A stretch of DNA of 64,000 nucleotides from a bacterium (GTDB taxonomy: Bacteria; Hinthialibacterota; Hinthialibacteria; OLB16). The stretch spans positions 186,001 through 250,000 of the forward strand of contig JAJVIK010000007.1 in assembly GCA_022072055.1 (NCBI GenBank). The letters are read 5' to 3'. Below, piece by piece: positions 1 through 64,000 of this stretch. The notes below the pieces were generated by a model, which was given only the letters and a program-made list of their open reading frames with translations, made no database searches and was not told the DNA's origin. Position 1 is the stretch's first letter. The number at the start of each line of letters is the position of its first letter. The translations under genes were made by a program, and so were the position numbers.

Positions 1-1437
1 GGGAAGCGCGTCGTTCCAGTCGATCCGGAGCGCGTTGCCCACCACAATCCTCGCGCTCTTCTTGAGCGGCAGGCGCAGCACCGGCGAGCCGAAGACCTCG
101 CCCACCCGCTCGTTCATCTGGTGGTCGATCAACCACATCGCCACCTCCGCGATTCGCGCGGGCCACTCCTCGATCTCGATCCCATACATCTGGTCCACAT
201 CCACCTTGAGCAGGGTGTCGAGGACCAGTCGTTCCTGATGGTGGTTGCCGTTGTACAGCGCCTTGAGGACTTCCAGTTCAAGCAGGCGCAGTTCCCGGTA
301 GGCGACCACCAGGAAGTTTCCGCAGCCGCAGGCCGGATCGAGGAATCGGAGCGAGGCGAGCTTTTCATGGAAGGCTTTGAGCTTCTTCTCATTCGCCCCG
401 CAGCGCGCCAGTTCGGCCTTGAGGTTGTCCAAGAACAGGCTGCGGACCAGCTTCAGAATGTCCCGTTCGCTGGTGTAATGCGCGCCGATCTGGCGACGTT
501 TCCGCCTGCCCTCCTCGGTCGCCATGATCGACTGGAAGAGCGAACCGAAAACCGCCGGACTGATCCGCGCCCAGTTGAAGTCGCAGCATTTGACCAACGC
601 GGCGCGCATCGCCGCGTCAAATTCCGCGAAGCCGAGGTCCTCATGAAAAAGGTCCCCGTTGACATAGGGAAGCTCCCTCAATTCATCAGGAAGTTTCGGG
701 GAGCGATCCGGTTTATCGGTGTCCAGCACGCTGAACAAGCGCGCGAGGAGTGGCCCCAGGTCGCTGCCATCCGACCGGGTGGACTTGACCAACATCTTGA
801 AAGCGTCCAGCTCGAAAATGCCGGTGTCATCCGCAAAGAGGCAGAACAGCACTCGGACCAGGAAGCGCTCCAATCGGTGTCCGGAGTACCCGCCGCGCTC
901 GAGCGCGTCATGGAGCTCTCCCAGGATTTCCACCGCGCGGATGTTGACCGGATCCTCAGGGTCCACCGGCTGGACCTGGTAGCCGGACAAGAATCCGAAA
1001 TGGCGGATGTTCTCGTGGAGTTTGGCTGTTGGAAACGAAGCGATGGGGACGGATGAGTCTTCGGATTCGAGGTCGTACAGCACAATTCGGGCAAAATCGG
1101 AGACCACGATGTAACGGGGAGCCTCGTCGATTCGCCCCTCGCGCGTGAGCGACTGGACATAGTCGAAGGCCTGAGAAGCGGCCTTAGAGAGGTCCGCGTC
1201 CAACGACTTGTGTTCGCCGAGCATCACCCCGCTGTAGAAGACATCGATCCGGTCGTAGGTTCCCTTGAGGTTCCGAACCTTTTCCTCAAAGCTCGCCACG
1301 CTCCGGCGTCGAATGCCGAAGACCCCGAAGAACTCGGTCCAGAAACTCTGCGCCTCGGCCCGTTCGCTGGAGACCTCGCGCCACTCGGAGGCGAACGCCA
1401 TCGCGTTCATGCGGATTTCATTGAGTGAGAATCTCAT
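1..1437 (-). CDS. MmeI-like (type IIL) restriction-modification enzyme, 3' end beyond the window
   Basis: This reading frame is open from an ATG at 1437 to the first base of the window (479 codons), so it has no stop here and the C-terminal part is missing. Near the N-terminus there is D65-x9-E75-x-K77, the exact spacing of the MmeI-family nuclease motif (D-X9-ExK). A long helical middle region follows, then adenine-methyltransferase motif I, DPACGCGNFL, at about 367-376, and motif X-like HYTSERDILKLV just before it. Family members combine cleavage, methylation and target recognition in one chain of roughly 900-1100 residues; the catalytic NPP(Y/F) motif and specificity domain would lie outside the window. 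The gene is transcribed divergently from the DUF6807 gene. Assignment to the family is firm; whether the enzyme is complete cannot be seen. Confidence 0.85.
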   Translation of the reverse strand, partial: MRFSLNEIRMNAMAFASEWREVSSERAEAQSFWTEFFGVFGIRRRSVASFEEKVRNLKGTYDRIDVFYSGVMLGEHKSLDADLSKAASQAFDYVQSLTREGRIDEAPRYIVVSDFARIVLYDLESEDSSVPIASFPTAKLHENIRHFGFLSGYQVQPVDPEDPVNIRAVEILGELHDALERGGYSGHRLERFLVRVLFCLFADDTGIFELDAFKMLVKSTRSDGSDLGPLLARLFSVLDTDKPDRSPKLPDELRELPYVNGDLFHEDLGFAEFDAAMRAALVKCCDFNWARISPAVFGSLFQSIMATEEGRRKRRQIGAHYTSERDILKLVRSLFLDNLKAELARCGANEKKLKAFHEKLASLRFLDPACGCGNFLVVAYRELRLLELEVLKALYNGNHHQERLVLDTLLKVDVDQMYGIEIEEWPARIAEVAMWLIDHQMNERVGEVFGSPVLRLPLKKSARIVVGNALRIDWNDALP

Positions 1438-1694
1438 GAGATTCAGTCCAAGCCCACCGGTGAACGAGGCGGGCGACTCCAGATTCTCGCCATTTAAGAT
1501 ATCGCGGCATCTCCCGTCAACATCAACTGGGATTTCCTCCGGGCGCGGGAGTTCCACGCTCTTTCGCGGCCCGTTCGAGAAGGGGCATGTTCTCATCCCC
1601 CCCGCTTGAGCCATTTCCTCCTTCATCGGATAATACTCCCCCGTGGCGAGGGACCCGCCCAGTCAGAACTCCACCTTGCCTTAAAGGATGCCGA

Positions 1695-2621
1695 ATGACC
1701 TCCTTGCGCGGCGCGCTTGGGACAGTTGTCCTGTGTTTCATTGGAGCGGCGACCTCCGGGTCGGAGCCTGTTCTCTCGGTTCGGCCCGGCCCCGAGCGGA
1801 TCGATGTCCTGGTCGACGGGAAGTTGTTCACCTCTTACCGCCACCCCCGCGACTGGAAGTTTCCGTACCTTTGGCCGGTGATCGGGCCGCGCGGCGGGCA
1901 AAGCCTCACCATCGAAAAGGGCATCAACCACCCCCACCACCGTTCGCTCTATCTCGCCTGCGACAAGGTCAACGGCGCCAATTATTGGCAGGAGGGACTC
2001 GACCGTGGCCAGGTCTTCTCCCAAGGCCCCAAGGTCATTGAGACCGGCGCGAGGGTGGTCCTCGCGGATGAGTGTCTGTGGACCTGCCCGGGACAAGAGC
2101 CGCCGATCAAGGATCATCGGTGGGTGATCATCTCCGCGCCGAACAAGGACCTGCGCCTCATCGAGTGCCGGTATGAGTTCGAGTTCCTGATCGACACCCA
2201 CATCGATCCCTCCAACCATGCGCTGTTCTCCATCGAGGTCATGCCGGAACTCGCGGTCACCACCGGATGTGGAACCATCCAAGACGCCAGCGGTCAATTC
2301 AACGAGGCGGGGACCTTCGGGAACAAGGCGACCTGGTGTGATTACTCCGGAGTCCGCGAGGGGGTCGCCGAGGGGATCGCGATTCTCCAGCACCCGGATA
2401 ATCCCTGTTACCCGTGGCCGTTCTTCACCCGCGACTATGGGTTCATGTCCCCCACTCCCATGAACTGGCTGCCGCCGGAGGGGATCGACTACAAGGCGGG
2501 CGAGCGTGTGCGCATGCGCTTCCTGGTGGTGGCGCACGGCGGCGAGACTGATGAAGTGGACCTGAACGCGATCTTTCGCGACTGGACCGAAACAAGAGGA
2601 GGCGACTTCCATGCACCCTGA
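1695..2621 (+). CDS. Secreted PmoA-like / DUF6807 family protein
   Basis: 308 residues starting at an ATG 6 bases after AAAGGA; the frame continues upstream to 1587 but without a better ribosome site. The first ~22 residues are a signal peptide (hydrophobic VVLCFIGAATS). The rest matches the DUF6807 ('methane oxygenase PmoA'-named) beta-sandwich family: the early W-P-VIGPRG segment, HPHHRSL at about 75-82, and a late FFTRDYG-FMSPTP segment. Despite the family name there is no link to methane oxidation; these proteins are usually found next to Gfo/Idh/MocA oxidoreductases and sugar-handling genes, as here. It overlaps the next gene by 11 bases, so the two are very likely translated from one transcript. 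The true substrate is unknown. Confidence 0.82.
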   Translation: MTSLRGALGTVVLCFIGAATSGSEPVLSVRPGPERIDVLVDGKLFTSYRHPRDWKFPYLWPVIGPRGGQSLTIEKGINHPHHRSLYLACDKVNGANYWQEGLDRGQVFSQGPKVIETGARVVLADECLWTCPGQEPPIKDHRWVIISAPNKDLRLIECRYEFEFLIDTHIDPSNHALFSIEVMPELAVTTGCGTIQDASGQFNEAGTFGNKATWCDYSGVREGVAEGIAILQHPDNPCYPWPFFTRDYGFMSPTPMNWLPPEGIDYKAGERVRMRFLVVAHGGETDEVDLNAIFRDWTETRGGDFHAP

Positions 2622-3852
2622 GCGATTCTTTTCACAAACAGAAACCCGTCGCGGATTTCTCGCCAAGGGCGGCGCGCTTGCGGTGGGGAGCTGGGCGCTC
2701 TCCAGCGGCCGGGCTTGGGGGGCGAGCGAACGCCTTGGGATTGGGATCATCGGCTGCGGCGGGCGTGGGACCTATCAGATGGGGGAGATCGAAAAGATCG
2801 CCGAGAGTCACAACGCCGAGGTGGTGGCGGTTTGCGATGTCTGGAAACCCAACCGCGAGAAGGCCGCCGCGCGGATCAAGGAGAAGACCGGGCGCGAACC
2901 CTTCGCCTGCGCGCGCTTCGCGGAGCTGCTCGCGCGCAAGGAGGTGGACGCCGTGGTGATCACCACTCCGGATCACGCCCACTCCCCGATCCTGGCCGCC
3001 TCCGCCCGCGCGGGGAAACACGCCTTCTGCGAGAAACCCATGGCGCACCGTCTTGTGGATGCCATTGAAGCGGTGGACGCGGTCAAGGCCGCGGGCGTGG
3101 TGGTCCAGATCGGCACGCAACGCCGCAGCGACGGCAAGTTCAAGGCCGGGGCCAAGTTTGTCCAATCCGGGGCGCTTGGAACGATCAGCGAAATCGACAC
3201 GTCCTGGCACGACGCCAACCCGCGTTGGGCGCGGCCCTATGAGGATGTCCGCAAGGAGGATGTCGATTGGGAGCAGTACCTCATGGGCCAGAGCGACCGT
3301 CCCTTCGACCAGAGGCGCTATCGCTGCTGGCATTTGTTCCGGGACTACACTTCCGGTCTTCCCGGACTGCTCGGCAGTCACCTCACCGACATCGCGGTGT
3401 GGTTCATGGATGACTTGCTCCCGCTTTCGGGAACCGCCCTGGGGGGCATCTATGTCTGGAAGGATGGCCGCGAGCACTGCGACACCATCGAGTGCCTGTG
3501 GGATTTTCCGAAGGGGTTTCTGCTCCGTTACTCCAACCGTCTCGGTAACAACCACAAGACCCCGGAGGTTGTGGTGTACGGAACCAAGGGGACCTTCGAC
3601 ACCGCATTGTGGAAGCTGGTCCCCGATGGCGGCGGCAAAGACAAGGTGGCCGAGGAGATCACCGTGGCCCCCGAGGCGGATGAAAACCACATGGGCAATT
3701 TCCTGGACTCGATCCGAAACGGAAAGCCCACCAACGCTCCGATCGAGGTGGGGTATGCCCACGCGGTGGCCTCGATCCTGGCCAGCGAAGCGCAATTGAA
3801 GCGGTGTCAGCTGGTTTATGACGCGGAGAAGCGGGAAATCCGGGAGGCCTAA
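2611..3852 (+). CDS. Tat-exported Gfo/Idh/MocA family oxidoreductase
   Basis: 413 residues. The start ATG follows AGAGGAGG and overlaps the preceding gene. The N-terminus has a twin-arginine signal (TRRGFLAKGG, then a hydrophobic stretch), so the folded, cofactor-loaded protein is probably exported. The mature part begins with a Rossmann fold, LGIGIIGCGGRG at about 43-54, followed by the TPDHAHSP and CEKPMAH segments typical of the family; the latter carries the catalytic Lys. Homologues oxidise or reduce sugars and inositols with NAD(P). Tat-targeted members are abundant in Planctomycetes and related phyla. The partnership with the DUF6807 protein suggests periplasmic sugar-derivative conversion; the substrate cannot be read from sequence. 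Confidence 0.9.
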   Translation: MHPERFFSQTETRRGFLAKGGALAVGSWALSSGRAWGASERLGIGIIGCGGRGTYQMGEIEKIAESHNAEVVAVCDVWKPNREKAAARIKEKTGREPFACARFAELLARKEVDAVVITTPDHAHSPILAASARAGKHAFCEKPMAHRLVDAIEAVDAVKAAGVVVQIGTQRRSDGKFKAGAKFVQSGALGTISEIDTSWHDANPRWARPYEDVRKEDVDWEQYLMGQSDRPFDQRRYRCWHLFRDYTSGLPGLLGSHLTDIAVWFMDDLLPLSGTALGGIYVWKDGREHCDTIECLWDFPKGFLLRYSNRLGNNHKTPEVVVYGTKGTFDTALWKLVPDGGGKDKVAEEITVAPEADENHMGNFLDSIRNGKPTNAPIEVGYAHAVASILASEAQLKRCQLVYDAEKREIREA

Positions 3853-3977
3853 GGCGCTCGTCGCCCCGGCTGAAAAAAGCCCCTTGATTCTGTAAACTCA
3901 CCTCGCACCCTTCGCAGCCCCATCCTGACGGGCCGCCGTTGGGAACACGGGTTTGCGCCCCCTTGGGAGGAAAAGCA

Positions 3978-6646
<2,669 letters not shown>

Positions 6647-6653
<7 letters not shown>

Positions 6654-6680
6654 GGGCGATTCAGGAACCGCCCCTACCGG
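6647..6680. terminator. 12-bp hairpin between convergent acnA and leuA
   Basis: A perfect inverted repeat, CCGGTAGGGGCG at 6647-6658 and CGCCCCTACCGG at 6669-6680, with a 10-base loop, overlaps the acnA stop codon. No U-run follows on either strand, so it may act as a transcript-end stabiliser or a weak bidirectional terminator rather than a classic intrinsic terminator. Confidence 0.55.
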
Positions 6681-6702
6681 GACTTGAGCCTGTCTCAGCT
6701 CC

Positions 6703-8280
6703 TCAGGGCTGGGTCACCGAAACCGAGGAGATTCGCGCCGAGGACTTTTTCTGCTCCAGGATGTTGAGCGCCATGATGTAAGCCTCGGCGCTGGCCACAA
6801 TGATGTCCGGCCCCGAGGCGCGCCCCACCGAGCGGAAGGGGACCTCCTCCAGGGTCAGCGACACGCTCCCTTGGGCGTCCGTGCCGCCGGTGATCGCCGC
6901 GATGCGGTAGTCCACCATTCGGCTCGGGGTTCCGGTGATCTTGCGGATGGCGTTGCACACGGCATCCACCGGACCATCCCCGGTCGCGGTGCCATCCAGC
7001 ACCTCTTCTCCGCAACGGAGGCTGACCACGGCGCGAGGACGCTCACGAAGGCTGGTCACCGTTTGGAGGTATTCGAGCGAGAAGGTCTCCGCGCCGACCT
7101 CCGGCTCCAGGTTCTGCACCCGGATGGCGATGGCCTCGAGGTCCTCGTCGAACACATCCTTCTTGAGGTCGGCGAGCTCCTTGAACTCCTCGAAGGCGCG
7201 CTCGACCTGCTCCGGACTGAGGCTGAAACCCAGCTCCTGAAGGCGCTTGGTGAAAGCGTTCCGGCCCGAATGCTTGCCCATCACCAAGCTCTGTCCGCGC
7301 CAACCCACCGATTCCGGGGTCATGATCTCGTAGGTCGATTTGTCCTTGATCATGCCATCCTGATGGATCCCGGCCTCGTGCGCGAAGGCGTTGGCCCCAA
7401 CCACCGCCTTGTTCGGCTGGACCACGATCCCGGTGAAATTCGAGACCATCCGGCTGGCCCGGAAGATTTTCTCCGTGCGGATGCCGGTGTGAAACCCGAA
7501 GAATCCGTGACGGGTGGCGAGGTTCATCACGAACTCCTCCAGCGAGGTGTTGCCCGCGCGCTCGCCGATGCCGTTGATGGTGCATTCCACCTGGCGCGCG
7601 CCGGCCCGAACCGCCGCGAGGCTGTTGGCCACGGCGAGTCCAAGGTCGTTGTGGCAGTGCACGCTGATCACCGCGTCATGCACGTTCGGCGCCTTGGCGA
7701 AGACATACTCGATCAGGCCCCCATACTCCCACGGATTGCTGTAGCCCACGGTGTCCGGGATGTTGATCGTGGTCGCCCCCGCGGCGATGCAGCGCTCGAT
7801 GATCTCGCAGATGTAATCCCGGTCGGAGCGCGCGGCGTCCTCGGTGGAGAACTCGACATTCTCGCAGTAGCCGCGCGCGCGCTTGACCGCCTCCACCGCG
7901 AGCTCGATCACCTCGGCGGGGCTCTTGCGGAGCTTCTTCTCGAGATGCACCTGGCTGGTGGCGATGAAGGTGTGGATGCGCGGGCGCGGGTTGCTCCGAA
8001 TGGCCTCCCAGCAGCGGTCGATGTCCTTGGGGAGCGCGCGCGCGAGTCCGCAGATCACCGGACCCTCCACCCGCTCCGCGATGGTCTTCACCGCCTCGAA
8101 ATCCCCCTCCGAGGAGATCGGGAATCCGGCCTCGATGATGTCCACTCCCAGCTCCGCGAGGACTTGGGCGATTTCGAGCTTCTCCGAAACATTCAGGCTG
8201 GCGCCGGGGGACTGCTCACCATCCCGAAGGGTGGTGTCGAAGATGTACACCCGCTTATTGTCGATGGGTCGCTCTTTCAT
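6703..8280 (-). CDS. leuA: 2-isopropylmalate synthase
   Basis: 525 residues. It condenses acetyl-CoA with 2-oxoisovalerate, the first committed step of leucine synthesis. The N-terminal TIM barrel shows [15 protein letters not shown] at about 15-29 (catalytic and metal-binding region), the [14 protein letters not shown] metal-binding segment and [15 protein letters not shown]-terminal allosteric domain (LeuA dimer type, from about residue 400) is present, so leucine feedback inhibition is expected. The ATG follows AAAGGAG at about 11 bases. The gene is preceded by a T-box leader with promoter and terminator, so transcription is also controlled by tRNA charging. The paralogous homocitrate and citramalate synthases are alternatives, but the T-box context and length favour LeuA. 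Confidence 0.95.
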
Positions 8281-8413
8281 GGTAAGGGTCAGCTCCTTTC
8301 TCGGAGCCGGCTCGTGGTGAGACGGGCTCCAAACGGGGCGAAAGCGCGCTTTCGCCGAGCACGATCAGGTCGCTTAGGCCATCGTCATCACCGCTCGATA
8401 GTCGCGCTTGCAT
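8255..8413 (-). CDS. Possible 52-codon upstream ORF overlapping the leuA start
   Basis: ATG at 8413 follows AAGGAGGTGAG, the strongest Shine-Dalgarno-like sequence in the area. The frame runs 52 codons to TAA at 8255 and so ends 26 bases inside leuA, in another frame. The product begins MQARLSSGDDDGLSDL and resembles nothing I know. It lies after the T-box terminator, so only antiterminated transcripts would carry it. It may be a real leader that couples translation to leuA, or simply an open frame in GC-rich DNA behind a misplaced ribosome site. Confidence 0.3.
   Translation of the reverse strand: MQARLSSGDDDGLSDLIVLGESALSPRLEPVSPRAGSEKGADPYHERATHRQ
8337..8356. repeat. 20-bp perfect palindrome in the leuA leader
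   Basis: GGCGAAAGCGCGCTTTCGCC reads identically on both strands. It lies between the T-box terminator and leuA, inside the possible upstream ORF. It could be a dimeric protein operator or an RNA hairpin; nothing else in the window repeats it. Confidence 0.5.
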
Positions 8414-8460
8414 CCGTCTCACCTCCTTTCCTTTCTTTCCCTTTTCAGAAGAAAAGGGAA

Positions 8461-8499
8461 AAAGAAAATCGCCCCTGAGTTTTTCAACCCAGGGGCGAT
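8461..8499 (-). terminator. Intrinsic terminator of the leuA T-box
   Basis: On the minus strand, TCGCCCCTGGGTT and AACTCAGGGGCGA form a long stem with a GAAA-type loop, followed by TTTTCTTTTT. It begins 8 bases after the T-box sequence, so the antiterminator and terminator are mutually exclusive as the mechanism requires. A second A/T-rich hairpin follows it (TTCCCTTTTC / GAAAAGGGAA, 8437-8460). Confidence 0.88.
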
Positions 8500-8721
8500 T
8501 GTTGGTCGCGGTACCACCCTGTTCGGATTCCGGTTGTCTCCCCGGAACCCCTCATTGCTCGCTTTAACGGGCGAACCCGTCCGGCTCTACGCGCGGCCCC
8601 TTGGGACCGTTTCCGCCGGCGGCTCCGAGGCGAGTTCGAGAGTCCTTCCCACGGCCTTGCACCAACCGGCCGCTCTCTTGGGCGAAGGGGCCTCTCTACT
8701 ACTCCTCTTCAACGCCTATTT
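8461..8721 (-). promoter_or_regulatory. T-box leader (tRNA-sensing riboswitch) of leuA
   Basis: Read on the minus strand, the leader has the near-invariant T-box sequence AGGGTGGTACCGCG at 8520-8507, directly followed by an intrinsic terminator. Upstream there is the GAAGAGGAGTAGTAGAG segment (AGTA/S-turn region of Stem I), then AGAG and GGTTGGTG like the distal Stem I loop, and a GGACTCTCGAACTCGCC segment where a specifier codon is expected. CUC, a leucine codon, occurs twice in that last segment, agreeing with the downstream leuA. In this RNA family, uncharged tRNA pairs with the specifier and the T-box UGG bulge and prevents terminator formation. The exact specifier was placed by eye. The stretch 8414-8763 contains no other gene. 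Confidence 0.9.
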
Positions 8722-8727
8722 CAAATC

Positions 8728-8755
8728 AGCATACCGGACTCGGAAAAACAGTCAA
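8728..8755 (-). promoter_or_regulatory. Sigma-70-type promoter for the leuA T-box transcript
   Basis: TTGACT at 8755-8750 and TATGCT at 8733-8728 are separated by 16 bases on the minus strand. The predicted start is near 8721, just ahead of the T-box Stem I. It begins right after the stop codon of the preceding collagen-like gene, so leuA has its own promoter. Confidence 0.7.
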
Positions 8756-8763
8756 GCCCCCCA

Positions 8764-10512
8764 TTAGGGTTGCTGCTGCTGTTGCTCCGGAGTCAACTTG
8801 GCGAAATCGAGCTTGCTCGGCAAATCGCTCTCGGCATAGCGCTCAAAAACCGAATCCCGCGCCCAGGCCGGTTGAATCCCGATCTCCACCAGATTCTCAT
8901 CGATGGTGGGCGCGGCGAGCACGAGGAGATATTCCAGCCCCGGTCTCGGCGGCCCAGTCTTATCGAGGAGCTCCGCGGTGTTGAACTCCACCGGCTTGCC
9001 GGTCTCCAACACTTGGGAGACATTCGGCAGCTGCTGGATCAATGCGCGGCTCCGTTTGAGCTGTTTCTCCTCGGTGGTCTCCAGGATGCTCAGATTCGCC
9101 ACCCCATAGCCGACCGAGTAATTGACCACCTTGAGCTTCACATTCTCATAGGTTCCATCTCGCTGGGGCGCCTTGAAGCGATAGGTGACCTGCTGCCGGG
9201 ATTTGACCACCACTTCGACCGTGGCCGAATCGAGCAGACTCCCGGTCGCGCCGCCCGGGACTCCCGCCGCGCCGCCGATCCCGCTGAACCCACCCGGCGT
9301 TCCCGGTCCACCCGGTCCACCCGGACCACCGGGGCCACCTGGTCCGCCGGCAACTTGTGGTCCGCCCGGTCCGCCCGGTCCGCCCGGAGCTCCCGGGCCG
9401 CCCGGAGGCATCCCTCCAGGTCCGAAGCGACGTCCGGTGTTGATGTTTCCGGCTCCCATCACACGCCGTCCAGGAGGTCCCCCACCTTGAGTGGCGCCCA
9501 TACCGATGTTCCTGCCGCCGACCGGGCCGCCGCCGCCAATGGCGCCTCCGCCGCCGGCCATGCCGCCGCCAGCCATGCCTCCGCCCATCATCCCGCCTCC
9601 GCCCATCATCCCACCGCCGAAGCCGGGGCCGCCGACCGCGATCGGGCCTGGACCGCCACCTCCAAAGATGATGGGGGGCACGGGACGAAATCCGGTGAAG
9701 GGAATCGGCAAGAGCGGAATCACCCAGCCCGGATTGAAGATTGGGATCACGCCACCCACCGGCAGGCGTGGCGGGAGAATCCAGGAGATGGTCCGGATGG
9801 TGCGCACCGTGCAGGTCCCAATGATGTTCCCGAACGGATCCACCAGGCAGATTCGCACCAGGTATTCCCTCACGAGGAATCCGCGCGGGTCATACAGGAC
9901 ATTGAGCAGCGTGGTGAAGGGCATGAAGATCGGCTGGAGATATCCCAGGCGGAACATACGGGTCTCGGTGACCAGATCCGGATTCTGGGGATCGACCACG
10001 ACCTCCTGGAATGCCGCTTGCGGATCGAGCCGTTGAAGGATCGGTGGGGCCGCGCGCTTTTCGTCCTTGGAGATCACCTCGATCTTGTAGCTCAGATCAT
10101 CAAACTTGGCCTCCTCGGGAATCCCCACGCTGCGGAGGTAGCTGATGCTTTGTTTGATGTCCCCCGCGATCGAAATCCCCTCCTCCCACTGCCCGGTGTG
10201 AGGGTCCTTCCTCACATTGTTGGGGATTACGACCGGCTCCACGACCTCGGAGGTCTTGCGGGGACCGACCGTGTAGATCACTTCATCCATCGCGCTCACG
10301 GAGTGTTCCACGGGAACCTGTTCGATGCGTGTGCGCACCACCGGGACCAGCTCGGGACCGTGATCCACCGGAATCTCCGGGGAAGAATAACCGCCTCCTC
10401 CGCCTCCTCCGCCTCCATGACCGCCCCTCGATGCCTCCAGGGGCGCCGGGGTCAGCATCAGAAACAGGAGCGCGGCGCCGATCAGGGAGCCTGCAATCAG
10501 ATGTTTCAGCAT
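8764..10512 (-). CDS. Secreted protein with Gly-rich and collagen-like tracts
   Basis: 582 residues from the ATG at 10512, which follows AAAGGAGG at 9 bases; an ATG 10 codons upstream lacks such a site. It has a signal peptide (about 1-28), a nine-glycine run, a conserved-looking region with [10 protein letters not shown] and [14 protein letters not shown], and a Pro/aromatic segment. A Gly/Met/Ala-rich region leads into a collagen-like (Gly-Gly-Pro / Gly-Pro-Gly)n tract at about 370-435. The C-terminal globular domain of ~140 residues ends in a Gln run. I do not recognise the globular parts. It is the last gene of a three-gene operon of exported proteins (11762 to 8764), which suggests a shared extracellular or cell-surface structure. 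Collagen-like triplets are often structural or adhesive, but no function can be assigned. Confidence 0.8.
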
Positions 10513-10556
10513 GGCAATGGGCCTCCTTTCATTTGTGTTCATCGGCCCGTAATCTC

Positions 10557-11015
10557 TCAGTAAGCATGTCCCGCCGGGACATATTCGATGTATTGAACCT
10601 GACGGTACTCAATCGTGGTGTAGTAGCCGGTCGCCTGCGCGGTGAAGACCACTTCATTGCCGGAGCCGGGACTTCCGAGCCAATCCTCGGGCACGGTGAA
10701 CTCCACGCGCCCGTCGCTTCCGACATTCTTGGTGGAGCTCGGGTTCTTCTTCTTGCCGCCGACATTCGAGCGCGAGGTCAGCTTGACCGTGGCGCGAGTC
10801 ACCTCGCCCGCGTCCACCCCAATGGTGATCTTGAAACAGGGCTTCTTGTGATGACTGTCCCAGACCCCTTCCTCGACATTCAGAATCTTGACCTGAATCC
10901 ACGGGGCCGCGGGCGCGGGGAGCGCGAACGCGAAGAGCATAAGCGCCGCAAATCCCAGCTTGACCGCCCCGACCCACGAGAGACCCTCCAAGCGCCTCCG
11001 TTGAACCTTTCTCAT
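10557..11015 (-). CDS. Small secreted protein of unknown function
   Basis: 152 residues. A basic N-terminus (RKVQRRR) and hydrophobic core ending in ALPAPAAPW at about 37-39 form a signal peptide. The remaining ~113 residues look like one beta-rich domain (IQVKILNVEEGVWDS, FKITIGVDAGEVTRATVKL, VVFTAQATGYYTT). No catalytic motif or known family was recognised. It is the middle gene of the secreted-protein operon, with a strong AAAGGAG ribosome site, and lies 24 bases from the upstream gene. Confidence 0.75.
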   Translation of the reverse strand: MRKVQRRRLEGLSWVGAVKLGFAALMLFAFALPAPAAPWIQVKILNVEEGVWDSHHKKPCFKITIGVDAGEVTRATVKLTSRSNVGGKKKNPSSTKNVGSDGRVEFTVPEDWLGSPGSGNEVVFTAQATGYYTTIEYRQVQYIEYVPAGHAY

Positions 11016-11039
11016 GGTCCTCTCCTTTCCCTGGAACTC

Positions 11040-11762
11040 TCATTCAGGCCCGTGCCGAAGCAGCACCCGCACTTTGATCGGCGCCGTTGGATCGGGACAG
11101 GCGACATAAGGTTGATTCGGAACCTCCGGGTTGGGAACCCGCCTCATGGTTCCTCCTTTAAGCGAACTCATGGCTTCCTCCACCTGTTTGCAGCGTCGCT
11201 GTGTCAGGGGTCGTTTGGGCTTGGTTGGGGCGTTCGAGCCTTTGATCAAGCCCTCCAGTTCAGGGATGGGCGCGGAGGCCAGCAGCAGGATCACTTCCTC
11301 AGTGCCGGGTGGATCGGCAAAGACCCAGCCCGCGAAGGGACCGCCCGATTGGGGCAGGATCACGGTCTGCCCCGCCTTCACCTGGGATTCCGTTCCGGAC
11401 TCGACGCTGGGCCACAGCACGGACCGGGTGCCGTCGGAGTGCTTGCAGATCAGATAGGCGAATGAATCCCCCGTGGGGGTGAAGGAGAAACGGACCTTGT
11501 CGCCGGAGGCGAAGACCATCGAAGGGGGGACCGGGGTCCAGTCCTCCGAGCCGACTCCCGCCGCGGGCAGGCCGAGTTTCTCCACTCCGAGACAGACCGC
11601 GAGGCCGGCGGCTGCTTCCCCTTGGACGGGAAACACCAAGCTCCCCGGGCCTTCCGGAAGCTCCTCCACGGTCGGCGGGACCGCCTGAGCGAAAGCGCGT
11701 CCCGCGAGCAGCAGGCCGACCATCAGGAATCCGACTTGTGCACACGCTCCGCGCGACTGCAT
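11040..11762 (-). CDS. Secreted DUF4384-like protein
   Basis: 240 residues, first gene of the three-gene secreted operon. A signal peptide ends near AGRAFAQA (about 25). The middle has the pattern of DUF4384 domains: GDKVRFSFTPTGDSFAYLICKHSDGT, then VLWPSVESG, KAGQTVILPQSG and FADPPGTEEVILLLAS. In other bacteria this domain is found in exported or surface proteins, often joined to kinase or caspase-like domains; its biochemical role is not known. The C-terminal ~70 residues hold three Cys and a TQRRCKQVEEAM helix with no clear match. The family match is by pattern only. Confidence 0.72.
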   Translation of the reverse strand: MQSRGACAQVGFLMVGLLLAGRAFAQAVPPTVEELPEGPGSLVFPVQGEAAAGLAVCLGVEKLGLPAAGVGSEDWTPVPPSMVFASGDKVRFSFTPTGDSFAYLICKHSDGTRSVLWPSVESGTESQVKAGQTVILPQSGGPFAGWVFADPPGTEEVILLLASAPIPELEGLIKGSNAPTKPKRPLTQRRCKQVEEAMSSLKGGTMRRVPNPEVPNQPYVACPDPTAPIKVRVLLRHGPE

Positions 11763-11978
11763 GGGGCCGCGCCTCCTTTCCGGTCCGATGCCGGGCCGCC
11801 CTCTGCTGCTTTTGACGATCCCCTTCTTCGGATTTGCCGGGGCCTTTACCGAGATCCGATAGAAACTTGAAACACGCCGTGAATCACCGCCGGGGATTAT
11901 ACTCCGAGCGGCATCCCATGTGCATCAGGGAGTTTTGCCGCCCCCCCGGCGGTGTATGATGAGTGAACTTGGAGGAAG

Positions 11979-12236
11979 ATGGGGATGGAATGGCCTCGCG
12001 TTGACCGGACAAAGCTCACCTTTGCCTCACTCGATGACCCGAGCGACGAGAAGGAATACCGGTCCACAAAAACTGTCGAGGAGCGACTCCAGGCGGTCGA
12101 GATGATGAGGCGTATGGCCTATGGAGAAGGAGCTGTTACCGCGAGACTTCAGAGAGTTCTTGAAATCGTTGAACGCTCATCGGGTGGAGTATCTGCCGTA
12201 GAGGATCGCTCCCCAAGGGAATCGGAGCGAGGGTGA
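11979..12236 (+). CDS. Small antitoxin-like protein, probably with an abnormal C-terminus
   Basis: 85 residues; ATG follows TTGGAGGAAG. The first ~62 residues (KLTFASLDDPSDEKEY, TVEERLQAVEMMRRMAYG, TARLQRVLEIVER) match, from memory, a family of short proteins encoded just ahead of nucleotidyltransferase-fold DUF6036/AbiEii-like genes. The last ~20 residues (GGVSAVEDRSPRESERG) look like read-through into non-coding DNA. The partner gene starts in another frame inside this one and stops after 26 codons (12121-12201), so the module appears decayed. Whether the product is still made is unknown. Confidence 0.5.
   Translation: MGMEWPRVDRTKLTFASLDDPSDEKEYRSTKTVEERLQAVEMMRRMAYGEGAVTARLQRVLEIVERSSGGVSAVEDRSPRESERG
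12121..12201 (+). pseudogene. 5' remnant of a DUF6036-type nucleotidyltransferase-like gene
   Basis: ATG at 12121 opens a frame reading MEKELLPRDFREFLKSLNAH, then RVEYLP and a TAG. This is the expected N-terminus of DUF6036/AbiEii-like proteins, which normally continue with a GGYAV nucleotide-binding segment; that part is absent. The frame lies entirely within the preceding antitoxin-like gene, shifted by one base. The remainder of the gene appears deleted, with short repeats and the neighbouring operon immediately downstream. Confidence 0.5.
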
Positions 12237-12241
12237 TCTGG

Positions 12242-12261
12242 ATTCCCGCTTTCGCGGGAAT
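12242..12261. repeat. REP-like palindrome
   Basis: ATTCCCGC-TTTC-GCGGGAAT is a perfect 8-bp hairpin in the DNA following the decayed module. Its form is that of a widespread short extragenic palindrome. It borders the tandem repeats that follow. Confidence 0.6.
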
Positions 12262-12276
12262 GACGGACTGGCCCCG

Positions 12277-12375
12277 ATGACCGGCTGGCGGGACATGCGG
12301 TTTGAGGAGGATGACCGGCTGGCGGGAAGGACGGTTGAGGAGGATGACCGGCTGGCGGGAAGGACGGTTGAGGAA
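12277..12375. repeat. Three tandem 33-bp repeats
   Basis: The unit begins ATGACCGGCTGGCGGGA and ends GTTGAGGAGG. The first copy (12277-12310) is 34 bases and slightly diverged; the second (12311-12343) and third (to about 12375) are nearly identical. They end at the stop side of the SGNH hydrolase gene. No coding role is visible. Confidence 0.75.
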
Positions 12376-12385
12376 CCCTCCCCGG

Positions 12386-13528
12386 TTAAGACCCGCCCTC
12401 GACCAACCCCTCCTTTTTGAGCGCCTCCAGGAGAGCGCGCGCGGTCACCTCATTCCCCCAGGCGGTCATGTGCCCCTTGTAGAGCGGGCGCGGGTCCTTT
12501 CGCGCGGTTTCCCGCAGGATGGGAGTGAGGTCCAGAGAGGGCATTCCGAGCTCGACCGATTTCTCAGTCAGCAGGCGCGCGGTGTCGGAGGTCGCGGAGA
12601 CCTCTTTCTCCAGGATTTCATCGTGCGGGAGGATCAGAAGAAACGGCTTGGAGCCTTCCGCGCGCGCGCGCCTGGCGAAGCGCTCGATGATCTTCGAGGT
12701 CACCAGCCACTCCGGGGAAGTCTCGTCCACCCGCCTGCGCTCCAGCTTTTCAAACATCCGCCGCGCGTATTCGAGGAGATACAGCCCCTTGGTCTCGAAT
12801 CTCCGCTCGCCGGTGGTGTACTGGCGAACCATTTCGGTCGGGCTGATGATCTCCGTGTGGGTGAGCGCCAGTTCGCCGTCCACCACCTCGAAAACCGGCT
12901 TGGAGAAGCTCCGAAACCAAGTGTCGTTCCGGAACAGGTCGCGTGTGTAGAACCCGAGAACAACCACATCGGGCTTGAAGCGGACCCCATCGCGCTCATA
13001 AAGGAGCAACTGCTGGTCGGTGCCGTATCCGGGGACTCCCCAATTGATCACCTCGGCCTGGGGAAGAAGGTTGTTCAATTGCGCCGGGTAGCTCTCGTTG
13101 TCCTTGACCTCAAACCCAAAGGTGTAGGAATCCCCGATAATGAGAATCCGCTGTTTGTCGGGAGTGCGCTCCACCGGCCAGTCCAGGGTCCCACGCTGGC
13201 CATGCACATTGGTGCTGACCTCTTCCCCGCGCAACTTGGCCTTGGGAAACCAGCCGATTTCGGGATCGAATCGGAACATGGTCTCGCCGAAAGTGTCGTA
13301 CTCGGCGCCGAGGTGTTGATAGGCCCATTCCCATTCCTGAATCAGACTCCGGTCCGAGGTGGGCGGGAAAAGCAGTCCCAAGGCCACCAAGAGGCGCCAG
13401 CCGCACTCGATCAAAGCGGCCAGGGTCAGCAGGCTGACCGCGCTGAACATGAGGGATTTCAGCCCGCCCGGACCTTTCCGGACAGGCCCGGTGAGTTCGG
13501 TTTCCGCGGGCAATTCAGGGCTACTCAA
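12386..13528 (-). CDS. Membrane-anchored SGNH/GDSL-like hydrolase
   Basis: About 380 residues if translation starts at the TTG at 13528, which follows GGGAG at 7 bases; the frame is open to 13708, and an internal ATG at 13450 is an alternative. One membrane helix near the N-terminus (LMFSAVSLLTLAALIECGW) anchors the protein. The SGNH block I motif is clear, ILIIGDSYTFGFEV, with NWGVPGYGTDQQ as the block III-like Gly/Asn segment. In block V, where Asp-x-x-His is expected, the sequence is LYKGHMTAWGN: His is kept but the usual Asp position is Lys. The layout resembles AlgX/AlgJ-type acetyltransferase-like hydrolases of surface polysaccharides. It lies downstream of the sulfatase on the same strand. 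Confidence 0.75.
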   Translation of the reverse strand: MSSPELPAETELTGPVRKGPGGLKSLMFSAVSLLTLAALIECGWRLLVALGLLFPPTSDRSLIQEWEWAYQHLGAEYDTFGETMFRFDPEIGWFPKAKLRGEEVSTNVHGQRGTLDWPVERTPDKQRILIIGDSYTFGFEVKDNESYPAQLNNLLPQAEVINWGVPGYGTDQQLLLYERDGVRFKPDVVVLGFYTRDLFRNDTWFRSFSKPVFEVVDGELALTHTEIISPTEMVRQYTTGERRFETKGLYLLEYARRMFEKLERRRVDETSPEWLVTSKIIERFARRARAEGSKPFLLILPHDEILEKEVSATSDTARLLTEKSVELGMPSLDLTPILRETARKDPRPLYKGHMTAWGNEVTARALLEALKKEGLVEGGS

Positions 13529-13640
13529 TGGGGGGCTCCCACACGGTCGGATGTCGGCTTGTCCCGTTCGCACGGGCGAAACCTTGATCCTACCATCCGG
13601 GCCGCCGGAAGGAAGCAAGGATCCATTCCGGTGGACCCTC

Positions 13641-15056
13641 CTACCCTTTCCTGGGTTTCGGGGGCCGGTTTTCCTCTTCCTCCTGCCATTTTTGAACGCC
13701 CCGTCCACCCCATTTGGGCGCGATCAGCCCTTTTTCCCATTCCGTGTAAGCGGTCAAGAGGCTCGACTTCACCTGCTCTTCCTTGGAGGCGAGGTCGGTG
13801 GTCTCGCCCGGGTCCTTGGCGAGGTCATAAAGCTCCCAAGGATTGTCCGCGCGTCGAAGCATCTTCCAATTCCCCTTGCGGATGGCCTTACGGGTTCCGA
13901 AGCGCCAGAAGAGGGCCTCGTGCGCGGGTTCCTTCGCCTCCCCCATTGCGTGTCCAAAAATATCCACCCCATCGAAGGTCCCCTCCGCCGGCTTCTGTCC
14001 GCTCGCGGCAAGGAAAGTCGGCAGGAGGTCAAGCGAAATCACCGGGGCGTTGATGGTCTTTCCCTTGGGGAGACGCGCGGGCCAATGAAGGATATAGGGG
14101 ACTCGAATCCCGCCCTCGTAGACCGTGCCCTTGGTGGCCCGGTAGATTCCATTGTCCGAGGCGTTGTTCGGAGTCGGGCCGCCGTTGTCCGAGATGAACG
14201 CGATCAGGGTGTTTTCAATGAGGTTTTCAGACCGCAACTTGTCAAGGACAGCTCCGACCGCGTCATCCATGGCCGAGAGCATCGCGGCGTACTTGCGACG
14301 TTTCTCGTCCTTGATGTTCGGGAAGCGGTCAAGGTATTTGGGGGTCGCCTCCATCGGGGAATGGACCGCGTTGAACGAGAGATACAGGAAGAAGGGCCCG
14401 GCCTTGTGGCGTTCGATAAAGGCCACCGACTCCCGCGCGAAGGCATCGGTCAGATAAGCGGTCTCCTCCACCTTCTCGAAGTTCCGGTAGATCGGTTCGT
14501 GCTTGGGGTTGAGGAGATCGAGATAGGGGTGGGAGCCGTGCAGGAAACCGAAATACTCATCGAAGCCCCGGTTGCAGGGGTGAAACTTCTCCGCCAGTCC
14601 AAGGTGCCATTTCCCCACCAAGCCGGTCTTGTATCCGGCCTTCTTAAGGTGATCCGCGATGGTCGTCTGATCCAGCGGAAGCCCGAATGTTTCCCGGTCG
14701 AGACCCTCGCTGCCGATCGGACCGGGGTTGAACTCATGCCCGAAACGCTGTTGATAGCGCCCGGTGAGAAGGCCCGCGCGAGTGGGGCTGCACACCGGGC
14801 AGCTCACATACCCGTTCGTGAAGCGAACTCCACCCGCGGCGAAGGAGTCGATATTCGGCGTGGGGATTTCGGTTCCACCCTGACATCCAAGGTCGTGATT
14901 GCCGAGGTCATCGGCCACGATCAGGATGAGGTTGGGTCTCACCTGGCCTTCGAACTGGGCCGAGGCGAGACTGGAGGCGAGCAGGCCCAGGCCTCCCGCC
15001 GCCGAGAGTTCCAGGAAATCCCTTCGTCCGAGTTGACCGGTTTGTTTCGTTCTCAT
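13641..15056 (-). CDS. Tat-exported sulfatase (arylsulfatase A family)
   Basis: 471 residues. The N-terminus has a twin-arginine signal (LGRRDFLELSAAGGLG). The formylglycine motif is C89-S-P-T-R, within CPVCSPTRAGLLTGR, and the metal ligands D49/D50 are in LIVADDLG. GLVGKWHLG and ISDNGG follow as in the alkaline-phosphatase-like sulfatase fold. Activity needs a formylglycine-generating enzyme or anSME, not seen in this window. The substrate is probably a sulfated polysaccharide, but sequence alone does not decide it. Confidence 0.93.
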   Translation of the reverse strand: MRTKQTGQLGRRDFLELSAAGGLGLLASSLASAQFEGQVRPNLILIVADDLGNHDLGCQGGTEIPTPNIDSFAAGGVRFTNGYVSCPVCSPTRAGLLTGRYQQRFGHEFNPGPIGSEGLDRETFGLPLDQTTIADHLKKAGYKTGLVGKWHLGLAEKFHPCNRGFDEYFGFLHGSHPYLDLLNPKHEPIYRNFEKVEETAYLTDAFARESVAFIERHKAGPFFLYLSFNAVHSPMEATPKYLDRFPNIKDEKRRKYAAMLSAMDDAVGAVLDKLRSENLIENTLIAFISDNGGPTPNNASDNGIYRATKGTVYEGGIRVPYILHWPARLPKGKTINAPVISLDLLPTFLAASGQKPAEGTFDGVDIFGHAMGEAKEPAHEALFWRFGTRKAIRKGNWKMLRRADNPWELYDLAKDPGETTDLASKEEQVKSSLLTAYTEWEKGLIAPKWGGRGVQKWQEEEENRPPKPRKG

Positions 15057-15157
15057 GGTTGCCTCCCTGTTCCGATCTTTTCCGTGGTGGACTACCCTAT
15101 CATGAAAGCGGCTCGGATGGGCGAGGGTTTTCGCGCCGAGCGGAGGAGGTTGGACAG

Positions 15158-15643
15158 ATGAAGCAGGCCGAAAAAGACGGAGACTTGGTTTGGGCGACTC
15201 TCCAGACCGCCAAGGGACCGGTCCGAGTCGGGTGGGGCAAACAAGGCCTTTCCCGCATCGAATTAGGGGGGAGTGGAAAGGACTCCGCCTCGATTCCTGA
15301 CGAGCTGAAATCCCTCAAGCAAGACTTGGAGAACTTCTTCTCGGGCCGCAAGACACGATTCAAGGTCCGCCTCAATCTCACCGACGAACCGGAGTTCACC
15401 CGGAAGGTGCTCCTGGCCTGCGCTCGGATTCCCTTTGGGGAGACCCGAACCTATGGGGACTTGGCAAGAGAGGTTGGGAACCCGCGCGCTGCGCGCGCGG
15501 TGGGGCAGGCCATGGCGCGCAACCCGATCCCGGTGGTGATCCCCTGTCACCGTGTTCTCGGGAGCGGAGGCGGATTGGGAGGTTTCGGATGCGGGCTGGA
15601 CTGGAAGCGTTTCCTGCTTTCCCTGGAGGGGGTTTCGGTTTAG
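15158..15643 (+). CDS. ogt: Methylated-DNA--[protein]-cysteine S-methyltransferase
   Basis: 161 residues from the ATG at 15158, which follows GGAGGAGGT; the frame is open upstream to 15059 without a better start. The acceptor-cysteine motif PVVIPCHRVLGSGG is present near residue 130, preceded by GETRTYGDLA and the RAVGQAMARNPIP helix that binds DNA. The protein removes O6-alkyl groups from guanine by irreversible transfer to its Cys. The N-terminal subdomain is short, as in Ogt-type enzymes. It is transcribed divergently from the sulfatase and stands alone. Confidence 0.93.
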   Translation: MKQAEKDGDLVWATLQTAKGPVRVGWGKQGLSRIELGGSGKDSASIPDELKSLKQDLENFFSGRKTRFKVRLNLTDEPEFTRKVLLACARIPFGETRTYGDLAREVGNPRAARAVGQAMARNPIPVVIPCHRVLGSGGGLGGFGCGLDWKRFLLSLEGVSV

Positions 15644-15657
15644 AGAGTGGCGGGGAA

Positions 15658-15734
15658 TGGTACGCGTGGCAGGATTCGAACCTGCGACCTACAGCTCCGG
15701 AGGCTGTCGCTCTATCCAGCTGAGCTACACGCGC
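15658..15734 (-). tRNA. tRNA-Arg(CCG), CCA encoded
   Basis: On the minus strand the acceptor stem GCGCGTG pairs with CACGCGT. The D arm is GCTCAGCTGGATAGAGC, the anticodon stem ACAGC/GCTGT holds a CTCCGGA loop (anticodon CCG, codon CGG), and the T arm GCAGG-TTCGAAT-CCTGC follows. The 3' end A-CCA is encoded (15661-15658). Confidence 0.96.
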
Positions 15735-15798
15735 GCTGTCGATGAGATTGTCCCATCCGAAGGGAAAAAATCAACCCCCGGATGATGACGGCGCCGGT

Positions 15799-16407
15799 TC
15801 AGTTTTTGGCCCCCGGCCCGAGGAACGGAACCACGAAGGGTTTGGCCACTCCATCCGGAGAGCCCCCCAAGCGCCAGATGTTTCCGGGGCTGTTCGTGCC
15901 GTTGGTGGGCGAATAGACTCGGTCGATGAACAAGCCGTTGCCGCGCAGAGTCTCGGCGAAGGCATCGAAACGGTGGTCGGGCCCGTTGCTGGAGAGCAGA
16001 TACCAGTTCGAGTCCTTGTTGCTCGGGTTGGTATTGTTCTGGATGAAACCGGAGGGGCGTATCGGCCAGTAGTGGTAATGCGTGTTGAACCGTCCATCGG
16101 TAAAGGGATCCGGAAGCCGCGCGGGATTCATGTACTCGACGGGCGTGGTCAGGTTGTTGAGTCCGCTCGGCCAGGACTGTCCGTTAGGGGTTGTCCTTAG
16201 CGGATAGAAGCGGAAATCGAGAAAGTAGCGCTCCAGGGCGTGAGCGATGGTCCGGAGTTCCGAGGAGGCGCGCGCGGTCTGCGCGCGGACACGAGACTCC
16301 AGGAAATTCGGGAGCGCGATGGCGATCAGAATCAGGATGATCGCGATCGTGATCAAGAGCTCAGTGAGGGTGAAACCCCGCTTTGGGGTGTGTTTCCGAG
16401 GCGGCAT
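15799..16407 (-). CDS. Type II secretion/type IV pilin-like pseudopilin
   Basis: 202 residues from the ATG at 16407. The N-terminus is a class III prepilin signal: basic leader ending in KRG, then FTLTELLITIAIILILIAIALPNF, so cleavage by prepilin peptidase before F (the residue after G) is expected and E5 is present. SRVRAQTARASSELRTIAHALE continues the N-terminal helix. The C-terminal ~120 residues resemble the short 'prepilin-type N-terminal cleavage/methylation' proteins abundant in Planctomycetes, Omnitrophota and relatives. These are numerous and rarely linked to a specific secretion machine; none is in the window. The gene is divergent from coaC. Confidence 0.87.
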   Translation of the reverse strand: MPPRKHTPKRGFTLTELLITIAIILILIAIALPNFLESRVRAQTARASSELRTIAHALERYFLDFRFYPLRTTPNGQSWPSGLNNLTTPVEYMNPARLPDPFTDGRFNTHYHYWPIRPSGFIQNNTNPSNKDSNWYLLSSNGPDHRFDAFAETLRGNGLFIDRVYSPTNGTNSPGNIWRLGGSPDGVAKPFVVPFLGPGAKN

Positions 16408-16439
16408 GATGTAGCGACTATACAGAATATTACTTAAAC

Positions 16440-17003
16440 ATGAATATCCTTTTTGCGGTTTCCGGTGGAATCGCGGCCTACAAGGCCCCCAAGATGGTCT
16501 CGCTCCTGCGGGAGGAGGGACATTCCGTGCGGGTGCTTGCGACGCCCAACTCACTTCAGTTTGTCAGCCGCCTGACCCTATCGGCGCTGGCGGGCGCCCC
16601 GGTTCTGAGCAGCCTGTTCGAGGGTGAAGGGGACTACGGGATGAGCCACATTCGTCTGCCGGAATGGGCCGACCTGTTCTTGGTCGCTCCGGCCTCGGCG
16701 GACCTGATCGCCAAGGCCGCGCAAGGGATTGCGGATGATCTTCTCTCAACCACCTTGCTCGCGGTCGGTTCCGGGGAATCGGCGGTCTGCCCGGTGGTGC
16801 TCGCCCCAGCCATGAACACCCGGATGTGGAGCCATGCGGCGACACGGGCTAATCTGCAAAGGCTGCAATCCTGGGGAGTGCGAATGATCGAGCCGACCGC
16901 GGGCCGTTTGGCGTGCAGCGACCTGGGGGAAGGGCGCATGCCGGAGCCGGAAGAGGTCCTCGTGCGGCTCAAGGAGTGGGGGCTGCTCAACGCGACCGGA
17001 TAG
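16440..17003 (+). CDS. coaC: Phosphopantothenoylcysteine decarboxylase, stand-alone flavoprotein
   Basis: 187 residues. The flavoprotein fold is clear: AVSGGIAAYKAPKMV at the N-terminus (FMN binding), HIRLPEWADLFLVAPASADLIAK (catalytic His in the H-x-x-L segment), ADDLLSTTLLA, and APAMNTRMW (substrate-binding PAMN motif). GRLACSDLGEGRM near the C-terminus carries the CoaC active-site Cys. Most bacteria have a fused CoaBC of about 400 residues; here the CoaB synthetase half is absent and must be encoded elsewhere if the pathway is complete. Related flavin prenyltransferases lack the PAMN and ACGD-like motifs. Confidence 0.85.
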   Translation: MNILFAVSGGIAAYKAPKMVSLLREEGHSVRVLATPNSLQFVSRLTLSALAGAPVLSSLFEGEGDYGMSHIRLPEWADLFLVAPASADLIAKAAQGIADDLLSTTLLAVGSGESAVCPVVLAPAMNTRMWSHAATRANLQRLQSWGVRMIEPTAGRLACSDLGEGRMPEPEEVLVRLKEWGLLNATG

Positions 17004-17020
17004 AGAGGGTGTGGGATCGA

Positions 17021-17091
17021 TGGCGCGGGCCGGAGAGGGGCCGCTGCGTTCGAGACATTCAGTCGGAGGCGCATCGGACCGGCCCGCGCCA
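17021..17091. repeat. 13-bp inverted repeat downstream of coaC
   Basis: TGGCGCGGGCCGG at 17021-17033 is matched by CCGGCCCGCGCCA at 17079-17091, with a 45-base loop. It begins 18 bases past the coaC stop and could end its transcript. The remainder of the 355-bp gap (17004-17358) holds only the promoter of the next gene. Confidence 0.6.
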
Positions 17092-17241
17092 CCCCTTAAT
17101 CTGGAGTCTCAATCAGCCGATAATGGACTTGAAAGGGTCTGAGAACCTAGGGATTTGGGGCGGATTGAGCCGGACTGGTCCGGCTTGGAGCCGACCCCAC
17201 AAAAGGGCTGAATTCCTTGGGGAGAGCGGACTCTTGCGCTA

Positions 17242-17271
17242 TTGACAAGCGCGCCGAGCCTATGGTGTAAT
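17242..17271 (+). promoter_or_regulatory. Sigma-70-type promoter of the Cys-rich secreted protein gene
   Basis: TTGACA at 17242-17247 and TGTAAT at 17266-17271 are 18 bases apart. The transcript would have an 80-base 5' leader before the ATG at 17359, which follows GAGGAGG at 8 bases. Confidence 0.6.
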
Positions 17272-17358
17272 AGGCATGCTCATTGGGGATGAAGTATCTG
17301 GAGGGGAGAAACATCTCAAGACGATGGGCATTTAGAATATTTTGAGGAGGAAACGGTT

Positions 17359-18417
17359 ATGGTTCGGGGATTTGCAGTCGTTTGTGCCTTGGTCTGCCTG
17401 ATTTTGGCCGCGCCGGTCTCGGCGGGGTTCGTGCCGAGCGAGCCGCAAGCGGTCCAGTCGCTGCTGCCGACAGCTCAAGTTGAAGTGATTCTGCCGCCGG
17501 GCGCGGATGTGTCCGAGGCGCGTGGATCGCTCACCATCGAGAAGTTGCCTCTCACGGATCGGATTCTTGCCGATGGCTCAATCGTCAAGACCCTTCCGGT
17601 GCTCTACACTTTTGTGAACCACTGGCATGAGACCTTCATGTTTGATGGTTTCAACGAAGCGGTTCTGACCGACGCGCGGGGCGAACAGCATTATGCCGCC
17701 TCGGTTCTGCGCGATGGCGAAATCCTGCTGTCCGGGGTCACCGGTTTGATTCCCCACGGCGGGATGGCCACCTTCACTCTGTACTACGACCTGAGCGGTG
17801 AGACCACCGAGGCCGATGTGGCCGCGATGACCCTCGACCTCCGTTACCTGAATCACGGTCACCCCTATTTGCTCTCGACCCTGATCGCGGGTGAACCGGG
17901 TCTGCCGGAGCGTCCGAACGTGGTGGAGCTCGCCCCGCCCCCGTCGCTTCCCGAGCCGGTTGTTCCGCAGCCGGTTGTTCCGCCGGTTCCGGTGGTGAAA
18001 GAAGAGCCTCGTCCGGCGCCCGCGCCAGTGCCCGCGCCGATTCCGCAGGTCCAGCCGATGCCCGAGCCGCCGGTGGTGGCCGTGGCTCCGCCTCCGGTCG
18101 CTCCGCCGATCATCGCGCAGCCGCCGATGGAGACCCCGCCGCCCGCGCCGGTCACCCCGGTGGTGTGCAACCCCTGCCCGCCATGCAGGCCTTGCCTGCC
18201 GTGCATCAACCCCTGCGCGCTTCTGGGGCCGATCTGCAAGCTCCCCTGCTGCCTGCTCAATGTGGCCTGCAAGGGTGTCAACTGCCTGACCGGCGTGGTG
18301 ACCAAGGGCGTGTGCGACATCACCTGCGCCAGCACCAACGCGGTCAAGGGGATTGTGTGCTGTGATTGCACCTCCTGCCTGCCCTGCGGCGGTGGGATGG
18401 TGGCTCAAGCCCAGTAG
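17359..18417 (+). CDS. Secreted protein with Pro-rich linker and Cys-rich tail
   Basis: 352 residues. The signal peptide ends at about 22 (LILAAPVSAGF). Residues ~35-190 form a predicted beta-rich domain (VEVILPPGADVSEARGS, VLYTFVNHWHETFMFDGF). Then comes a ~70-residue proline-rich linker (PVVPQPVVPPVPVV, PAPAPVPAPIP). The last ~80 residues hold 18 cysteines, starting NPCPPCRPCLPC and ending CCDCTSCLPCGGG. I recognise no family. The tail could form disulfides outside the cell or bind metal. It has its own promoter and terminator, so it is a one-gene unit. Confidence 0.8.
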   Translation: MVRGFAVVCALVCLILAAPVSAGFVPSEPQAVQSLLPTAQVEVILPPGADVSEARGSLTIEKLPLTDRILADGSIVKTLPVLYTFVNHWHETFMFDGFNEAVLTDARGEQHYAASVLRDGEILLSGVTGLIPHGGMATFTLYYDLSGETTEADVAAMTLDLRYLNHGHPYLLSTLIAGEPGLPERPNVVELAPPPSLPEPVVPQPVVPPVPVVKEEPRPAPAPVPAPIPQVQPMPEPPVVAVAPPPVAPPIIAQPPMETPPPAPVTPVVCNPCPPCRPCLPCINPCALLGPICKLPCCLLNVACKGVNCLTGVVTKGVCDITCASTNAVKGIVCCDCTSCLPCGGGMVAQAQ

Positions 18418-18440
18418 CCGAACCAACCTGTTGATAAGAA

Positions 18441-18477
18441 GAAGGGGAGGGTCCCGAGGGATTCTCCCCTTTTCTTT
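18441..18477 (+). terminator. Intrinsic terminator
   Basis: AAGGGGAG (18442-18449) pairs with CTCCCCTT (18464-18471), followed by TTCTTTT. It ends the Cys-rich protein transcript ahead of the convergent folK. Confidence 0.8.
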
Positions 18478-18528
18478 TGTTCTCGCCGCGCGTTTAGGCA
18501 GCCGGCTCCCATGCCTTCAACCGCTCCC

Positions 18529-19047
18529 TCACGGTCGCGGCTCGGTTTGACGGGGGATGGCGGATTGACGGGGGATGTGTGTGAGCGGAGTCGGGACCAC
18601 TCCCAGTTCGCGGAGCGGGACCAGGACAAACTCCCGCTCCAGCATGCGCGGATGGGGAACCACCAAGCCCTCCTCGGCAATTCTGTGATCACCATGAAGA
18701 AGAAGATCCAGGTCGAGTGTTCGGCTTTGATAGACCCCCGCGCGCCCGCGGCGCTTGCGGGCGCGCCCGTGCGCCCGTTCGATTTCAAGGAGCTGATCCA
18801 AGAGCGCGCGCGGCGAGAGAGCGGTTTCGAGCTCCGCGACACCGTTCAGGAAATCCTTTCCATCCACGATCCCAACGGCGGGGTTCTCGAACCAGGAGGA
18901 GTGACGCAGCAGACGGGTGTGGGGGAGACGCGCGAGGGCCTCGAGTGCGCTCTTGAGGGTTGCCTCACGGTCCCCCAGGTTGGAGCCAAGACCCACATAG
19001 GCGAGAACCGGGGAGGGGCGAGTCTCCTCTCCGCGTGAGGCGTTCAT
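18529..19047 (-). CDS. folK: 2-amino-4-hydroxy-6-hydroxymethyldihydropteridine pyrophosphokinase
   Basis: 172 residues. HPPK transfers pyrophosphate from ATP to the pterin in folate synthesis. Signatures are YVGLGSNLGDRE at the N-terminus, the HSSWFENPAVG and DFLNGVAELET segments, RTLDLDLLLHGD (Mg/ATP-binding Asp pair), and VVPHPRMLEREFVLVPL. The ATG overlaps the stop of the upstream redoxin gene (ATGA), so the two are co-translated. No other folate gene lies nearby. The C-terminal ~20 residues extend beyond the usual domain. Confidence 0.94.
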   Translation of the reverse strand: MNASRGEETRPSPVLAYVGLGSNLGDREATLKSALEALARLPHTRLLRHSSWFENPAVGIVDGKDFLNGVAELETALSPRALLDQLLEIERAHGRARKRRGRAGVYQSRTLDLDLLLHGDHRIAEEGLVVPHPRMLEREFVLVPLRELGVVPTPLTHIPRQSAIPRQTEPRP

Positions 19048-19604
19048 CCGCGCGCGAGGGCCAGGAGCTCCTCTTTGGGCTTGCCCCCGACCGCGATCGA
19101 ATCAATGCGCCCCTCCGGCCCAATCACCATGAGGGTGGGAATCATGTTGACATTCCGGTAAGGCGTGACAATTCGGTCGAGTTGGCCGGTGTAGGAGATG
19201 ATCGGATAATTGATCCCGAGTTTTTCCACCACCTGCTTCTTGATCAAGAAGTCCTTGTCATCCCCGGTCAAGCCGAGAAGGACCATGGAGCTTTCCGGAA
19301 CCTCCTCGCGAAGCGCCTTGAGGGTCGGGATCTCGTGGATGCAGGGAACGCAGTTGGTTCCCCAAAAAACCAGAAAGACCCGCTTCCCGCGCATCTCCGA
19401 GAGGCGGTGACGGGATCCGTTGAGGTCGACCACATCAAGTTCGGGCGCGGGCTTTCCCACCCAATCCTGTAGCGAGGCGCTCGGAGAAAGCCCGCCTTGC
19501 TTGGTGGTCGCCGCCAGGACCAAAAGGGCTATCGCGATTCCGCCAAGGATCGGCAGCAGACCCGCGCGCGAGGGGGGGGTGTTTCCGGCTGAGGACTTGG
19601 ACAT
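19044..19604 (-). CDS. TlpA-like membrane-anchored thioredoxin-fold protein
   Basis: 186 residues. One N-terminal membrane helix or uncleaved signal (LLPILGGIAIALLVLAATT), then an AhpC/TSA-redoxin fold starting at WVGKPAPELDVVDLNG. The redox motif is CVPC in VFWGTNCVPCIHEIPTL, followed by the cis-Pro loop NMIPTLMVIGPEG. It probably acts on the outer face of the membrane as a thiol-disulfide reductase or in cytochrome c maturation. It overlaps folK by 4 bases and lies 26 bases downstream of pyrG, though these pathways are unrelated. Confidence 0.87.
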   Translation of the reverse strand: MSKSSAGNTPPSRAGLLPILGGIAIALLVLAATTKQGGLSPSASLQDWVGKPAPELDVVDLNGSRHRLSEMRGKRVFLVFWGTNCVPCIHEIPTLKALREEVPESSMVLLGLTGDDKDFLIKKQVVEKLGINYPIISYTGQLDRIVTPYRNVNMIPTLMVIGPEGRIDSIAVGGKPKEELLALARG

Positions 19605-19629
19605 GGCTCCAGTGGCTTACGCTCGGATT

Positions 19630-21279
19630 CTAACCTTCCGCCTTGGGAACCACGAGGGGATGTCTTTGGCGCTCCGCCTCTTCAACCGCGGCCCCGATGA
19701 ATTCCCGGAAGAGAGGTTGGGGGCGCAAGGGGCGGGAGGTGAACTCCGGATGGAATTGAACCCCCACGAACCAGGGGTGGTCCGGGAGCTCGATAATCTC
19801 GACCAGCTTCCCGTCCGGCGAGGCCCCCGCCACCCGCAACCCGGCCTCCTCCAGCTCCTCACGGTATTTGTTGTTGAATTCGTAGCGGTGACGGTGCCGT
19901 TCGGACATGTCCGGGACCCCATAGGCCTCGCGAGACCTGGTTCCCGGAACCAAGTGGCAATGGTAGGCCCCCAGGCGCATGGTCCCGCCCATGTTTTCGA
20001 TCTTCATCTGCTCCTCCAGCAGCGAGATCACCGGGAAGGGGGTGTTCGGATCGATCTCAGTGCTGTTGGCCCTCTCCATGCCCGCCAGGTGACGCGCTAT
20101 CTCGATCGTGGCGCACTGCATCCCAAGGCAGATCCCGAAGAACGGAATTCGGTTTTCCCGGGCGTATCGGATCACCTCGATCTTGCCCTCGATTCCCCGA
20201 TTCCCGAAGCCGCCGGGAATCAGGATGCCGTGAATGCCCTGAAGCGCGCCGCCGATTCCGTGCTGCTCGATATCCTCGGCGTTGACCTTAACGATTTCCA
20301 CGCGGTGTTGGTGGTGCGCGCCGCCGTGCAGCAGCGCCTCATAGATGCTGCGGTATGCATCCTGGAGCTCCGAATACTTTCCGACCACGGCGACCCGAAC
20401 GGTCCCGACCGGATTCTTGATGCGCTCCACCAGGTCTTCCCAACGGCTCATGTCGAGCGGGCTGCCCTCAAGTCCCAAGTAATCCATGACAATTCGGTCC
20501 AGCCCCTCCCGGCTGTAGGAGAGCGGAATCTCATAGATGGTGCTGGTGATATCTCGCGCTGAAAGGACGGCCTCCGCTTGGACATTGCAGAACAGGGCGA
20601 GTTTGCGCTTCATGTCGAGGTCCAGGTCACGGTCGCAGCGGCATAGCAGCAAGTCCGGCTGGATACCGATCTCGCGGAGCTTCATCACGCTGTGTTGGGT
20701 GGGCTTGGTCTTGAGCTCGTCCGCCGCCCTCACATGCGGGATCAGGGTGACATGGATGAAGAGGACATTTCGGCGCCCCTCCTCATGCGCAAACTGGCGG
20801 ATTGCCTCCAGGAACGGGATCGACTCGATGTCCCCGACTGTTCCGCCGATCTCGCAGATCTGCACATCCGCTCCGGTGTTCTCCGCGAGCAGGCGGATGC
20901 GGGATTTGATTTCATCGGTGACATGGGGAATCACCTGGACTGTCTTGCCGAGATACCCGCCCCTGCGCTCGCGCCGAATCACCGCCTCGTAAATCTGGCC
21001 GGTGGAGACGCTGCTCAACCGAGAGACAGTGGAATGGGTGAAGCGCTCGTAGTATCCAAGGTCCAGGTCGGTCTCCGCGCCATCCTCGGTGACATACACC
21101 TCCCCGTGCTGATAGGGGCTCATGGTGCCGGGATCGACATTGAGGTATGGGTCAAATTTCTGAAGGGTGACTGAAAGGCCGTGGCCTTCGAGGAGGGAGC
21201 CGATGGAAGCGGCCGCAACCCCCTTTCCAAGGGATGAGCACACGCCGCCGGTCACAAAAATGAACTTCGTGGTCGCCAT
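19630..21279 (-). CDS. pyrG: CTP synthase
   Basis: 549 residues, the normal full length. The N-terminal synthetase domain has [13 protein letters not shown] (P-loop) and [14 protein letters not shown]; the C-terminal class I glutamine amidotransferase domain (from about 290) has the nucleophile in [11 protein letters not shown] and the His-Glu pair in GVQFHPEF. The enzyme aminates UTP to CTP using glutamine. The start ATG at 21279 begins MATTKFIFV, as is typical. It is upstream of the redoxin and folK genes. Confidence 0.98.
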
Positions 21280-21392
21280 CTCGCTTCTCCCCCCCTCCCC
21301 CGACTCCGCCCAACCGTGGGGATCATATCCAAGCGGAGAGGAGTCTACAACAAGCCCCAGCGGAACCGGTCCAGGGGGGGGAAATAGCGCCC

Positions 21393-21944
21393 TCAGGAGG
21401 TCTCCAGGTCAATGATACGCTTGCCAAACACCGAAATCACGCGCGTTTTCCCGACCAGGGTTTCCAGGTTTTTCTCGACATGGCCATGGAGAAAGAGCCT
21501 CGGCTGTTTCCGTTCGAGGTACTCCCGGAAGGCTCCAAAACCGGTGTGGAGCGGGTCCGGCAGATCATGAATTCCTTGGGGCGGGCTGTGCGCGAGGAAC
21601 ACATCCACCTTGGGAAGGAAAAGCATCCGCCAGCGCACTTGACGCTCGGTGTAGGCGTGGCGCCTCGGTTCGCCGGGAATCCAGGGGGCTCCCTCGAACC
21701 CTCCAAACTTCAGTCCCCCGACCTGGAGGACACGTCGGTGCGCGTTGGCGTAACGCGGGACATGATCCCGGTCATGGTTCCCGTTCACTCCGAGGTAAGG
21801 CACCGAGCGCTTCTTAAGGAGGATGACCTCGATGAGATCAAGTGGGACATCCCCGAGGGTCACCACCAAGTCGATCCCCATCTTTTCAGGGTCGAGCTGA
21901 AAGTCCTCATCGGAGTGGATGTCGGCGACCGCGAGAATCCTCAT
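21393..21944 (-). CDS. Calcineurin-like metallophosphoesterase
   Basis: 183 residues. The metal-binding motifs are in order: D-x-H in [10 protein letters not shown] (residues 7-9), GD in [13 protein letters not shown] in [11 protein letters not shown] in [13 protein letters not shown], and GH-x-H in [10 protein letters not shown]. It is a short single-domain member with no signal peptide, so probably cytoplasmic. Substrates of this family range from cyclic nucleotides to nucleic acids and cannot be told here. It lies 13 bases downstream of the following secreted-protein gene. Confidence 0.87.
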
Positions 21945-21957
21945 GGATCGGCGGGGC

Positions 21958-22860
21958 TTACTTGCCGGGTGAAATCTGGTCGATCAGTTCCTTTTGAAGG
22001 ACCGCGTCAAATTCCTCCGGGCTTGAGACCGGCGCTTGCCTCGGCGACGCCCCCTGTGTCGTGGGTGGAGTTCCCGGACCTTGCTCCCCGGGTTCGACCG
22101 AGGGCTCCTTCGGAGGCCCCGTGGATGGGGATGGCGCCGATTTCTCGTTTTCCATGGACTCCGGCGCGGGCTGAGTCGGGGGTTGAGGGGCCGCTCCCGC
22201 CTGAGACCCGCTCGACTTGAGCTTCAAGCTCTTCTCCAGGTTGTCCAGGAGACGGTCGATGCCGCCGGCGCGATTCGTTTGGGTGGCGGACCCGACCGCC
22301 CGATTCTCGCGGATGCCCGTGTCATAGCCCTCCTCCAGGAGCCAGAGGTCTTGAAGCAGGGAGCCGTCGTCAATCTTCTGCAGTGGTATCGGGGGAATCG
22401 ACTCAATGGTCTCGGCGCGATTCGGGTCGAAGGGGAGTTTCTCGGGCGGTTCAAACTCCTCAATTGTCCGAACCTTGTGCTTCCCCACCCGCCAGCTCTC
22501 AACTTCAAGGATGTGGGACTTGGCGTAAATCCAGCCATCCACATAAACCCGCTTGCCGCGCAGATCGGGGTTGTATCTCAGTTCACGGCCCTTGGGGGTG
22601 TCCAGGAAGGTCCACAGCTCCCCCTGGTCATCGAGCAGCCCATTCTCATAGGCCGCGAGGGGTTCCTTGGGGTTCCGGTAGGGGGCCGGATTGCCGCGCA
22701 GGATCGCGCCCTGGAGCCAGACAACTTCCCCCTCCTTCTCCTCGGTGTCCTGCTTGGGAAAGGCGAAATCCTGGGCGCTAGGCGTGCGGGGAGGCTGGGA
22801 CCCAACCGGCGGACCCAGCATCGTCGTGAGCGCCCCAAGGATCAGAACCGTGAATCGCAT
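21958..22860 (-). CDS. Secreted protein with Pro/Ser-rich C-terminal half, function unknown
   Basis: 300 residues with a signal peptide (about 1-21). The first half holds a compact region, VVWLQGAILRGNPAPYRNPKEPL, TFLDTPKGRELRYNPDLRGKRVYVDGWIYAKSHILEVESWRV, reminiscent of OB-fold 'bacterial OB/NirD-like' exported proteins but not assignable with confidence. From about 225 the chain is low-complexity Pro/Ser/Gly/Glu. It sits between nadE and the phosphoesterase in the same direction. No catalytic residues were recognised. Confidence 0.7.
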   Translation of the reverse strand: MRFTVLILGALTTMLGPPVGSQPPRTPSAQDFAFPKQDTEEKEGEVVWLQGAILRGNPAPYRNPKEPLAAYENGLLDDQGELWTFLDTPKGRELRYNPDLRGKRVYVDGWIYAKSHILEVESWRVGKHKVRTIEEFEPPEKLPFDPNRAETIESIPPIPLQKIDDGSLLQDLWLLEEGYDTGIRENRAVGSATQTNRAGGIDRLLDNLEKSLKLKSSGSQAGAAPQPPTQPAPESMENEKSAPSPSTGPPKEPSVEPGEQGPGTPPTTQGASPRQAPVSSPEEFDAVLQKELIDQISPGK

Positions 22861-22884
22861 GGTCTCGACGGCGTGAGAGTGTGC

Positions 22885-23748
22885 CTAGTAACCCCAATCT
22901 CGTGGGTAACGGAAGTCGCGGTCAATGGTTCTCCGCCCGAGTTTGGCCACCACCGGAAGCCTCCGTTTGTATTGGGATTGCCTGAGGAGCCGGGAGACAT
23001 ACTCCACCAACTCGCGCCCGCACCCTTTGGCGATCACCCGTTCCGGGGACCAGCGCTGGTCCACCAGATAGTAGAAGGTTCGGTCGATTTCCGCGTAACT
23101 GTAACCAATTTCGCTTTCATCGGACTGGCCGGTCCAGAGGTCGGCGGTGGGAGGTTTCTCGACCACCCGCTCCGGGACCTCCAGGGCGGTGGCCAGTTGC
23201 CAGACTTGAGACTTGTAGAGATCCCCGATGGGGTTGACCGCCGAGGCCATGTCCCCGAACAGGGTCCCGTATCCGAGCAGGAGTTCGGTCTTGTTGCTGG
23301 TTCCGAGAACCAGCGCGCTTTCCAGCATGGAGAGGTCGTAGAGGATGGTCATGCGCTCGCGGGCCATCTTGTTGCCGCGACGCAGTTTCTGGATGCGCTC
23401 ATCCTTGGAGACCGGGGTTTCGGGCTTCTCGAAGTAGGCGTCCACCTGAGGGGTGATATCAACCACGGCGCGCTCAAGCCCGAAGGTGTCGGCCACCAAG
23501 TGGGCATCGGCGAGGCTTTCGGGGCTGCTGGCCTTGTAGGGCATCAGGACCGCTTTGACATTTTCTCTTCCGAGGGCTTCGGCGGCGATGGCGGCCACCA
23601 GGGCGCTGTCGATCCCCCCGGAAAGCCCGAAGACCACGCGGGAAAAGCCGACCTTGGTCACCTCTTCGCGGACCATGGTCACGAGGATCCTGCGAGCGAG
23701 TTCGGTGTCGATCCGGAGTTCGGGGGGGATTTGGTCAAGGCGGGGCAT
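22885..23748 (-). CDS. nadE: NAD+ synthetase, synthetase subunit only
   Basis: 287 residues. The PP-loop motif [21 protein letters not shown] is at about 43-62. [35 protein letters not shown], the NaAD/ATP-binding and ammonia-channel region, follows. It adenylates and amidates nicotinic acid adenine dinucleotide. It lacks the nitrilase-type glutaminase domain that glutamine-dependent NadE carries at the N-terminus; a separate nitrilase-fold gene lies 36 bases upstream and probably supplies it. Confidence in function is high. Confidence 0.94.
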
Positions 23749-23784
23749 GGGATGAGCTCTTGGAATGAGACTCTCTACAGTGAT

Positions 23785-24684
23785 TCAACAATCGACGCCA
23801 CGGATGGCGATCCGTTCCAGTTCCCTCTTCAGCAGGTCCACGTTCTCACTCGCCGAGACCAGCGAGCTGGCGCGCGCCATGCGCAGGAGGCCCGGCCAGT
23901 CGAGGGTGACATCCAGGCGGTCGGATTCGAAGTGCTTCGCTTTGCCCAGGGATTCTCCGGTGGGAGAGATCACCTGCGAACCGCCGGAGAAGGTGAGCCC
24001 ATCCTCCACCCCGCCTCGTCCGGCGTAGATCACGCAGACCTCCAGAAGGGTGGCGTAGGTCGCGAGCAGGCGATCCCAGATCCGGTAGCTCTCCGGGATC
24101 CCCTGGGCGGCTTCACCCACCCCGCGCGCGGGGGAGTTCGAGGGGATGATCAACGCACCCGCGCCCTCCAGGCGAGGGCCATCGAGCGCCAAGAGCAGCG
24201 GGAGCGAAAGGTGCCAAGCATCCTCACAGATCAAGATCCCGCAACGCCCCAGGCACTGGGTCTCAAACGTTCGCAGGGTCTTGCCCGGAGTGAAATACCG
24301 ACCCTCATCGAAAAGCCCGTATGTGGGGAGATACACCTTACGGTGGATGTGAACCACGGAAGGGACCGCGCGCTCATCCCAGCGCACCACCAGAGTCGAG
24401 TTGTGGAACCGATGGCCGGGGGACTCCTCCACAAACCCAATCGCCGCCTCAAGATTCCGGACAGAGGGGGTGGCCGCGCGCAACCGGTTCAGGAGCGTCT
24501 CAGAGCCTTGGGCCACCTCGGAGACCAGGTCTTTGAGCAGGTAGCCCGTGAGCGAAAGCTCGGGAAACACCAGCAGGTCCACGTCATCCTCGGAGGCTTT
24601 GGCCAGGAGGTCCGCATGAAGCCGGAGGTTGTCCTCCAGGCACCCGAGCTTGGGGGCGATCTGTTCGATACGGAGGTGGGGCAT
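23785..24684 (-). CDS. Nitrilase-family amidase, probable glutaminase partner of NadE
   Basis: 299 residues. The catalytic triad of the nitrilase superfamily is visible: Glu in LLVFPELSLTGYLLKDL, Lys in HIHRKVYLPTYGLFDEGRYF, and Cys in GILICEDAWH. The wording of these motifs is that of the N-terminal glutaminase domain of glutamine-dependent NAD synthetases rather than of general amidases. It sits 36 bases upstream of nadE on the same strand, so a split two-subunit enzyme is likely. A general omega-amidase role remains possible. Confidence 0.82.
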   Translation of the reverse strand: MPHLRIEQIAPKLGCLEDNLRLHADLLAKASEDDVDLLVFPELSLTGYLLKDLVSEVAQGSETLLNRLRAATPSVRNLEAAIGFVEESPGHRFHNSTLVVRWDERAVPSVVHIHRKVYLPTYGLFDEGRYFTPGKTLRTFETQCLGRCGILICEDAWHLSLPLLLALDGPRLEGAGALIIPSNSPARGVGEAAQGIPESYRIWDRLLATYATLLEVCVIYAGRGGVEDGLTFSGGSQVISPTGESLGKAKHFESDRLDVTLDWPGLLRMARASSLVSASENVDLLKRELERIAIRGVDC

Positions 24685-24733
24685 GGTGGAAGTCTATTCT
24701 CCGGTCGGTTCCGATGGGAGGTGAATGGGCAAA

Positions 24734-24805
24734 TCAGGCCTGGAGAAAGTCCTCTACCTCGATGCCGGCCTCACGGATCACCGCGCGGGGGGTTCCCTCG
24801 GACAT
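24734..24805 (-). pseudogene. Possible C-terminal remnant of a HicA-like toxin gene
   Basis: Between coaX and the nitrilase gene, a minus-strand frame reads MSEGTPRAVIREAGIEVED, then FLQA and a TGA. This resembles the conserved C-terminus of HicA mRNA interferases (…GTLRxIIRxAGISVEEFL). Nothing of the upstream dsRBD-like core with its His is present, and no HicB follows. The match is short and from memory. Confidence 0.35.
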
Positions 24806-24821
24806 CAATTGACTCCTCGCT

Positions 24822-25589
24822 CTATTGTGAAAATCGCTCCCACTCCCGGTCAATCCCCGCAAGGCCCTCCAGAGTCAGCGTCGGCTCGACCGAATCCACG
24901 AAATCCGAGTCCCCGGCGAAGACCTCGGAGACCCCCCCGGTGGCAATCACGGTGAGCGGCGCGGAGAACTCCGTCCGGATGCGAGCCACCAGCCCGCGGG
25001 TCATCTCCAGCCACCCGTAGTACAGGCCCGAGCGAATGCAGTCCACCGTGTTGGTTCCGATGACCGACTTGGGTTTCCTCACTGTGACCTGTGGGAGCAG
25101 CGCGGTGCGGGTGAAAAGCGCCTCCGCGCCCAGCTCGATCCCGGGGAGGATGATCCCCCCGCGATAGTCCCCCGCCTCGCCGACTACATCGAAGGTGGTT
25201 GCGGTTCCGAAGTCGAGGATCAAGAGCGGCGGCTGGTGCTTCTGGAGCGCGGCCCAACTGTCCACGATCCGGTCTACACCCACCTCCTCGGGGGTATCGA
25301 CATGAAGCGGGAGAATGTCCGGATGAAGCGGGCGCACAATTCTCGCGGGGATTTCCAGGATCGTGGCCACTCGGTCCCACTCGACCTCAAGGGGCGGCAC
25401 CACGCTCCCCAGGATCATGCGCTCGGGCTGGAAATGGGCCTGCTCAAAGAGGCGATAAAGAATCGCGGCGTATTCATCCGCGGTGCGAAAGGGTCGCGAG
25501 GCGATCCGCCACTGATGCTTTAGGGCGCCCTCCCGGAAGGCGCCCAAGGTTACATTGGTGTTGCCGATATCGGCCGCAAGCAGGCTCAC
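24822..25589 (-). CDS. coaX: Type III pantothenate kinase
   Basis: 255 residues. The ASKHA-fold motifs are present: LLAADIGNTNVTLGAF at the N-terminus (ATP-binding), VGVDRIVDSWAA, LILDFGTATTFDVV (catalytic Asp), GGIILPGIELGAEALFTRTALLP, and VIATGGVSEVF. It phosphorylates pantothenate in the first step of CoA synthesis and needs a monovalent cation; type III enzymes are not inhibited by CoA. The ATG overlaps the hfq stop by 4 bases (ATGA). With coaC in the same window, two CoA-pathway genes are accounted for. Confidence 0.95.
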   Translation of the reverse strand: MSLLAADIGNTNVTLGAFREGALKHQWRIASRPFRTADEYAAILYRLFEQAHFQPERMILGSVVPPLEVEWDRVATILEIPARIVRPLHPDILPLHVDTPEEVGVDRIVDSWAALQKHQPPLLILDFGTATTFDVVGEAGDYRGGIILPGIELGAEALFTRTALLPQVTVRKPKSVIGTNTVDCIRSGLYYGWLEMTRGLVARIRTEFSAPLTVIATGGVSEVFAGDSDFVDSVEPTLTLEGLAGIDREWERFSQ

Positions 25590-25876
25590 GAAGTCCGATC
25601 GCGGCGCATGTCGGGGGAGGGAGGACGCATCCCCTCGCGCTGCGGCTGCTGGTTCCAGCGAATGTTCTCGGCGGGTTGGATGCTGGCGATGGCGTGCTTG
25701 TACACCAGGTATTGCTCATCGCGCTCTTCGTTCACGATCACCACCGTGAAGTTGTCGAACGCGGTGATCTTCCCATAGAGGTCGGAGCCATCCGCGAGAT
25801 GCAGCGTGACTGCCACCCGGTCGCGACGGGCCTGGTTCAAGAAACTGTCCTGGATGTTGATCTGCGGCTTGGTCAT
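25586..25876 (-). CDS. hfq: Hfq family RNA-binding protein
   Basis: 96 residues. Sm1 is NIQDSFLNQARRDRVAVTLHLADGSDLYGKITAFDNFTVVI, with the Q-D-x-F-L-N start that forms the proximal RNA site; Sm2 is YLVYKHAIASIQP, matching the YKHAI signature exactly. The C-terminal ~30 residues are Pro/Arg-rich and may be flexible. Unusual is the insertion VNEERDEQ between the two Sm motifs, slightly longer than in enterobacterial Hfq. It acts as a hexameric RNA chaperone for small RNAs. It is first in an operon with coaX, instead of the common miaA-hfq order. Confidence 0.92.
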   Translation of the reverse strand: MTKPQINIQDSFLNQARRDRVAVTLHLADGSDLYGKITAFDNFTVVIVNEERDEQYLVYKHAIASIQPAENIRWNQQPQREGMRPPSPDMRRDRTS

Positions 25877-25968
25877 GGCGGTGAGCCCCCTCCTCGGTAA
25901 CCGGCGACACGTTCACCTTGCGCCGGACATGGATACAGAAACACAGACTTCTCCAATCTTTACAGACC

Positions 25969-25998
25969 ATTATAGGGTCAATTTCCTCCGTTTCGCAA
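25969..25998 (-). promoter_or_regulatory. Candidate promoter of hfq-coaX
   Basis: On the minus strand TTGCGA (25998-25993) and a perfect TATAAT (25974-25969) are 18 bases apart. This gives a leader of about 85 bases before the hfq ATG, which follows AGGAGGG. Confidence 0.55.
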
Positions 25999-26075
25999 CT
26001 CGGAATGACAATCCGGCTTCACCCCCCGATAGAGAGCGGCTAGCATCCCCCCTCAAACCCATCCTGGAGGACGCC

Positions 26076-26927
26076 ATGAGATTCGGAATGAACCTGCTGC
26101 TTTGGACCGGGGATGCCACCGGGGAGGAGTTCCTCCCCCTGCTGGAAAGACTCAAGGGGATGGGTTATGACGGCGTGGAGGTTCCGATTTTCAACCTTGA
26201 GGTCGAGAGATACGCCAAGCTCGGCAGGCGCCTGGATGACCTGGGTTTGGCTCGGACCGGGGTGACCGTGCGGTCCTCCGCCGATGACCCGATGAGCGCG
26301 GACCCCAAGGTCCGTCAAGACGGAATCGACAACAACAAGCGCGCCCTGGACTGCTGCCACGCTGGCGGCATGACCGTTCTCGCGGGACCGTATCACTCCG
26401 CCATCGGCCAGTTCAGCGGAAAGGGGGCCACCCCCGATGAATGGAAGATCGCCGTGGAGAGCATGCGCGCGGTGGCCGAGCACGCCGGACGCCTCGGAGT
26501 CACGCTTTCTTTGGAGTACCTCAATCGCTTCGAGTGTTACCTCCTCAACTGCGCCTCGGATGCCACCCGATTCGTGAACGAGGTCGGCCTCGCCTCCTGC
26601 CGCGCGATGTGGGACACCTTCCACGCCCACATCGAGGAGAAGGACGCCGAGGAGGCGATCCGGACCCTCAGTCCGGTCATGGCCCATGTCCACATCTCCG
26701 AAAACGACCGCTCTACCCCCGGCCGGGGACAGGTGAACTGGAAGGCGACCTTCGACACCCTCAAGGCGGTGGGGTATGACGGGTGGATGGTGGTCGAGGC
26801 GTTTGGGCAGGCGCTTCCGGAACTCGCGGCGGCGACCAAGATCTGGCGGCGCATGTTCGAGAGCGAGGAGAAGCTGGCGGCGGATGCCCTCGCGTTCATG
26901 AAGAGCGAATGGGGCAAGCGCTCATAG
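26076..26927 (+). CDS. Sugar phosphate isomerase/epimerase family protein (D-tagatose 3-epimerase-like)
   Basis: 283 residues from the ATG at 26076, which follows GGAGG at 5 bases. The AP endonuclease 2-like TIM barrel shows GYDGVEVPIF, VTLSLEYLNRFECYLLN (metal-binding Glu), WDTFHAHIEEKD (Asp and His ligands), HVHISENDRSTPGRGQVNW, and VVEAFG with the late Glu ligand. The Glu-Asp-His-Glu set matches ketose 3-epimerases. It probably interconverts ketoses; the exact sugar is unknown. Its stop overlaps that of the convergent GAF gene by 6 bases. Confidence 0.88.
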   Translation: MRFGMNLLLWTGDATGEEFLPLLERLKGMGYDGVEVPIFNLEVERYAKLGRRLDDLGLARTGVTVRSSADDPMSADPKVRQDGIDNNKRALDCCHAGGMTVLAGPYHSAIGQFSGKGATPDEWKIAVESMRAVAEHAGRLGVTLSLEYLNRFECYLLNCASDATRFVNEVGLASCRAMWDTFHAHIEEKDAEEAIRTLSPVMAHVHISENDRSTPGRGQVNWKATFDTLKAVGYDGWMVVEAFGQALPELAAATKIWRRMFESEEKLAADALAFMKSEWGKRS

Positions 26928-27437
26928 CCCCGGACAGCCCTTCCCCGCCCAGGTCTCAAGGGCCGGTCCGAGGGTCTTCGCGCACTCCGCGATGAGGGCT
27001 TTCTCCGCCTCGCTGTATTCATGCTCCTCCGACTTGCCGATCCCCAGGGTTCCGACCACCTCGAAGCCATCGCACGCGAACACCGGGACCACGATCGCCC
27101 CGGCCACGCGAGTCTCCTTGGCGCCCGGTTTGGCCACTCCGGAGGAGTCGGTCTGGAGGTTGCACACGCTCACAACATCCTTTCGCTCCACGCAGATTCC
27201 CGCCATGCCCTTGCCATAGGGGATTTTGGTGGTCACCGCGCGCAGGCCATCCGGCAATCCGGTGTCGGCCACGAGAAACAGGAAGCGTGTCTTGGAATCG
27301 GCGTAATGCAGCGTGGTGGTGCGCGCCTCGAAGGCCCCCGCAATGAGTTCCAGCGCGGATTGGAAGGGGGCTTTGGATTCAATCGCGCCCCGCAGCGCGG
27401 CCTCCACCTCCCCGATCAGTTCTTGCGTGGGCATCAT
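26922..27437 (-). CDS. Single-GAF-domain protein
   Basis: 171 residues starting at tandem ATGs (27437/27434) after GGGAGAGG; the frame is open upstream only through unlikely starts. One GAF domain fills the protein: ALELIAGAFEARTTTLHYADS, GKGMAGICVERKDVVSVCNL, and VVGTLGIGKSEEHEYSEAEKALIAECA. It resembles small-molecule-sensing GAFs and, more distantly, free-methionine sulfoxide reductase, but the three-Cys pattern of that enzyme is not clearly present. The ligand is unknown. Confidence 0.8.
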   Translation of the reverse strand: MMPTQELIGEVEAALRGAIESKAPFQSALELIAGAFEARTTTLHYADSKTRFLFLVADTGLPDGLRAVTTKIPYGKGMAGICVERKDVVSVCNLQTDSSGVAKPGAKETRVAGAIVVPVFACDGFEVVGTLGIGKSEEHEYSEAEKALIAECAKTLGPALETWAGKGCPGL

Positions 27438-27517
27438 CCTCTCCCTGAATCCGATGAGAGGGGAGTATAGTCTTGGGGAGTTCAAGGATACAGTCGCCCC
27501 AAGAACGCCCCATCCGG

Positions 27518-28246
27518 ATGACCGAACCGACTTCCCACGCGCGCGCCGAGCAGGTCGGCCAGCCTCCCTCAACCAAACGCTTCTCAGGGTGGCTGACACT
27601 CTCTGGGCTGGTTCTTGCCCTGATTCTGGTTCCCTTCTTGATCTTCGGCGCTCGGATGGAGGGGTGGACTCAAGAGTTCCTGGTCGCGGGGAAGACGCAC
27701 TCGGGGTGGGTGGCGCTGATTGTTGCCGGCGCGCTCGCCGGAGATGTTGTTCTTCCGATCCCTTCGAGCCTGGTGAGCGCCGGAGCCGGGGTCCTGTTGG
27801 GGTTCGCGGCCGGAGCTTGGGTGTCGCTGGCGGGGATGAGTGTCGGCTGTGTGCTGGGGTATGGGTTGGGGATCTCGGTGGGACGACCCGCGGCGGGGCG
27901 ACTGCTCGGAAAGCTGGAGTTGCAGACTCTCGACCGGGTTTGGGAGCGTTGGGGAGGTTGGACTCTGGTGGTTTTCCGTCCCGTTCCGGTCCTGGCGGAG
28001 GCCTCGATCCTGTTCGCGGGGATGGGAAGGATGCCGCTCGCGCGTTTCCTGGCCCTCACCACGCTCTCGAACGCGGGGGTCTCGCTGGTTTACTCGGCGG
28101 TCGGCGCTTACGCCGCCGAGGTGAACTCGTTCCTGGTCGCTTTCGCCGGCGCCATCCTTGCTCCCGCGATGGCCATGGGACTTGCGCGTCTATTCCACCG
28201 AAGAATGAATGGGGATTCCGGTTCCACCTCCGGAGGGACAGAATAG
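27518..28246 (+). CDS. VTT/DedA-like membrane protein
   Basis: 242 residues from the ATG at 27518. About five hydrophobic segments surround the VTT core: GDVVLPIPSSLVSAGAGVLLG, then LGYGLGISVGRPA, and the conserved RPVPVLAEASILFAGMGRMP loop. DedA/VTT proteins act in phospholipid or undecaprenyl-phosphate translocation in other bacteria. The gene is divergent from the GAF gene and is 6 bases ahead of the next secreted-protein gene, so they may be co-transcribed. The ribosome site is weak. Confidence 0.8.
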   Translation: MTEPTSHARAEQVGQPPSTKRFSGWLTLSGLVLALILVPFLIFGARMEGWTQEFLVAGKTHSGWVALIVAGALAGDVVLPIPSSLVSAGAGVLLGFAAGAWVSLAGMSVGCVLGYGLGISVGRPAAGRLLGKLELQTLDRVWERWGGWTLVVFRPVPVLAEASILFAGMGRMPLARFLALTTLSNAGVSLVYSAVGAYAAEVNSFLVAFAGAILAPAMAMGLARLFHRRMNGDSGSTSGGTE

Positions 28247-28252
28247 CACATC

Positions 28253-30556
28253 ATGAACCCCCTCCGCTTGGCTCTCCTGCTTGTCTGCGTCGCCCTATCG
28301 GCTCAGGCCGAAAAATCCGCGCCCCCCATCGGGAAGACCTTCTTCCAGACCAATGTGCCTTTCGATGCGCGCATCGCGCTCGATGTGGACTTCGTGGTGG
28401 TGCATCGTCACGGAGACCCCACCGTGGGGGAGGCCATGCGGACTTGGACAGAGGCGGGGTATCCCACGGGGCGGATGTTCTTCATCGGTTCGGACGCGGA
28501 CCGTCTCTACACCACCGGTAAATTTGATGGCCGGGAGCACCCGGATGAAACCGAGGTCGATCGGGATGGGAAGGTGGTCGAGTGCGCCGGGGTTCGCCCC
28601 TATATGATCCCCACGGAGGGGTGGAAGGCGTTTGTGTGCGAACAGATTCGCCAGGGGATCGAAGCGGGCGCGGTCACCATTCTGCCGGAGGAGCCGCTCG
28701 CGCATGTTTTTGCCGGGTATGGCGAGGCCTTCAAGCGGATCTGGCAAACCCGGTATGGAACCCCTTGGGAACCGCCGCACTCCTCGCCCGACAACTATTT
28801 CAAGTCGAGCAAGCTCCTCTCGGACCTCTACTTCGAGCTGGTTCGGGATTCCATCGCCCACACCCACAAGCTCGCCGCCGACAAGGGGGCGGACGTGGAA
28901 TTCCTGCTTCCGATACACCCCCTGCTCTCGCACGCCGCCGGGCGGATGACCTACGCTTCGGGCGGAAGTGTCGCGCTCAAGTCGGAGGGCTTGGATGCCT
29001 TTGTCGGCCAGGTCTGGACCGGCCCCATCGCTTGGGGGATGTCCTCCGCCGAGGGGAAGCGGATGGACCGGAGCGCGGACTTCTTCGAGAACGCTTACCT
29101 GATGTACTCCTATTTTGCCCACTTGGTGAAGGACGCCGGGATTCCCTGTTATCTCCTGGCCGACCCGGTGGAGGATGACCCTCAGTACACCTGGGAGGAA
29201 TACCGCCTGTGGTACAACCAGTGCTTGGTGGCGCTGCTCCAGTTCCCCTGGATGAAGCACTTTGAGGTGATGCCCTGGCCGGACCGAGTGTTCCTTCCGG
29301 GTTATCACATGGCCAGCGGCACCCCCGGTCCGGAGGAGTACCGACGCGCGCTGATGATCGCCTTCGCGGCGCTCTCGGAGGTCGCCGATTCCCCCTCCGC
29401 CGAAATCGATGTGGCGGGCAACCCGCGTGTCGGCTTTCTGGTGGCGGACACGCTTTCCTGGCAGCGCGGGGGTCCGGAAGGATCCAGGATCGAATCGGTG
29501 CATGGATTCACCGTCCCACTCCTCCGTCGCGGGATTCCGATTCAGTTGGTTCCACTTGAGCGCCATACCGACCGCGCTTTCCTCAATTCGTTCGACACCC
29601 TGGTCCTGACCTACGACCCCCAGAAGCCGCTTGACCCCTCGATGAACCTGAGTTTGGCCGACTGGGTCCGTCGGGGAGGGAGGCTGATCTTCCTGGGTGG
29701 GGGGGATGCCTACAATGCGGTCGAGGCCTGGTGGACCCAAGAAGGCTATGCCGCGCCTCAAGAGCACCTCTGGGAGGCGCTTGGGGTTTGGAAGCGCGGC
29801 GATCCGAAATTGGAGTTCGGGGTGAACGGCTCCCAGCCCATCGAGGGTTTTTCCCTGGAGGAGGGGACTCGTCTCACCGGTTACGCCTTCCCCGGAGCCA
29901 GCCCCTTCTACCGCGCGCTTCTTTCGGGTGGCGGATCAGGGGTGGAGTTCATCAGTCGAGTGCGTGCGGGAGAGGGGACGCTTCTCTTCTGCGGGCTGCC
30001 CTCGGCGTGGTTCGCCGATCACTCCGAAGGGGCGGACCTCGCGCTCCGCCTGCTTGGCGAGGCCGCCTTCCTTGGAATGAACAAGCCGGTCACGGAAACC
30101 GATTTCTTCCTCGCGCGGCGAGGGCAAATCCTCGCGGCTCGGAGTTGCGCGCGCCCGCACCGTCTTGAGGGAACTTTTGTCGATCTCCTCAACCCCGATC
30201 TCCCGGTGGTCCGGGATCCGGAAATCCCACCCAAGACGGTCGGACTTTTCCGGGAAGTCTCCGAGCATTTGACCAAGCCCGATGCGGGCCGGGTGCTTTT
30301 CTCCGGGCCGCGCGCGCGCGATCTGGTCGAGGAAAAGGGCGTGACCCGCTTCGCCACGCGCGGCCCGGAAGGCACGCCCGCCACCTTGCGGCTGGCGCGT
30401 CGTGGGGCCAAAGTGAAGGATGCGCGCGTCCTATCCCCGAGCGGCGCGCCCATCGAGGGGGTGGTTCGGCAGGAGGACTCCGCCTCGGATACCGTGCTTT
30501 TGGTGGTTCCCGCCGGGCCGGCGGGGGTGAAGGTCGAAATCGACTGGGAGGAATAG
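28253..30556 (+). CDS. Large secreted protein with a glycoside-hydrolase-like layout
   Basis: 767 residues with a signal peptide (about 1-19). The first ~370 residues look like an alpha/beta barrel (ALDVDFVVVHRH, GAVTILPEEPLAHVFAGYGEAFKRIW, GLDAFVGQVWTGPIAWGMSS), with an acidic pair in the LPEEP strand end. A middle Rossmann-like domain (VGFLVADTLSWQR, FDTLVLTYDP, RRGGRLIFLGGGDAYNAV) resembles the trimerisation domain that follows the barrel in GH42-type enzymes, and the end is beta-rich. No exact family or catalytic pair can be assigned. It is 6 bases after the VTT gene and 2 bases before the DUF547 gene, so one operon is likely. Confidence 0.78.
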   Translation: MNPLRLALLLVCVALSAQAEKSAPPIGKTFFQTNVPFDARIALDVDFVVVHRHGDPTVGEAMRTWTEAGYPTGRMFFIGSDADRLYTTGKFDGREHPDETEVDRDGKVVECAGVRPYMIPTEGWKAFVCEQIRQGIEAGAVTILPEEPLAHVFAGYGEAFKRIWQTRYGTPWEPPHSSPDNYFKSSKLLSDLYFELVRDSIAHTHKLAADKGADVEFLLPIHPLLSHAAGRMTYASGGSVALKSEGLDAFVGQVWTGPIAWGMSSAEGKRMDRSADFFENAYLMYSYFAHLVKDAGIPCYLLADPVEDDPQYTWEEYRLWYNQCLVALLQFPWMKHFEVMPWPDRVFLPGYHMASGTPGPEEYRRALMIAFAALSEVADSPSAEIDVAGNPRVGFLVADTLSWQRGGPEGSRIESVHGFTVPLLRRGIPIQLVPLERHTDRAFLNSFDTLVLTYDPQKPLDPSMNLSLADWVRRGGRLIFLGGGDAYNAVEAWWTQEGYAAPQEHLWEALGVWKRGDPKLEFGVNGSQPIEGFSLEEGTRLTGYAFPGASPFYRALLSGGGSGVEFISRVRAGEGTLLFCGLPSAWFADHSEGADLALRLLGEAAFLGMNKPVTETDFFLARRGQILAARSCARPHRLEGTFVDLLNPDLPVVRDPEIPPKTVGLFREVSEHLTKPDAGRVLFSGPRARDLVEEKGVTRFATRGPEGTPATLRLARRGAKVKDARVLSPSGAPIEGVVRQEDSASDTVLLVVPAGPAGVKVEIDWEE

Positions 30557-30557
30557 C

Positions 30558-31316
30558 GTGACCGCTTCGCCATCCCGCTTGCTGGTCGGGACTCTTTTGG
30601 GTCTGACCCTCGGCGCCCTCTCGGCGTGCGCCACAAGTGAGGCGACTGGCTCATTCGACCATTCCGCGTGGGACCGACTTCTCAACGACACGATCCGTGA
30701 TGGAGTGGTGGACTATGCCGCCCTCTCCAAGCGCTATTCGGAGCTCCAAGGTTATCTGGATGCCCTCGCGAAAGCCCCGTTCGAGTCGCTTCCGAGGGAA
30801 GAGAAACTGGCCACGGGGATCAACGCCTACAACGCCCAATGCATTGCAGGGGTTCTGAAGCAGGGGAAGATCAAGTCGGTCCGGGATGTGTGGATGTTTT
30901 TCAAGCGCACCCGGTTTGTGCTCGGCGGCAAGGAGCTCAGCTTGGACAATCTGGAACATGATATCCTGCGGAAGATGGGCGAGCCGAGGATTCACTTCGC
31001 CTTGGTGTGCGCCTCCAAGAGCTGCCCGAAGCTCGCTTCGAAAGCCTACACCGCCTCCACGCTTGAAGAGGATCTTGCGGCGCGGACGCGCGAGTTTCTT
31101 TCCGATAAGACCAGGAATTACCTGGACCGTGAGCGGAGGGTTCTCCACCTCTCCAGCCTGTTCAAGTGGTTCAAGTCGGACTTCCAAGCCAATGCCGCGA
31201 GTGTCCTGGACTTCGTGAAGCCCTATCTCCCCGAGGCGGACCGACGATTCCTCGAAGCCGAGAAGGTCAAGATCAACTTTCTCGACTACGATTGGAGCTT
31301 GAACGGGACTTTTTAG
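30558..31316 (+). CDS. DUF547 lipoprotein
   Basis: 252 residues from a GTG start right after the preceding stop, with GGGAGG ahead. The N-terminus is a lipoprotein signal, LTLGALSACAT, with lipid-attachment Cys at about 23. DUF547 features follow: VDYAALSKRYSELQGYLDAL, the NAYNA motif in GINAYNAQCIAGVLKQ, LSLDNLEHDILRK, IHFALVCASKSCPKLASKAYT, and FKSDF. The NAYN and CASKSCP segments are the family's conserved core and could be catalytic, but no reaction is known. The stop overlaps that of the convergent TPTD gene by 4 bases. Confidence 0.88.
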   Translation: MTASPSRLLVGTLLGLTLGALSACATSEATGSFDHSAWDRLLNDTIRDGVVDYAALSKRYSELQGYLDALAKAPFESLPREEKLATGINAYNAQCIAGVLKQGKIKSVRDVWMFFKRTRFVLGGKELSLDNLEHDILRKMGEPRIHFALVCASKSCPKLASKAYTASTLEEDLAARTREFLSDKTRNYLDRERRVLHLSSLFKWFKSDFQANAASVLDFVKPYLPEADRRFLEAEKVKINFLDYDWSLNGTF

Positions 31317-32959
31317 TCCGCCACTCCCCCCCACGCCTCCGAGATATCGAAGAAGAGGGTGGAATCCATCTCCGTCCCCTTCTCCCCGCGCTCGGTCAGA
31401 ATCCGGATCAGGTCCAGGGCGTTCACCACGCCATCTCCGTTAACGTCCAAGCGGCGGGTGACAATCGGGGGCGGAGCGGCGGTCACCGTTCCGCAGGGAC
31501 CATGCGCGATGCATACATCAATCGGTAATCCCAAACCGTTATCGCAGGGGAAATCGAAGTCCCCGCCGCACAAGCACCAGTAGCAGGGGAACGTGGCATC
31601 CACATGGATCACCGCCACGGCATCATTGAGGGTCACCAAACGAGCCTCCACCGTGTCCACCGCGGACAAGCACTCCAGCAGCGGAGCGACCAGACGTTCG
31701 AGGTACATCAAGCAGGTCGGCTTTTCTTCCTCGGAAAGGTCGGGGCAGTGCAGTTCGCAATCCACCACGGCCTTCTCGGTCGCGCACAAGATCGGCTCGC
31801 AGACCTCGATGGGGAGCTCGCCCTCATGCAACTTGAGGTGGAACACGCCCGCCTCCAAGGGGAAGTCCGCGGGACAGGTGAAGGTGAGCGTGGTCGAGCA
31901 GATGATCTTCGGCTCAAACGTGTCGGTCGGGGAGGGTGTTGCCGACCGGGTGTGAGTTTCGCTGGGAGACACGCTCGCGGTGGGGCTTGCGGTTGGAGTG
32001 TCCGTTGGAGTGTCCGTTGGGGTGTCCGTCGGAGTGTCCGTTGGAGTGTCCGTTGGGGTGTCCGTTGGTGTGTCCGTTGGTGTGTCCGTTGGTGTGTCCG
32101 TTGGTGTGTCCGTTGGTGTGTCCGTCGGTGTGTCCGTTGGTGTGTCCGTCGGGGTGTCCGTGGGGGTGTCCGTCGGAGTGTCCGTGGGGGTGTCCGTCGG
32201 AGTGTCCGTCGGAGTGTCCGTGGGGGTGTCCGTGGGGGTGTCCGTCGGGGTGTCCGTCGGGGTGTCCGTTGGAGTGTCCGTTGGAGTGTCCGTTGGAGTG
32301 GCGGTGGGTGTTTCAGTCGGGGGAGTTTCCTCGCAGGGAATCGGTTCGCAGAGGATGCCCAGGCCGGAGACATGACCCTCGATTTCGCGGGTCTCGTTTC
32401 CAACCACCCCATCGCAGATGTTGTAGAGCGGGCAATCGCCAAGGAGGATACCATAGCTCGCATCCCCGATCTCCGGGGAGCTCACACAACACCCAAATGG
32501 GATGCGGCTCTCGATCACAATAGAAAAGGGAACCTCCTCGTCCGGACGGCAACGCACGAGACCCTCGCCCCGCGTCGACAGGCACGCGCACAGGTTTTCG
32601 AGGAGGTATTCCATCAGCCCTTCGCAGAGAGTGGCCGACTTCTCACCGAGATAGAGCCCGGAGTCGAGCGTGCACTCCACAATGGCCTCATCACAAAAAA
32701 CCGGTTCGCAGCCGAAGGGCTTCTGTTCGCCCGGAGTCAACCTAAGAGTGAGAAGACAAGGCTTGAGGGATTTGTCGTCGGTGCAGGAGAGGATGATCCG
32801 AACCGCGTGCGTGCAGTCCCGGATGTTGGGGGTCTCGGTGGGGGTGGGTCCCTCTTTCAGCGGCTTGGCGATGGCGAGCTGGTCGCCCGACCCGAACAAG
32901 GTGGGGGGTGCGGTGAGCACCCCTAGGAATAGACCGAGAACCCAAATCGACGGACGCAT
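31313..32959 (-). CDS. Secreted Cys-rich protein with duplicated domain, (TPTD)n linker and dockerin-like end
   Basis: About 548 residues from the ATG at 32959 (GGAGG at 5 bases). A signal peptide is followed by a ~150-residue Cys-rich domain ([39 protein letters not shown]). A linker of about 26 Thr-Pro-Thr-Asp repeats is next, then a second Cys-rich domain that looks like a copy of the first ([43 protein letters not shown]). The C-terminus has a single EF-hand-like dockerin segment, [22 protein letters not shown]-rich linkers plus dockerin-like ends are common in secreted proteins of candidate phyla; no function is known. The start and repeat copy number are approximate. Confidence 0.82.
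31985..32300. repeat. 12-bp coding tandem repeat encoding (TPTD)n
   Basis: About 26 copies of GTTGGAGTGTCC (plus strand) lie inside the secreted protein gene. Variation is confined to third codon positions (GTTGGT, GTCGGG, GTGGGG). Blocks of identical variants suggest stepwise local duplication. Confidence 0.93.
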
Positions 32960-33239
32960 CGCAACCTCCAGAACCCTCAACTCGGCCTACCTTAGCCAAG
33001 GCTAGATATTCATGCTTGACAAACCCTTTGTCAGGCGAGGAAAACTCTCCTCCTTGCGCGCAGCCCGGAGACTGCCCGCTCCTGTCCCTTCATCGTGGGA
33101 AACCCATCGGTTTCTCGTGAGAAGGATAGGGGTCCCGCACGGTGGACCAGGAATCCGGGCAGAAGTTGCAGCCACAATTGTGCCACTCACTGTTTTTCTC
33201 GTTCACCCGCACCCGCATTTGTGCGATGCTAGGGCTGTC

Positions 33240-34634
33240 ATGATCTCCCCACCCCCCAAGGGAATGGCCCTCCTGCTGGTTCTCGGCCCCGGCCTGATCT
33301 GGTGTGGGGAATTTATCGGTTCGGGCGAGGTGATCCTGGCGCCGCGCGCCGGAGCGATTTTGGGCCTCGGCATGCTGTGGGTCCCGGTGGTCGCCATCTT
33401 CCTCAAGTATTGGATCGGGCTTGCTGGGGCGCGCTACACGGTTTGCACCGGCGAAGGAATGATCGACATGCTCAGCCGAACCCCCGGCCCCAAGAATTGG
33501 GTGATCTGGCCGGTGTTCATTGGGCAGCTGGCCATGGGCATGATCGCGACCGGTGCGTTGGTGAGCTCCTCCGGGGCCTTCGCAGCTTATTTCTTTCCGG
33601 CGATTCCCCCGTACTGGCTCGGTTGGATCATTCTGGCTTTCATCCTGGTGGTCACCTGGACCGGGAGGTTCGGTCTGCTCAAGTCGGTTATGTCCCTGCT
33701 GGTGACCCTGATTATCCTCGGAGCCTTGGACGCCGCCGTTGCGACATGGCCGGGGTGGAGCGCGGTGGCCGCCGGAATCCTCGGCTTCAATGTGCCCGAG
33801 ATCCCCGCATGGGCCAAATCGAATCCCAAGGTGGCATCAACCGGATGGGCGGAGATTCTCCCGTTGCTCGGATGGGCGGCGGGCGGGTTCGCCAGCCAAG
33901 TCTGGTACACCTACTGGGTCCTCGGGGCGGGGTATGGGATGGCCAAGGATCGCGGATACGGTCGCCCGCTCGAGGGTGAGCGGCTCGCCTCGGTTACAGT
34001 CGAGGAGGCAGGCCACCTGCGCGGCTGGTGTGGAGTGGTCACCAAGGACGCCACTCTCGCCATGGTGATCGGCGTGGTGGTCACGACCGGGTTCGCGCTT
34101 GCCGGGGCGGGAGTGCTTGCTCCCGCGCAGCTCGCGCCCGAAGGACCGGATGTCCCGCTGCAAATCTCCCGGATGTTCGCGGAGCGTTGGGGCGACTTCG
34201 GCGCGCACCTCTTTGTCTTGGCGGGACTCGCCGCGCTGATCAGCACCTTGCTGGGGCAGTTCGCCGGGTGGCCCAGGCTCCTTGCCGACTGCGCGCGGCT
34301 CCTGTTTCCAAAGGTCGCGGAATACTCCTGGAAGGTCCAATTCCGCGCGATCCTGATCCTGTTTGCTTTCTGGAACGCGTTGATTGTGTTCACTCTGGGC
34401 CTCAAGCCGGTGTTCCTGGTCAAGCTCGGGGCTGTCCTGGATGGTCTCCTACTCACACCCCTCCAGGCCCTCGCGGTGGGGTGGGTTTTCTATCGGGTCA
34501 TGCCGCGATTCTTCCCAGCGGAAAGCGCCAGGCTGCTGCGCCCATCCCCGATTTTCGCGGTCGGTCTGGCGCTGGCATTCTTGGTCTTTGGGTATTTCTG
34601 CGTGGTCCAGATCCCCAGCGAATTCACCAAGTAA
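33240..34634 (+). CDS. Nramp-family divalent-metal-like transporter
   Basis: 464 residues from the ATG at 33240; an internal ATG at 33264 is possible and the frame is open upstream. About eleven membrane helices. The first helix, LVLGPGLIWCGEFIGSGEVILAPRAGA, carries G-E-F-I-G-S-G in place of the canonical DPGN metal-binding loop of Mn/Fe Nramp proteins. In helix 6 the usual MPH-type motif is not seen (AGGFASQVWYTYWVLGAGYG). This variant matches the large 'Nramp-related' group of Planctomycetes and relatives; the substrate may not be Mn2+ or Fe2+. Confidence 0.82.
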   Translation: MISPPPKGMALLLVLGPGLIWCGEFIGSGEVILAPRAGAILGLGMLWVPVVAIFLKYWIGLAGARYTVCTGEGMIDMLSRTPGPKNWVIWPVFIGQLAMGMIATGALVSSSGAFAAYFFPAIPPYWLGWIILAFILVVTWTGRFGLLKSVMSLLVTLIILGALDAAVATWPGWSAVAAGILGFNVPEIPAWAKSNPKVASTGWAEILPLLGWAAGGFASQVWYTYWVLGAGYGMAKDRGYGRPLEGERLASVTVEEAGHLRGWCGVVTKDATLAMVIGVVVTTGFALAGAGVLAPAQLAPEGPDVPLQISRMFAERWGDFGAHLFVLAGLAALISTLLGQFAGWPRLLADCARLLFPKVAEYSWKVQFRAILILFAFWNALIVFTLGLKPVFLVKLGAVLDGLLLTPLQALAVGWVFYRVMPRFFPAESARLLRPSPIFAVGLALAFLVFGYFCVVQIPSEFTK

Positions 34635-34649
34635 GACATTCTCCCTTTC

Positions 34650-34774
34650 GGAGGGACGCGCTCCGTCGCGTCCAGGACTCGACGGCCCGATGTGGACTCG
34701 ACGGCCCGATGTGGACTCGACGGCCCGATGTGGACTCGACGGCCCGATGTGGACACGACGGAGCGTGTCCCTCC
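34650..34774. repeat. BIME-like element: two hairpins flanking four 19-bp tandem repeats
   Basis: Left hairpin GGACGCG-CTCCGT-CGCGTCC (34654-34673, extended by GGAG before it) and right hairpin GGACACG-ACGGAG-CGTGTCC (34751-34770, extended by CTCC after it) are inverted copies. Between them are four copies of GGACTCGACGGCCCGATGT (34675-34750). The two stems differ at one paired position in a base-pair-preserving way. A related hairpin pair lies at 63187-63250. Confidence 0.85.
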
Positions 34775-34802
34775 AAACCCCACGATCATCGCCAAGTTCA
34801 CT

Positions 34803-35288
34803 CTAAATGTGGCAGCTTGCCAGGCCGCGTTTCTCCAGATACTGCTGGTGATAGTCTTCCGCTTCGTAAAACGGTCCCGCGGGAACAATCTCGGTCACAA
34901 TCGGACGGCGAAAGACACGCTCAGCCTCGAGGGCTTTCACCGACTCCCGCGCGGCGGCCTCCTGTTCCGGGGTGTGGAAAAAGATCGCCGAGCGATACTG
35001 GGTCCCGACATCCGGCCCCTGACGGTTCAAGGTGGTGGGGTCATGGCTCCGCCAGAAGACCATCAGCAGGTCTTCATAGGTCACCCGGGCCGGGTCGAAC
35101 TCGACCTCCACCGCCTCGGCGTGCCCGGTGGCGTCGGTGCAGACCTGCTTGTAGGTCGGATTTTCAGTGTGGCCGCCGATATAGCCGACACGCGTCGCGA
35201 TCACCCCCGGCGTCTTGCGAAAAGCAACCTCCACTCCCCAAAAACATCCCGCCGCGAAAGTGGCTTTGTCGGTTCGATTGGTTGTCAT
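34803..35288 (-). CDS. msrA: Peptide-methionine (S)-S-oxide reductase
   Basis: 161 residues. The active-site GCFWG motif is at about 14-18 in [15 protein letters not shown], followed by [24 protein letters not shown], and [21 protein letters not shown]. One further Cys near the C-terminus (ASCHI) could be the resolving Cys. It repairs oxidised methionine in proteins. There is no MsrB in the window. Convergent with the repeat element downstream. Confidence 0.97.
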
Positions 35289-35348
35289 CGGTTGTGTCTC
35301 TCCTTCTTCCTTGGGTGACCTTATCCGACCCGTGGTTCCATTCCCAAT

Positions 35349-36119
35349 TCACGCGGCGCCATTCCGCGCGGATGGAAGCTCCTGAGCATGTCCGAAGAGA
35401 CGTGGAATCAGCATCGGCACCCGCTCCCGATAGCGCCGGTAATCCTCTCCGTGGAAGGCGGCGAGGTCCCGCTCCTCATAGCGAATCGCCACGAGGATAT
35501 ACGAGGTCATCAGCGCGGCGAACACAAAATGCGCCACGGTCATCGTGGGGGCGGCCCAAAAGGTGACCATCCACCCGATGTATAACGGATGGCGAACCCG
35601 CTTGTAGGGTCCCGGAGTGACAAACCGCAGATGAGTCCACTCCTTCCCCTGAAGGTGCAGCCAGACCTGGCGCAACCCGAAGAGGTCGAAATGATTGATC
35701 AGGAAGGTGCTCACCAGAACAATCACCCAACCGCAGCCGTAGATTCCGTACACCAACCCGCGAAGAGACGCGCTTTCCACCTCCCAGACCACGCCCCCGA
35801 TGGGGCGCCACTGCCAAAACATCAGCGCCATGGCGAGGCACGAAAACACCAGATAAGTGCTCCGCTCAGCGGCTCGATGCACATAACGGGTCCACCAGGC
35901 CTTGAAGCCCGGTCGCGCCATCACGCTGTGCTGCAGACCAAAGACTCCGATCAGCAAGATGTCCATCAGCAGGGCCGCCCCAAGGGACCCTTCCCTTGGA
36001 GCATCCAGCCAAGTGGGAACCAGAAAACCCCCCATGAATCCCGCCAGATAGGCAAATGTGGCCAACGCCAGGCAGTAGGACACCACACCATAAGCGAACA
36101 CCGCGATTCGACCGAACAT
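35349..36119 (-). CDS. mddA: NnrU-family membrane protein, methanethiol S-methyltransferase-like
   Basis: 256 residues from the ATG at 36119, which follows AGGAGGAAGAC; the frame is open to 36182. Six or so membrane helices contain the family signatures LQHSVMARPGFKAWWTRYVHRAAERSTYLV, GWVIVLVSTFLINHFDLFGLRQVWLHL, and the SAM-binding-type RHPLYIGWM and RYEERDL segments. MddA converts methanethiol to dimethylsulfide; this is established for Pseudomonas and close homologues. The gene lies downstream of the sigma-54 activator with palindromes between, so it is a candidate target of that regulator. Less specific isoprenylcysteine methyltransferase-like roles are possible. Confidence 0.82.
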   Translation of the reverse strand: MFGRIAVFAYGVVSYCLALATFAYLAGFMGGFLVPTWLDAPREGSLGAALLMDILLIGVFGLQHSVMARPGFKAWWTRYVHRAAERSTYLVFSCLAMALMFWQWRPIGGVVWEVESASLRGLVYGIYGCGWVIVLVSTFLINHFDLFGLRQVWLHLQGKEWTHLRFVTPGPYKRVRHPLYIGWMVTFWAAPTMTVAHFVFAALMTSYILVAIRYEERDLAAFHGEDYRRYRERVPMLIPRLFGHAQELPSARNGAA

Positions 36120-36239
36120 GTCTTCCTCCTGCTTCAAATCAGTTGTCGGGGCAAACTCGCAAACCGTGTTCCGTTTTCCCATGTCAGATCTAACTCTTTC
36201 ACAATCAATGGGTTAAGCAGAAATCGCGAGGGCTTTCAA

Positions 36240-36308
36240 GGTTGCGAGATTTCACGAATCACGAGATCTCGCAACCGAATTTCAGGGCGACTCACGAGAT
36301 TTCGTGAG
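36240..36308. promoter_or_regulatory. TCACGA-type inverted and direct repeats ahead of mddA
   Basis: GGTTGCGAGAT (36240-36250) pairs with ATCTCGCAACC (36266-36276); CTCACGA (36291-36297) pairs with TCGTGAG (36302-36308). The hexamer TCACGA occurs at 36252, 36259 and 36292, and inverted at 36302. The arrangement fits upstream activator sites of a sigma-54 enhancer-binding protein, and the activator is the adjacent upstream gene. I could not find a clear -24/-12 promoter. Confidence 0.5.
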
Positions 36309-36311
36309 CGG

Positions 36312-38258
36312 TTAGGCCGGACGTCGGATACCCAGGGCCTTGAGCCGGGAAGTGAGGGTCGAGGGGTTCATCCCCAAGAGCGCGGCGGCCCCTTCCGGAC
36401 CGGAGACCTTCCAGCCGGTTTGCTCCAGGGCCGCGATCAGGTTCTTGCGTTCCAGGGCGCGCAGATCATCCTCGGTCAGAATGTCGGTGGCTGGGATCTG
36501 ACTGGCTTCCGGAATCCTCGCGGGAGGCTCACGGCGTGTTGCGCCGGCCTCGGGGAGCGCGCGATCCCACTTGAGCCGACCATCGCGCGAGGTGATCAGC
36601 GCGCGCTCGATCACATTCTCGAGCTCGCGCACGTTGCCCGGCCAGTCATACGCGCTCAGGGCGCGAATACATTCCAGCGATAATCCGGCAAAGGGTTTCC
36701 CCATCCGCCTCGCGAAACGGCGCGCGAAGGCTTCCGAGAGAAGCGGAATGTCCTCGCGGCGCTCGCGCAGTGGAGGAATCAGAATCGGAAACACATGCAG
36801 GCGATAGTACAGATCCTCCCGGAAGGCCCCTTGCTTGACCGCCTGGCCTAGGTCCCGGTTGGTGGCGGCGAGGATGCGGGCATCCACTTTACGTGTGATC
36901 GAGCTTCCCACCGGCTCGAATTCCCCTTCCTGAAGCACGCGCAGGAGTTTGGCCTGAAGATCGAGCGGGAGCTCGCCGACCTCATCGAGGAAGATCGATC
37001 CCTTGTCCGCGAGTGCGAACCGTCCCTCGCGGCGGCGGGTCGCGCCGGTGAAGGCCCCGGCTTCATGCCCGAAAAACTCGCTTTCGATCAGGTTTGCCGG
37101 AACCGCCGCGCAGTTCACCTTGACCAGCGGCTTGTTTCGACGCGCGCTGGCCTCATGGATCGCCCGAGCGATGAGCTCTTTCCCCACCCCGGTTTCACCA
37201 AGGATCAGCACGGTCGAGTCGGTCTCGGCCACCTGCTCCACATCGCGGAGCACGGAGACCAGCGCCGGGCTTCGCCCGATGATTTCCTCGAAGTTGTGGA
37301 GCGCCTTGAGCTCCTCGCGCAGGTACTCGGTTTGGTCCTCCAGGTTGTGAATGCGGCGCTCCGCCGCGAGACGGTCCTCGACATTGCGCAGGATCAGGGT
37401 GTGGTGGGGCCGCCGTTTGACCTCGAAGCGCGAGAGGGTGGCCTCGGCCTGAAAGCAGGTCCCGCCCACGCGAACCGCCGCGAGCCCGCCGGGGATCCAG
37501 GTGGAGCGAAGCCCCTCGGGGAAGGCATCAATCTCCTTCACATGATGGAGCAACCGTTCCCCGCTCTCCCTGGAAAGGAGCTCCAGAAAGTTCCTGCCGA
37601 GCAGATCCGGGGCCTCGCACCCGAAGACCTTTTCCGCCGCCGAGTTGACCTGGGTCACACACAGATTGGGGTCGAGTTCGAGGATGGCGTCCATCGCGCT
37701 GTCCAGCAGGCGACGAACCTTCTCTTCGCGCTGGCGGACCTCCCCCTCGGCTCGCAAGCGGCGCATCTCCGCCGCCGCGCGCGCCGCGAAGATGCGGAAC
37801 AGCGCGATGGCCTTGGGATCGGCGGGCATGCGACGGCGGTCCACCACGGCCATATGGCCGAGGATATGCCCATCCACATCCTGGAGCGGCACCCCCAGGT
37901 AGCTGACCAACCCGGCCTCTCGAAGATCGTTGTCCACCGGGTACATCGCGAGCAGGTTCTCGGGAACATGCAGCAGGCGGGATTCGGTGATCACCGCCTC
38001 GCAGGGGGTGTTGGTGATGTCGAACTCGTAGTCGGGAACCCACTCTCCATCCATCAGGAAGGCCAAGGCGCGAAGATGACGTTTTTCCTCGAGATACTCG
38101 GTCACCATCGCGCCATCGGTTCTGAGGGCCTCGGAGAGGCTCTTCACCAGGGAGATAAAGAAGTCCTCCCCGATTTCCGTCGCGGTTCCCTCCACCAGGG
38201 CTCGTAGCGCGGCGCCTTCATCCAGGGCATGGAACGGGGGCGGGGCCTCCAAGGTCAT
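36312..38258 (-). CDS. GAF-PAS-AAA+ sigma-54-dependent transcription activator
   Basis: 648 residues. Order: GAF-like sensor (about 20-170), coiled linker, PAS domain (about 180-300), a second linker, AAA+ domain from about 325 (Walker [24 protein letters not shown] loop intact in [15 protein letters not shown], Walker [15 protein letters not shown]), and a C-terminal Fis-type helix-turn-helix ([28 protein letters not shown]). The GAFTGA loop contacts sigma-54, so this is a complete activator driven by a small-molecule or redox signal. Its likely sites lie at 36240-36308. Confidence 0.95.
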
Positions 38259-38374
38259 GGCAGGTTCATCATGGGCGGTTTCGCGCCGAGCGGCAAGCGG
38301 GAATTGAACGGCGTGTATCCGGTTGGAGCTCCGCCCTCCCCAAGATTCCCGTTTTCCCCAATCATACCGAATTT

Positions 38375-39400
38375 GTGAACATCCTGGTCGATTTCGCCCA
38401 TCCGGCGCACTTTCATTTCTTCAGTTCCGCGATCCGTCGCTGGCGGGATGAAGGGCATGAGCTGACCCTCACCGCGCGGCGGAAGGATGTGCTGCTGGAA
38501 CTCCTCCGAGACGCCGGAGAAGAGGCGGTGGCGCTGAGCGGGATTCGTCGCGGACGAGTGGGCCAGATGGCCGAGCTGTTGCGCCGGATTCGGGTGTTGG
38601 TTCCGCTGATTCGAAAGAAGCGGATAGATGTCCTCACCGCGGTGGGCGGGGTTTCGGTGGCACACGCCGCTTGGCTCTGCCGTAGGCCTTCGCTGATCTG
38701 GACAAACAACGAAAACGCCCGCCTCTCGAATCGAATCACCCTCCCCTTCGCCACCCGGATCGCTACTCCCAGGTCCTTTGTGGGCGACTATGGGAGCCGT
38801 CACCTGCGCTATCGCGGCAACCATGAGCGGGCCTATGTGGATCCGGACTCGCCTGCGCCCCCGCGCGAAGTCCTCCACGATTGGGGACTCGATCCGGGCA
38901 GGCTGCTGTTTGTCGTTCGGCTGGTCTCCTGGCAAGCCAGCCACGACAGGGGGCACCAGGGTCTCGGGCTTCATGGCGCGCTTGAACTGATTCGGCGTCT
39001 CGAAGGTCATGGACAGGTGGCGCTTTCGGTTGAGGGAGAGTGTCCGCCGGAACTGCGCGACCATCTCCGTCCCATCCCGCCTTTGGAGATGCGCAAGGCC
39101 CTCGCGCTCGCCTCGCTGTATATCGGCGAAGGCGCCACCATGGCCTCGGAGGCGGCCCTGATGGGAGTCCCCAGCATCTTTTTCTCCACCATACGCCTCG
39201 GATACCTTGAGGAACTGGAACGCGAGTTCGGCCTGCTGCGCTGTCTGTCGAATCGTGAGGAGGCCTTTGCGCAGATTGAGGACTGGCTTGGCGACTCGAC
39301 ACTCGGGACCCTCTTAGCGGCGCGTCGGAACCGGTTCTTCGAGGAAACCGATCGGGTGGCCGACCTGGTTCATGACTGGGTCTTGGAAACGGGACCATGA
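38375..39400 (+). CDS. DUF354 family glycosyltransferase-like protein
   Basis: 341 residues from a GTG start (no ATG nearby). [15 protein letters not shown] at the N-terminus is the DUF354 signature, with [11 protein letters not shown] and [23 protein letters not shown]. The late [22 protein letters not shown] is a GT-B nucleotide-sugar binding loop. DUF354 proteins are predicted UDP-GlcNAc 2-epimerase/GT-B-like enzymes of archaeal and bacterial surface sugar pathways. It overlaps the next glycosyltransferase by 4 bases (ATGA). Confidence 0.87.
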
Positions 39401-40647
39401 AGGGGACTCTGCTGTACCCGGCGTATAATTACCCCCCGCTCGGGCGCGGCGGCTCGCTGATGAAACACCACATCGCGCGACTGCTCGCCGAGCTCGGTTG
39501 GCGGATCGAGGTGCTCGCCGGCGCGGAGGGTCAAGGGACTCTGATCCGCCAGGTCGAGGACGCCTCACTCCTCCCAGAGATTCCCGAGTCCATTCGTGTC
39601 CACCGGTATTCCCCGATCAATTTCGGTCCGATTCCCGAGCTTTTGTATGTCGCGGGACTGCGAGTCTGCCCACAGTATCCGTGGTTCAAGGGGTGGCATC
39701 GCCGGGTCTCCAAAATCCCGCCCGGCGATGCCGTGCTGACTTCCTTTCCGCCTGTCTCCAACCTCCTTCTCGGCGAGCATCTCGCGGACACTTTCAAGGT
39801 TCCGTTGTTCCTTGATTTCCGGGATGAGTTTTCCGGAACGCGATCCCGCGAAAAGACCCGGAGATGGGCGAGGAAAGCGGCGGCCATCGAAGAGCGGCTG
39901 ATCCGCAAGGCCGCGCATGTGTTTGTGACCAGCAAAACAGTCTTGGGGAGCCTGGTAAACCGTTACGCTCTCACCGAGGAGCAGTGCACGGTGGTCCTCA
40001 ACGGGATCTTCGCGCCGGAAAGCGAGCTGGAGGCCATCGAGCGCGCGCGAAAAGCGCGAACCGATTCGACCTTTCGGATGGTTTGGCTCGGGACCCTTTC
40101 GCAGCATCAGAGACCGGAGGTATTGATCGAGGGATTCCGTCTGTGGCAGGAAAACCACCCTGGCGAACGTAACCGAGCGGAATTGCTCTTGGTTTGTCAC
40201 AATTCCCTCTACTTCCGAACGCGAATCAAGAGGCTTATGGGTGACTGTGTCCGCCGGATCGAATTCGCGCCGCGTGGAAAGGTCCCGGAGCTGGTGGGGG
40301 AATGCGACGCGGGTTGCCTCTCACTTGGCGGGGACCTGTACTCCTATGCGTTGCCGACTAAGCTGTACGACTATATCCACTTCCAGCTTCCCATGCTCGC
40401 GGTGTTGCCGAAAGGGGAGGCGCGCTCGGTGATCGAGGCCCATGGATTCGGATTACTCGCCGACTGTGGGAAACCCTCGCAGGTGGCGGAGGCGATTGAG
40501 AAGCTCCGTAAGGAGCATGTCCGTGAGCGTATCCGCGAGCGGATGGCCGCCGCGCGCGCGGAGTTCCTCCTTTCCACTCAAGTGGCGAAGATGTCGGAGA
40601 GGATGGAGGCGCGGCTTAGCCTCACTCCGCATGATGAATCTCAGTAA
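39397..40647 (+). CDS. Glycosyltransferase, GT-B fold (family 4-like)
   Basis: 416 residues. YPAYNYPPLGRGGSLMKHHIARLLAELGWRIEVL is the acceptor-domain start typical of group 1 glycosyltransferases, and FRMVWLGTLSQHQRPEVLIEGF begins the donor domain. The donor end, SYALPTKLYDYIHFQLPMLAVLPKGEA, has the usual P-K-x-Y-x-Y helix; the canonical E-x7-E is modified. It probably transfers a sugar to a surface polysaccharide. It is translationally coupled to the DUF354 gene. Confidence 0.87.
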   Translation: MKGTLLYPAYNYPPLGRGGSLMKHHIARLLAELGWRIEVLAGAEGQGTLIRQVEDASLLPEIPESIRVHRYSPINFGPIPELLYVAGLRVCPQYPWFKGWHRRVSKIPPGDAVLTSFPPVSNLLLGEHLADTFKVPLFLDFRDEFSGTRSREKTRRWARKAAAIEERLIRKAAHVFVTSKTVLGSLVNRYALTEEQCTVVLNGIFAPESELEAIERARKARTDSTFRMVWLGTLSQHQRPEVLIEGFRLWQENHPGERNRAELLLVCHNSLYFRTRIKRLMGDCVRRIEFAPRGKVPELVGECDAGCLSLGGDLYSYALPTKLYDYIHFQLPMLAVLPKGEARSVIEAHGFGLLADCGKPSQVAEAIEKLRKEHVRERIRERMAAARAEFLLSTQVAKMSERMEARLSLTPHDESQ

Positions 40648-40674
40648 ACTGCCTTCGCCAAAGGAGATGCTTGT

Positions 40675-42060
40675 ATGAAATCCCCTAAAATCGTTGTCAT
40701 CGGCGCGGGCAGCGCCTCCTTCGGGCTCTCCGTGCTCGGAAAACTGCTTCTCGAACCGGTCCTGGCCGGAAGCCGCCTGTGCCTGGTGGATCTCAACGCC
40801 GAGGGTTTGGAGAAGATCACGCGATTGGCCGAGCGCGCCAGCCGGGAGTGGGGCTCCAACTTTCGGATCGAGAGCGGCACGGAGCGCAAGGACCTGCTCC
40901 CGGACGCCGACTTCGTGATCCTCTCCATCGCCATCGACCGGGAGAAATGCTGGCGTCAGGACTTCGAGATCGCCAAGCGTCACGGGATCTTCCACTACGC
41001 CGAAAATGGCGGTCCCGGGGCGTTTCCTCACACCGCCCGCAACCTTGCGATCGTGATGCCGATCCTGCGCGACCTCGAGGCGCTCTGCCCGAACGCCTGG
41101 CTCCTCAATTTCACCAACCCGGTGCCCCGCATCTGCCGCGCGGCCACCAAATACACCCGGATCAAGACCCTCGGAATCTGCCACCAGATCGGTTTCGGGT
41201 ACATGATGCTGGGGAACATCCTGGCCAAGGACCTGGGCATCGATGCGCCCGAGGGTTACCGCTTCCGCTGGGAGGATCCGGATCGGGAGCGAATCTCGCA
41301 CGGCATTTCCGAGCGCGCCTCCGAAAAGGCGGACATCCTTGCCGCCGGTCTCAACCACTTCACCTGGATGCTGGGGATCCGCGACCGCAAGACCGGCGAA
41401 GACCTGTACCCCCTCTTGTGGGAAAGGCTCAAGACTCACGATCCGGGCTTTGAGCCGCTGACACAGGAGGTCGCGCGCCTGTATGGTCTGTTCCCGGTGC
41501 CGGGGGACTGCCACATGTGCGAGTACCTCCCTTACACCCACACCGCCTCGCGCAAGGTGTGGGAGGCTTACGACATCCAGATGTACAACCTGGACCTTGC
41601 CCAGTCGAATCGCGAGGCCACCTGGGCGGAGATCGAGGCCATGGCCGCGGGGAGAAAGCCGGTGGATTCCATCCGCAAGTCCTATAGCGAGCGCGCGGAG
41701 AAAATCATCGCGGCGATGGTGTCCAACGCGCACGGGTATGAGGAGGCGCTGAACATGCCGAACAACGGACACATCTCCAATCTCCCCACAGGGGCGATCG
41801 TGGAGATTCCCGCGGTTGTCAGCGCGCATGGGGCGCACGGCATCGCGGTGGGCGCGCTGCCCGAACCGATCGCCGAACTCTGCCGCCGCCAGATTCTGCT
41901 CGCGGACCTCGTGGTGGACGCCTCTGTCCGGGGGGACCGCAATCTGGCCCTTCAAGCGCTGGCGCTTGATCCGATGATCGATGATCCGCGTGTTGCGCGG
42001 GCGCTACTCGATGAGTACCTGGAGGCGTTCCGGGAATATTTGCCGCAGTTTGGGGGATGA
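40675..42060 (+). CDS. Glycoside hydrolase family 4 (alpha-glucosidase/galacturonidase-like)
   Basis: 461 residues. NAD+-binding Rossmann motif KIVVIGAGSASFGLSVLGKL, then LVDLNAEGLEKI and DADFVILSIAIDREKCW. Mn2+ ligands are in GICHQIGFG (Cys/His) and GLNHFTWMLGI; PGDCHMCEYLPYTH lies over the active site. GH4 enzymes cleave glycosides by a redox-elimination route needing NAD+ and Mn2+. The GICHQ version is close to alpha-glucuronidase/galacturonidase-type members, but specificity cannot be settled. AAAGGAG precedes the ATG at 8 bases; it may share a transcript with the glycosyltransferases. Confidence 0.93.
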   Translation: MKSPKIVVIGAGSASFGLSVLGKLLLEPVLAGSRLCLVDLNAEGLEKITRLAERASREWGSNFRIESGTERKDLLPDADFVILSIAIDREKCWRQDFEIAKRHGIFHYAENGGPGAFPHTARNLAIVMPILRDLEALCPNAWLLNFTNPVPRICRAATKYTRIKTLGICHQIGFGYMMLGNILAKDLGIDAPEGYRFRWEDPDRERISHGISERASEKADILAAGLNHFTWMLGIRDRKTGEDLYPLLWERLKTHDPGFEPLTQEVARLYGLFPVPGDCHMCEYLPYTHTASRKVWEAYDIQMYNLDLAQSNREATWAEIEAMAAGRKPVDSIRKSYSERAEKIIAAMVSNAHGYEEALNMPNNGHISNLPTGAIVEIPAVVSAHGAHGIAVGALPEPIAELCRRQILLADLVVDASVRGDRNLALQALALDPMIDDPRVARALLDEYLEAFREYLPQFGG

Positions 42061-42142
42061 GCGGGAGGACTTGATCCAACCGCTTCCGAACTTTTTCCAT
42101 CCCTTTCCGATGGTTCCGTGGTTCGCCCCCCGCCTTTTCCTC

Positions 42143-43825
42143 TCACGGCTCCGGGAGCAGATACAGCATCAGGTTCGGCCCAGGGCGAGTCCAGCGCCAG
42201 AGATCAAAGGTCGGGGCGTAAATGTTCTCGGCGTGGAAGGGGAGCTTGTCCGGAGTGGCGCGGACCTCCAGCGCCACATCCCCTTGCGCGGCCACATCGG
42301 ACAAGAACGCCGAATAGCTCGCGCTCCCCGGATAGGCCTGGCGGACAAACTCCTGGTCCGCCGCTTGCCAATAGAACGAACTGTACAGAACGGCGCTCAC
42401 CCCCTTTTCGGTGAGGCTTTCGTAAGAGGCGATACCCGGCGAATAGACTGTCGAGCTCTCGTAGTGCTCGCGGTCACGGAGGAGCTGGTCCTCGGTCTCG
42501 CGCCGGACCCCCTCTGGAAGCGGCGGGGCAAAGGGGGTGGTGAGGACAATCTCCCCGGGGGCCAGGTGCTCCGAGAGCGCGGTCATTGCCTCGACCCGCG
42601 AGTCCGTGTTGCGGAGCAAGACCAGGAGTCGCAGCGCCGGTAGGACGCTTTCCAGCCCAAGCATCGCAATCAGGCCGATGGCGACCGCCCGGCGGGTTTT
42701 GGCGCCGACCAGTTGCACCGCCCAAGGGTGTTCGGCGTACACCCCGATGAACCGGACCGCCCAGAGGATTTGGATTGGTACAAGGGGGAGAAACCAGCGG
42801 CCCCACACCCGCGAGAGAAGCGAGATGAGGATCAGGTACGGGATGGCGAACGCGAGCAGAACCTTGTCCTCGGGCTCGTGACGCAACACCGCCATCATGA
42901 GTCCGAAGAAGGCGAAGGCGGCCAAGCCCATTCCGCCGCCCCACAGCCAGGGTCCTTCAATGTACCCGATCAGGAAGCCCCCGCCTCCGCCATACACCGG
43001 AACATGTCCGCGCGAGGTGAACCATTGGTACCCCACATCCCTCCAGAAGGCCTTTGCATCCAGGACCGCGTAGGGCGTGGTGAACAGGAATCCCAGCCCC
43101 ACGCACGCCAAGAGGACCGCGCCCGACCCCACCAACCAAGCCGGCCCGATATCCGCCGCCTCATCACGGAGGGCATGAACCGCGCCGACATACAGCAACG
43201 GGAACACCAGGGGCGCGGCGGTGTACTTGATCCCGCAACAGATCCCCACCACGAGCGCGATCGGAATCAGGCGCTTGATGGTTGTGGTTTCCCGGTTAAA
43301 CTCGCGCAGGAGCAGCCAGAGGACCAGGGTGATCGCGGTGGTGAGGGGGATATCCACGGCGGCGAAATGGCTGTCGCGCAGGTGCAGGAAATGCACCGCC
43401 AGCAGGCCCGCGCCACCCCACGCCAGGAAGCGGATGCGGACACCGCTTTTCCCCTTGTCCCACTCCTTGCCGAGGAGCCAGATGGCGACCACGCCCATGA
43501 CCCCTAGGAGCGCCACACAGACCCGGAGCCAAAGATGGAACGGGAAGGGGCTTTCCTTGTAGCGTTGCCAGAACTCCGCTGGGGAGCCCGCCCCGCTGGC
43601 GAGGTAATGCAGCCCCTCGATGAGGAGGCTGATATAGATCATCCCACTGGGGTACTCGAACCATCCCGGGTTGCCGTTCCGCGCCCCGGCCTCCATGGCG
43701 TAATACACCAAGTTGTGCTCATCCGGGTGGACCGTGAGCGGCTCGCCGAAGCGCACCCCGACCAAGCGGAAGAAGCAGGCGGTAAACAGAATCAGGGCAA
43801 GAATCGCGACACGGGAGGCGCGCAT
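42143..43825 (-). CDS. Membrane glycosyltransferase of the ArnT/PMT type
   Basis: About 560 residues (575 if the ATG at 43870, directly behind AAAAGGAG, is used; 43825 is chosen because the membrane helix starts there). The first periplasmic loop has HPDEHNLVYYAMEAGARNG, with the acidic D-E catalytic pair of GT-C enzymes, followed by a ~12-helix bundle. A C-terminal soluble domain from about 440 contains LAPGEIVLTTPFAPP and YSSFYWQAADQ. It probably transfers sugars from lipid-linked donors to protein or lipid. Donor and acceptor are unknown. Confidence 0.82.
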   Translation of the reverse strand: MRASRVAILALILFTACFFRLVGVRFGEPLTVHPDEHNLVYYAMEAGARNGNPGWFEYPSGMIYISLLIEGLHYLASGAGSPAEFWQRYKESPFPFHLWLRVCVALLGVMGVVAIWLLGKEWDKGKSGVRIRFLAWGGAGLLAVHFLHLRDSHFAAVDIPLTTAITLVLWLLLREFNRETTTIKRLIPIALVVGICCGIKYTAAPLVFPLLYVGAVHALRDEAADIGPAWLVGSGAVLLACVGLGFLFTTPYAVLDAKAFWRDVGYQWFTSRGHVPVYGGGGGFLIGYIEGPWLWGGGMGLAAFAFFGLMMAVLRHEPEDKVLLAFAIPYLILISLLSRVWGRWFLPLVPIQILWAVRFIGVYAEHPWAVQLVGAKTRRAVAIGLIAMLGLESVLPALRLLVLLRNTDSRVEAMTALSEHLAPGEIVLTTPFAPPLPEGVRRETEDQLLRDREHYESSTVYSPGIASYESLTEKGVSAVLYSSFYWQAADQEFVRQAYPGSASYSAFLSDVAAQGDVALEVRATPDKLPFHAENIYAPTFDLWRWTRPGPNLMLYLLPEP

Positions 43826-43946
43826 GGGGGAGAGTGTGGGAGGGATTGGGATGTGTTGCAAGCGGCCCATCTCCTTTTCATTCTCAGCGCGTGAGGCTAC
43901 ACTAGCCGTTCAGTTCTACCGATAGTTGAAGAGAGGCATCCCCAAG

Positions 43947-44222
43947 ATGGCTGTGAAAGTCCGTATCCCGACACCCCTGCAGAACCTGACCGAAAGGCAG
44001 GGCGAGGTGACGGTCAGCGCCGCCACGGTGGGCGAGGCGTTAACGATTCTGGAATCCCAGTTTCCCGGTCTCCGGGAGCGCCTGCGTGATGATTCCGGTA
44101 AGCTGCGTCGGTTTATCAACCTGTATGTCAACGATGAGGACATCCGGTTTCTTCAGAACGAGGAGACCCCCCTTCGCGAGAGCGATGAGATCTCGATCGT
44201 GCCCGCCATCGCGGGGGGCTGA
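43947..44222 (+). CDS. MoaD/ThiS-like sulfur carrier, CysO type
   Basis: 91 residues from the ATG at 43947 (GAGAGG ahead). It ends in Gly-Gly, the thiocarboxylate-forming tail. The sequence FINLYVNDEDIRFLQNEETPLRESDEISIVPAIAGG closely follows the CysO pattern rather than MoaD (molybdopterin) or ThiS. CysO carries sulfide to O-phosphoserine sulfhydrylase in cysteine synthesis. No CysM or Mec peptidase is present here, so the partner must be elsewhere. It is 8 bases from the next gene. Confidence 0.85.
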   Translation: MAVKVRIPTPLQNLTERQGEVTVSAATVGEALTILESQFPGLRERLRDDSGKLRRFINLYVNDEDIRFLQNEETPLRESDEISIVPAIAGG

Positions 44223-44230
44223 AGCAACCG

Positions 44231-44689
44231 ATGCGGCTGCGTGGAGAAGGCAAGCGGGTGGTGATCGCGGATGACGCCCCCGAGGTGGTCGATCTGATGA
44301 CCATTGTCCTGGAGCAGCGGGGCTATGAGGTCATCAGCTTCAACAATGGGCGCGACGCCTGGACGCGAATCCCGGAGATCCAGCCGCACGCGGTGCTCCT
44401 GGACATCCTCATGCCGGGGATGGATGGGCTGGAGGTGTGCAGCTCGATCAAGGCCGATCCGGAGCTGGCCAAGACCCCGGTGATCCTGATGACCAGTGTC
44501 ACCGCCGGGTCGGAGATCGCCGACGGGCTGTGGAAGATCGGGACGGACGCGGACGCTTTCTTCAGCAAGCCTTTTAACCCTCTGGAAATCGCGGCGCATG
44601 TGGACCGTTTCATCTTCGGGACCGAGATCCCGCCGGAGTTGAACCGCGGCGGCGGGGGTGGGGCCGCGGCGCGAGTCGAGCCCATTTAA
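44231..44689 (+). CDS. Stand-alone response-regulator receiver protein
   Basis: 152 residues, a single REC domain with no output domain. Acidic pocket VVIADDAPEVV, phospho-acceptor Asp in AVLLDILMPGMDG (about residue 57), Thr in PVILMTSVT, and Lys in FFSKPFNPLEI. The C-terminus is Gly-rich (RGGGGGAAARV). It could serve as phospho-relay or adaptor for the kinase that starts about 180 bases downstream, but that gene has its own promoter. Confidence 0.92.
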   Translation: MRLRGEGKRVVIADDAPEVVDLMTIVLEQRGYEVISFNNGRDAWTRIPEIQPHAVLLDILMPGMDGLEVCSSIKADPELAKTPVILMTSVTAGSEIADGLWKIGTDADAFFSKPFNPLEIAAHVDRFIFGTEIPPELNRGGGGGAAARVEPI

Positions 44690-44811
44690 GCGTTGTGTGA
44701 GAAACCTCTGCCGCCCGAAACGAAAAGCGCTTGGGGGTGGCGGCCCCGCGCGAGTCCAATCCATTTAGGGGCCTTTCGGGGCCTTCTCAACCTCCTCTCA
44801 TTATTCGTGTT

Positions 44812-44840
44812 TTGACTTTTCATCTCACCTTTTCTATAGT
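44812..44840 (+). promoter_or_regulatory. Sigma-70-type promoter of the histidine kinase operon
   Basis: TTGACT (44812-44817) and TATAGT (44835-44840) are 17 bases apart. Transcription would start about 20 bases ahead of the TTG start codon, giving a short leader with a weak GGACGG site. Confidence 0.72.
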
Positions 44841-44867
44841 GCGATCAGGCATACGAGGCGGACGGAA

Positions 44868-47153
44868 TTGACCGACACGAGCCCCCATCCCCACGCCGTT
44901 CGCGGGCGTTTCACGCTCCGGGCCAAGCTGATGCTGGCCTTTGTCCTGGTCAGCCTGATCGGCTTTGTGGCCGCCTTGGTGATCCTGCCGGGGTTGTACA
45001 TCTGGTCCCAGAACCGGGAGATCGACCAGACAATCGAGAGCAACGCTCAAACCTTACGGATTTCCTTCGAGACCGAGATCCAATCCCGGACAATCACACA
45101 ACGTCGCGCCAGCGCCGCCGCGGGGAATCTGATCCGTCTGTTCCCATCTCTCTCTCCCTATTTCAACCTTCAATCACTTGAGGGAATGACGCACCCCCTG
45201 TTGCCCAAGGAATTCTTGGAGACCCTGAGGAAGGCAGAGGTTCCGGCCCCCCTTCAAGAACAAGTCGCGCGCGGATTCGGCGCACTCGAGGAGCGTTTCA
45301 AGATCGTCCTTTTCATTCCATGGAGGGTTCCTCCGCTCTCCAAACGGATCAGCTTGGTTGAATCCCCAGACAGGCGCGCGCTGTACATTCCGTTTCTGAC
45401 TCCTTTTGAAGTGGAGGGCTTCAGCGGAACTTTGGCCATGGCGAATGATCCCTCAGACCCGCTGCTTTTTGAGCACACCGAGAGGAAGATGTCCGAGCTT
45501 CTTGATTATCTTCGAGATGTCGGACTGCGGTCGGCGAAGGAACTGGTTTATTTCTCTCAACCCGAAATGGAGCTCAACGAGGGCCTGGCGGAGAAGGTGG
45601 CGGTCTCCGGGAGCCTGGATTACTGGGAGATACAGGATGAAGAGGGCGCTCAACGGAGACTCTACGTCCCCGTGGACACCCTCAGGGAGCATGGAGGGCT
45701 TGTGGGGGCATTTTGCATCATCTACCCGGCGACACGCTGGCTTTACGCGATGAGGGATCTGCTGACAGGCCCCGCGGTCTACCTTTCCCTGGGCATCGCC
45801 GCGCTGCTCGCGGTCATTTTTTCGTACTTCTTCGCGCAAGGGATCAGCCGTCCGATTCAACAGCTCACCGAGGGAGCGGTGGCCATCGCGCAGGGACGCT
45901 TGGATCGCACCGTGAGTGTCTTAAGCCAGGACGAGATCGGGGTGCTGGCTAAGACATTCAACGAAATGACCGACCGTTTGCGCGCGACCCTTGGGCAACT
46001 GCGCGAACGAGCGGAGACCATCGAACAGCAGAATGTGGAACTGGACCGCCGTTTCAAGGAACTCACCGCCCTTCAGAACTACACCGAGAATGTGCTATCC
46101 ACGGTGGACAGCGCGATCTTCTCGGTGGACCTCGATGGCGTGATCCGCCGCCCTAACCGCGCGGCGCACGCGCTTCTGGGGCTTCAGGACGGCTGCCACC
46201 TCGATGAGCTCGCCTCCGAGGGGCTGCGCGAGCGTCTTCAGGCCGCCCTCGAAACCGGCGAGACCACGGTTTCGGACGAGATGCAAGTCGCCACCCCCGA
46301 GGGGGAGAGCGCGCCCTTCGCTCTATCGGTCTCCCCCTTGCGCGAGGGCGCCGCGATCCGAGGCGCGGTGGCGGTGCTGACCGATCTCCAAACCATCAAG
46401 AACCTGGAAGCCCTGGTGAGCCGCCAGGAGCGTCTCGCGGCGCTTGGGCAGCTGACCGCGGGGGTCGCCCATGAACTCCGCAACCCGCTCAGCATCATCA
46501 AGGCCTGCGCGGAGATCCTTCACCGCCGGTTTTCAGGCGAGAGCGGCGAGAACGGACTCTGCCGCGACATCATCGACGAGGTGGACCGTCTTTCCCGGGT
46601 GGTCTCCGACTTCCTGACCTTCGCGCGTCCCAGCCAACCCAGCCGTCGGACAGTCCACCTGAACGAGCTTCTCGCGCATACCCTGGATCGAGTCGAGCGT
46701 GGCGAGCACAGCGGAGAGGTGATCATCCTCCGGGAACTCGCCGATCCGCTCCCTTCCGTTGACGCGGACCCCGAACAGATTGAGCAGGTGCTCCTCAATC
46801 TCATCCGCAACGGTCTTGAATCGATGGGGTTGCGAGGAGCTTTGGAGATCCGCAGCGGGCAATCCGCGGAGGAGGGGGAGGTGTGGTTCGAGGTTCGGGA
46901 CCACGGGCAAGGGATGGACGAGGCCACGCGGCGGCGGGTTTTCGACCCGTTCTACACCACCAAGGCCGAGGGAACCGGATTGGGGCTTTCGATCTGCCAC
47001 CGGATCCTGGAGGCCCACGGAGGCTCCATTGTGGTGGCCGAAACCAGCAAAGGCGGGGGAACCACTTTCCGGGTGAGCTTCCCGAAATCCGAGAAAGAGG
47101 GTATGAACAGCGACTTGGCGGCCCAGTCGCCCGTGGAGGCCGTCCGTTCATGA
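44868..47153 (+). CDS. Membrane histidine kinase with HAMP, PAS and long extracytoplasmic sensor
   Basis: 761 residues from a TTG start. Helix 1 (LMLAFVLVSLIGFVAALVILPGL, about 21-43) and helix 2 (AVYLSLGIAALLAVIFSYFF, about 302-321) flank a ~255-residue outer sensor of no known family. HAMP (ISRPIQQLTEGAVAIAQGRLD) and PAS (DSAIFSVDLDGVIRRPNRAAH) follow. HisKA has the phospho-His in LTAGVAHELRNPLSIIKA, and the ATPase domain has NLIRNGLESMG, DHGQGMD and GTGLGLSIC. It is NtrB-like in the kinase core. The stop overlaps the next lipoprotein gene (ATGA), suggesting a functional tie. Confidence 0.95.
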   Translation: MTDTSPHPHAVRGRFTLRAKLMLAFVLVSLIGFVAALVILPGLYIWSQNREIDQTIESNAQTLRISFETEIQSRTITQRRASAAAGNLIRLFPSLSPYFNLQSLEGMTHPLLPKEFLETLRKAEVPAPLQEQVARGFGALEERFKIVLFIPWRVPPLSKRISLVESPDRRALYIPFLTPFEVEGFSGTLAMANDPSDPLLFEHTERKMSELLDYLRDVGLRSAKELVYFSQPEMELNEGLAEKVAVSGSLDYWEIQDEEGAQRRLYVPVDTLREHGGLVGAFCIIYPATRWLYAMRDLLTGPAVYLSLGIAALLAVIFSYFFAQGISRPIQQLTEGAVAIAQGRLDRTVSVLSQDEIGVLAKTFNEMTDRLRATLGQLRERAETIEQQNVELDRRFKELTALQNYTENVLSTVDSAIFSVDLDGVIRRPNRAAHALLGLQDGCHLDELASEGLRERLQAALETGETTVSDEMQVATPEGESAPFALSVSPLREGAAIRGAVAVLTDLQTIKNLEALVSRQERLAALGQLTAGVAHELRNPLSIIKACAEILHRRFSGESGENGLCRDIIDEVDRLSRVVSDFLTFARPSQPSRRTVHLNELLAHTLDRVERGEHSGEVIILRELADPLPSVDADPEQIEQVLLNLIRNGLESMGLRGALEIRSGQSAEEGEVWFEVRDHGQGMDEATRRRVFDPFYTTKAEGTGLGLSICHRILEAHGGSIVVAETSKGGGTTFRVSFPKSEKEGMNSDLAAQSPVEAVRS

Positions 47154-47911
47154 ACCCAATTCGTCCCATTCACATTCTCCTTGTCTGCATGCTCGCCCTC
47201 GGGTCCCTTTTCCAGATGGGATGCTCCGCCTGGCGGGAGAGACGGGACAAAGGGGAGTTCAAGTACGAGGAGCCGAAGCTTCCCCCGCTTGCTGAGCCGG
47301 ACATCATTCGGACCCAGCAATACCTGCGGGAAACCCCTTCAGGTCGCCTCAACTCCCTGCAACCGACCCGGATCGCCATTGTCGCGCAGCCGGATTTCGT
47401 GATCGGTTCGGATCCGACCCCTTACCTGAGGAATCAGGTCAAGAAAGCCAAACAAGCGGGGGCGCCCTTCCTCCCCTGCCACTATTACATCGCGCCGGAG
47501 GGGTTGGTTTTGGAGGGTGTCGGCGCGGAGTATTGCGGGTTCATCGGGAGCCGTCGCGTGGGCGACGCCCTCCTCGTTGGGGTCTTGGGGGACTTCGACA
47601 AACCGACCAACTTCATGCCGACCGAGCAGCAACAGGCGCTCATCCAGCTCTGCGCGTGGCTCTGCGCCCAACACTCGATCCAGCCGAGCCGGATTGTTCC
47701 CGCCACCGAGATCTCCAACGAAGCGGAGCCGCTGGGGGTCAACCTGATGAATTGGTTCGGCCCGACTCAGACCCTCCGGGATCGGGTGACCCAGGTTCTT
47801 GAAAAGAACGCGCCCAAGGCCGCCAAACAGCGAAAACAAGACAGCCGCCAGGAATCCTCCCTCTTTGAAGGCTCCAAAGGCCCAAGCAGCATCATGATGG
47901 ATGATTACTGA
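47150..47911 (+). CDS. Lipoprotein with a degenerate amidase_2/PGRP-like domain
   Basis: 253 residues with a lipobox, ALGSLFQMGCSAW (Cys at about 25). The body follows the N-acetylmuramoyl-L-alanine amidase (Amidase_2) fold: CHYYIAPEGLVLEGVGAEYCGFI, DALLVGVLGDFDKPTNFMPTEQQQALIQLCAWLCAQHSIQPSRIV. The zinc-binding residues are not there: the first strand has AQPD where H-H is normal, and the GHRDV loop is VPATEIS. It is therefore probably a non-catalytic ligand binder or a diverged enzyme. The gene is translationally coupled to the histidine kinase. Confidence 0.68.
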   Translation: MNPIRPIHILLVCMLALGSLFQMGCSAWRERRDKGEFKYEEPKLPPLAEPDIIRTQQYLRETPSGRLNSLQPTRIAIVAQPDFVIGSDPTPYLRNQVKKAKQAGAPFLPCHYYIAPEGLVLEGVGAEYCGFIGSRRVGDALLVGVLGDFDKPTNFMPTEQQQALIQLCAWLCAQHSIQPSRIVPATEISNEAEPLGVNLMNWFGPTQTLRDRVTQVLEKNAPKAAKQRKQDSRQESSLFEGSKGPSSIMMDDY

Positions 47912-47923
47912 GATTCGCCCCGC

Positions 47924-48796
47924 ATGAGAATCGACCAACTGCTGTCCCGCCACAAGCCTTCGTTTTCGTTTGAGTTCTTCCCCCCCAAGGATGAGGAGGG
48001 ATTCGCGCAGCTCTATCGCACCCTAGAGACTCTCAAACCGCTCGCGCCGACCTTTGTGTCGGTGACCTTCGGGGCCGGGGGCGGCACCCGGGCCAAGACC
48101 GTCGATCTGGTGAAGCGGATCAAGACCGAGATCGGGCTGGAGCCGATGGCGCACCTCACTTGTGTGGGGATGGATCGCAAGCAACTGTCTGGGATTCTTG
48201 ATGAGCTCCAGTCATCCGGGATCGACAATGTCCTGGCGCTGCGGGGGGATCCCCCCAAGGGGCAGGAGCGCTTTTTGACCACCGAGGGGGGGTTTTCTTA
48301 CGCCAACGAGCTGGCCGCCTTCATCCGCTCGCGTTGGAGCTTCGCCATCGGCGGGGCTTGTTACCCGGAGGTCCATCCGGAGGCCGCGAGCGAGGCGGCC
48401 GACTTGGATGCTCTCAAGCGCAAGGTTGACTCCGGGGCGAGCTTCCTGATCTCCCAACTGTTCTTCGACAATGAGCTCTTCCTGCGCTTCCGCGACAAGG
48501 CGAGCCGGGCTGGAATCCGGACCCCGATTCTCGCGGGGATCATGCCGATCCTGAACACCCGTCAGATCAAGCGCTTCGCGCAGATGTGCGGGGCCTCGAT
48601 CCCGGTTGACTTGGGTCGCAGCATCGAGGCGGTGGAGGATGATGAGGAGGCGGTGCGCCACATCGGCGCCTTCCATGCCACCAACCAGTGCTTGGGGCTG
48701 ATCTCCGAGGGTGTGGACGGAATCCATTTCTACACCTTGAACCGTTCTTCGGCCACACGGGCGATCTACCAACTTTTAAGGACGTGGAGAGGATAG
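47924..48796 (+). CDS. metF: Methylenetetrahydrofolate reductase
   Basis: 290 residues. FSFEFFPPKDEEG at the N-terminus (catalytic Glu in EFFPPK), FVSVTFGAGGGTR, AHLTCVGMDRKQLSGIL, NVLALRGDPPKG and GGACYPEVHPEA are all typical, with FLISQLFFDNELF. It reduces methylene-THF to methyl-THF with FAD, feeding methionine synthase. It is 12 bases after the lipoprotein gene, so it may be on the same transcript, although the functions are unrelated. Confidence 0.96.
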   Translation: MRIDQLLSRHKPSFSFEFFPPKDEEGFAQLYRTLETLKPLAPTFVSVTFGAGGGTRAKTVDLVKRIKTEIGLEPMAHLTCVGMDRKQLSGILDELQSSGIDNVLALRGDPPKGQERFLTTEGGFSYANELAAFIRSRWSFAIGGACYPEVHPEAASEAADLDALKRKVDSGASFLISQLFFDNELFLRFRDKASRAGIRTPILAGIMPILNTRQIKRFAQMCGASIPVDLGRSIEAVEDDEEAVRHIGAFHATNQCLGLISEGVDGIHFYTLNRSSATRAIYQLLRTWRG

Positions 48797-48919
48797 GGGC
48801 TGATCTCCCCCAGACAGTCCTAGTCCAGTCCGGTTTTTCGGGATTCCTTGGCAGCTCGACAAAAACTCTCACTTGCCGCGTGGGTCTGCCGAGACTACCA
48901 TCAGAGTATCCCCTGGGAT

Positions 48920-48938
48920 GCCCGCGAGAGCGGGCTTT
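48920..48938 (+). terminator. Hairpin downstream of metF
   Basis: GCCCGC-GAGA-GCGGGC with a GNRA tetraloop, followed by TTT. It is a compact terminator-like structure about 35 bases ahead of the diguanylate cyclase gene; the U-run is short. Confidence 0.55.
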
Positions 48939-48973
48939 GATGTCCTGCTTCACCCCCGGAAAGACCGACACCC

Positions 48974-50533
48974 ATGACCTCCAATGACCTCCTGGCGCGA
49001 ATTGAGAGAAAGGACCGTCACCTCAAGGCGCTCGCCGACATGAGCGTCAAAATGAACTCCTTTCATACCCTTGAGGAGCTCATGAACTTTGTGGCGACGC
49101 GGACTCGCGAGTTGCTTGAATCTCAGCGCGTGACCATCTTGGTCTGGAACACGGAGATTTCCCGTCTCGTTAAGGTGGCCTCCTCGGGAGGGGAGGAGGA
49201 GGAGCTCCAACCCGGCAGCGGGGAGGAGGTGGCGTTGCGAGCGCTGGAGGCCCATACCCCGATCCTGCTCTCGCGCGACACGACTCAAGAGGATGCCCAG
49301 CGCTCGGGGTCCGAGACTCACGGACCGCCGCTCTCGGTTCTGTTCGTCCCCTTCGAGGACACCGAGGAGGCTTCCGGGGTGATCCATGTGGAGCGTCCCT
49401 TCACTCAGCGGGCTTTCGATGAAGAGGAGATCAGCCTGCTCACCCTGATTGCCTCGCAGACCGCGAGCTCCTATCGGAACGTGCAGCTTCTGTCCGACAT
49501 GAAGGACCAGCTCAAGAACATCCACGCGGTCCAGGAGGTCGGCAACCTGCTGGTCTCCACGCTCGATCTGGACACGGTGCTCAAGCTGATTGTCCGCGGC
49601 ATCCGGGATGTGACCGGCGCGGAGGTCTGCTCGATCATGCTCTGGGACGAAAACCAGGAGCATTTGGTGATCCGGGCCTCGGAGGGGATCCCCAAACGGG
49701 TGGTGCGCGAGGCGCGCGTGCGGCGCGGCGAGAACATCGCCGGGTGGGTGGCCCAGGAGGGCAAGCCGCTGTTGATCCGGAACATCGATGAGGATCGGCG
49801 CTTTGTGGGGACCGCCGGGGGACGGTATCGCTCCAAAGCGGTGCTTTCGGTCCCGCTCAAGGCCAGGGGGCAGGTGCTCGGAGTCATCAATGTCAACAAC
49901 AGCACCACCACCAAGGTGTTCACCGAGGAGGATCAGGAACTGTTGATGCTCTTCGCCAACCACGCCGCGATCGCCCTGGAGAATTCGCACCTCTATGGGG
50001 AGCTTGAGAAGCTCGCGATCACCGATGGGCTTACCGGGCTCGCCAACCACCGCGCCTTCCAGGAGCGTCTCGTGCGCGAGCTTTCCCGCGCCCAACGATT
50101 CCAGCAAGAGGTTTCATTGCTGATCATCGACATCGACCATTTCAAGTCGATCAATGACCGTCACGGTCATCAGGTGGGCGACCAGGTGTTGCGCTCGGTG
50201 GCGGATGCCCTACAGGACCAACTCCGTAAGATGGATTACGTGGCGCGATACGGGGGTGAAGAGTTCGCGGTGATCATGCCGCAAACCCGTAAGACCGAGT
50301 CGGTGCGTATCGCGGAACGTCTCCGCGAACGCATGGCGAACGAGCGCTTTGTCAAAGTCGATCCAACCCGCTCGGTGACCATCAGCGTGGGTGTTTCCGA
50401 GTATCCCAGCGATGCCCGCGAGGCCTCGCAATTGGTCGAGCGAGCGGATCGGGCGTTGTATTTCTCCAAGGAGAACGGTAGGAACCGGGTGACTCCGGCG
50501 GGGATGGACCTTTCCGTGGCCACCGGGGCGTGA
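48974..50533 (+). CDS. GAF-GAF-GGDEF diguanylate cyclase
   Basis: 519 residues. Two GAF domains (about 25-170 and 195-345) precede a GGDEF domain (about 360-510). The signature is GGEEF at 427-431 in YVARYGGEEFAVI; the inhibitory I-site R418-K-M-D lies five residues before it, so product inhibition by c-di-GMP is expected. Mg2+-binding Asp is in IIDIDHFKSINDRHGH. No EAL domain or membrane helix is present. It would raise c-di-GMP in response to a cytoplasmic ligand, and sits directly upstream of hisH without obvious relation. Confidence 0.96.
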   Translation: MTSNDLLARIERKDRHLKALADMSVKMNSFHTLEELMNFVATRTRELLESQRVTILVWNTEISRLVKVASSGGEEEELQPGSGEEVALRALEAHTPILLSRDTTQEDAQRSGSETHGPPLSVLFVPFEDTEEASGVIHVERPFTQRAFDEEEISLLTLIASQTASSYRNVQLLSDMKDQLKNIHAVQEVGNLLVSTLDLDTVLKLIVRGIRDVTGAEVCSIMLWDENQEHLVIRASEGIPKRVVREARVRRGENIAGWVAQEGKPLLIRNIDEDRRFVGTAGGRYRSKAVLSVPLKARGQVLGVINVNNSTTTKVFTEEDQELLMLFANHAAIALENSHLYGELEKLAITDGLTGLANHRAFQERLVRELSRAQRFQQEVSLLIIDIDHFKSINDRHGHQVGDQVLRSVADALQDQLRKMDYVARYGGEEFAVIMPQTRKTESVRIAERLRERMANERFVKVDPTRSVTISVGVSEYPSDAREASQLVERADRALYFSKENGRNRVTPAGMDLSVATGA

Positions 50534-50549
50534 GTTGAGGAACAATCCA

Positions 50550-51164
50550 GTGATTGAGATCGTTGATTACGGAGCGGGGAATCTGCGGAGCGTGCTGAAG
50601 GGAGTCGAGGCTTCGGGTGGGGAGGCGCGCTTGTGCGATGATCCGAGTCGGATCGCCCAGGCGGATGGCGTGATCTTCCCCGGGCAAGGCTCCTTCGCCA
50701 CCGCGTCGGAGAGGCTCCGCGAGCAAGGCTTTGTCGAGCCGCTCCGGAGGTATCTCGAAGCGGACCGTCCGTTTCTCGGCATCTGTCTTGGGCTGCAGCT
50801 CTTGTTCGAGGCCAGCGAGGAGGCGCCGGGCGCGCGCGGGCTTGGGATCCTCAAGGGCGCGAATGTGCGCTTCGCGCCGGGCAAGAAGGTCCCTCACATG
50901 GGCTGGAACACGGTGGATTGGCGCAAGGAGTCGCCGTTTTTCAGGGGCATGCCCGAGGAGTCGTTCTTTTATTTTGTGCACTCGTACTTCCCCGCCCCGG
51001 AGGACCCGGAGGTGATCGCGGGTCTGACCGACTACGAGCAGACTTTTTGCTCCGCGGTTCAACAAGGGAATTTCGCGGCGGTTCAGTTCCACCCCGAGAA
51101 GAGCCAGCAGCTCGGACTCCGGCTTCTCCGGAATTTCATTGAGCTCTGCGACCGATTCGACTGA
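50550..51164 (+). CDS. hisH: Imidazole glycerol phosphate synthase, glutaminase subunit
   Basis: 204 residues with a GTG start behind GAGGAA at 8 bases (the frame is open to a TTG at 50535). Class I glutamine amidotransferase: nucleophile Cys in FLGICLGLQLLFE, oxyanion P-G-x-G loop GVIFPGQGSFATA, and catalytic HPE in AVQFHPEKSQ. It supplies ammonia to HisF in histidine synthesis. It is followed by hisA 8 bases on. hisF, hisB and hisI are absent from the window. Confidence 0.96.
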   Translation: MIEIVDYGAGNLRSVLKGVEASGGEARLCDDPSRIAQADGVIFPGQGSFATASERLREQGFVEPLRRYLEADRPFLGICLGLQLLFEASEEAPGARGLGILKGANVRFAPGKKVPHMGWNTVDWRKESPFFRGMPEESFFYFVHSYFPAPEDPEVIAGLTDYEQTFCSAVQQGNFAAVQFHPEKSQQLGLRLLRNFIELCDRFD

Positions 51165-51172
51165 GGCGCGCC

Positions 51173-51901
51173 ATGATCCTGATTCCGGCCATCGACATTC
51201 TTGGAGGCAAGTGTGTTCGGCTCTTTCGAGGAGATTACGACCAGGCCACCGAGTATTCGCACAACCCGGCGGTGGTGGCCGAGGCTTGGCGCGATGGGGG
51301 CGCGAAGCGGATTCACCTTGTGGATTTGGATGGGGCCAGGACCGGCAGGGCGGTTAACGAGGAGATCATCCTGTCGATTGGGGAGCGCATCAACACGCCG
51401 ATCGAGGTGGGGGGGGGGATCCGCGACCTGGACCAGATCGACCACTACCTGAGCAGTCCGAACATCGACCGGGTGATTCTCGGAACCGCCGCGCTGAAGG
51501 ACCCGACGCTGCTCGCGGACGCCACCAGCGACTACCCTGGACACATCTGGGTGGGCATTGATGGGCGCGGTGGGCGAGTGGCGGTGGAGGGTTGGACCGA
51601 GGACAGCGCGACCGATGTGTATGACCTTGCCGCGATCTGCGAGGATGTGGGCGTGTCGGGGATCATCTTCACCGACATCTCACGGGATGGAACCCTGGTC
51701 GGCCCGAATCTCTCGTCGCTCAGGCGCATGGCCGAACGGGTGAGCATTCCGGTGATTGCTTCGGGTGGAGTTTCCAGCCTGGATGACCTCCGCGCGCTTC
51801 GGGGCCTTGGTCTTGAGCGGATCGAGGGGGTGATTGTGGGCAAGGCGCTCTACACGGGCGCGTTCACGGTGGAGGAGGGGATTGAGGTGGTGGGGGGGTG
51901 A
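51173..51901 (+). CDS. hisA: Phosphoribosyl-formimino-AICAR-phosphate isomerase
   Basis: 242 residues. ILIPAIDILGGKCVRLFRGDY is the family start with the catalytic Asp in PAID; IHLVDLDGARTG, IEVGGGIRD, GTAALKDP, VGIDGRGGRVAVEGW and FTDISRDGTLVGPN (second Asp) follow around the barrel. It performs the Amadori isomerisation in histidine synthesis. The gene lies behind hisH in one unit. It ends against the accessory region. Confidence 0.97.
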   Translation: MILIPAIDILGGKCVRLFRGDYDQATEYSHNPAVVAEAWRDGGAKRIHLVDLDGARTGRAVNEEIILSIGERINTPIEVGGGIRDLDQIDHYLSSPNIDRVILGTAALKDPTLLADATSDYPGHIWVGIDGRGGRVAVEGWTEDSATDVYDLAAICEDVGVSGIIFTDISRDGTLVGPNLSSLRRMAERVSIPVIASGGVSSLDDLRALRGLGLERIEGVIVGKALYTGAFTVEEGIEVVGG

Positions 51902-51917
51902 CCGACTGACACCACGG

Positions 51918-52274
51918 TCATGCGAACTCCAAATAGTTCGGAGGCGCCAACAACCCTCTCTTCTTCAGCGGTTCGGGCGATTCGGCTTCGCAGAGCTTCC
52001 GCAAGCGTTGCATTTTCCCTGCTGACTCAACCAGGAAAATGGATTCTCCCAGACCAGGAGTTTCCACGGACCAAGTGGGGGGGGGTTGTTTAGCCCGCTG
52101 GGCAAAGAGCTCGATCAAGGAGGCGGCCACCGCACGGATTCTCATATCCGCCGAGGTCGGCGGCTCAAGTGTCGAAAAGTCGGCTGTCTCACGGGTCAAA
52201 TCTTGCGCCAAACCGCGGACTTTCAAGCAATCGTGCGCCAGTACCGCGGCGGCAAGTTCATTGAGGTCGACCAT
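51918..52274 (-). CDS. Small protein of unknown function beside a broken nucleotidyltransferase-like gene
   Basis: 118 residues from an ATG at 52274 that overlaps the 3' end of the interrupted DUF6036-like gene by 17 bases. It has helical N-terminal (LNELAAAVLAHDCLKVRGLAQDL) and middle (RIRAVAASLIELFAQRAKQ) segments. I do not recognise a family. The overlap suggests a two-gene module with the upstream gene, possibly toxin-antitoxin-like, with the direction of roles unknown. Confidence 0.6.
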   Translation of the reverse strand: MVDLNELAAAVLAHDCLKVRGLAQDLTRETADFSTLEPPTSADMRIRAVAASLIELFAQRAKQPPPTWSVETPGLGESIFLVESAGKMQRLRKLCEAESPEPLKKRGLLAPPNYLEFA

Positions 52275-52797
52275 GGACAGCCTCCCATATATCCTGAAAG
52301 CCGTACCACGCCTTCAGCTCGGCGCCTGAAACGAGGTATTCCTCAAGTATCTCCCAGGTTTGTTCTCTGTTCAATGCGGTCCCGAATTCGGTCAGGAGCC
52401 GCACGGCATCGGCAATGTCGAGGTCGTCCCGCCACGCCGATAGCTTTAAGGCCAATAGATGTTCGACCGAGGTGCACCTCACGGTGATTCCCGGCGCCGA
52501 TAGAACCACTCTTCCGAGGGATACCTTTGAGAGAAACCCCTTCACTCCATCGTTGAGCCAATCCGCTGGCCACCCTCTCTCTTCGCCCACACAGCGCACA
52601 AGGGCACGGACCTCCGCGCCTTCCATGGGCGCTAAGATGATCGCATCCACGTCTCGCGTTGATTCTCTTGCATCTTAAGCAAGGGCCATCGCGGCCCCTC
52701 CAACGACAACCAAGTCGATCACCGTGCCTTGGTCAAGCGCCAGTTCTCCGAGTCGCTCGAGCGCCCCAAGGATTCCGGCCCGGGATAGCATTTCCAT
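52258..52797 (-). pseudogene. DUF6036-like nucleotidyltransferase-fold gene interrupted by an in-frame stop
   Basis: From ATG 52797 (GAGGAAAG ahead) the frame reads EMLSRAGILGALERLGELAL, then DLVVVGGAAMALA and TAA (52677-52675). It continues in the same frame as DARESTRDVDAIILAPMEGAE and on to TGA at 52258. In intact relatives this region reads GGAAMxLxY-DARxSTRDVDA, so the stop stands where a Tyr is expected (TAC or TAT to TAA). The second segment could start at a GTG (52650) on its own. A gene broken by one nonsense base is the simplest reading. Confidence 0.65.
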
Positions 52798-52900
52798 TTT
52801 CTTTCCTCGCTTGGGCTTCGCTGCACCACTTGTAGCACATCCTGTCGTCCAGGCTGTGTTGAATTATTGTATGAACCTCAGCTACAATTAAGAGGCAAAC

Positions 52901-53068
52901 ATGAAACCGCTTGCACAGTGGTTGGTGTTCCTCCTTCTCCTCGGAGTTCTCACTCTCGAAGTTGTGGTGGCGCTTTCGGGATCACCCCAGGGTTGGGGGC
53001 TCCTCATCGCTTTAGGCGGAGTGATTGATTCGGTTGTTTACCTCTCTTGGAGATGCCCCTTGATCTGA
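52901..53068 (+). CDS. 55-residue membrane protein
   Basis: ATG at 52901 behind AAGAGG at 6 bases; TGA at 53066. Two hydrophobic segments (WLVFLLLLGVLTLEVVVAL and WGLLIALGGVIDSVVYLSW) make a helical hairpin, with a basic start (MKPLAQ) and a C-terminal RCPLI. A possible promoter TTGAAT-N18-TACAAT ends too close to the ATG to be sure. No family is recognised. Confidence 0.5.
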   Translation: MKPLAQWLVFLLLLGVLTLEVVVALSGSPQGWGLLIALGGVIDSVVYLSWRCPLI

Positions 53069-53074
53069 AGGATG

Positions 53075-53821
53075 TCACCCGCTCACTCCCGAAATCCCAT
53101 CCGCAACCCCCTGATCCCCCCACACCGCCATTCGGATCGCCAACCGCTCAAGTCCGCGCAGGTTGTCGCGGAGTTCGCCCGAGGAGGTTCGCTCGCGGAT
53201 CTCCGGGGTGATCGGGACCTCGATCCCGCGACGAGCGCAAAGGCTCTTCCAGAGGATCTCCAGATCTTCAAGACGCTCGCTCAAGGAGGGAATCCGGATC
53301 TCGAGCGCCCCGATGCGCGCATGGAGGTCCAGCCGGAAGCGCCCGGCGCGGACCTCCTCATCCAGGTTGCGATTCGTGGCGCACACCAGGCGCACCTCGA
53401 CTCTCTTGGGGCGCGCCGCGCCGACCGGCTCGATCAGCCCCTGATCGATCGCCTTGAGCAGCATCGGTTGGACCTCCATCGAGAGTTCCCCGATCTCATC
53501 CAGGAACAGGGTCCCGCCGTCGGCGCGCTCAAAGCACCCCTCGCGGCGGATGTTCGCCCCGGTGAAGGCCCCTCGCTCATGCCCGAAGAGCACCGAATGC
53601 ACCATGGTATTGCCATTCCAGCAGGAACTGTTGACCTCGACAAAGGGGTGCTTCGCGCGCGCTGAGAGACCGTGAGTCCATTCCGCGGCGGCCTGCTTTC
53701 CGACTCCGGACTCGCCGGTGAGGAGGATTGGGTAGTCGGTCCCGGCGGCGCGCGCGAGGTGTTCGCGGGCGCGCCGGATGGCGGCGCTTTCGCCACGCAG
53801 CGGGTAGGGGATTTCGGGCAT
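53075..53821 (-). CDS. Sigma-54 AAA+ activator domain without sensor or DNA-binding domain
   Basis: 248 residues consisting of one AAA+ domain: Walker A LLTGESGVGKQAAAEW, GAFTGA loop complete in LFGHERGAFTGANIRR, Walker B GGTLFLDEIGELSME, and the sensor I CATNR and R-finger region. The C-terminus ends at about the lid subdomain; no Fis-type helix-turn-helix follows and no regulatory domain precedes. Full-length activators are 350-650 residues. It may work from solution without UAS, be regulated by another protein, or be a truncated remnant. The ATPase motifs are undamaged, which argues for activity. Confidence 0.87.
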   Translation of the reverse strand: MPEIPYPLRGESAAIRRAREHLARAAGTDYPILLTGESGVGKQAAAEWTHGLSARAKHPFVEVNSSCWNGNTMVHSVLFGHERGAFTGANIRREGCFERADGGTLFLDEIGELSMEVQPMLLKAIDQGLIEPVGAARPKRVEVRLVCATNRNLDEEVRAGRFRLDLHARIGALEIRIPSLSERLEDLEILWKSLCARRGIEVPITPEIRERTSSGELRDNLRGLERLAIRMAVWGDQGVADGISGVSG

Positions 53822-53924
53822 GGTCGGCTCCTTTCGGAAGATGCCGACACTCTGGGACCGAAAGGGGGAACGGGGGAAGAACGGGATGCCGGAGTAGGGG
53901 GAGTCTCGCCTCGGCGGAGGGCGT

Positions 53925-54044
53925 TCAGGCGGTCGCCTTGAGGTGCTCCTCCAAACGTCGGGCGATGCCGATGAGGGTCAGGCCGACCACCTCGCGCGCG
54001 GCCTCATCAAGGCGAAGGATGACCCCATCGGCCTGCGGTTCGGG
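53925..54044 (-). pseudogene. Possible 3' remnant of a DUF2283-like gene
   Basis: Directly behind the stop of the DUF3368 gene, the same strand reads ADGVILRLDEAAREVVGLT, then LIGIARRLEEHL and a TGA at 53925. It has the look of a DUF2283-type C-terminus. The frame is preceded by the in-frame TAG of the neighbouring gene and has no start codon. Low confidence. Confidence 0.35.
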
Positions 54045-54530
54045 CTATTCTCCGACCATTCGCAGCAACCTCTCGACAAAATCATGGTCGAGCCAAAGCC
54101 CTCCTTGATGTAATTGTTCCAGCAGCGGTCTGGCCGCAGGGATCAGTCCTTCCTGTTTTGCAAGAAGGACAATCCCAACAGTCCCTCTGAACGGTATCCC
54201 AAGCAACTTCGCGTGTCGTCGCGCAATCCCATCATCGATAACAATCTCGCTTCCCGGGTGCGTGAGGCCGAACGAAAGGACTTCAGTCTCCCCTACCCCC
54301 AAGTCCAGTTTGACAACTCGAGGATCTAAGTCCTCCATATCCACCAAATACCCCGTTGCTTCTTCTTGAAGCCATCGGCACGCGGGATCGTTTTCCGCTC
54401 CCCTTAGCACCTCTCGGTTAACCGCTTGGGGAATGATGATCTCCGAGGAGAGTGTCGTGAGGAGCCTGACTTGTCCGATTCTTGCCAGGGAAATGATCGG
54501 CGAGGAATTCACCACCCACAGTCTATCCAC
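54045..54530 (-). CDS. DUF3368 PIN-like toxin
   Basis: 161 residues. Starts MDRLWVVNSSPIISLARIGQ, the N-terminal Asp-containing strand of PIN-like folds (VVNSSPII in place of VVDTS), then DLGVGETEVLSFG with an acidic Glu and IVIDDGIARRHAKLLGIPFRGTVG with the Asp-Asp pair. DUF3368 proteins pair with UPF0175 antitoxins in type II toxin-antitoxin systems. The gene overlaps the antitoxin by 8 bases, which is the usual order. The module looks complete, and is one of few intact in this accessory zone. Confidence 0.87.
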   Translation of the reverse strand: MDRLWVVNSSPIISLARIGQVRLLTTLSSEIIIPQAVNREVLRGAENDPACRWLQEEATGYLVDMEDLDPRVVKLDLGVGETEVLSFGLTHPGSEIVIDDGIARRHAKLLGIPFRGTVGIVLLAKQEGLIPAARPLLEQLHQGGLWLDHDFVERLLRMVGE

Positions 54531-54771
54531 GCGCTAGTTCCTCCGCGATCTCCTCCACTGTGGATTGGAACGGGGAGACCCTCATCCTGGAGCATGCCTC
54601 CATGAATCCTTGACGGGTCAGGCCGGCGATTTCCGCTCCCTTGGATTGAGATACCAAGCCCAGTTCATACCACTTGACCGCGGCGGCTGCTCGCATCTCG
54701 CGCGCCAATTCCTCAGGTCTCTGGTTCAATCCTATTACCGATACATCCGGCAAATCCAAAACAACTTGCAC
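54523..54771 (-). CDS. UPF0175 antitoxin
   Basis: 82 residues. The family pattern is clear: REELAREMRAAAAVKWYELG (here EELAREMRAAAAVKWYELGLVSQSKGAEIAGLTRQGFME) with the C-terminal helix EEIAEELARG. UPF0175 proteins are predicted DNA-binding antitoxins that repress their own operon and bind the PIN-like toxin encoded next. The start ATG at 54771 follows the M56 gene's stop by 22 bases on the same strand. Confidence 0.87.
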   Translation of the reverse strand: MQVVLDLPDVSVIGLNQRPEELAREMRAAAAVKWYELGLVSQSKGAEIAGLTRQGFMEACSRMRVSPFQSTVEEIAEELARG

Positions 54772-54792
54772 GATGTCCCTCCCCTTTTTCCC

Positions 54793-57700
54793 TCATCTTA
54801 CCACTGGGCCACCCACGCCCGCAGCTTGGATCGTTTCCGCGATCCTAGCGGCTTCGTCGAGGCTGAAGTTGCCCTCAATGATGGCTCTGCCGCCAGTGAT
54901 CTTGCCCCGGATGACCGGCGCGGAGAGGACCTTTCCGTCAAACACAATCGCGACACTACGCCCAATGTGGCCCTCGGTGATCTCCCCGAATCGCTTAGCG
55001 GCTTCTTTCTTAAAGTCCAGGAACACTGCGTTCGAAGCGGTTTGGTCCAGACGTTGAACTCCGACAGACTCCACATCCGCTTCGCTGACAAGGACCTCCT
55101 TCAGGAGTGGAAGGGTGTCGCCTCCGCCCGGTTTCGGTTCGCGAAGAGCGACTTGTTCGGCCTCTTCAACCTGATCCTGTTCGGCCACCAGGCGGAACTG
55201 AAGGATCGGTTCACCCCGCGCTCCGGCCATTGCATCCCGCCGCTTCTCATAGAGGCGCACCTTCACCTCCCCCAAATCGACGGGCTTGTCCTCCTCCCCC
55301 GGTCCTGCATCCGAGATGCGAATCCGCCGCGGCGTCGGGATAATCTCCCGGTGGGGGTTTTCCGATGATGCACCCCTCGCAATACCCGCCTGTTCAAGCA
55401 TCAGCTCATAGTCGCCGGGAGGCACATCCGGGACCTCAAAGAACCCATCGCCCTTGAGGGTCAGGACCCAGATGTTTCCGGGGATATGCCCCTCGAAACC
55501 TTGGGGGCGCGGGACCTCCCCGGAAAGATAGCGCTTCTCCAACGCCCGAAGGTCGGGGGAATCCCCTTCTTCGTTTGGAACCGCGACAAGTTTCCCGATC
55601 ACCCTGCGGCCCGAACCGCCAATCTGTATTTCCGCGGTTTCTCCTGGAACGACATCGACATAGACCCCATGCGAGTGTGTGCCCATCGCCGAGGTCATCC
55701 CTCCCGATTCCACCTCCCACATCTTGAGGATGCCGAAATGATATTTCCCCGGAGGGAGCTCCTTGACCCAAAAGGACCCATTCGCATCTGTTGTGGTGGG
55801 CTGGGTGTATGGCAATTTGGAATCCGGCCAGTAACGGGAATAGACAATTCTCCCCTTGCTCCAAGGCTTGCCATCAAACGAGGCGCGCCCATGCACCGCG
55901 CCTGTTTTCTCGCTCTTGGAACGGTCGGTTTCAGGCCGCGAGCGGCCCGAATTCCTCAGATTGGCGCTGACCAACTCGCGGACCCGGATGTCCGGATCAT
56001 CGGTGGCCATGCGCAGGATCGTGTCGCGGTTGCGTTTGAAGAACTCATCCTCGCGCGACAGGAGCGCGGAGGCGGCGGCGCCGCGATCCACGCCGGAGGG
56101 CGAGAACAGCAGCTTCTCAATCGGCTCCATGTGCGCCGTCAGCCGGGGAAGGTCGCCATAGCTTCTCCCAAGCGCGATGATCGCCTGCTGTCTCACGGTC
56201 ACCGCGTCCGGATCGTTGAGAAAGGGGACAATCGCGTCGAGGTTTCCGGCGTTGTAAGCGTCAATGATCGCCTGAACCTTTTCGTTTGCATGTTTCGGAA
56301 GGGCGGCATTTTCATTGGCCACCTCCAGGAGCGGCTTCACATACACCCAGCGGTGGGCGAAGTTGTTGGTTTCATCCAGTTCCTGAACCGCGTGTTGAGG
56401 ATCGAGCACACAGTACACCTCATATTGCCCCGGCGAGGCATTCCACTCCACCTGAATGACACGGACTTTGGGAGAGGGGGGCAGCTCGGTTCCGGGGCGC
56501 TCGATCTTTTCGCCATTCGGTCCGGTGGTGATGATGGTCGGGATGATCGTTCCCGCGGGCACGGTTTCAGTCACCTCTCCGATCAGGGTTCCTCCGACCT
56601 TAGGGTCCCCCTGGAAGAAGGCGACTCTCACCGGTTGGGTCACGCTCCCGCCGTTGATCACCTCCGCGCACAGGACCAGTTTCCACGAATCGAGGATGGG
56701 GATCATGGGCGGTTTCCAGAGCGGGTGGATGTCGGAGGTGTTGAAGCGGAAATCGGCGGTGGGGACCGAGGATGGCAGTTCTCCCGCAGCGCTCAAAACG
56801 TCATCCGCTCCAACCTCGGGGCTTCGTGCGTTGGGTTGATTAGTCCGACCCGGAGCAAGTGGGATATCGCTGAACATGACCTGCTCGAAGGACCTTTTCT
56901 GAACTTCAAAGTGATCAATCTGGTCCAGGAGGACAGCGAAGACAGCCGTGGTGTGGATCATGTTTCCAGCGGACTGGTTGTCGGCCCGTATGGTTTGCAG
57001 AGAATGCCCTTCCTTGTCGACCGCTATAACTCGACTGTCTTCATGTAGCAAGTTGTGTGTGAGAGTCAACACAACTTGCGAACCGGTCTCGATCGGCGGT
57101 GAGAAAGCGAAAACGCCCGCTTCCCCGCTGAATGAGTAGGACCCCCAGCGGCCCGTGGCCTGATTGAATTCGACCGCCGCGCGCCAGGCTCCGGCGGCGA
57201 TCTCCACTTGCAGCCCGCAAGATTGGAGGTCCTTTGGTAAGGTTGCGCCGATTGCGCGGGTGTGAGGTGAGGACGCTCCATCGACGTCGCTCCTCCCGTC
57301 CACCGAAGAGCCAAAGGGGATGGTTTGAAGACGGGAACTCACAAAATCATCAGGCACATTTCTCAATCGAACCGCAAACTCATAGGCCCGCTCGTGATTA
57401 TCGGGAGTAATGATTCCACCGAGGTCCGAATACGGAGCTTCTATCAGAGGTATTCCATCGGGTCCCCACCAGGAGCCGGGCTTGGATGGGTGCGTCGAGA
57501 CTCCGATCAGCTCCACTAGAATGCCGTTATTCAGGTCAGCAACCCAATTTCTAGCTTCGGCTCGGCGATTCGTTGCAAAGATGTCGGGTTCCTGCCTCCC
57601 CCCCGGCAGGGCCACCGCCGCGAGCAGCGCGAGCAGGAGGAGCGTGACCAGCGACATCTTCGCGCGGCGGGCCACTTTCTCATCCAAAGCCCGCGTGATC

Positions 57701-58680
57701 CGGCCCTTCGTGTGCCGGAAGGAATCAGCCAGCCCGATCGCCTGAAGGGTCGCCTCGCCCAACCGCGCGCCACGTTCCGCGACATCCACCAGCAGCCGGG
57801 AGTATTTTCCGCCCGAACCGATGTTGAGGGACAGGACAAGGTCATCGCAACACAGCTCACGCTCCGCCCGGATGCGACTGTTCAGCGCCCACACCAACGG
57901 ATTCCACCACAACCAAACCTGCGACGCGATCTGAAACCAATTGCAGATCGGATCGCGCCGTTTGACATGCGCGAACTCGTGCGCGAGAAGCAGCCGCTGT
58001 TCCTCCGCGCTTGTTCGTTCCACCCACGCCGGAAGGAGGATGAAGGGACGCAGGAACCCGCCCACGCGCGGAGTTTCGATTTCGCTGGAAAAGAAAAGCC
58101 TCGGAGCTCGGTGAAGTAACCCGAACTCCGAGGCCAGGCTCTCCTTGCGTAAGGAGAGCACCCCTACTTGAGACTCGTCCGAACGCGCGACTAGCGCGCG
58201 TAGTTTGCATAAACGATGCGTAATAAGCGCGATGAACAGCGCCACTCCAAGAATGTGGGCGAAAAACATCCACGCCACTGGAGAGAACTCTTCAACCGCG
58301 ATCTTGCCCGGGGCGGTGCGAGCATTTATCGCATCGACATTCGATTCCAGCTCGGTATCGCTTTGGGGAACGACGCCATAGCTCTCGAATGCCACAAAAC
58401 TCTCACGAACCGAGTCGATCTTAAGCGGTTTAAGGCCGGTTGAGAAGAAGGAAAATGCGGAGTCATAGAAATTTATCCCAGAAATACCTAATGGTGGGAG
58501 GGTGAATTTGATGAGTGCGAGCAGGAGCAGGCCATAGCGGAGCTGTGGGGTGGCTCGCCGCCACAGCGCCAAGACTCCTGATAGCACGGTGAGAAGAAGC
58601 AACCCCTGCCAGGTGGCGTGAAGGCTCCAAGACCACCACACCGAAGCGGCTTGGTTGAAGGACTCGATCCAGGAGTTCAT
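54793..58680 (-). CDS. Giant BlaR1/MecR1-like M56 metallopeptidase fused to CARDB, HEAT and SecD-like domains
   Basis: 1295 residues. The first ~340 residues are an M56/BlaR1 module: four membrane helices and HEFAH at 234-238 (HExxH zinc site) followed by R-E-L-C-C-D-D-L. A membrane helix at about 350 (LVTLLLLALLAAVAL) leads to an outer part. It holds a beta-rich region, a CARDB-like domain (VRVAFFQGDPKVGGTLIGEV, LDETNNFAHRWVYV), HEAT-like repeats (VTVRQQAIIALGRSYGDL), a carboxypeptidase-regulatory/BNR-type beta domain (GSFWVKELPPGKYHFGI), and a C-terminal SecD-head-like segment (VGVQRLDQTASNAVFLDF, GKVLSAPVIRGKITGGRAIIEGNF). The M56 protease is expected to cleave the BlaI repressor. The SecD-like part is by pattern. 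Confidence 0.83.
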   Translation of the reverse strand: MNSWIESFNQAASVWWSWSLHATWQGLLLLTVLSGVLALWRRATPQLRYGLLLLALIKFTLPPLGISGINFYDSAFSFFSTGLKPLKIDSVRESFVAFESYGVVPQSDTELESNVDAINARTAPGKIAVEEFSPVAWMFFAHILGVALFIALITHRLCKLRALVARSDESQVGVLSLRKESLASEFGLLHRAPRLFFSSEIETPRVGGFLRPFILLPAWVERTSAEEQRLLLAHEFAHVKRRDPICNWFQIASQVWLWWNPLVWALNSRIRAERELCCDDLVLSLNIGSGGKYSRLLVDVAERGARLGEATLQAIGLADSFRHTKGRITRALDEKVARRAKMSLVTLLLLALLAAVALPGGRQEPDIFATNRRAEARNWVADLNNGILVELIGVSTHPSKPGSWWGPDGIPLIEAPYSDLGGIITPDNHERAYEFAVRLRNVPDDFVSSRLQTIPFGSSVDGRSDVDGASSPHTRAIGATLPKDLQSCGLQVEIAAGAWRAAVEFNQATGRWGSYSFSGEAGVFAFSPPIETGSQVVLTLTHNLLHEDSRVIAVDKEGHSLQTIRADNQSAGNMIHTTAVFAVLLDQIDHFEVQKRSFEQVMFSDIPLAPGRTNQPNARSPEVGADDVLSAAGELPSSVPTADFRFNTSDIHPLWKPPMIPILDSWKLVLCAEVINGGSVTQPVRVAFFQGDPKVGGTLIGEVTETVPAGTIIPTIITTGPNGEKIERPGTELPPSPKVRVIQVEWNASPGQYEVYCVLDPQHAVQELDETNNFAHRWVYVKPLLEVANENAALPKHANEKVQAIIDAYNAGNLDAIVPFLNDPDAVTVRQQAIIALGRSYGDLPRLTAHMEPIEKLLFSPSGVDRGAAASALLSREDEFFKRNRDTILRMATDDPDIRVRELVSANLRNSGRSRPETDRSKSEKTGAVHGRASFDGKPWSKGRIVYSRYWPDSKLPYTQPTTTDANGSFWVKELPPGKYHFGILKMWEVESGGMTSAMGTHSHGVYVDVVPGETAEIQIGGSGRRVIGKLVAVPNEEGDSPDLRALEKRYLSGEVPRPQGFEGHIPGNIWVLTLKGDGFFEVPDVPPGDYELMLEQAGIARGASSENPHREIIPTPRRIRISDAGPGEEDKPVDLGEVKVRLYEKRRDAMAGARGEPILQFRLVAEQDQVEEAEQVALREPKPGGGDTLPLLKEVLVSEADVESVGVQRLDQTASNAVFLDFKKEAAKRFGEITEGHIGRSVAIVFDGKVLSAPVIRGKITGGRAIIEGNFSLDEAARIAETIQAAGVGGPVVR

Positions 58681-59069
58681 CGTCCCTGCCCTCCCCCGTG
58701 ACCGTGGTCATCGAGTAGACGGCGGAGCTCTTCGACCTGCTCCGGTTCCAGGCGTTTCTCCTCCAAGAGGCAGGACATGAGCGGAAGCGGGTCGCCCCCA
58801 AAAACTCCTTCAAGAAGGTCCTTCAGGAGCCTGCGTGCCAGCGACCGCGCTCGTGGAGTTGGGCGGTACACAAACGCCTTCGAGCCATTGCGGAGGAAGT
58901 GTTCCACATACCCTTTGGCCTCGAGGCGCCGGATAAAAGTGACCACCGTGCCGGGGGCCCAGTTCCTGGACTCGGCGCAGCGTTGGAAGATTTCGCCTGA
59001 GGTGCCTTCGCCCAGGTCAATGAGCGCCTGGAGGACCTCTCTTTCAGCATCGGACACCTTGCGACTCAT
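58677..59069 (-). CDS. BlaI/MecI/CopY-type transcriptional repressor
   Basis: 130 residues from the ATG at 59069, which follows GAGGAGG at 7 bases. VSDAEREVLQALIDLGEGTSGEIFQR begins the winged helix; WAPGTVVTFIRRLEAKGYVEHF is the recognition helix and wing. The C-terminal dimerisation helices follow. The stop overlaps the M56 gene start by 4 bases. BlaI repressors are inactivated by proteolysis through the BlaR1-type partner. The operator lies over its promoter, supporting autoregulation. Confidence 0.93.
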   Translation of the reverse strand: MSRKVSDAEREVLQALIDLGEGTSGEIFQRCAESRNWAPGTVVTFIRRLEAKGYVEHFLRNGSKAFVYRPTPRARSLARRLLKDLLEGVFGGDPLPLMSCLLEEKRLEPEQVEELRRLLDDHGHGGGQGR

Positions 59070-59093
59070 ACCCGGGCCTCCTCTCGTCTGGAT

Positions 59094-59133
59094 TGTCAAA
59101 TACATTTGTACATGACATTCGGAAATCTGTCAA
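59094..59133 (-). promoter_or_regulatory. BlaI promoter with overlapping TACA/TGTA operator
   Basis: On the minus strand TTGACA (59133-59128) and TACAAA (59110-59105) are 17 bases apart. A palindrome TGTCA-AA-TACATTTGTA-CA-TGACA (59094-59117, plus strand) covers the -10. Its centre TACA-TT-TGTA matches the TACA/TGTA half-sites of BlaI/MecI operators, so repression would block RNA polymerase directly. Confidence 0.75.
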
Positions 59134-59191
59134 GGGGTTTGGGACGCGCTTGGAGGTTGGAGGTTTTTGTGGTATGGATTGAGAGGCCCAA

Positions 59192-59283
59192 GGAGAGGTG
59201 ACCGAGCTGGCCGAAGGTGCACGACTGGAAATCGTGTGCGCTCCAAAAGGGCGCCGTGGGTTCGAATCCCACCCTCTCCGCCA
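59192..59283 (+). tRNA. tRNA-Ser(GGA), CCA encoded
   Basis: Acceptor GGAGAGG pairs with CCTCTCC; the anticodon arm CACGA-CTGGAAA-TCGTG gives anticodon GGA (codon UCC). A long variable arm (GCGCTCCAAAAGGGCGC region) and T arm GTGGG-TTCGAAT-CCCAC follow. G discriminator and CCA are encoded (59280-59283). It is divergent from blaI. Confidence 0.97.
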
Positions 59284-59356
59284 TCCTTCCACGATTCCCT
59301 TTAATCGGAGGGACCTTGACGTTCCAGTTTTTCCGTGGGCGCCTGCGGACAATTGT

Positions 59357-59382
59357 GTCGGCATGTTTCAATATATGCCGAC
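59357..59382. promoter_or_regulatory. Inverted repeat ahead of abiEi
   Basis: GTCGGCAT (59357-59364) and ATGCCGAC (59375-59382) are perfect 8-bp arms, 10 bases apart, just upstream of the abiEi ATG. AbiEi-type antitoxins repress their own operon through inverted repeats in the promoter, so this is a candidate operator. Confidence 0.6.
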
Positions 59383-59401
59383 GCTTCAGGACAGGCCCCA
59401 A

Positions 59402-60004
59402 ATGGAATCCAGGGTGATCGATAGAGTGGTCGGGATTGCGGCGAAGAAGGGGATTCTTCGTCCCCTCGATCTTGACGATTTCAACATCCCGCGCAGGTAT
59501 GTCCAGCGTCTTTGGGAAAGAGGGATCCTTCAAAGGGTCGGGCGGGGTCTGTATGTACTGAAGGGCGCCAAGCCCAGTGAACACAGATCCCTGGCCGAGG
59601 TCGCCAGGCGAGTCCCCCATGGCGTTGTCTGCCTTTTTTCGGCGCTCCGATTCCACGGGTTGACAAGCCGGCACCCATTCGAGGTGTGGTTGGCGATCGA
59701 CAGAAAAGCTCGTCGGCCAAGAGACCGGCAGCTCTCCATTCGTTTGGTTCGTTTCTCGGGAGAGGCGCTCTCGTTCGGAGTCGAAAACCACCGGCTTGAG
59801 GGTGTCCGAGTCCAGGTCTTTTCCCCCGCCAAGACCGTGGCTGACTGTTTCAAGTATCGAAACAAGATTGGGCTGGATGTGGGGTTGGAGGCATTGAAAG
59901 ACAGTCTTCGACAGAGGAAAGCCACGCCCGATGACCTTCTGAAAGCCGCACGGATTTGTCGCGTCGAGCGGGTGATCAAACCGTATTTGGAGGCGCTGCT
60001 TTGA
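59402..60004 (+). CDS. abiEi: AbiEi-type antitoxin/transcriptional regulator
   Basis: 200 residues from the ATG at 59402. The N-terminal winged helix reads RVVGIAAKKGILRPLDLDDFNIPRRYVQRLWERGILQRVGRGLYVL; the C-terminal domain has VVCLFSALRFHGLTSRHPFEVWLAI and VFSPAKTVADCFKYRNKIGLDVGLEALKD. This is the AbiEi family, which represses its promoter and neutralises the AbiEii nucleotidyltransferase toxin by a type IV mechanism. The gene is intact while the adjacent toxin gene is broken. Confidence 0.88.
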   Translation: MESRVIDRVVGIAAKKGILRPLDLDDFNIPRRYVQRLWERGILQRVGRGLYVLKGAKPSEHRSLAEVARRVPHGVVCLFSALRFHGLTSRHPFEVWLAIDRKARRPRDRQLSIRLVRFSGEALSFGVENHRLEGVRVQVFSPAKTVADCFKYRNKIGLDVGLEALKDSLRQRKATPDDLLKAARICRVERVIKPYLEALL

Positions 60005-60401
60005 AAAGTCCGCCGAGGAGCCTTGCGGCTTCGGTCCGGCACCGTCTGCTGAATATGAGCAGGGAGAGGCATGAAGTCTTCGATCTGGTTCTGACTCAAT
60101 ATGCGAGCGAACGATTCCTTTATCGCCTTGCGTCGTCCAAGCGCCGAGACTTCACCCTGTATTGCCGGACTTTCCCGCGCCACGAATCAACGCCGACTCA
60201 CGAGATCCCTTTGTGGCCGAAAAGGTTGAGGCCATCGCCAGGTCTGAGCCGGCAAATAGTCGAATGAGAGATTTCTATGAACTGTGCGTCCTCGCCGACA
60301 GCTTCGCGTTTAATGGTGAAACCCTGGTGGGAGCGATCACACTTGATTCCAGATTCATCATGGATTGGCCTAAGGGCGGACCTTGGAGGAAACTGAACTG
60401 A
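60001..60401 (+). pseudogene. AbiEii-type nucleotidyltransferase toxin gene, internally deleted and frameshifted
   Basis: The TTG at 60001 overlaps the abiEi stop. The frame begins KSPPRSLAASVRHRLLNMSRE, then FDLVLTQYASERFLYRL, the normal AbiEii N-terminus, and then runs into unrelated residues. The expected nucleotidyltransferase core (GS-x9-DxD) is missing. Downstream, in the next frame, LPDFPAPRINADSRDPFVAEKVEAIA and NSRMRDFYELCVLADSFAF restore the AbiEii middle to C-terminal part. So about 100 codons were lost with a frame change, and the far C-terminus is also abnormal. The toxin cannot be made in active form. Confidence 0.8.
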
Positions 60402-60419
60402 CCCTCATGCCCGCCCGAC

Positions 60420-61970
60420 TCACTTCACCGTCCACAAGGTGGCGTGCTTGATCTGCTCCTCGCTTGGGGGTGGGAAGAGGAAGCTCGCGAAATAACCCAA
60501 CACAAAGGCCCCGATGTTGCCGAACACACCGATCATGAACTTGTGGGTCGGGCTGCGTAGGGAGTCCGGAAGGACATTCACCCCATAGCTCGGGTCAGCG
60601 TCAAACGCGGATAAGGTCAGGTAAACGATCACCAGAATCGCCCCGCAAATCCCCACGATCACCCCCTGGTTGTTCGCGCGGGTCGAGAAGAATCCAAGGC
60701 AAAAGACCCCCCCGAGACCGCCGACCACGATGGAGGTGATGAAGAAACTCATCGGCAGAAACGAATCCTGGGCCGCTTTCTGGATCCAAATGGCTGTCGC
60801 GATCATGAAGATTCCGCCCATGAGGGTGAAGATTTTGCCCACGTTCAGATAGTGCTTGTCGTCGCCATCCTTCTTGAAGCGGCGCTTGTAGATGTCCACG
60901 GTGAGCACGGTGGCTCCGGCGTTGATCGCGGAGGAGAGAGTGGACATGGCCGCCGCCATGATCGCGGCGATCACCAGTCCGGAAAGTCCCACCGGCATCT
61001 TGGTCAGGATGAAGTGCGGGAATATCTCGTCGGCCTTGAGGGTCGAAACCACGGGATCGGGAACCACCTTGTAAAAGGCGTAGAGGCAGGTTCCGATGAA
61101 CATGAACAGGCACCAGGTGGGGATGCAGGAGATCCCGTTGAACATCACGGCCCGGCGCGCCTGCCCATCGCTGCCCGCGGCGCAATAGCGTTGGATCTTT
61201 CCCTGGTCGCTCACATGCTCCTGGATGTTGGAGACCAAGCCCCAGAGGATCAAGACCCAGAGCGTCTCCTTGTTCAAGGTCCAGGTGGTGTCCGCGGCGA
61301 CATTGAACTTGTTGTCCGCGAAGGCGGTCTCGAAAACATGGCTCGGGCCAACTCCGGGCCAGAGGAACACGGTCCCCACGCAGGCAAGTCCGCCGATCAG
61401 GAACACGAAGGTCTGCATCACATCGGTCCAGATCACCGCCTCCAGTCCCCCCACCACGCAGTAGATTGTGGTGGTGATGCCGACCAGCCAGATCACGGTC
61501 ATCGAATCCCAACCGGTGAGACGCTGAATGGGGATGCACAAGAGGTACAGCACGCTGCCGAGGCGCCATGCGGTCTGGATGGTGAAAAGCGCCGAGCCAT
61601 ACAAGCGCGCGCCGGGTCCGAAACGACCCTCCAGATACTCGTACGCGCTGGTGTACCCGGAGCGACGGTAGAAGGGGGAGAACACATACGCCCCGAGCAC
61701 GGCGGCAACGGGGAGCATCAATCCGGGAACCAGATAGCTCCAGTCCTTGGCGTAACCGTTGCCGGGATAGGCCAGGAAGGTGATCGAGCTGATCGCCGCC
61801 CCGAGCAGCGAGATGCCGATGGCCCAACCGGGGACCGATCTTCCTCCCATGAAGAAGTCTTCGGTGGTTTTGTTCTTCCGCATGCACCAAAAACCGATGG
61901 CCATGGTGAGTCCGAAGTAAGCGGCGATGGCGAGCAAGTCGCCCGTGCGAAGTTGGGTGCCGTCTTCCAT
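60420..61970 (-). CDS. Sodium/solute symporter (SSS family)
   Basis: 516 residues, about 13 membrane helices. KTTEDFFMGGRSVPGWAIGISLLGAAISSITFLAYPGNGY is the SSS start (helix 1-2 sodium site). Then AWRLGSVLYLLCIPIQRLTG, VVGGLEAVIWTDVMQTFV, and SDQGKIQRYCAAGSDGQARRAVMFNG mark the SGLT-like subgroup. SSS proteins import sugars, inositol, sialic acid or osmolytes with Na+. The substrate is unknown, but the neighbouring periplasmic sugar-binding lipoprotein points to carbohydrate. It lies 168 bases downstream of that gene. Confidence 0.94.
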   Translation of the reverse strand: MEDGTQLRTGDLLAIAAYFGLTMAIGFWCMRKNKTTEDFFMGGRSVPGWAIGISLLGAAISSITFLAYPGNGYAKDWSYLVPGLMLPVAAVLGAYVFSPFYRRSGYTSAYEYLEGRFGPGARLYGSALFTIQTAWRLGSVLYLLCIPIQRLTGWDSMTVIWLVGITTTIYCVVGGLEAVIWTDVMQTFVFLIGGLACVGTVFLWPGVGPSHVFETAFADNKFNVAADTTWTLNKETLWVLILWGLVSNIQEHVSDQGKIQRYCAAGSDGQARRAVMFNGISCIPTWCLFMFIGTCLYAFYKVVPDPVVSTLKADEIFPHFILTKMPVGLSGLVIAAIMAAAMSTLSSAINAGATVLTVDIYKRRFKKDGDDKHYLNVGKIFTLMGGIFMIATAIWIQKAAQDSFLPMSFFITSIVVGGLGGVFCLGFFSTRANNQGVIVGICGAILVIVYLTLSAFDADPSYGVNVLPDSLRSPTHKFMIGVFGNIGAFVLGYFASFLFPPPSEEQIKHATLWTVK

Positions 61971-62138
61971 GCGTGCGGCCTCCAGGTGGGGGTCATGCGG
62001 CGAGGGGCCTCCAGCGAGGGTGGGCCGTCACCGCCAAGATATCCCGTACCATAGCAGAGACCGGCTCTCTGTGAACCACTTTGGGGGGGGACTGGGTGGC
62101 GGCGCCACAGTCCGCCGTGCGGCACGGAGATGGGTCCC

Positions 62139-63161
62139 TTAATCCAGGTACTGCTTCAGGTCCGGGAGGAGCACCTCCCGAATCTCCGGCTGCTCCATGT
62201 TTTCGGGAGTGACCATGGCCACACCGGTGTCAATGTGCTGCTCGACCTTCTCGCCCCGGATGTGCGCCACCACGGTCTTGACCCCGAGGTACCCCATTTT
62301 CATCGGGTTTTGCAGGGTGAGGCCATGAATCTTCCCCTCGCGGAGCGCCTGGACCAGTTTCTCACTGCTGTCGAAGCCGACGAAGGAGACCTTCCCCGCG
62401 CGGCCATCCTCCTCCAGCGCGCGCAGGCTTCCGAAGGTGCTGGACTCGTTGGGGCAATAGAAACCCTGGACATCCTGGAACTGGCTGAGGAGCCGCTGGG
62501 CGGCCTGCATCGCAGTTTCGGTGGTGGCTCCGGCGTACTGGTTGTCCGAAAGGACCTTGATGTTCGGGAACTCCTTTTGGATGGTGTCGAGGAACCCGCG
62601 CTCGCGCTGATCGGTGGAGGCGGAGCCTTCCTGGTAGCGCAACACAATCAGATTTCCCGCGCCGCCCATCTTCTCGGCAAGCCGCCGCCCGCCGAGGACC
62701 CCGCCCTGGTAGTTGTCGGTGGCCACATAGCTGATGAAATCCTTCCCGGCCTCGGCCTCCAGCCCGGAATCGATGATGACCACCGGGATCCCGGCTTGGG
62801 CGGCCTCGCGGACCGGGTTGACCAGCGCGCGGGCATCCAGGGGGGCGAGGACAATCCCATCCACCTCGGAGCTCACAAAGCTCTGAACGACTTGAATCTG
62901 CTGCTCGCGGTCATCCTCTTTCTGCGGGCCTTTCCAGATGACCTCGACATCGAGTTCCCGCGCGGCCTTGACCGCCCCGGCGTGGATGGATTTCCAGAAC
63001 TCGTGGGTGGTGCCCTTGGGAATCACCGCGATCTTGAGTTTCCTCGCGGGCGCGGCGGCGGAGGATGCCTCGCCTTGAGGCTTGGGGGCCTCTTCGGGTT
63101 TTGGGGCGCAGCCGATTAAGAACAAGGGAAGAACCAAGAGAGGAAGAAATCGCACAGACAT
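62139..63161 (-). CDS. Lipid-anchored periplasmic sugar-binding protein (type 1 PBP fold)
   Basis: 340 residues from the ATG at 63161, which follows GGGAGG at 5 bases. Lipobox LFLIGCAPK, then an Ala/Pro/Glu-rich tether and the ribose-binding-protein fold: KIAVIPKGTTHEFWKSIHAGAVKAARELDVEV, QQIQVVQSFVSSEVDGIVLAP, VPVVIIDSG, YVATDNYQGG and VSFVGFDSS. ABC permease and ATPase genes are not adjacent; an SSS symporter follows instead. The protein could feed an unlinked ABC system or act as a sensor. Confidence 0.9.
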   Translation of the reverse strand: MSVRFLPLLVLPLFLIGCAPKPEEAPKPQGEASSAAAPARKLKIAVIPKGTTHEFWKSIHAGAVKAARELDVEVIWKGPQKEDDREQQIQVVQSFVSSEVDGIVLAPLDARALVNPVREAAQAGIPVVIIDSGLEAEAGKDFISYVATDNYQGGVLGGRRLAEKMGGAGNLIVLRYQEGSASTDQRERGFLDTIQKEFPNIKVLSDNQYAGATTETAMQAAQRLLSQFQDVQGFYCPNESSTFGSLRALEEDGRAGKVSFVGFDSSEKLVQALREGKIHGLTLQNPMKMGYLGVKTVVAHIRGEKVEQHIDTGVAMVTPENMEQPEIREVLLPDLKQYLD

Positions 63162-63186
63162 TATCGCCTCCCAAGCCAACAGCTAA

Positions 63187-63250
63187 TGGAGGGGCGCGCG
63201 CTCTCGCGCCCATGTCCCGCGAGGGCCACGACAGAGCGTGGCCCTCCATG
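63187..63250. repeat. BIME-like hairpin pair related to the 34650 element
   Basis: Left hairpin GGGCGCG-CGCTCT-CGCGCCC (63192-63211) and right hairpin GAGGGCCACG-ACAGAG-CGTGGCCCTC (63221-63246), bounded by ATGGA/TCCAT. The right stem and loop match GGACACG-ACGGAG-CGTGTCC of the earlier element with a base-pair-preserving change. It lies between the lipoprotein gene start and hslU. Confidence 0.8.
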
Positions 63251-63253
63251 CAC

Positions 63254-64000
63254 TCATAGGATATACCGCGACAAATCCTGGTCCTGCACAATCTCCGAGA
63301 GCCGTTCGCGGACCAGGTTGCCGTCGATCGTGTACCGCTTGCCCGGCGTTTCGGGGCACACAAAGGAGATGTCCTCCAGCACCTTTTCGAGGATGGTGTG
63401 CAGGCGGCGCGCGCCGATGTTGTCGGTCTTCTCGTTGATCTCCGCCGCCATCCCGGCCATCTCCTCGATCGCCGAGTCATCGAACTCCACCTGCACCCCC
63501 TCGGTCTCCAGCAGCGCCTTGTATTGCTTGGTGAGCGAGTTCTCCGGCTCCTTGAGAATCAGGACAAACTCCTCCTTGCCCAGGGAGTCGAGCTCCACTC
63601 GGATCGGGAAGCGCCCCTGAAGCTCCGGAATCAGGTCGCTCGGCGAGGTGCCGTAAAAGGCCCCCGCGCCGATGAAAAGGATGTGGTCGGTGTTCACAAA
63701 GCCATACTTGGTCTTGACCGTCGAGCCTTCCACCACCGGCAGGATGTCGCGCTGAACCCCCTCGCGGGACACATCCGGCCCGGAGCCTTGTCCGTTGCTG
63801 ATGATCTTGTCCATCTCATCCAGGAAGATGATTCCCGACTCCTCGACCCACTGAAGCGCGTGCTCCACCAGGCTGTCGTCATCCACCATCCGGTCCAGCT
63901 CCTCCTGGAGCAGGTGGGGACGAGCCTCGCGGATGCGCATGGTCTGACGGCGCTTGCGGGGCGGGACCATCTTGTCGAGCATCTCCTGCAGGCTGGACTG
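63254..64000 (-). CDS. hslU: ATP-dependent protease ATPase subunit HslU, C-terminal part
   Basis: The frame is open past the right edge, so the N-terminus is missing; about 248 residues are seen. It includes the middle region, [32 protein letters not shown] (Walker B), [55 protein letters not shown], and the C-terminal [22 protein letters not shown] plus DLSRYIL end that docks into HslV. All are diagnostic for HslU. hslV would be expected upstream on the same strand (beyond the window). Confidence 0.96.

Follow-up and report, generated by a model that had tools for sequence, protein, structure and literature searches.

Among the closest described systems is QseE-QseG(-QseF) of Enterobacteriaceae and other Pseudomonadota, in which a sensor kinase and an accessory outer-membrane lipoprotein are encoded in one operon. 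According to the available sections of PMC6075780 and PMC12691602, QseG binds QseE and activates it, with the periplasmic part of QseE as its site of action. In MtrA-MtrB-LpqB of Actinobacteria, the lipoprotein gene lies directly 3' of the kinase gene, and its product is a likely periplasmic modulator with a cell-wall theme (PMC12338722, available sections). Two further groups share the fold predicted below. The Amidase_2 zinc amidases (AmpD, AmpDh2, AmiD, LysC, T7 lysozyme) also show remote sequence homology, and the non-catalytic animal PGRPs (PGRP-LC, LE, SA, SD) lack the zinc ligands and serve animal immune pathways, not histidine kinases. To our knowledge, the sensing of wall state by diderm kinases is largely an open field. 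A search for literature on inactive bacterial amidase or PGRP proteins associated with kinases found no precedent in the partial texts covered; since this search was narrow, the missing precedent is weak evidence of novelty.

In the window analyzed here, a stretch of 64,000 nucleotides of bacterial DNA, a sensor histidine kinase gene (44868..47153, + strand) is followed by a gene (47150..47911, + strand) for a probable lipoprotein of 253 aa with a predicted, zinc-free PGRP/Amidase_2 fold, assigned from a sub-threshold Pfam match, a structural model and profiles. The finding of a kinase often beside an amidase-like lipoprotein without the cutting residues suggests that the dead enzyme helps to sense wall state. 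Like QseG, the lipoprotein would act on the periplasmic part of its kinase. The differences from the described systems are as follows. QseG is helical with a long C-terminal helix, as far as the available description in PMC12691602 goes, whereas the model here is PGRP-like alpha/beta. No sigma-54/NtrC-type regulator comparable to QseF follows the lipoprotein gene; instead, a lone receiver-domain regulator lies 5' in the window's genome (G000) and in G001. The window lipoprotein matches no LpqB model in Pfam or NCBIfam. MtrA is a DNA-binding regulator, whereas the regulator near the window kinase is a lone receiver domain. Unlike the zinc amidases, the window protein lacks both His, the Cys and the Tyr of the active site and scores below the Pfam cut-off; unlike the non-catalytic animal PGRPs, which share the absent zinc ligands and a receptor role as proposed here, 11 of 12 family members have lost the Tyr that those proteins keep (PMC8124813, available part).

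The kinase has 761 aa, starts with TTG and was identified by Pfam matches to HAMP, PAS, HisKA and HATPase_c. From the N-terminus, it comprises TM1 (about residues 21-43; 44928..44996), an outer sensor (about residues 44-299; 44997..45764), TM2 (about residues 300-322; 45765..45833), HAMP (residues 321-373; 45828..45986), PAS (residues 413-508; 46104..46391), HisKA (residues 526-589; 46443..46634) and HATPase_c (residues 634-741; 46767..47090), all on the + strand, with the membrane segments taken from a Kyte-Doolittle scan and the domains from Pfam. We take the phospho-acceptor to be His535 (codon 46470-46472), going by its motif. The outer sensor belongs to no Pfam family, and HAMP was the sole Pfam match in the N-terminal 370 residues. 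When the kinase sensors were compared with Pfam at E<=10, HAMP was accompanied by a few weak matches, each in a single member. A single-sequence model of the outer sensor (pLDDT 41) was too poor for use, also for a comparison with the four-helix-bundle sensor of the QseEGF system.

The ATG of the lipoprotein gene (47150-47152) overlaps the TGA of the kinase gene (47151-47153), so that the two share an ATGA at 47150..47153 (+ strand), and the lipoprotein stop ends at 47911. GGAGG was read by eye 10 bases 5' of the ATG. The initial annotation had described both this overlap and an outer sensor of about 255 residues; the exact coordinates bear out the former, and hydropathy places about 256 residues outside the membrane. 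Cys25 (47222..47224, + strand), behind a hydrophobic N-terminus, is the probable lipidated residue, and all 12 family members have such a Cys, in each case preceded (-1) by Gly, Ala or Ser. The window lipobox, F-Q-M-G-C, is imperfect, with Gln at -3; against what we take to be the PROSITE-like pattern, the window protein fails and the other 11 members pass. None of the 12 has Asp at +2 after the Cys, and Omp85 was found in all 14 phylum genomes. In E. coli, Asp at +2 bears on outer- versus other-membrane placing; by that rule, both observations fit an outer-membrane lipoprotein. The protein is probably lipidated and in the outer membrane, as judged from sequence.

The PGRP-like domain spans about residues 64-222 (47339..47815, + strand), as delimited by an AlphaFold2 model and its structural matches. 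The model, built from four sequences, has a mean pLDDT of 62 and low confidence outside the core. Its best Foldseek matches were zinc amidases (6srt, E 5.6e-7), and all 50 matches listed were amidases, endolysins or PGRPs. In VIA comparisons, 6ssc scored Z 14.6 and PGRP-LE scored Z 13.2. In sequence, Pfam Amidase_2 matched the window lipoprotein with 23.2 bits (E 9.6e-5), below the cut-off of 26, which was passed by one of the 12 members (G005, 30.4 bits). Eleven of the 12 matched Amidase_2 at E<=1, the best at 1.1e-6. Pfam returned no other family for the lipoprotein, and NCBIfam returned nothing at E<=0.1. The agreement of profile and fold, together with the matches in 11 of 12 members, excludes chance as the source of the Amidase_2 match. 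Finally, hhalign against 10 zinc homologues from outside the phylum gave E 1.9e-14 for the three members of f1, the window's family, and 1.2e-30 for the 12-member set. A PGRP/Amidase_2 fold is therefore predicted for the lipoprotein.

In an alignment that included a zinc-bearing reference from G025, the His, His and Cys ligands were all absent from the 12 members, and the loss is not a quirk of one genome. The catalytic Tyr was gone in 11 and present in one; the window protein has Cys110 in its place. Both the fold and the missing zinc residues had been put forward in the initial annotation: on the fold, the model, Foldseek/VIA and profile alignment concur, and the loss of the ligands now extends to all 12 members. 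Several other positions were kept. His111 of a PxH motif is present in 12/12, as in zinc homologues, where its equivalent is not a zinc ligand. Asp148 is invariant in 12/12, the family having Gly-Asp where most outside homologues carry Gly-Asn; the outside homologue L099 also has Asp for that Asn. Of the former His-His pair, the second position is Asp in nine of the 12 members (f2, f4, f5) and Ala in f1.

The sample comprised 386 genomes, 14 of the phylum and 372 outside it. The lipoprotein-family HMM at E<=1e-8 matched in 13 of the 372, at 16 loci. These loci yielded 18 reading frames with a match, but two places in G073 were each read from two loci and so account for four of the 18. The second His and the Cys were both kept in all 12 outside matches that reach them (read by eye), and the first His was kept in all 10 of those that also reach its column. 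The rows stopping short of the Cys were those of L099 and L100, a second, short stretch in L089, and the two G073 places, each entered twice; one G073 place looked partly degenerate by eye. The idea that zinc-free homologues are common elsewhere is unsupported in this sample, which may miss rarer cases. The kinase profile at E<=1e-3 had no match in the 16 outside loci (up to 1,500 bases on each side). Scans of genome contigs with the window lipoprotein alone and of viral contigs found no relative.

Within the phylum, the window kinase core had a clear one-way best match in 14/14 genomes, and the lipoprotein family was present in 12. As in QseEGF, the lipoprotein gene lies directly beside the kinase gene, on its 3' side, in six of the 12 genomes with both, the window's genome included; in a seventh, G009, one DUF2304 gene lies between them. 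By family, linkage was found in 3/3 genomes of f1, 1/1 of f4 and 3/6 of f2, and at all seven loci the linked kinase is the genome's best match to the window kinase core. The junction is ATGA in G000 and G001 and, with start codons as assigned in this analysis, a gap of 12 bases in G002, 1 in G005, 45 in G010 and 120 in G007; the f1 and f4 junctions are ATGA or a 1- or 12-base gap. We then compared 292 ORFs of at least 90 aa from the seven loci for between-family matches at E<=1e-5. Kinase and lipoprotein were the sole adjacent genes common to the f1, f4 and f2 loci, the other matches being ORFs lying across these two genes and one weak ABC transporter pair away from the kinase. The initial annotation had suggested linkage in relatives as a check, and it is indeed kept in three families whose other adjacent genes differ.

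A single-domain response regulator (44231..44689, + strand; Pfam) lies 5' of the window kinase and is its possible partner. Its orthologue is found in the G001 kinase gene cluster, ordered regulator, UppP/BacA, kinase and lipoprotein, and is absent from the other five linked loci; it also adjoins UppP in G002, G004 and G005. UppP beside the regulator or kinase suggests a cell-wall context for the kinase pair.

The reading we favor, with slightly less than even confidence, is that the lipoprotein is an accessory of the kinase in the manner of QseG on QseE, with a non-catalytic PGRP fold that probably reports cell-wall state. Its ancestor would have been a zinc-dependent N-acetylmuramoyl-L-alanine amidase/PGRP that lost the zinc site and catalytic Tyr and was retained as a binding module. 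The lipid would anchor the protein, probably in the outer membrane, from where it may contact the kinase's outer sensor. Kinase activity might then go up or down with occupancy of the old substrate groove by a stem peptide or muropeptide; alternatively, the distance of the lipoprotein from the wall might set it. Binding of peptidoglycan fragments and signaling to the kinase sensor would be plausible. In the available part of PMC8124813, the PGRP-LB mutants H42A, Y78F, H152A and C160S retain peptidoglycan binding, which, with the QseG precedent, supports an accessory binding module. According to the same source, the conserved Tyr (Y78 in PGRP-LB) does not vary among PGRPs, those without catalysis included, and its loss in 11/12 argues against a plain receptor-PGRP reading. 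The low confidence of the model outside its core and the imperfect window lipobox also weigh against the favored reading.

The PGRP fold may instead be a mere scaffold of a kinase accessory that binds no peptidoglycan and works through contact, or through sensing of inter-membrane distance, sorting or folding, an account that we consider possible and on the unlikely side. It draws on the same linkage evidence, and the loss of all four active-site residues in 11/12, including the Tyr of non-catalytic PGRPs, is in its favor. NlpE reportedly monitors defects in sorting and folding, a role of this kind. QseG alone activates QseE, according to the available part of PMC6075780. However, the fold and His111 are kept in 12/12 as in zinc homologues, and UppP lies within the G001 gene cluster.

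We regard it as improbable that the lipoprotein has an independent envelope job, such as wall tether or hydrolase helper, with its place beside the kinase being an operon convenience. In five of the 12 genomes with both genes (G003, G006, G008, G012 and G013), they are on different contigs with other neighbors. A B12-radical SAM gene follows the lipoprotein gene in G007 and G010, and the same neighbor is found without the kinase in G003 and G006. The kinase persists in G011 without a detected lipoprotein, a hint that loss of the lipoprotein may accompany a change of the sensor; a more sensitive search at E<=1 detected none in G004 and G011, both draft genomes in which absence is not proven. 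The contig stops within the kinase gene in both G004 and G012, leaving the downstream neighbor out of view, although the G012 lipoprotein is elsewhere. The five separated genomes, G011 and the run-on into a folate gene in G000 and G001 count against the favored reading. In addition, the f1 and f2 sensors had no detected sequence similarity beyond the HAMP end, which is not what a conserved contact surface predicts. Against an independent job stand the tight f1 and f4 junctions and the kinase and lipoprotein as the sole adjacent genes shared by three families. It is very improbable that the protein is still an enzyme, acting on the wall or another amide with a new catalytic set of His111, Asp148 and the Asp of the old His-His pair: the first two are invariant, Gly-Asp replaces Gly-Asn and nine members have the third, but His111 is common to zinc homologues as a non-ligand, the third is Ala in the window's own family, and L099 shares the Asn-to-Asp change.

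A dead amidase in most genomes of the phylum, often behind a kinase, is a concrete and testable candidate wall sensor. If the favored accessory reading is true, it would have a parallel in animals, where amidases have likewise become receptors. The fuller claim, that this is a bacterial receptor-type PGRP in most genomes of a little-studied phylum, a non-catalytic lipoprotein that binds periplasmic muropeptides and signals to a histidine kinase and that arose independently of the animal receptors, is in our view rather doubtful. If the lipoprotein merely touches the kinase, it would still add a new fold to the few kinase-regulating lipoproteins.

Methylenetetrahydrofolate reductase (MTHFR; 47924..48796, + strand; Pfam) begins 12 bases 3' of the lipoprotein gene, with the same neighbor in G001, and is likely on the same transcript as the kinase-lipoprotein pair. 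Its function has no obvious relation to either protein, and the G000 and G001 pairs run straight into this folate gene. A promoter-like TTGACT-17-TATAGT (44812..44840, + strand; 10/12 consensus match) lies 27 bases 5' of the kinase start, one of two such sites found by consensus match on both strands of the region against 0.6 expected.

The sensor histidine kinase gene (44868-47153, plus strand, TTG start) is followed by the gene of a probable lipoprotein (47150-47911, plus strand), and the two overlap by an ATGA at the kinase end. Pfam identified HAMP, PAS, HisKA and HATPase_c domains in the kinase, and the nearest NCBIfam models to its core were AtoS and ZraS, both scoring under cut-off. Hydropathy placed approximately 256 residues outside the membrane, and no Pfam family was found for this outer sensor. 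The pair does not fully belong to any known family against which it was tested. The kinase start has a promoter-like site 27 bases upstream, and a folate gene (MTHFR) starts 12 bases past the lipoprotein end. With G+C contents of 0.617 and 0.605, both genes are near the window value (0.620), so there is no compositional sign of recent import. A diguanylate cyclase gene (GAF-GAF-GGDEF, 48974-50533) adjoins the MTHFR gene, and approximately 5 kb from the pair, a minus-strand ORF (53075-53821) resembles a short sigma-54 activator AAA domain, with a GAFTGA motif recognized by eye.

The Amidase_2 match of the window lipoprotein was under the Pfam cut-off (23.2 vs. 26 bits). Its AlphaFold2 model, built from four sequences only, was modest overall (pLDDT 62, pTM 0.59); ten-residue block means of pLDDT were 56 to 87 across residues 71-220, and both ends were low. 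With this model, Foldseek returned 37 PDB chains at E ≤ 0.001 (best 6srt, 5.6e-7), and its best 50 rows were amidases, endolysins or PGRPs throughout. VIA-align 2 gave Z 14.6 against 6ssc (rmsd 3.3, 138 aligned) and Z 13.2 against PGRP-LE (rmsd 3.3, 151 aligned), Z 8 being reached by 78 of 997 chains. Furthermore, profile-profile comparison with 10 zinc homologues from outside the phylum gave E 1.2e-30 for the 12-member lipoprotein set and E 1.9e-14 for the three lipoproteins of the window's family alone.

We read the active-site columns from an alignment of the 12 lipoproteins with a zinc PGRP (genome G025). Neither column of the His-His pair contained His in any of the 12, and the second-His and Cys columns were likewise without His and Cys throughout. 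Therefore, the amidase-like lipoprotein lacking zinc residues described in the initial annotation was borne out, with all three ligands absent in 12/12 and the predicted fold supported by the model, Foldseek, VIA-align 2 and the profile match. The old CPG motif has become NPG in all eight lipoproteins of families f2 and f5, pointing to a zinc enzyme as ancestor. Passages of one report state that peptidoglycan binding by Drosophila PGRP-LB survives mutation of the two zinc His, the zinc Cys and the catalytic Tyr, and term this Tyr invariant even among non-catalytic PGRPs (PMC8124813). In the alignment, 11 of the 12 phylum lipoproteins lack the Tyr, the exception being that of G002. This loss is the strongest argument that the sequences offer against the lipoprotein straightforwardly copying the receptor PGRP mode.

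The zinc-free PGRP-like lipoprotein family is real and present in 12 of the 14 phylum genomes sampled (one class, five families); it was not found in G004 and G011. The kinase core had a clear one-way best match in all 14. Runner-up matches passing E 1e-40 scored at least 57 bits below the best, and G012 and G013 had no second match at that threshold. The linkage of the lipoprotein to this one kinase is conserved, though not universal. On the same strand, the kinase precedes the lipoprotein with the ATGA overlap in the window genome and G001, and with gaps, which depend on the start codons assigned here, of 12 (G002), 1 (G005), 45 (G010) and 120 bases (G007). In G009, where the two also share a strand, one gene for a DUF2304 membrane protein (locus L013, 9144-9596) stands between them. 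Conservation of the pair, the check initially proposed, was thus seen in seven genomes of three families, the window's included; in five others (G003, G006, G008, G012 and G013), the two genes are apart.

We compared the 292 ORFs of the seven linked loci. Between families, matches at E ≤ 1e-5 were confined to the kinase, the lipoprotein and ORFs lying across either gene, plus one weak match of an ABC transporter gene pair not adjoining the kinase. We infer that two given genes are very unlikely to have met by chance in three families. The folate gene lies downstream of the pair in the window genome and G001. In the three linked f2 genomes (G007, G009 and G010), the kinase is preceded by a radical SAM gene, which we take to be of the AmmeMemoRadiSam-linked kind. 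A B12-radical SAM gene comes after the lipoprotein, as its immediate neighbor in G007 and G010 and one gene later in G009. In G003 (gene identities by eye) and G006, the kinase adjoins a GNAT gene and the lipoprotein adjoins a B12-radical SAM gene on a separate contig, suggesting that an older f2 cluster was split. In G008, G012 and G013, both genes are present on separate contigs with different neighbors.

The gene order in G001 is a receiver-domain regulator, the undecaprenyl-diphosphate phosphatase UppP/BacA, kinase and lipoprotein (L009, 4679-9053). An orthologue of this lone regulator occupies 44231-44689 of the window, and orthologues occur in 5 of the 14 phylum genomes (E ≤ 1e-20). The regulator is beside UppP in G001, G002 (contig C700) and G004 (C385); in G005 (C12), the two genes adjoin but lie on opposite strands. 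UppP does not adjoin the regulator in the window genome, where only weak, partial matches to G001 UppP were found, one including TGA (G000:C1:369941-370771); the other 13 genomes had one near-full match each. Omp85 was found in 14/14 phylum genomes; therefore, these bacteria are most likely diderm. In E. coli, lipoproteins without Asp at +2 are sorted to the outer membrane. Asp at +2 was absent in 12/12 lipoproteins, which may be placed in the outer membrane if this rule applies in the phylum.

The portions of two reports consulted describe QseG as an outer-membrane lipoprotein, encoded with the kinase QseE, that binds the QseE periplasmic part and stimulates QseE (PMC6075780, PMC12691602). 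Similarly, in a section of a further report, the LpqB gene lies directly downstream of mtrB and LpqB is termed a likely periplasmic modulator of MtrB (PMC12338722). Both pairs are direct precedents for a kinase with an accessory lipoprotein, as proposed for the window pair. By analogy, the pair is probably an accessory system of the QseG type, with contact, ligand and output all proposed. The lipoprotein would be an accessory part of the kinase, acting as QseG does and LpqB probably does; its dead PGRP fold would be that part, with the cell wall as its most likely ligand. Between families, similarity of the sensor sequences was detected at the HAMP end only, and such fast change could reflect partners changing together or weak coupling.

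Among 372 genomes outside the phylum (E ≤ 1e-8), a zinc-free relative beside such a kinase was not seen, with the kinase sought within 1,500 bases. Contig C105 of one outside genome (G073; L093, L098) carries two tandem PGRP-like copies, and the active site of one of them is partly degenerate.

Follow-up and report, generated by a model that had tools for sequence, protein, structure and literature searches.

Gene arrangement at the locus

The window (the whole analysed stretch of 64,000 nucleotides) contained, on its reverse strand, a two-gene unit in which a gene for a BlaI-type repressor was followed by that of an M56 zinc protease fused to a long mosaic tail (Table 1). The blaI stop and the M56 start share 4 bp (ATGA). 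The fusion gene is a stop-free single frame inside a 646-kb contig, and its product agreed exactly with an earlier note on this DNA in length (1295 residues), frame, strand and position of the HEFAH motif. Directly downstream of the M56 gene, at 54045–54771 on the reverse strand, a DUF3368 (PIN-like) gene and a UPF0175 gene share 8 bp and are likely to form a toxin-antitoxin pair, and an AbiEi-type antitoxin/regulator gene is located at 59198–60004 on the forward strand, divergent from blaI, with no adjacent toxin partner evident. No Sec, chaperone or protease gene was linked to the locus.

Table 1. Features of the blaI-M56 locus, with positions in the window
Feature	Position	Strand	Basis
-35-like TTGACA, 17 bp from TACAAA	59128..59133	-	sequence
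Operator dyad TGTCAAATACATTTGTACATGACA, 24 bp, over -10 box TACAAA (59105-59110)	59094..59117	.	pattern counts
Shine-Dalgarno-like AGAGGAGG for blaI	59077..59084	-	sequence
BlaI/MecI/CopY-type repressor, 130 aa from MSRKVSD	58677..59069	-	PF03965 E 2.3e-22
M56 fusion protein, 1295 aa	54793..58680	-	ORF + Pfam
M56 (BlaR1) protease core, residues 114-329	57694..58341	-	PF05569 E 1.5e-29
HEFAH zinc motif, residues 234-238	57967..57981	-	sequence
ELCCD, ExxxD gluzincin motif at +41, residues 275-279	57844..57858	-	sequence
Last transmembrane helix, residues 342-360	57601..57657	-	hydropathy
X1, all-beta, no annotation, residues 379-610	56851..57546	-	no Pfam match; model
CARDB-like domain (weak), residues about 655-780	56341..56718	-	PF07705 E 0.0041, below cut-off
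HEAT-like repeats, residues about 800-875	56056..56283	-	PF13513 E 2.7e-6, PF13646 E 3.3e-6
Carboxypeptidase-regulatory-like domain, residues about 928-1010	55651..55899	-	PF13620
SecD P1 head subdomain, residues about 1160-1291	54808..55203	-	PF22599 + SecDF 3aqo fold match

The protease core matched PF05569 far above the threshold (103.5 bits for the 1295-aa protein, cut-off 31), and its closest solved structure in a PDB sequence search was BlaR1 (E 0.011). The 41-residue spacing from HExxH to ExxxD was identical in all ten M56 proteins compared and is that of H201 and E242 in Staphylococcus aureus BlaR1 (PMC9834060). Of the four membrane helices expected of M56 peptidases, with the protease between the third and the fourth, hydropathy clearly indicated three, at residues 51–69, 135–153 and 342–360, with the first one (about 19–40) below the threshold. 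The BlaR1-BlaI plan proposed previously is supported by PF05569, PF03965, the HEFAH/ELCCD spacing and the 4-bp gene overlap. The similarity to the BlaR1-BlaI and MecR1-MecI systems of Staphylococcus and Bacillus comprised the M56 zinc protease, in which ExxxD stands at +41 from HExxH, predicted membrane helices, the outer C-terminal tail, the adjoining BlaI-type repressor and a TACA/TGTA dyad over the promoter. Unlike BlaR1 and MecR1, the fusion protein lacks a penicillin-binding sensor, as already claimed from the sequence (no transpeptidase-type domain was detected in it with Pfam), and carries instead a mosaic tail of about 935 residues with X1 and a SecD head; neither a beta-lactamase nor a PBP gene was linked to the locus. 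The blaR1_generic equivalog model scored 80.3 bits against a cut-off of 400, and the identity of a BlaR1 beta-lactam sensor was rejected on the absence of the penicillin-binding domain. The system is a BlaR1-BlaI variant, which is neither a beta-lactam sensor nor SecD.

The CARDB and HEAT assignments in the tail, both made in the earlier note, are weak, if plausible. With the segments scanned alone, HEAT repeats reached the cut-off (PF13513, 28.2 bits against 27, falling below it in the whole-protein scan) and this part of the claim stood, while the CARDB part fell short of the threshold (PF07705, 17.7 bits against 22.7, E 0.004). The fusion protein contains PGQYEVYCVLDPQHAVQELDETNN, which has an appearance common among CARDB domains. 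Two further parts had been overlooked, namely X1 and the carboxypeptidase-regulatory-like module, the latter matching PF13620 with E 2.1e-7 in the whole protein, slightly under the cut-off.

The repressor and its operator

The repressor matched PF03965 with 79.9 bits against a cut-off of 22.6, and its start is most likely at 59069 rather than at the mechanical ORF end at 59105, judging from the sequence. The candidate operator core TACATTTGTA at 59101–59110 was the single occurrence of TACANNTGTA in the 64-kb window, against 0.03 expected, and the extended dyad pattern was likewise found there once, against 0.01 expected. The location of TACA/TGTA sites over the promoter had been given correctly, but not their plural, as there is one TACANNTGTA dyad only. 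The same core is present in the published operators of BlaI, MecI and CopY (PMC7253601). Scored simply as a palindrome, the blaI promoter of the window on its own was not significant, its value being reached by 21 of 200 shuffles, so that the case for an operator rests on the specific TACANNTGTA core. A sigma-70 consensus scan did not call the blaI promoter, because TACAAA fits TATAAT poorly.

A genome-wide search with the extended pattern produced no perfect copy besides the site at the blaI promoter; with up to three mismatches allowed the counts equalled those of a reversed-pattern control, and the next-best match (two mismatches, C1:583994) lay among long overlapping frames. A wider regulon recognisable by its operators was rejected, the self site being the sole perfect match. 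In most other BlaI-M56 pairs TTGACA was followed by an own dyad of different sequence, as would be expected for insulated paralogous pairs. This arrangement was observed at most of the loci L036, L037, L038, L121, L123, L124 and L126, with none found for L038.

The copper repressors CopY and CopR belong to the same repressor superfamily and have the TACANNTGTA operator core (PMC7253601). Unlike them, the present BlaI has no CXC metal motif and is partnered by a protease, not by a copper pump, and the flanks of its dyad (ATG...TTT) do not fit the CopY operator RNYKACANNTGTMRNY (PMC7253601). A CopY identity was rejected on the lack of CXC in the 130-aa sequence; the CopY model TIGR02698 scored 44 bits against a cut-off of 122.

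The C-terminal SecD P1 head

The earlier note had staked its reading on a SecD-like C-terminus, and SecD was matched there in three ways. The Pfam family PF22599 (SecDF_P1_head) was found at residues 1187–1286 with E 4e-22 and 78.7 bits against a cut-off of 27; by sequence the closest PDB entry to the tail was 3aqo, which holds P1 of Thermus SecDF (E 4.6e-15); and a head model built from ten detached heads (predicted structure, mean pLDDT 91.9) had SecDF or SecD as all nine best PDB matches in Foldseek (E 1e-9 to 2e-4), followed by noise, with E 1.3e-9 and TM 0.75 against 3aqo. The core motif AIVxDGxVxSAP...I.G of the head was conserved among very divergent proteins. The C-terminus of the fusion protein is a genuine SecD P1 head.

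The likeness to SecD/SecDF (3aqo, 3aqp, 5yhf) covers the family PF22599 and the P1-head fold. Unlike these proteins, the fusion holds the head only, joined to a protease, without the base domain or the membrane part. The full-SecD model TIGR01129 reached 63.6 bits against a cut-off of 244.4 and covered only its positions 118–224 of 397, and the identity of a SecD/SecDF translocase was discarded, since the P1 base and the RND-type membrane part are missing; the genome's own SecD is encoded on another contig. Force generation of the SecD type is impossible for a head without the SecD base domain and membrane helices. The SecD P1 head has been reported to bind unfolded preprotein (PMC3643904; PMC6028853), and with the base and the membrane helices missing, polypeptide binding by the detached head may be altered.

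X1, a domain at the sensor position

X1 comprises about 230 residues right after the last helix, which is the position of the sensor in BlaR1, and has the hallmark ELxGVxxxPSxxxxWWxPDG. No Pfam family matched it, and its predicted structure was all-beta (pLDDT 74), with no confident relative in a fold search against the PDB, where weak immunoglobulin-like matches alone were obtained. It was common to M56 proteins from three phyla, some of them without the head, and was present in five of the nine M56-head proteins (that of the window plus eight), as well as in a contig-cut relative of the same family, G002. X1 and the SecD head co-occurred in the window, G002, G419, G387, G394 and G395.

Relatives of the fusion protein

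The surveys covered 14 genomes of the window's class, 68 of a second phylum, and 245 and 195 of two more phyla. The M56-linked head homologues that the earlier note had looked to a genomic survey for were found in the second phylum, where both domains occurred in one frame, each above its Pfam cut-off, in 8/68 genomes (G290, G436 with HEAT, G424, G419, G396, G387, G394 and G395), with cut or frameshifted copies in G435 and G437. At all eight of these other loci holding M56 and head, BlaI adjoined or lay near the M56 gene: directly upstream in G290, G436, G424, G419, G396 and G387, and, in G394 and G395, at an upstream distance of about 2.4 kb. A chance or artefactual origin, in which misassembly or a frameshift joined a SecD fragment to an M56 gene, might be invoked for an assembly of 32 contigs from a class in which detached heads are otherwise rare; it is extremely improbable and was rejected because the M56-head combination recurs in the second phylum, and it is further opposed by the unbroken frame in a 646-kb contig and by the clustering of the head with detached heads, not with SecD heads. 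Recurrence in the second phylum suggests a possible sensor of exported proteins.

The G387 protein (L191:2459-5269) has M56, head plus base strand, and X1 within 937 residues and is possibly a more tractable, shorter relative; its SecD-like part, located between M56 and X1, does not stop with the head but includes the base strand of P1 (LRAGAFPAPVQIEERR). The proteins of L202 (G395) and L203 (G394) combine M56 with an MlaD domain, X1 and the SecD head, and one of them runs on into LRR repeats (a 2696 aa frame). In the window's class, G002 has a detached head linked to X1 on a contig that starts only beyond the presumed M56 part; G007 has a beta-helix protein with a C-terminal head. No M56-head protein was present among the loci examined in the other two phyla, with their 245 and 195 genomes, at a strict threshold of 1e-16, which diverged heads would escape; in this survey the head was found as a stand-alone lipoprotein in G610. 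Among the 20 matches listed for the phylum of G041, those that could be read were either ordinary SecD or an isolated P1, without M56. Small lipoproteins of scarcely more than a SecD P1 head were also seen at L120, L125 and L136, in two phyla. As stand-alone lipoproteins the detached heads represent a mobile extracytoplasmic module.

Other multidomain M56 proteins of the window's class and of the phyla of G290 and G286 resemble the fusion in the BlaI-M56 pair and the large modular outer tail. Their tails vary greatly, with regulatory-like, WD40, LRR, beta-helix, HEAT and TPR modules, and most are without the SecD head. L039 (G012) and L042 (G013) of the window's class encoded M56-type proteins that reach about 2000 residues through long WD40-like tails, the L042 frame running on with secretin-like repeats. 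No description of an M56-SecD fusion was found in the literature searched, which omitted most subscription journals.

The variation among these tails bears on the strongest rival reading, in which the M56-BlaI relay operates with the head as a structural or partner-docking module only, and the ligand is bound elsewhere in the tail, for instance by X1 or, as a cell-wall or carbohydrate cue, by the carboxypeptidase-regulatory-like modules. The outer modules differ so much among M56 paralogues that the head could be merely one interchangeable module; moreover, X1 adjoins the last helix and is shared with head-less M56 proteins, and heads are found in proteins without a signalling part. Against this, the core motif of the head is kept across very divergent proteins, and its repeated association with X1 and M56 is beyond expectation for a passive spacer. 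We regard this reading as possible, at distinctly less than even odds.

Origin of the detached heads

The head tree included 32 heads, 11 non-SecD and 21 SecD, with G387 left out. A branch with support 94/92, just under the full-support mark, parted the two sets, and the seven M56-linked heads fell on one side with support 93/89; the domain is short and several branches are long. The head of the fusion protein grouped with the other detached heads, not with the SecD heads. The sequences point to one shared detached-head lineage as likely, with a separate recruitment in G387. This placement also concerns the idea that the M56 protein monitors the Sec machinery itself, its head competing with the native SecD head on the translocon or docking there like it, and so signalling whether translocons are free or jammed. 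The genuine homology to SecD, the SecD fold, and the base-like strand accompanying the head in G387, would agree with such a function, but the separate branch of the non-SecD heads (short of full support), the lack of linkage to sec genes and the dependence on the reach of a 900-residue tail make it quite unlikely.

Proposed mechanism

Domain identity, catalytic motifs, gene pairing, operator position and a recurrent architecture, as read from sequences and models, are those of a putative two-gene self-repressing relay of the BlaR1-BlaI type. An M56-BlaI relay is highly probable, with M56 and the SecD head both far above their Pfam cut-offs, the combination recurring in eight of 68 genomes and BlaI paired with M56. 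In the proposed scheme BlaI would repress the blaI-M56 operon from the one dyad that covers the -10 box of its own gene. BlaR1 is known to cleave BlaI directly, its M56 site facing inward and its sensor outside (PMC9834060). Beyond what hydropathy indicates, we infer a corresponding topology, with the zinc site of the membrane-embedded M56 protein in the cytosol and the tail, the roughly 935 residues that follow the last helix, on the outer side. There it would form a sensor tower, with X1 near the membrane, CARDB-like, HEAT-like and regulatory-like spacers, and the SecD P1 head at the tip. The head would catch either a secreted partner or a polypeptide that is unfolded or only partly exported; the tower would shift its position, and the membrane-proximal X1 would transmit this shift, freeing the M56 site. 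M56 would then cut BlaI, derepressing the operon and any other target of the putative regulon.

This combination of a BlaR1-type relay, a mosaic sensor and a head binding exported polypeptide is the best explanation overall, with a probability of about 0.5; the absence of Sec-linked genes at the locus and of a second good operator in the genome counts against it. That an exported polypeptide is the actual signal of the relay is less likely than not. The head might sense a translocation or substrate state, as the earlier note had proposed, yet heads also occur without M56 (in a lipoprotein and terminally in a beta-helix protein), so that the head may serve generally to bind polypeptides or partners rather than to gauge translocation. 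A further-reaching version is rather unlikely: a one-component secretion-stress sensor, in which a stalled or unfolded exported polypeptide outside would directly trigger repressor cleavage inside via the SecD-derived head, the sensing part having been recruited more than once (as the detached head and, in G387, as the longer P1-like stretch).

Relays of the BlaR1 type are known chiefly for sensing antibiotics. If the proposed reading is true, the M56-SecD-head proteins would represent the same membrane protease reading a different signal, one that is internal and reflects the state of exported proteins, in a two-gene M56-BlaI relay of poorly studied phyla. X1, a domain at the sensor position without annotation, is a candidate for registration as a new family, and the SecD P1 head, which occurs here as a module free of the translocase, may offer a soluble route to its binding partners.
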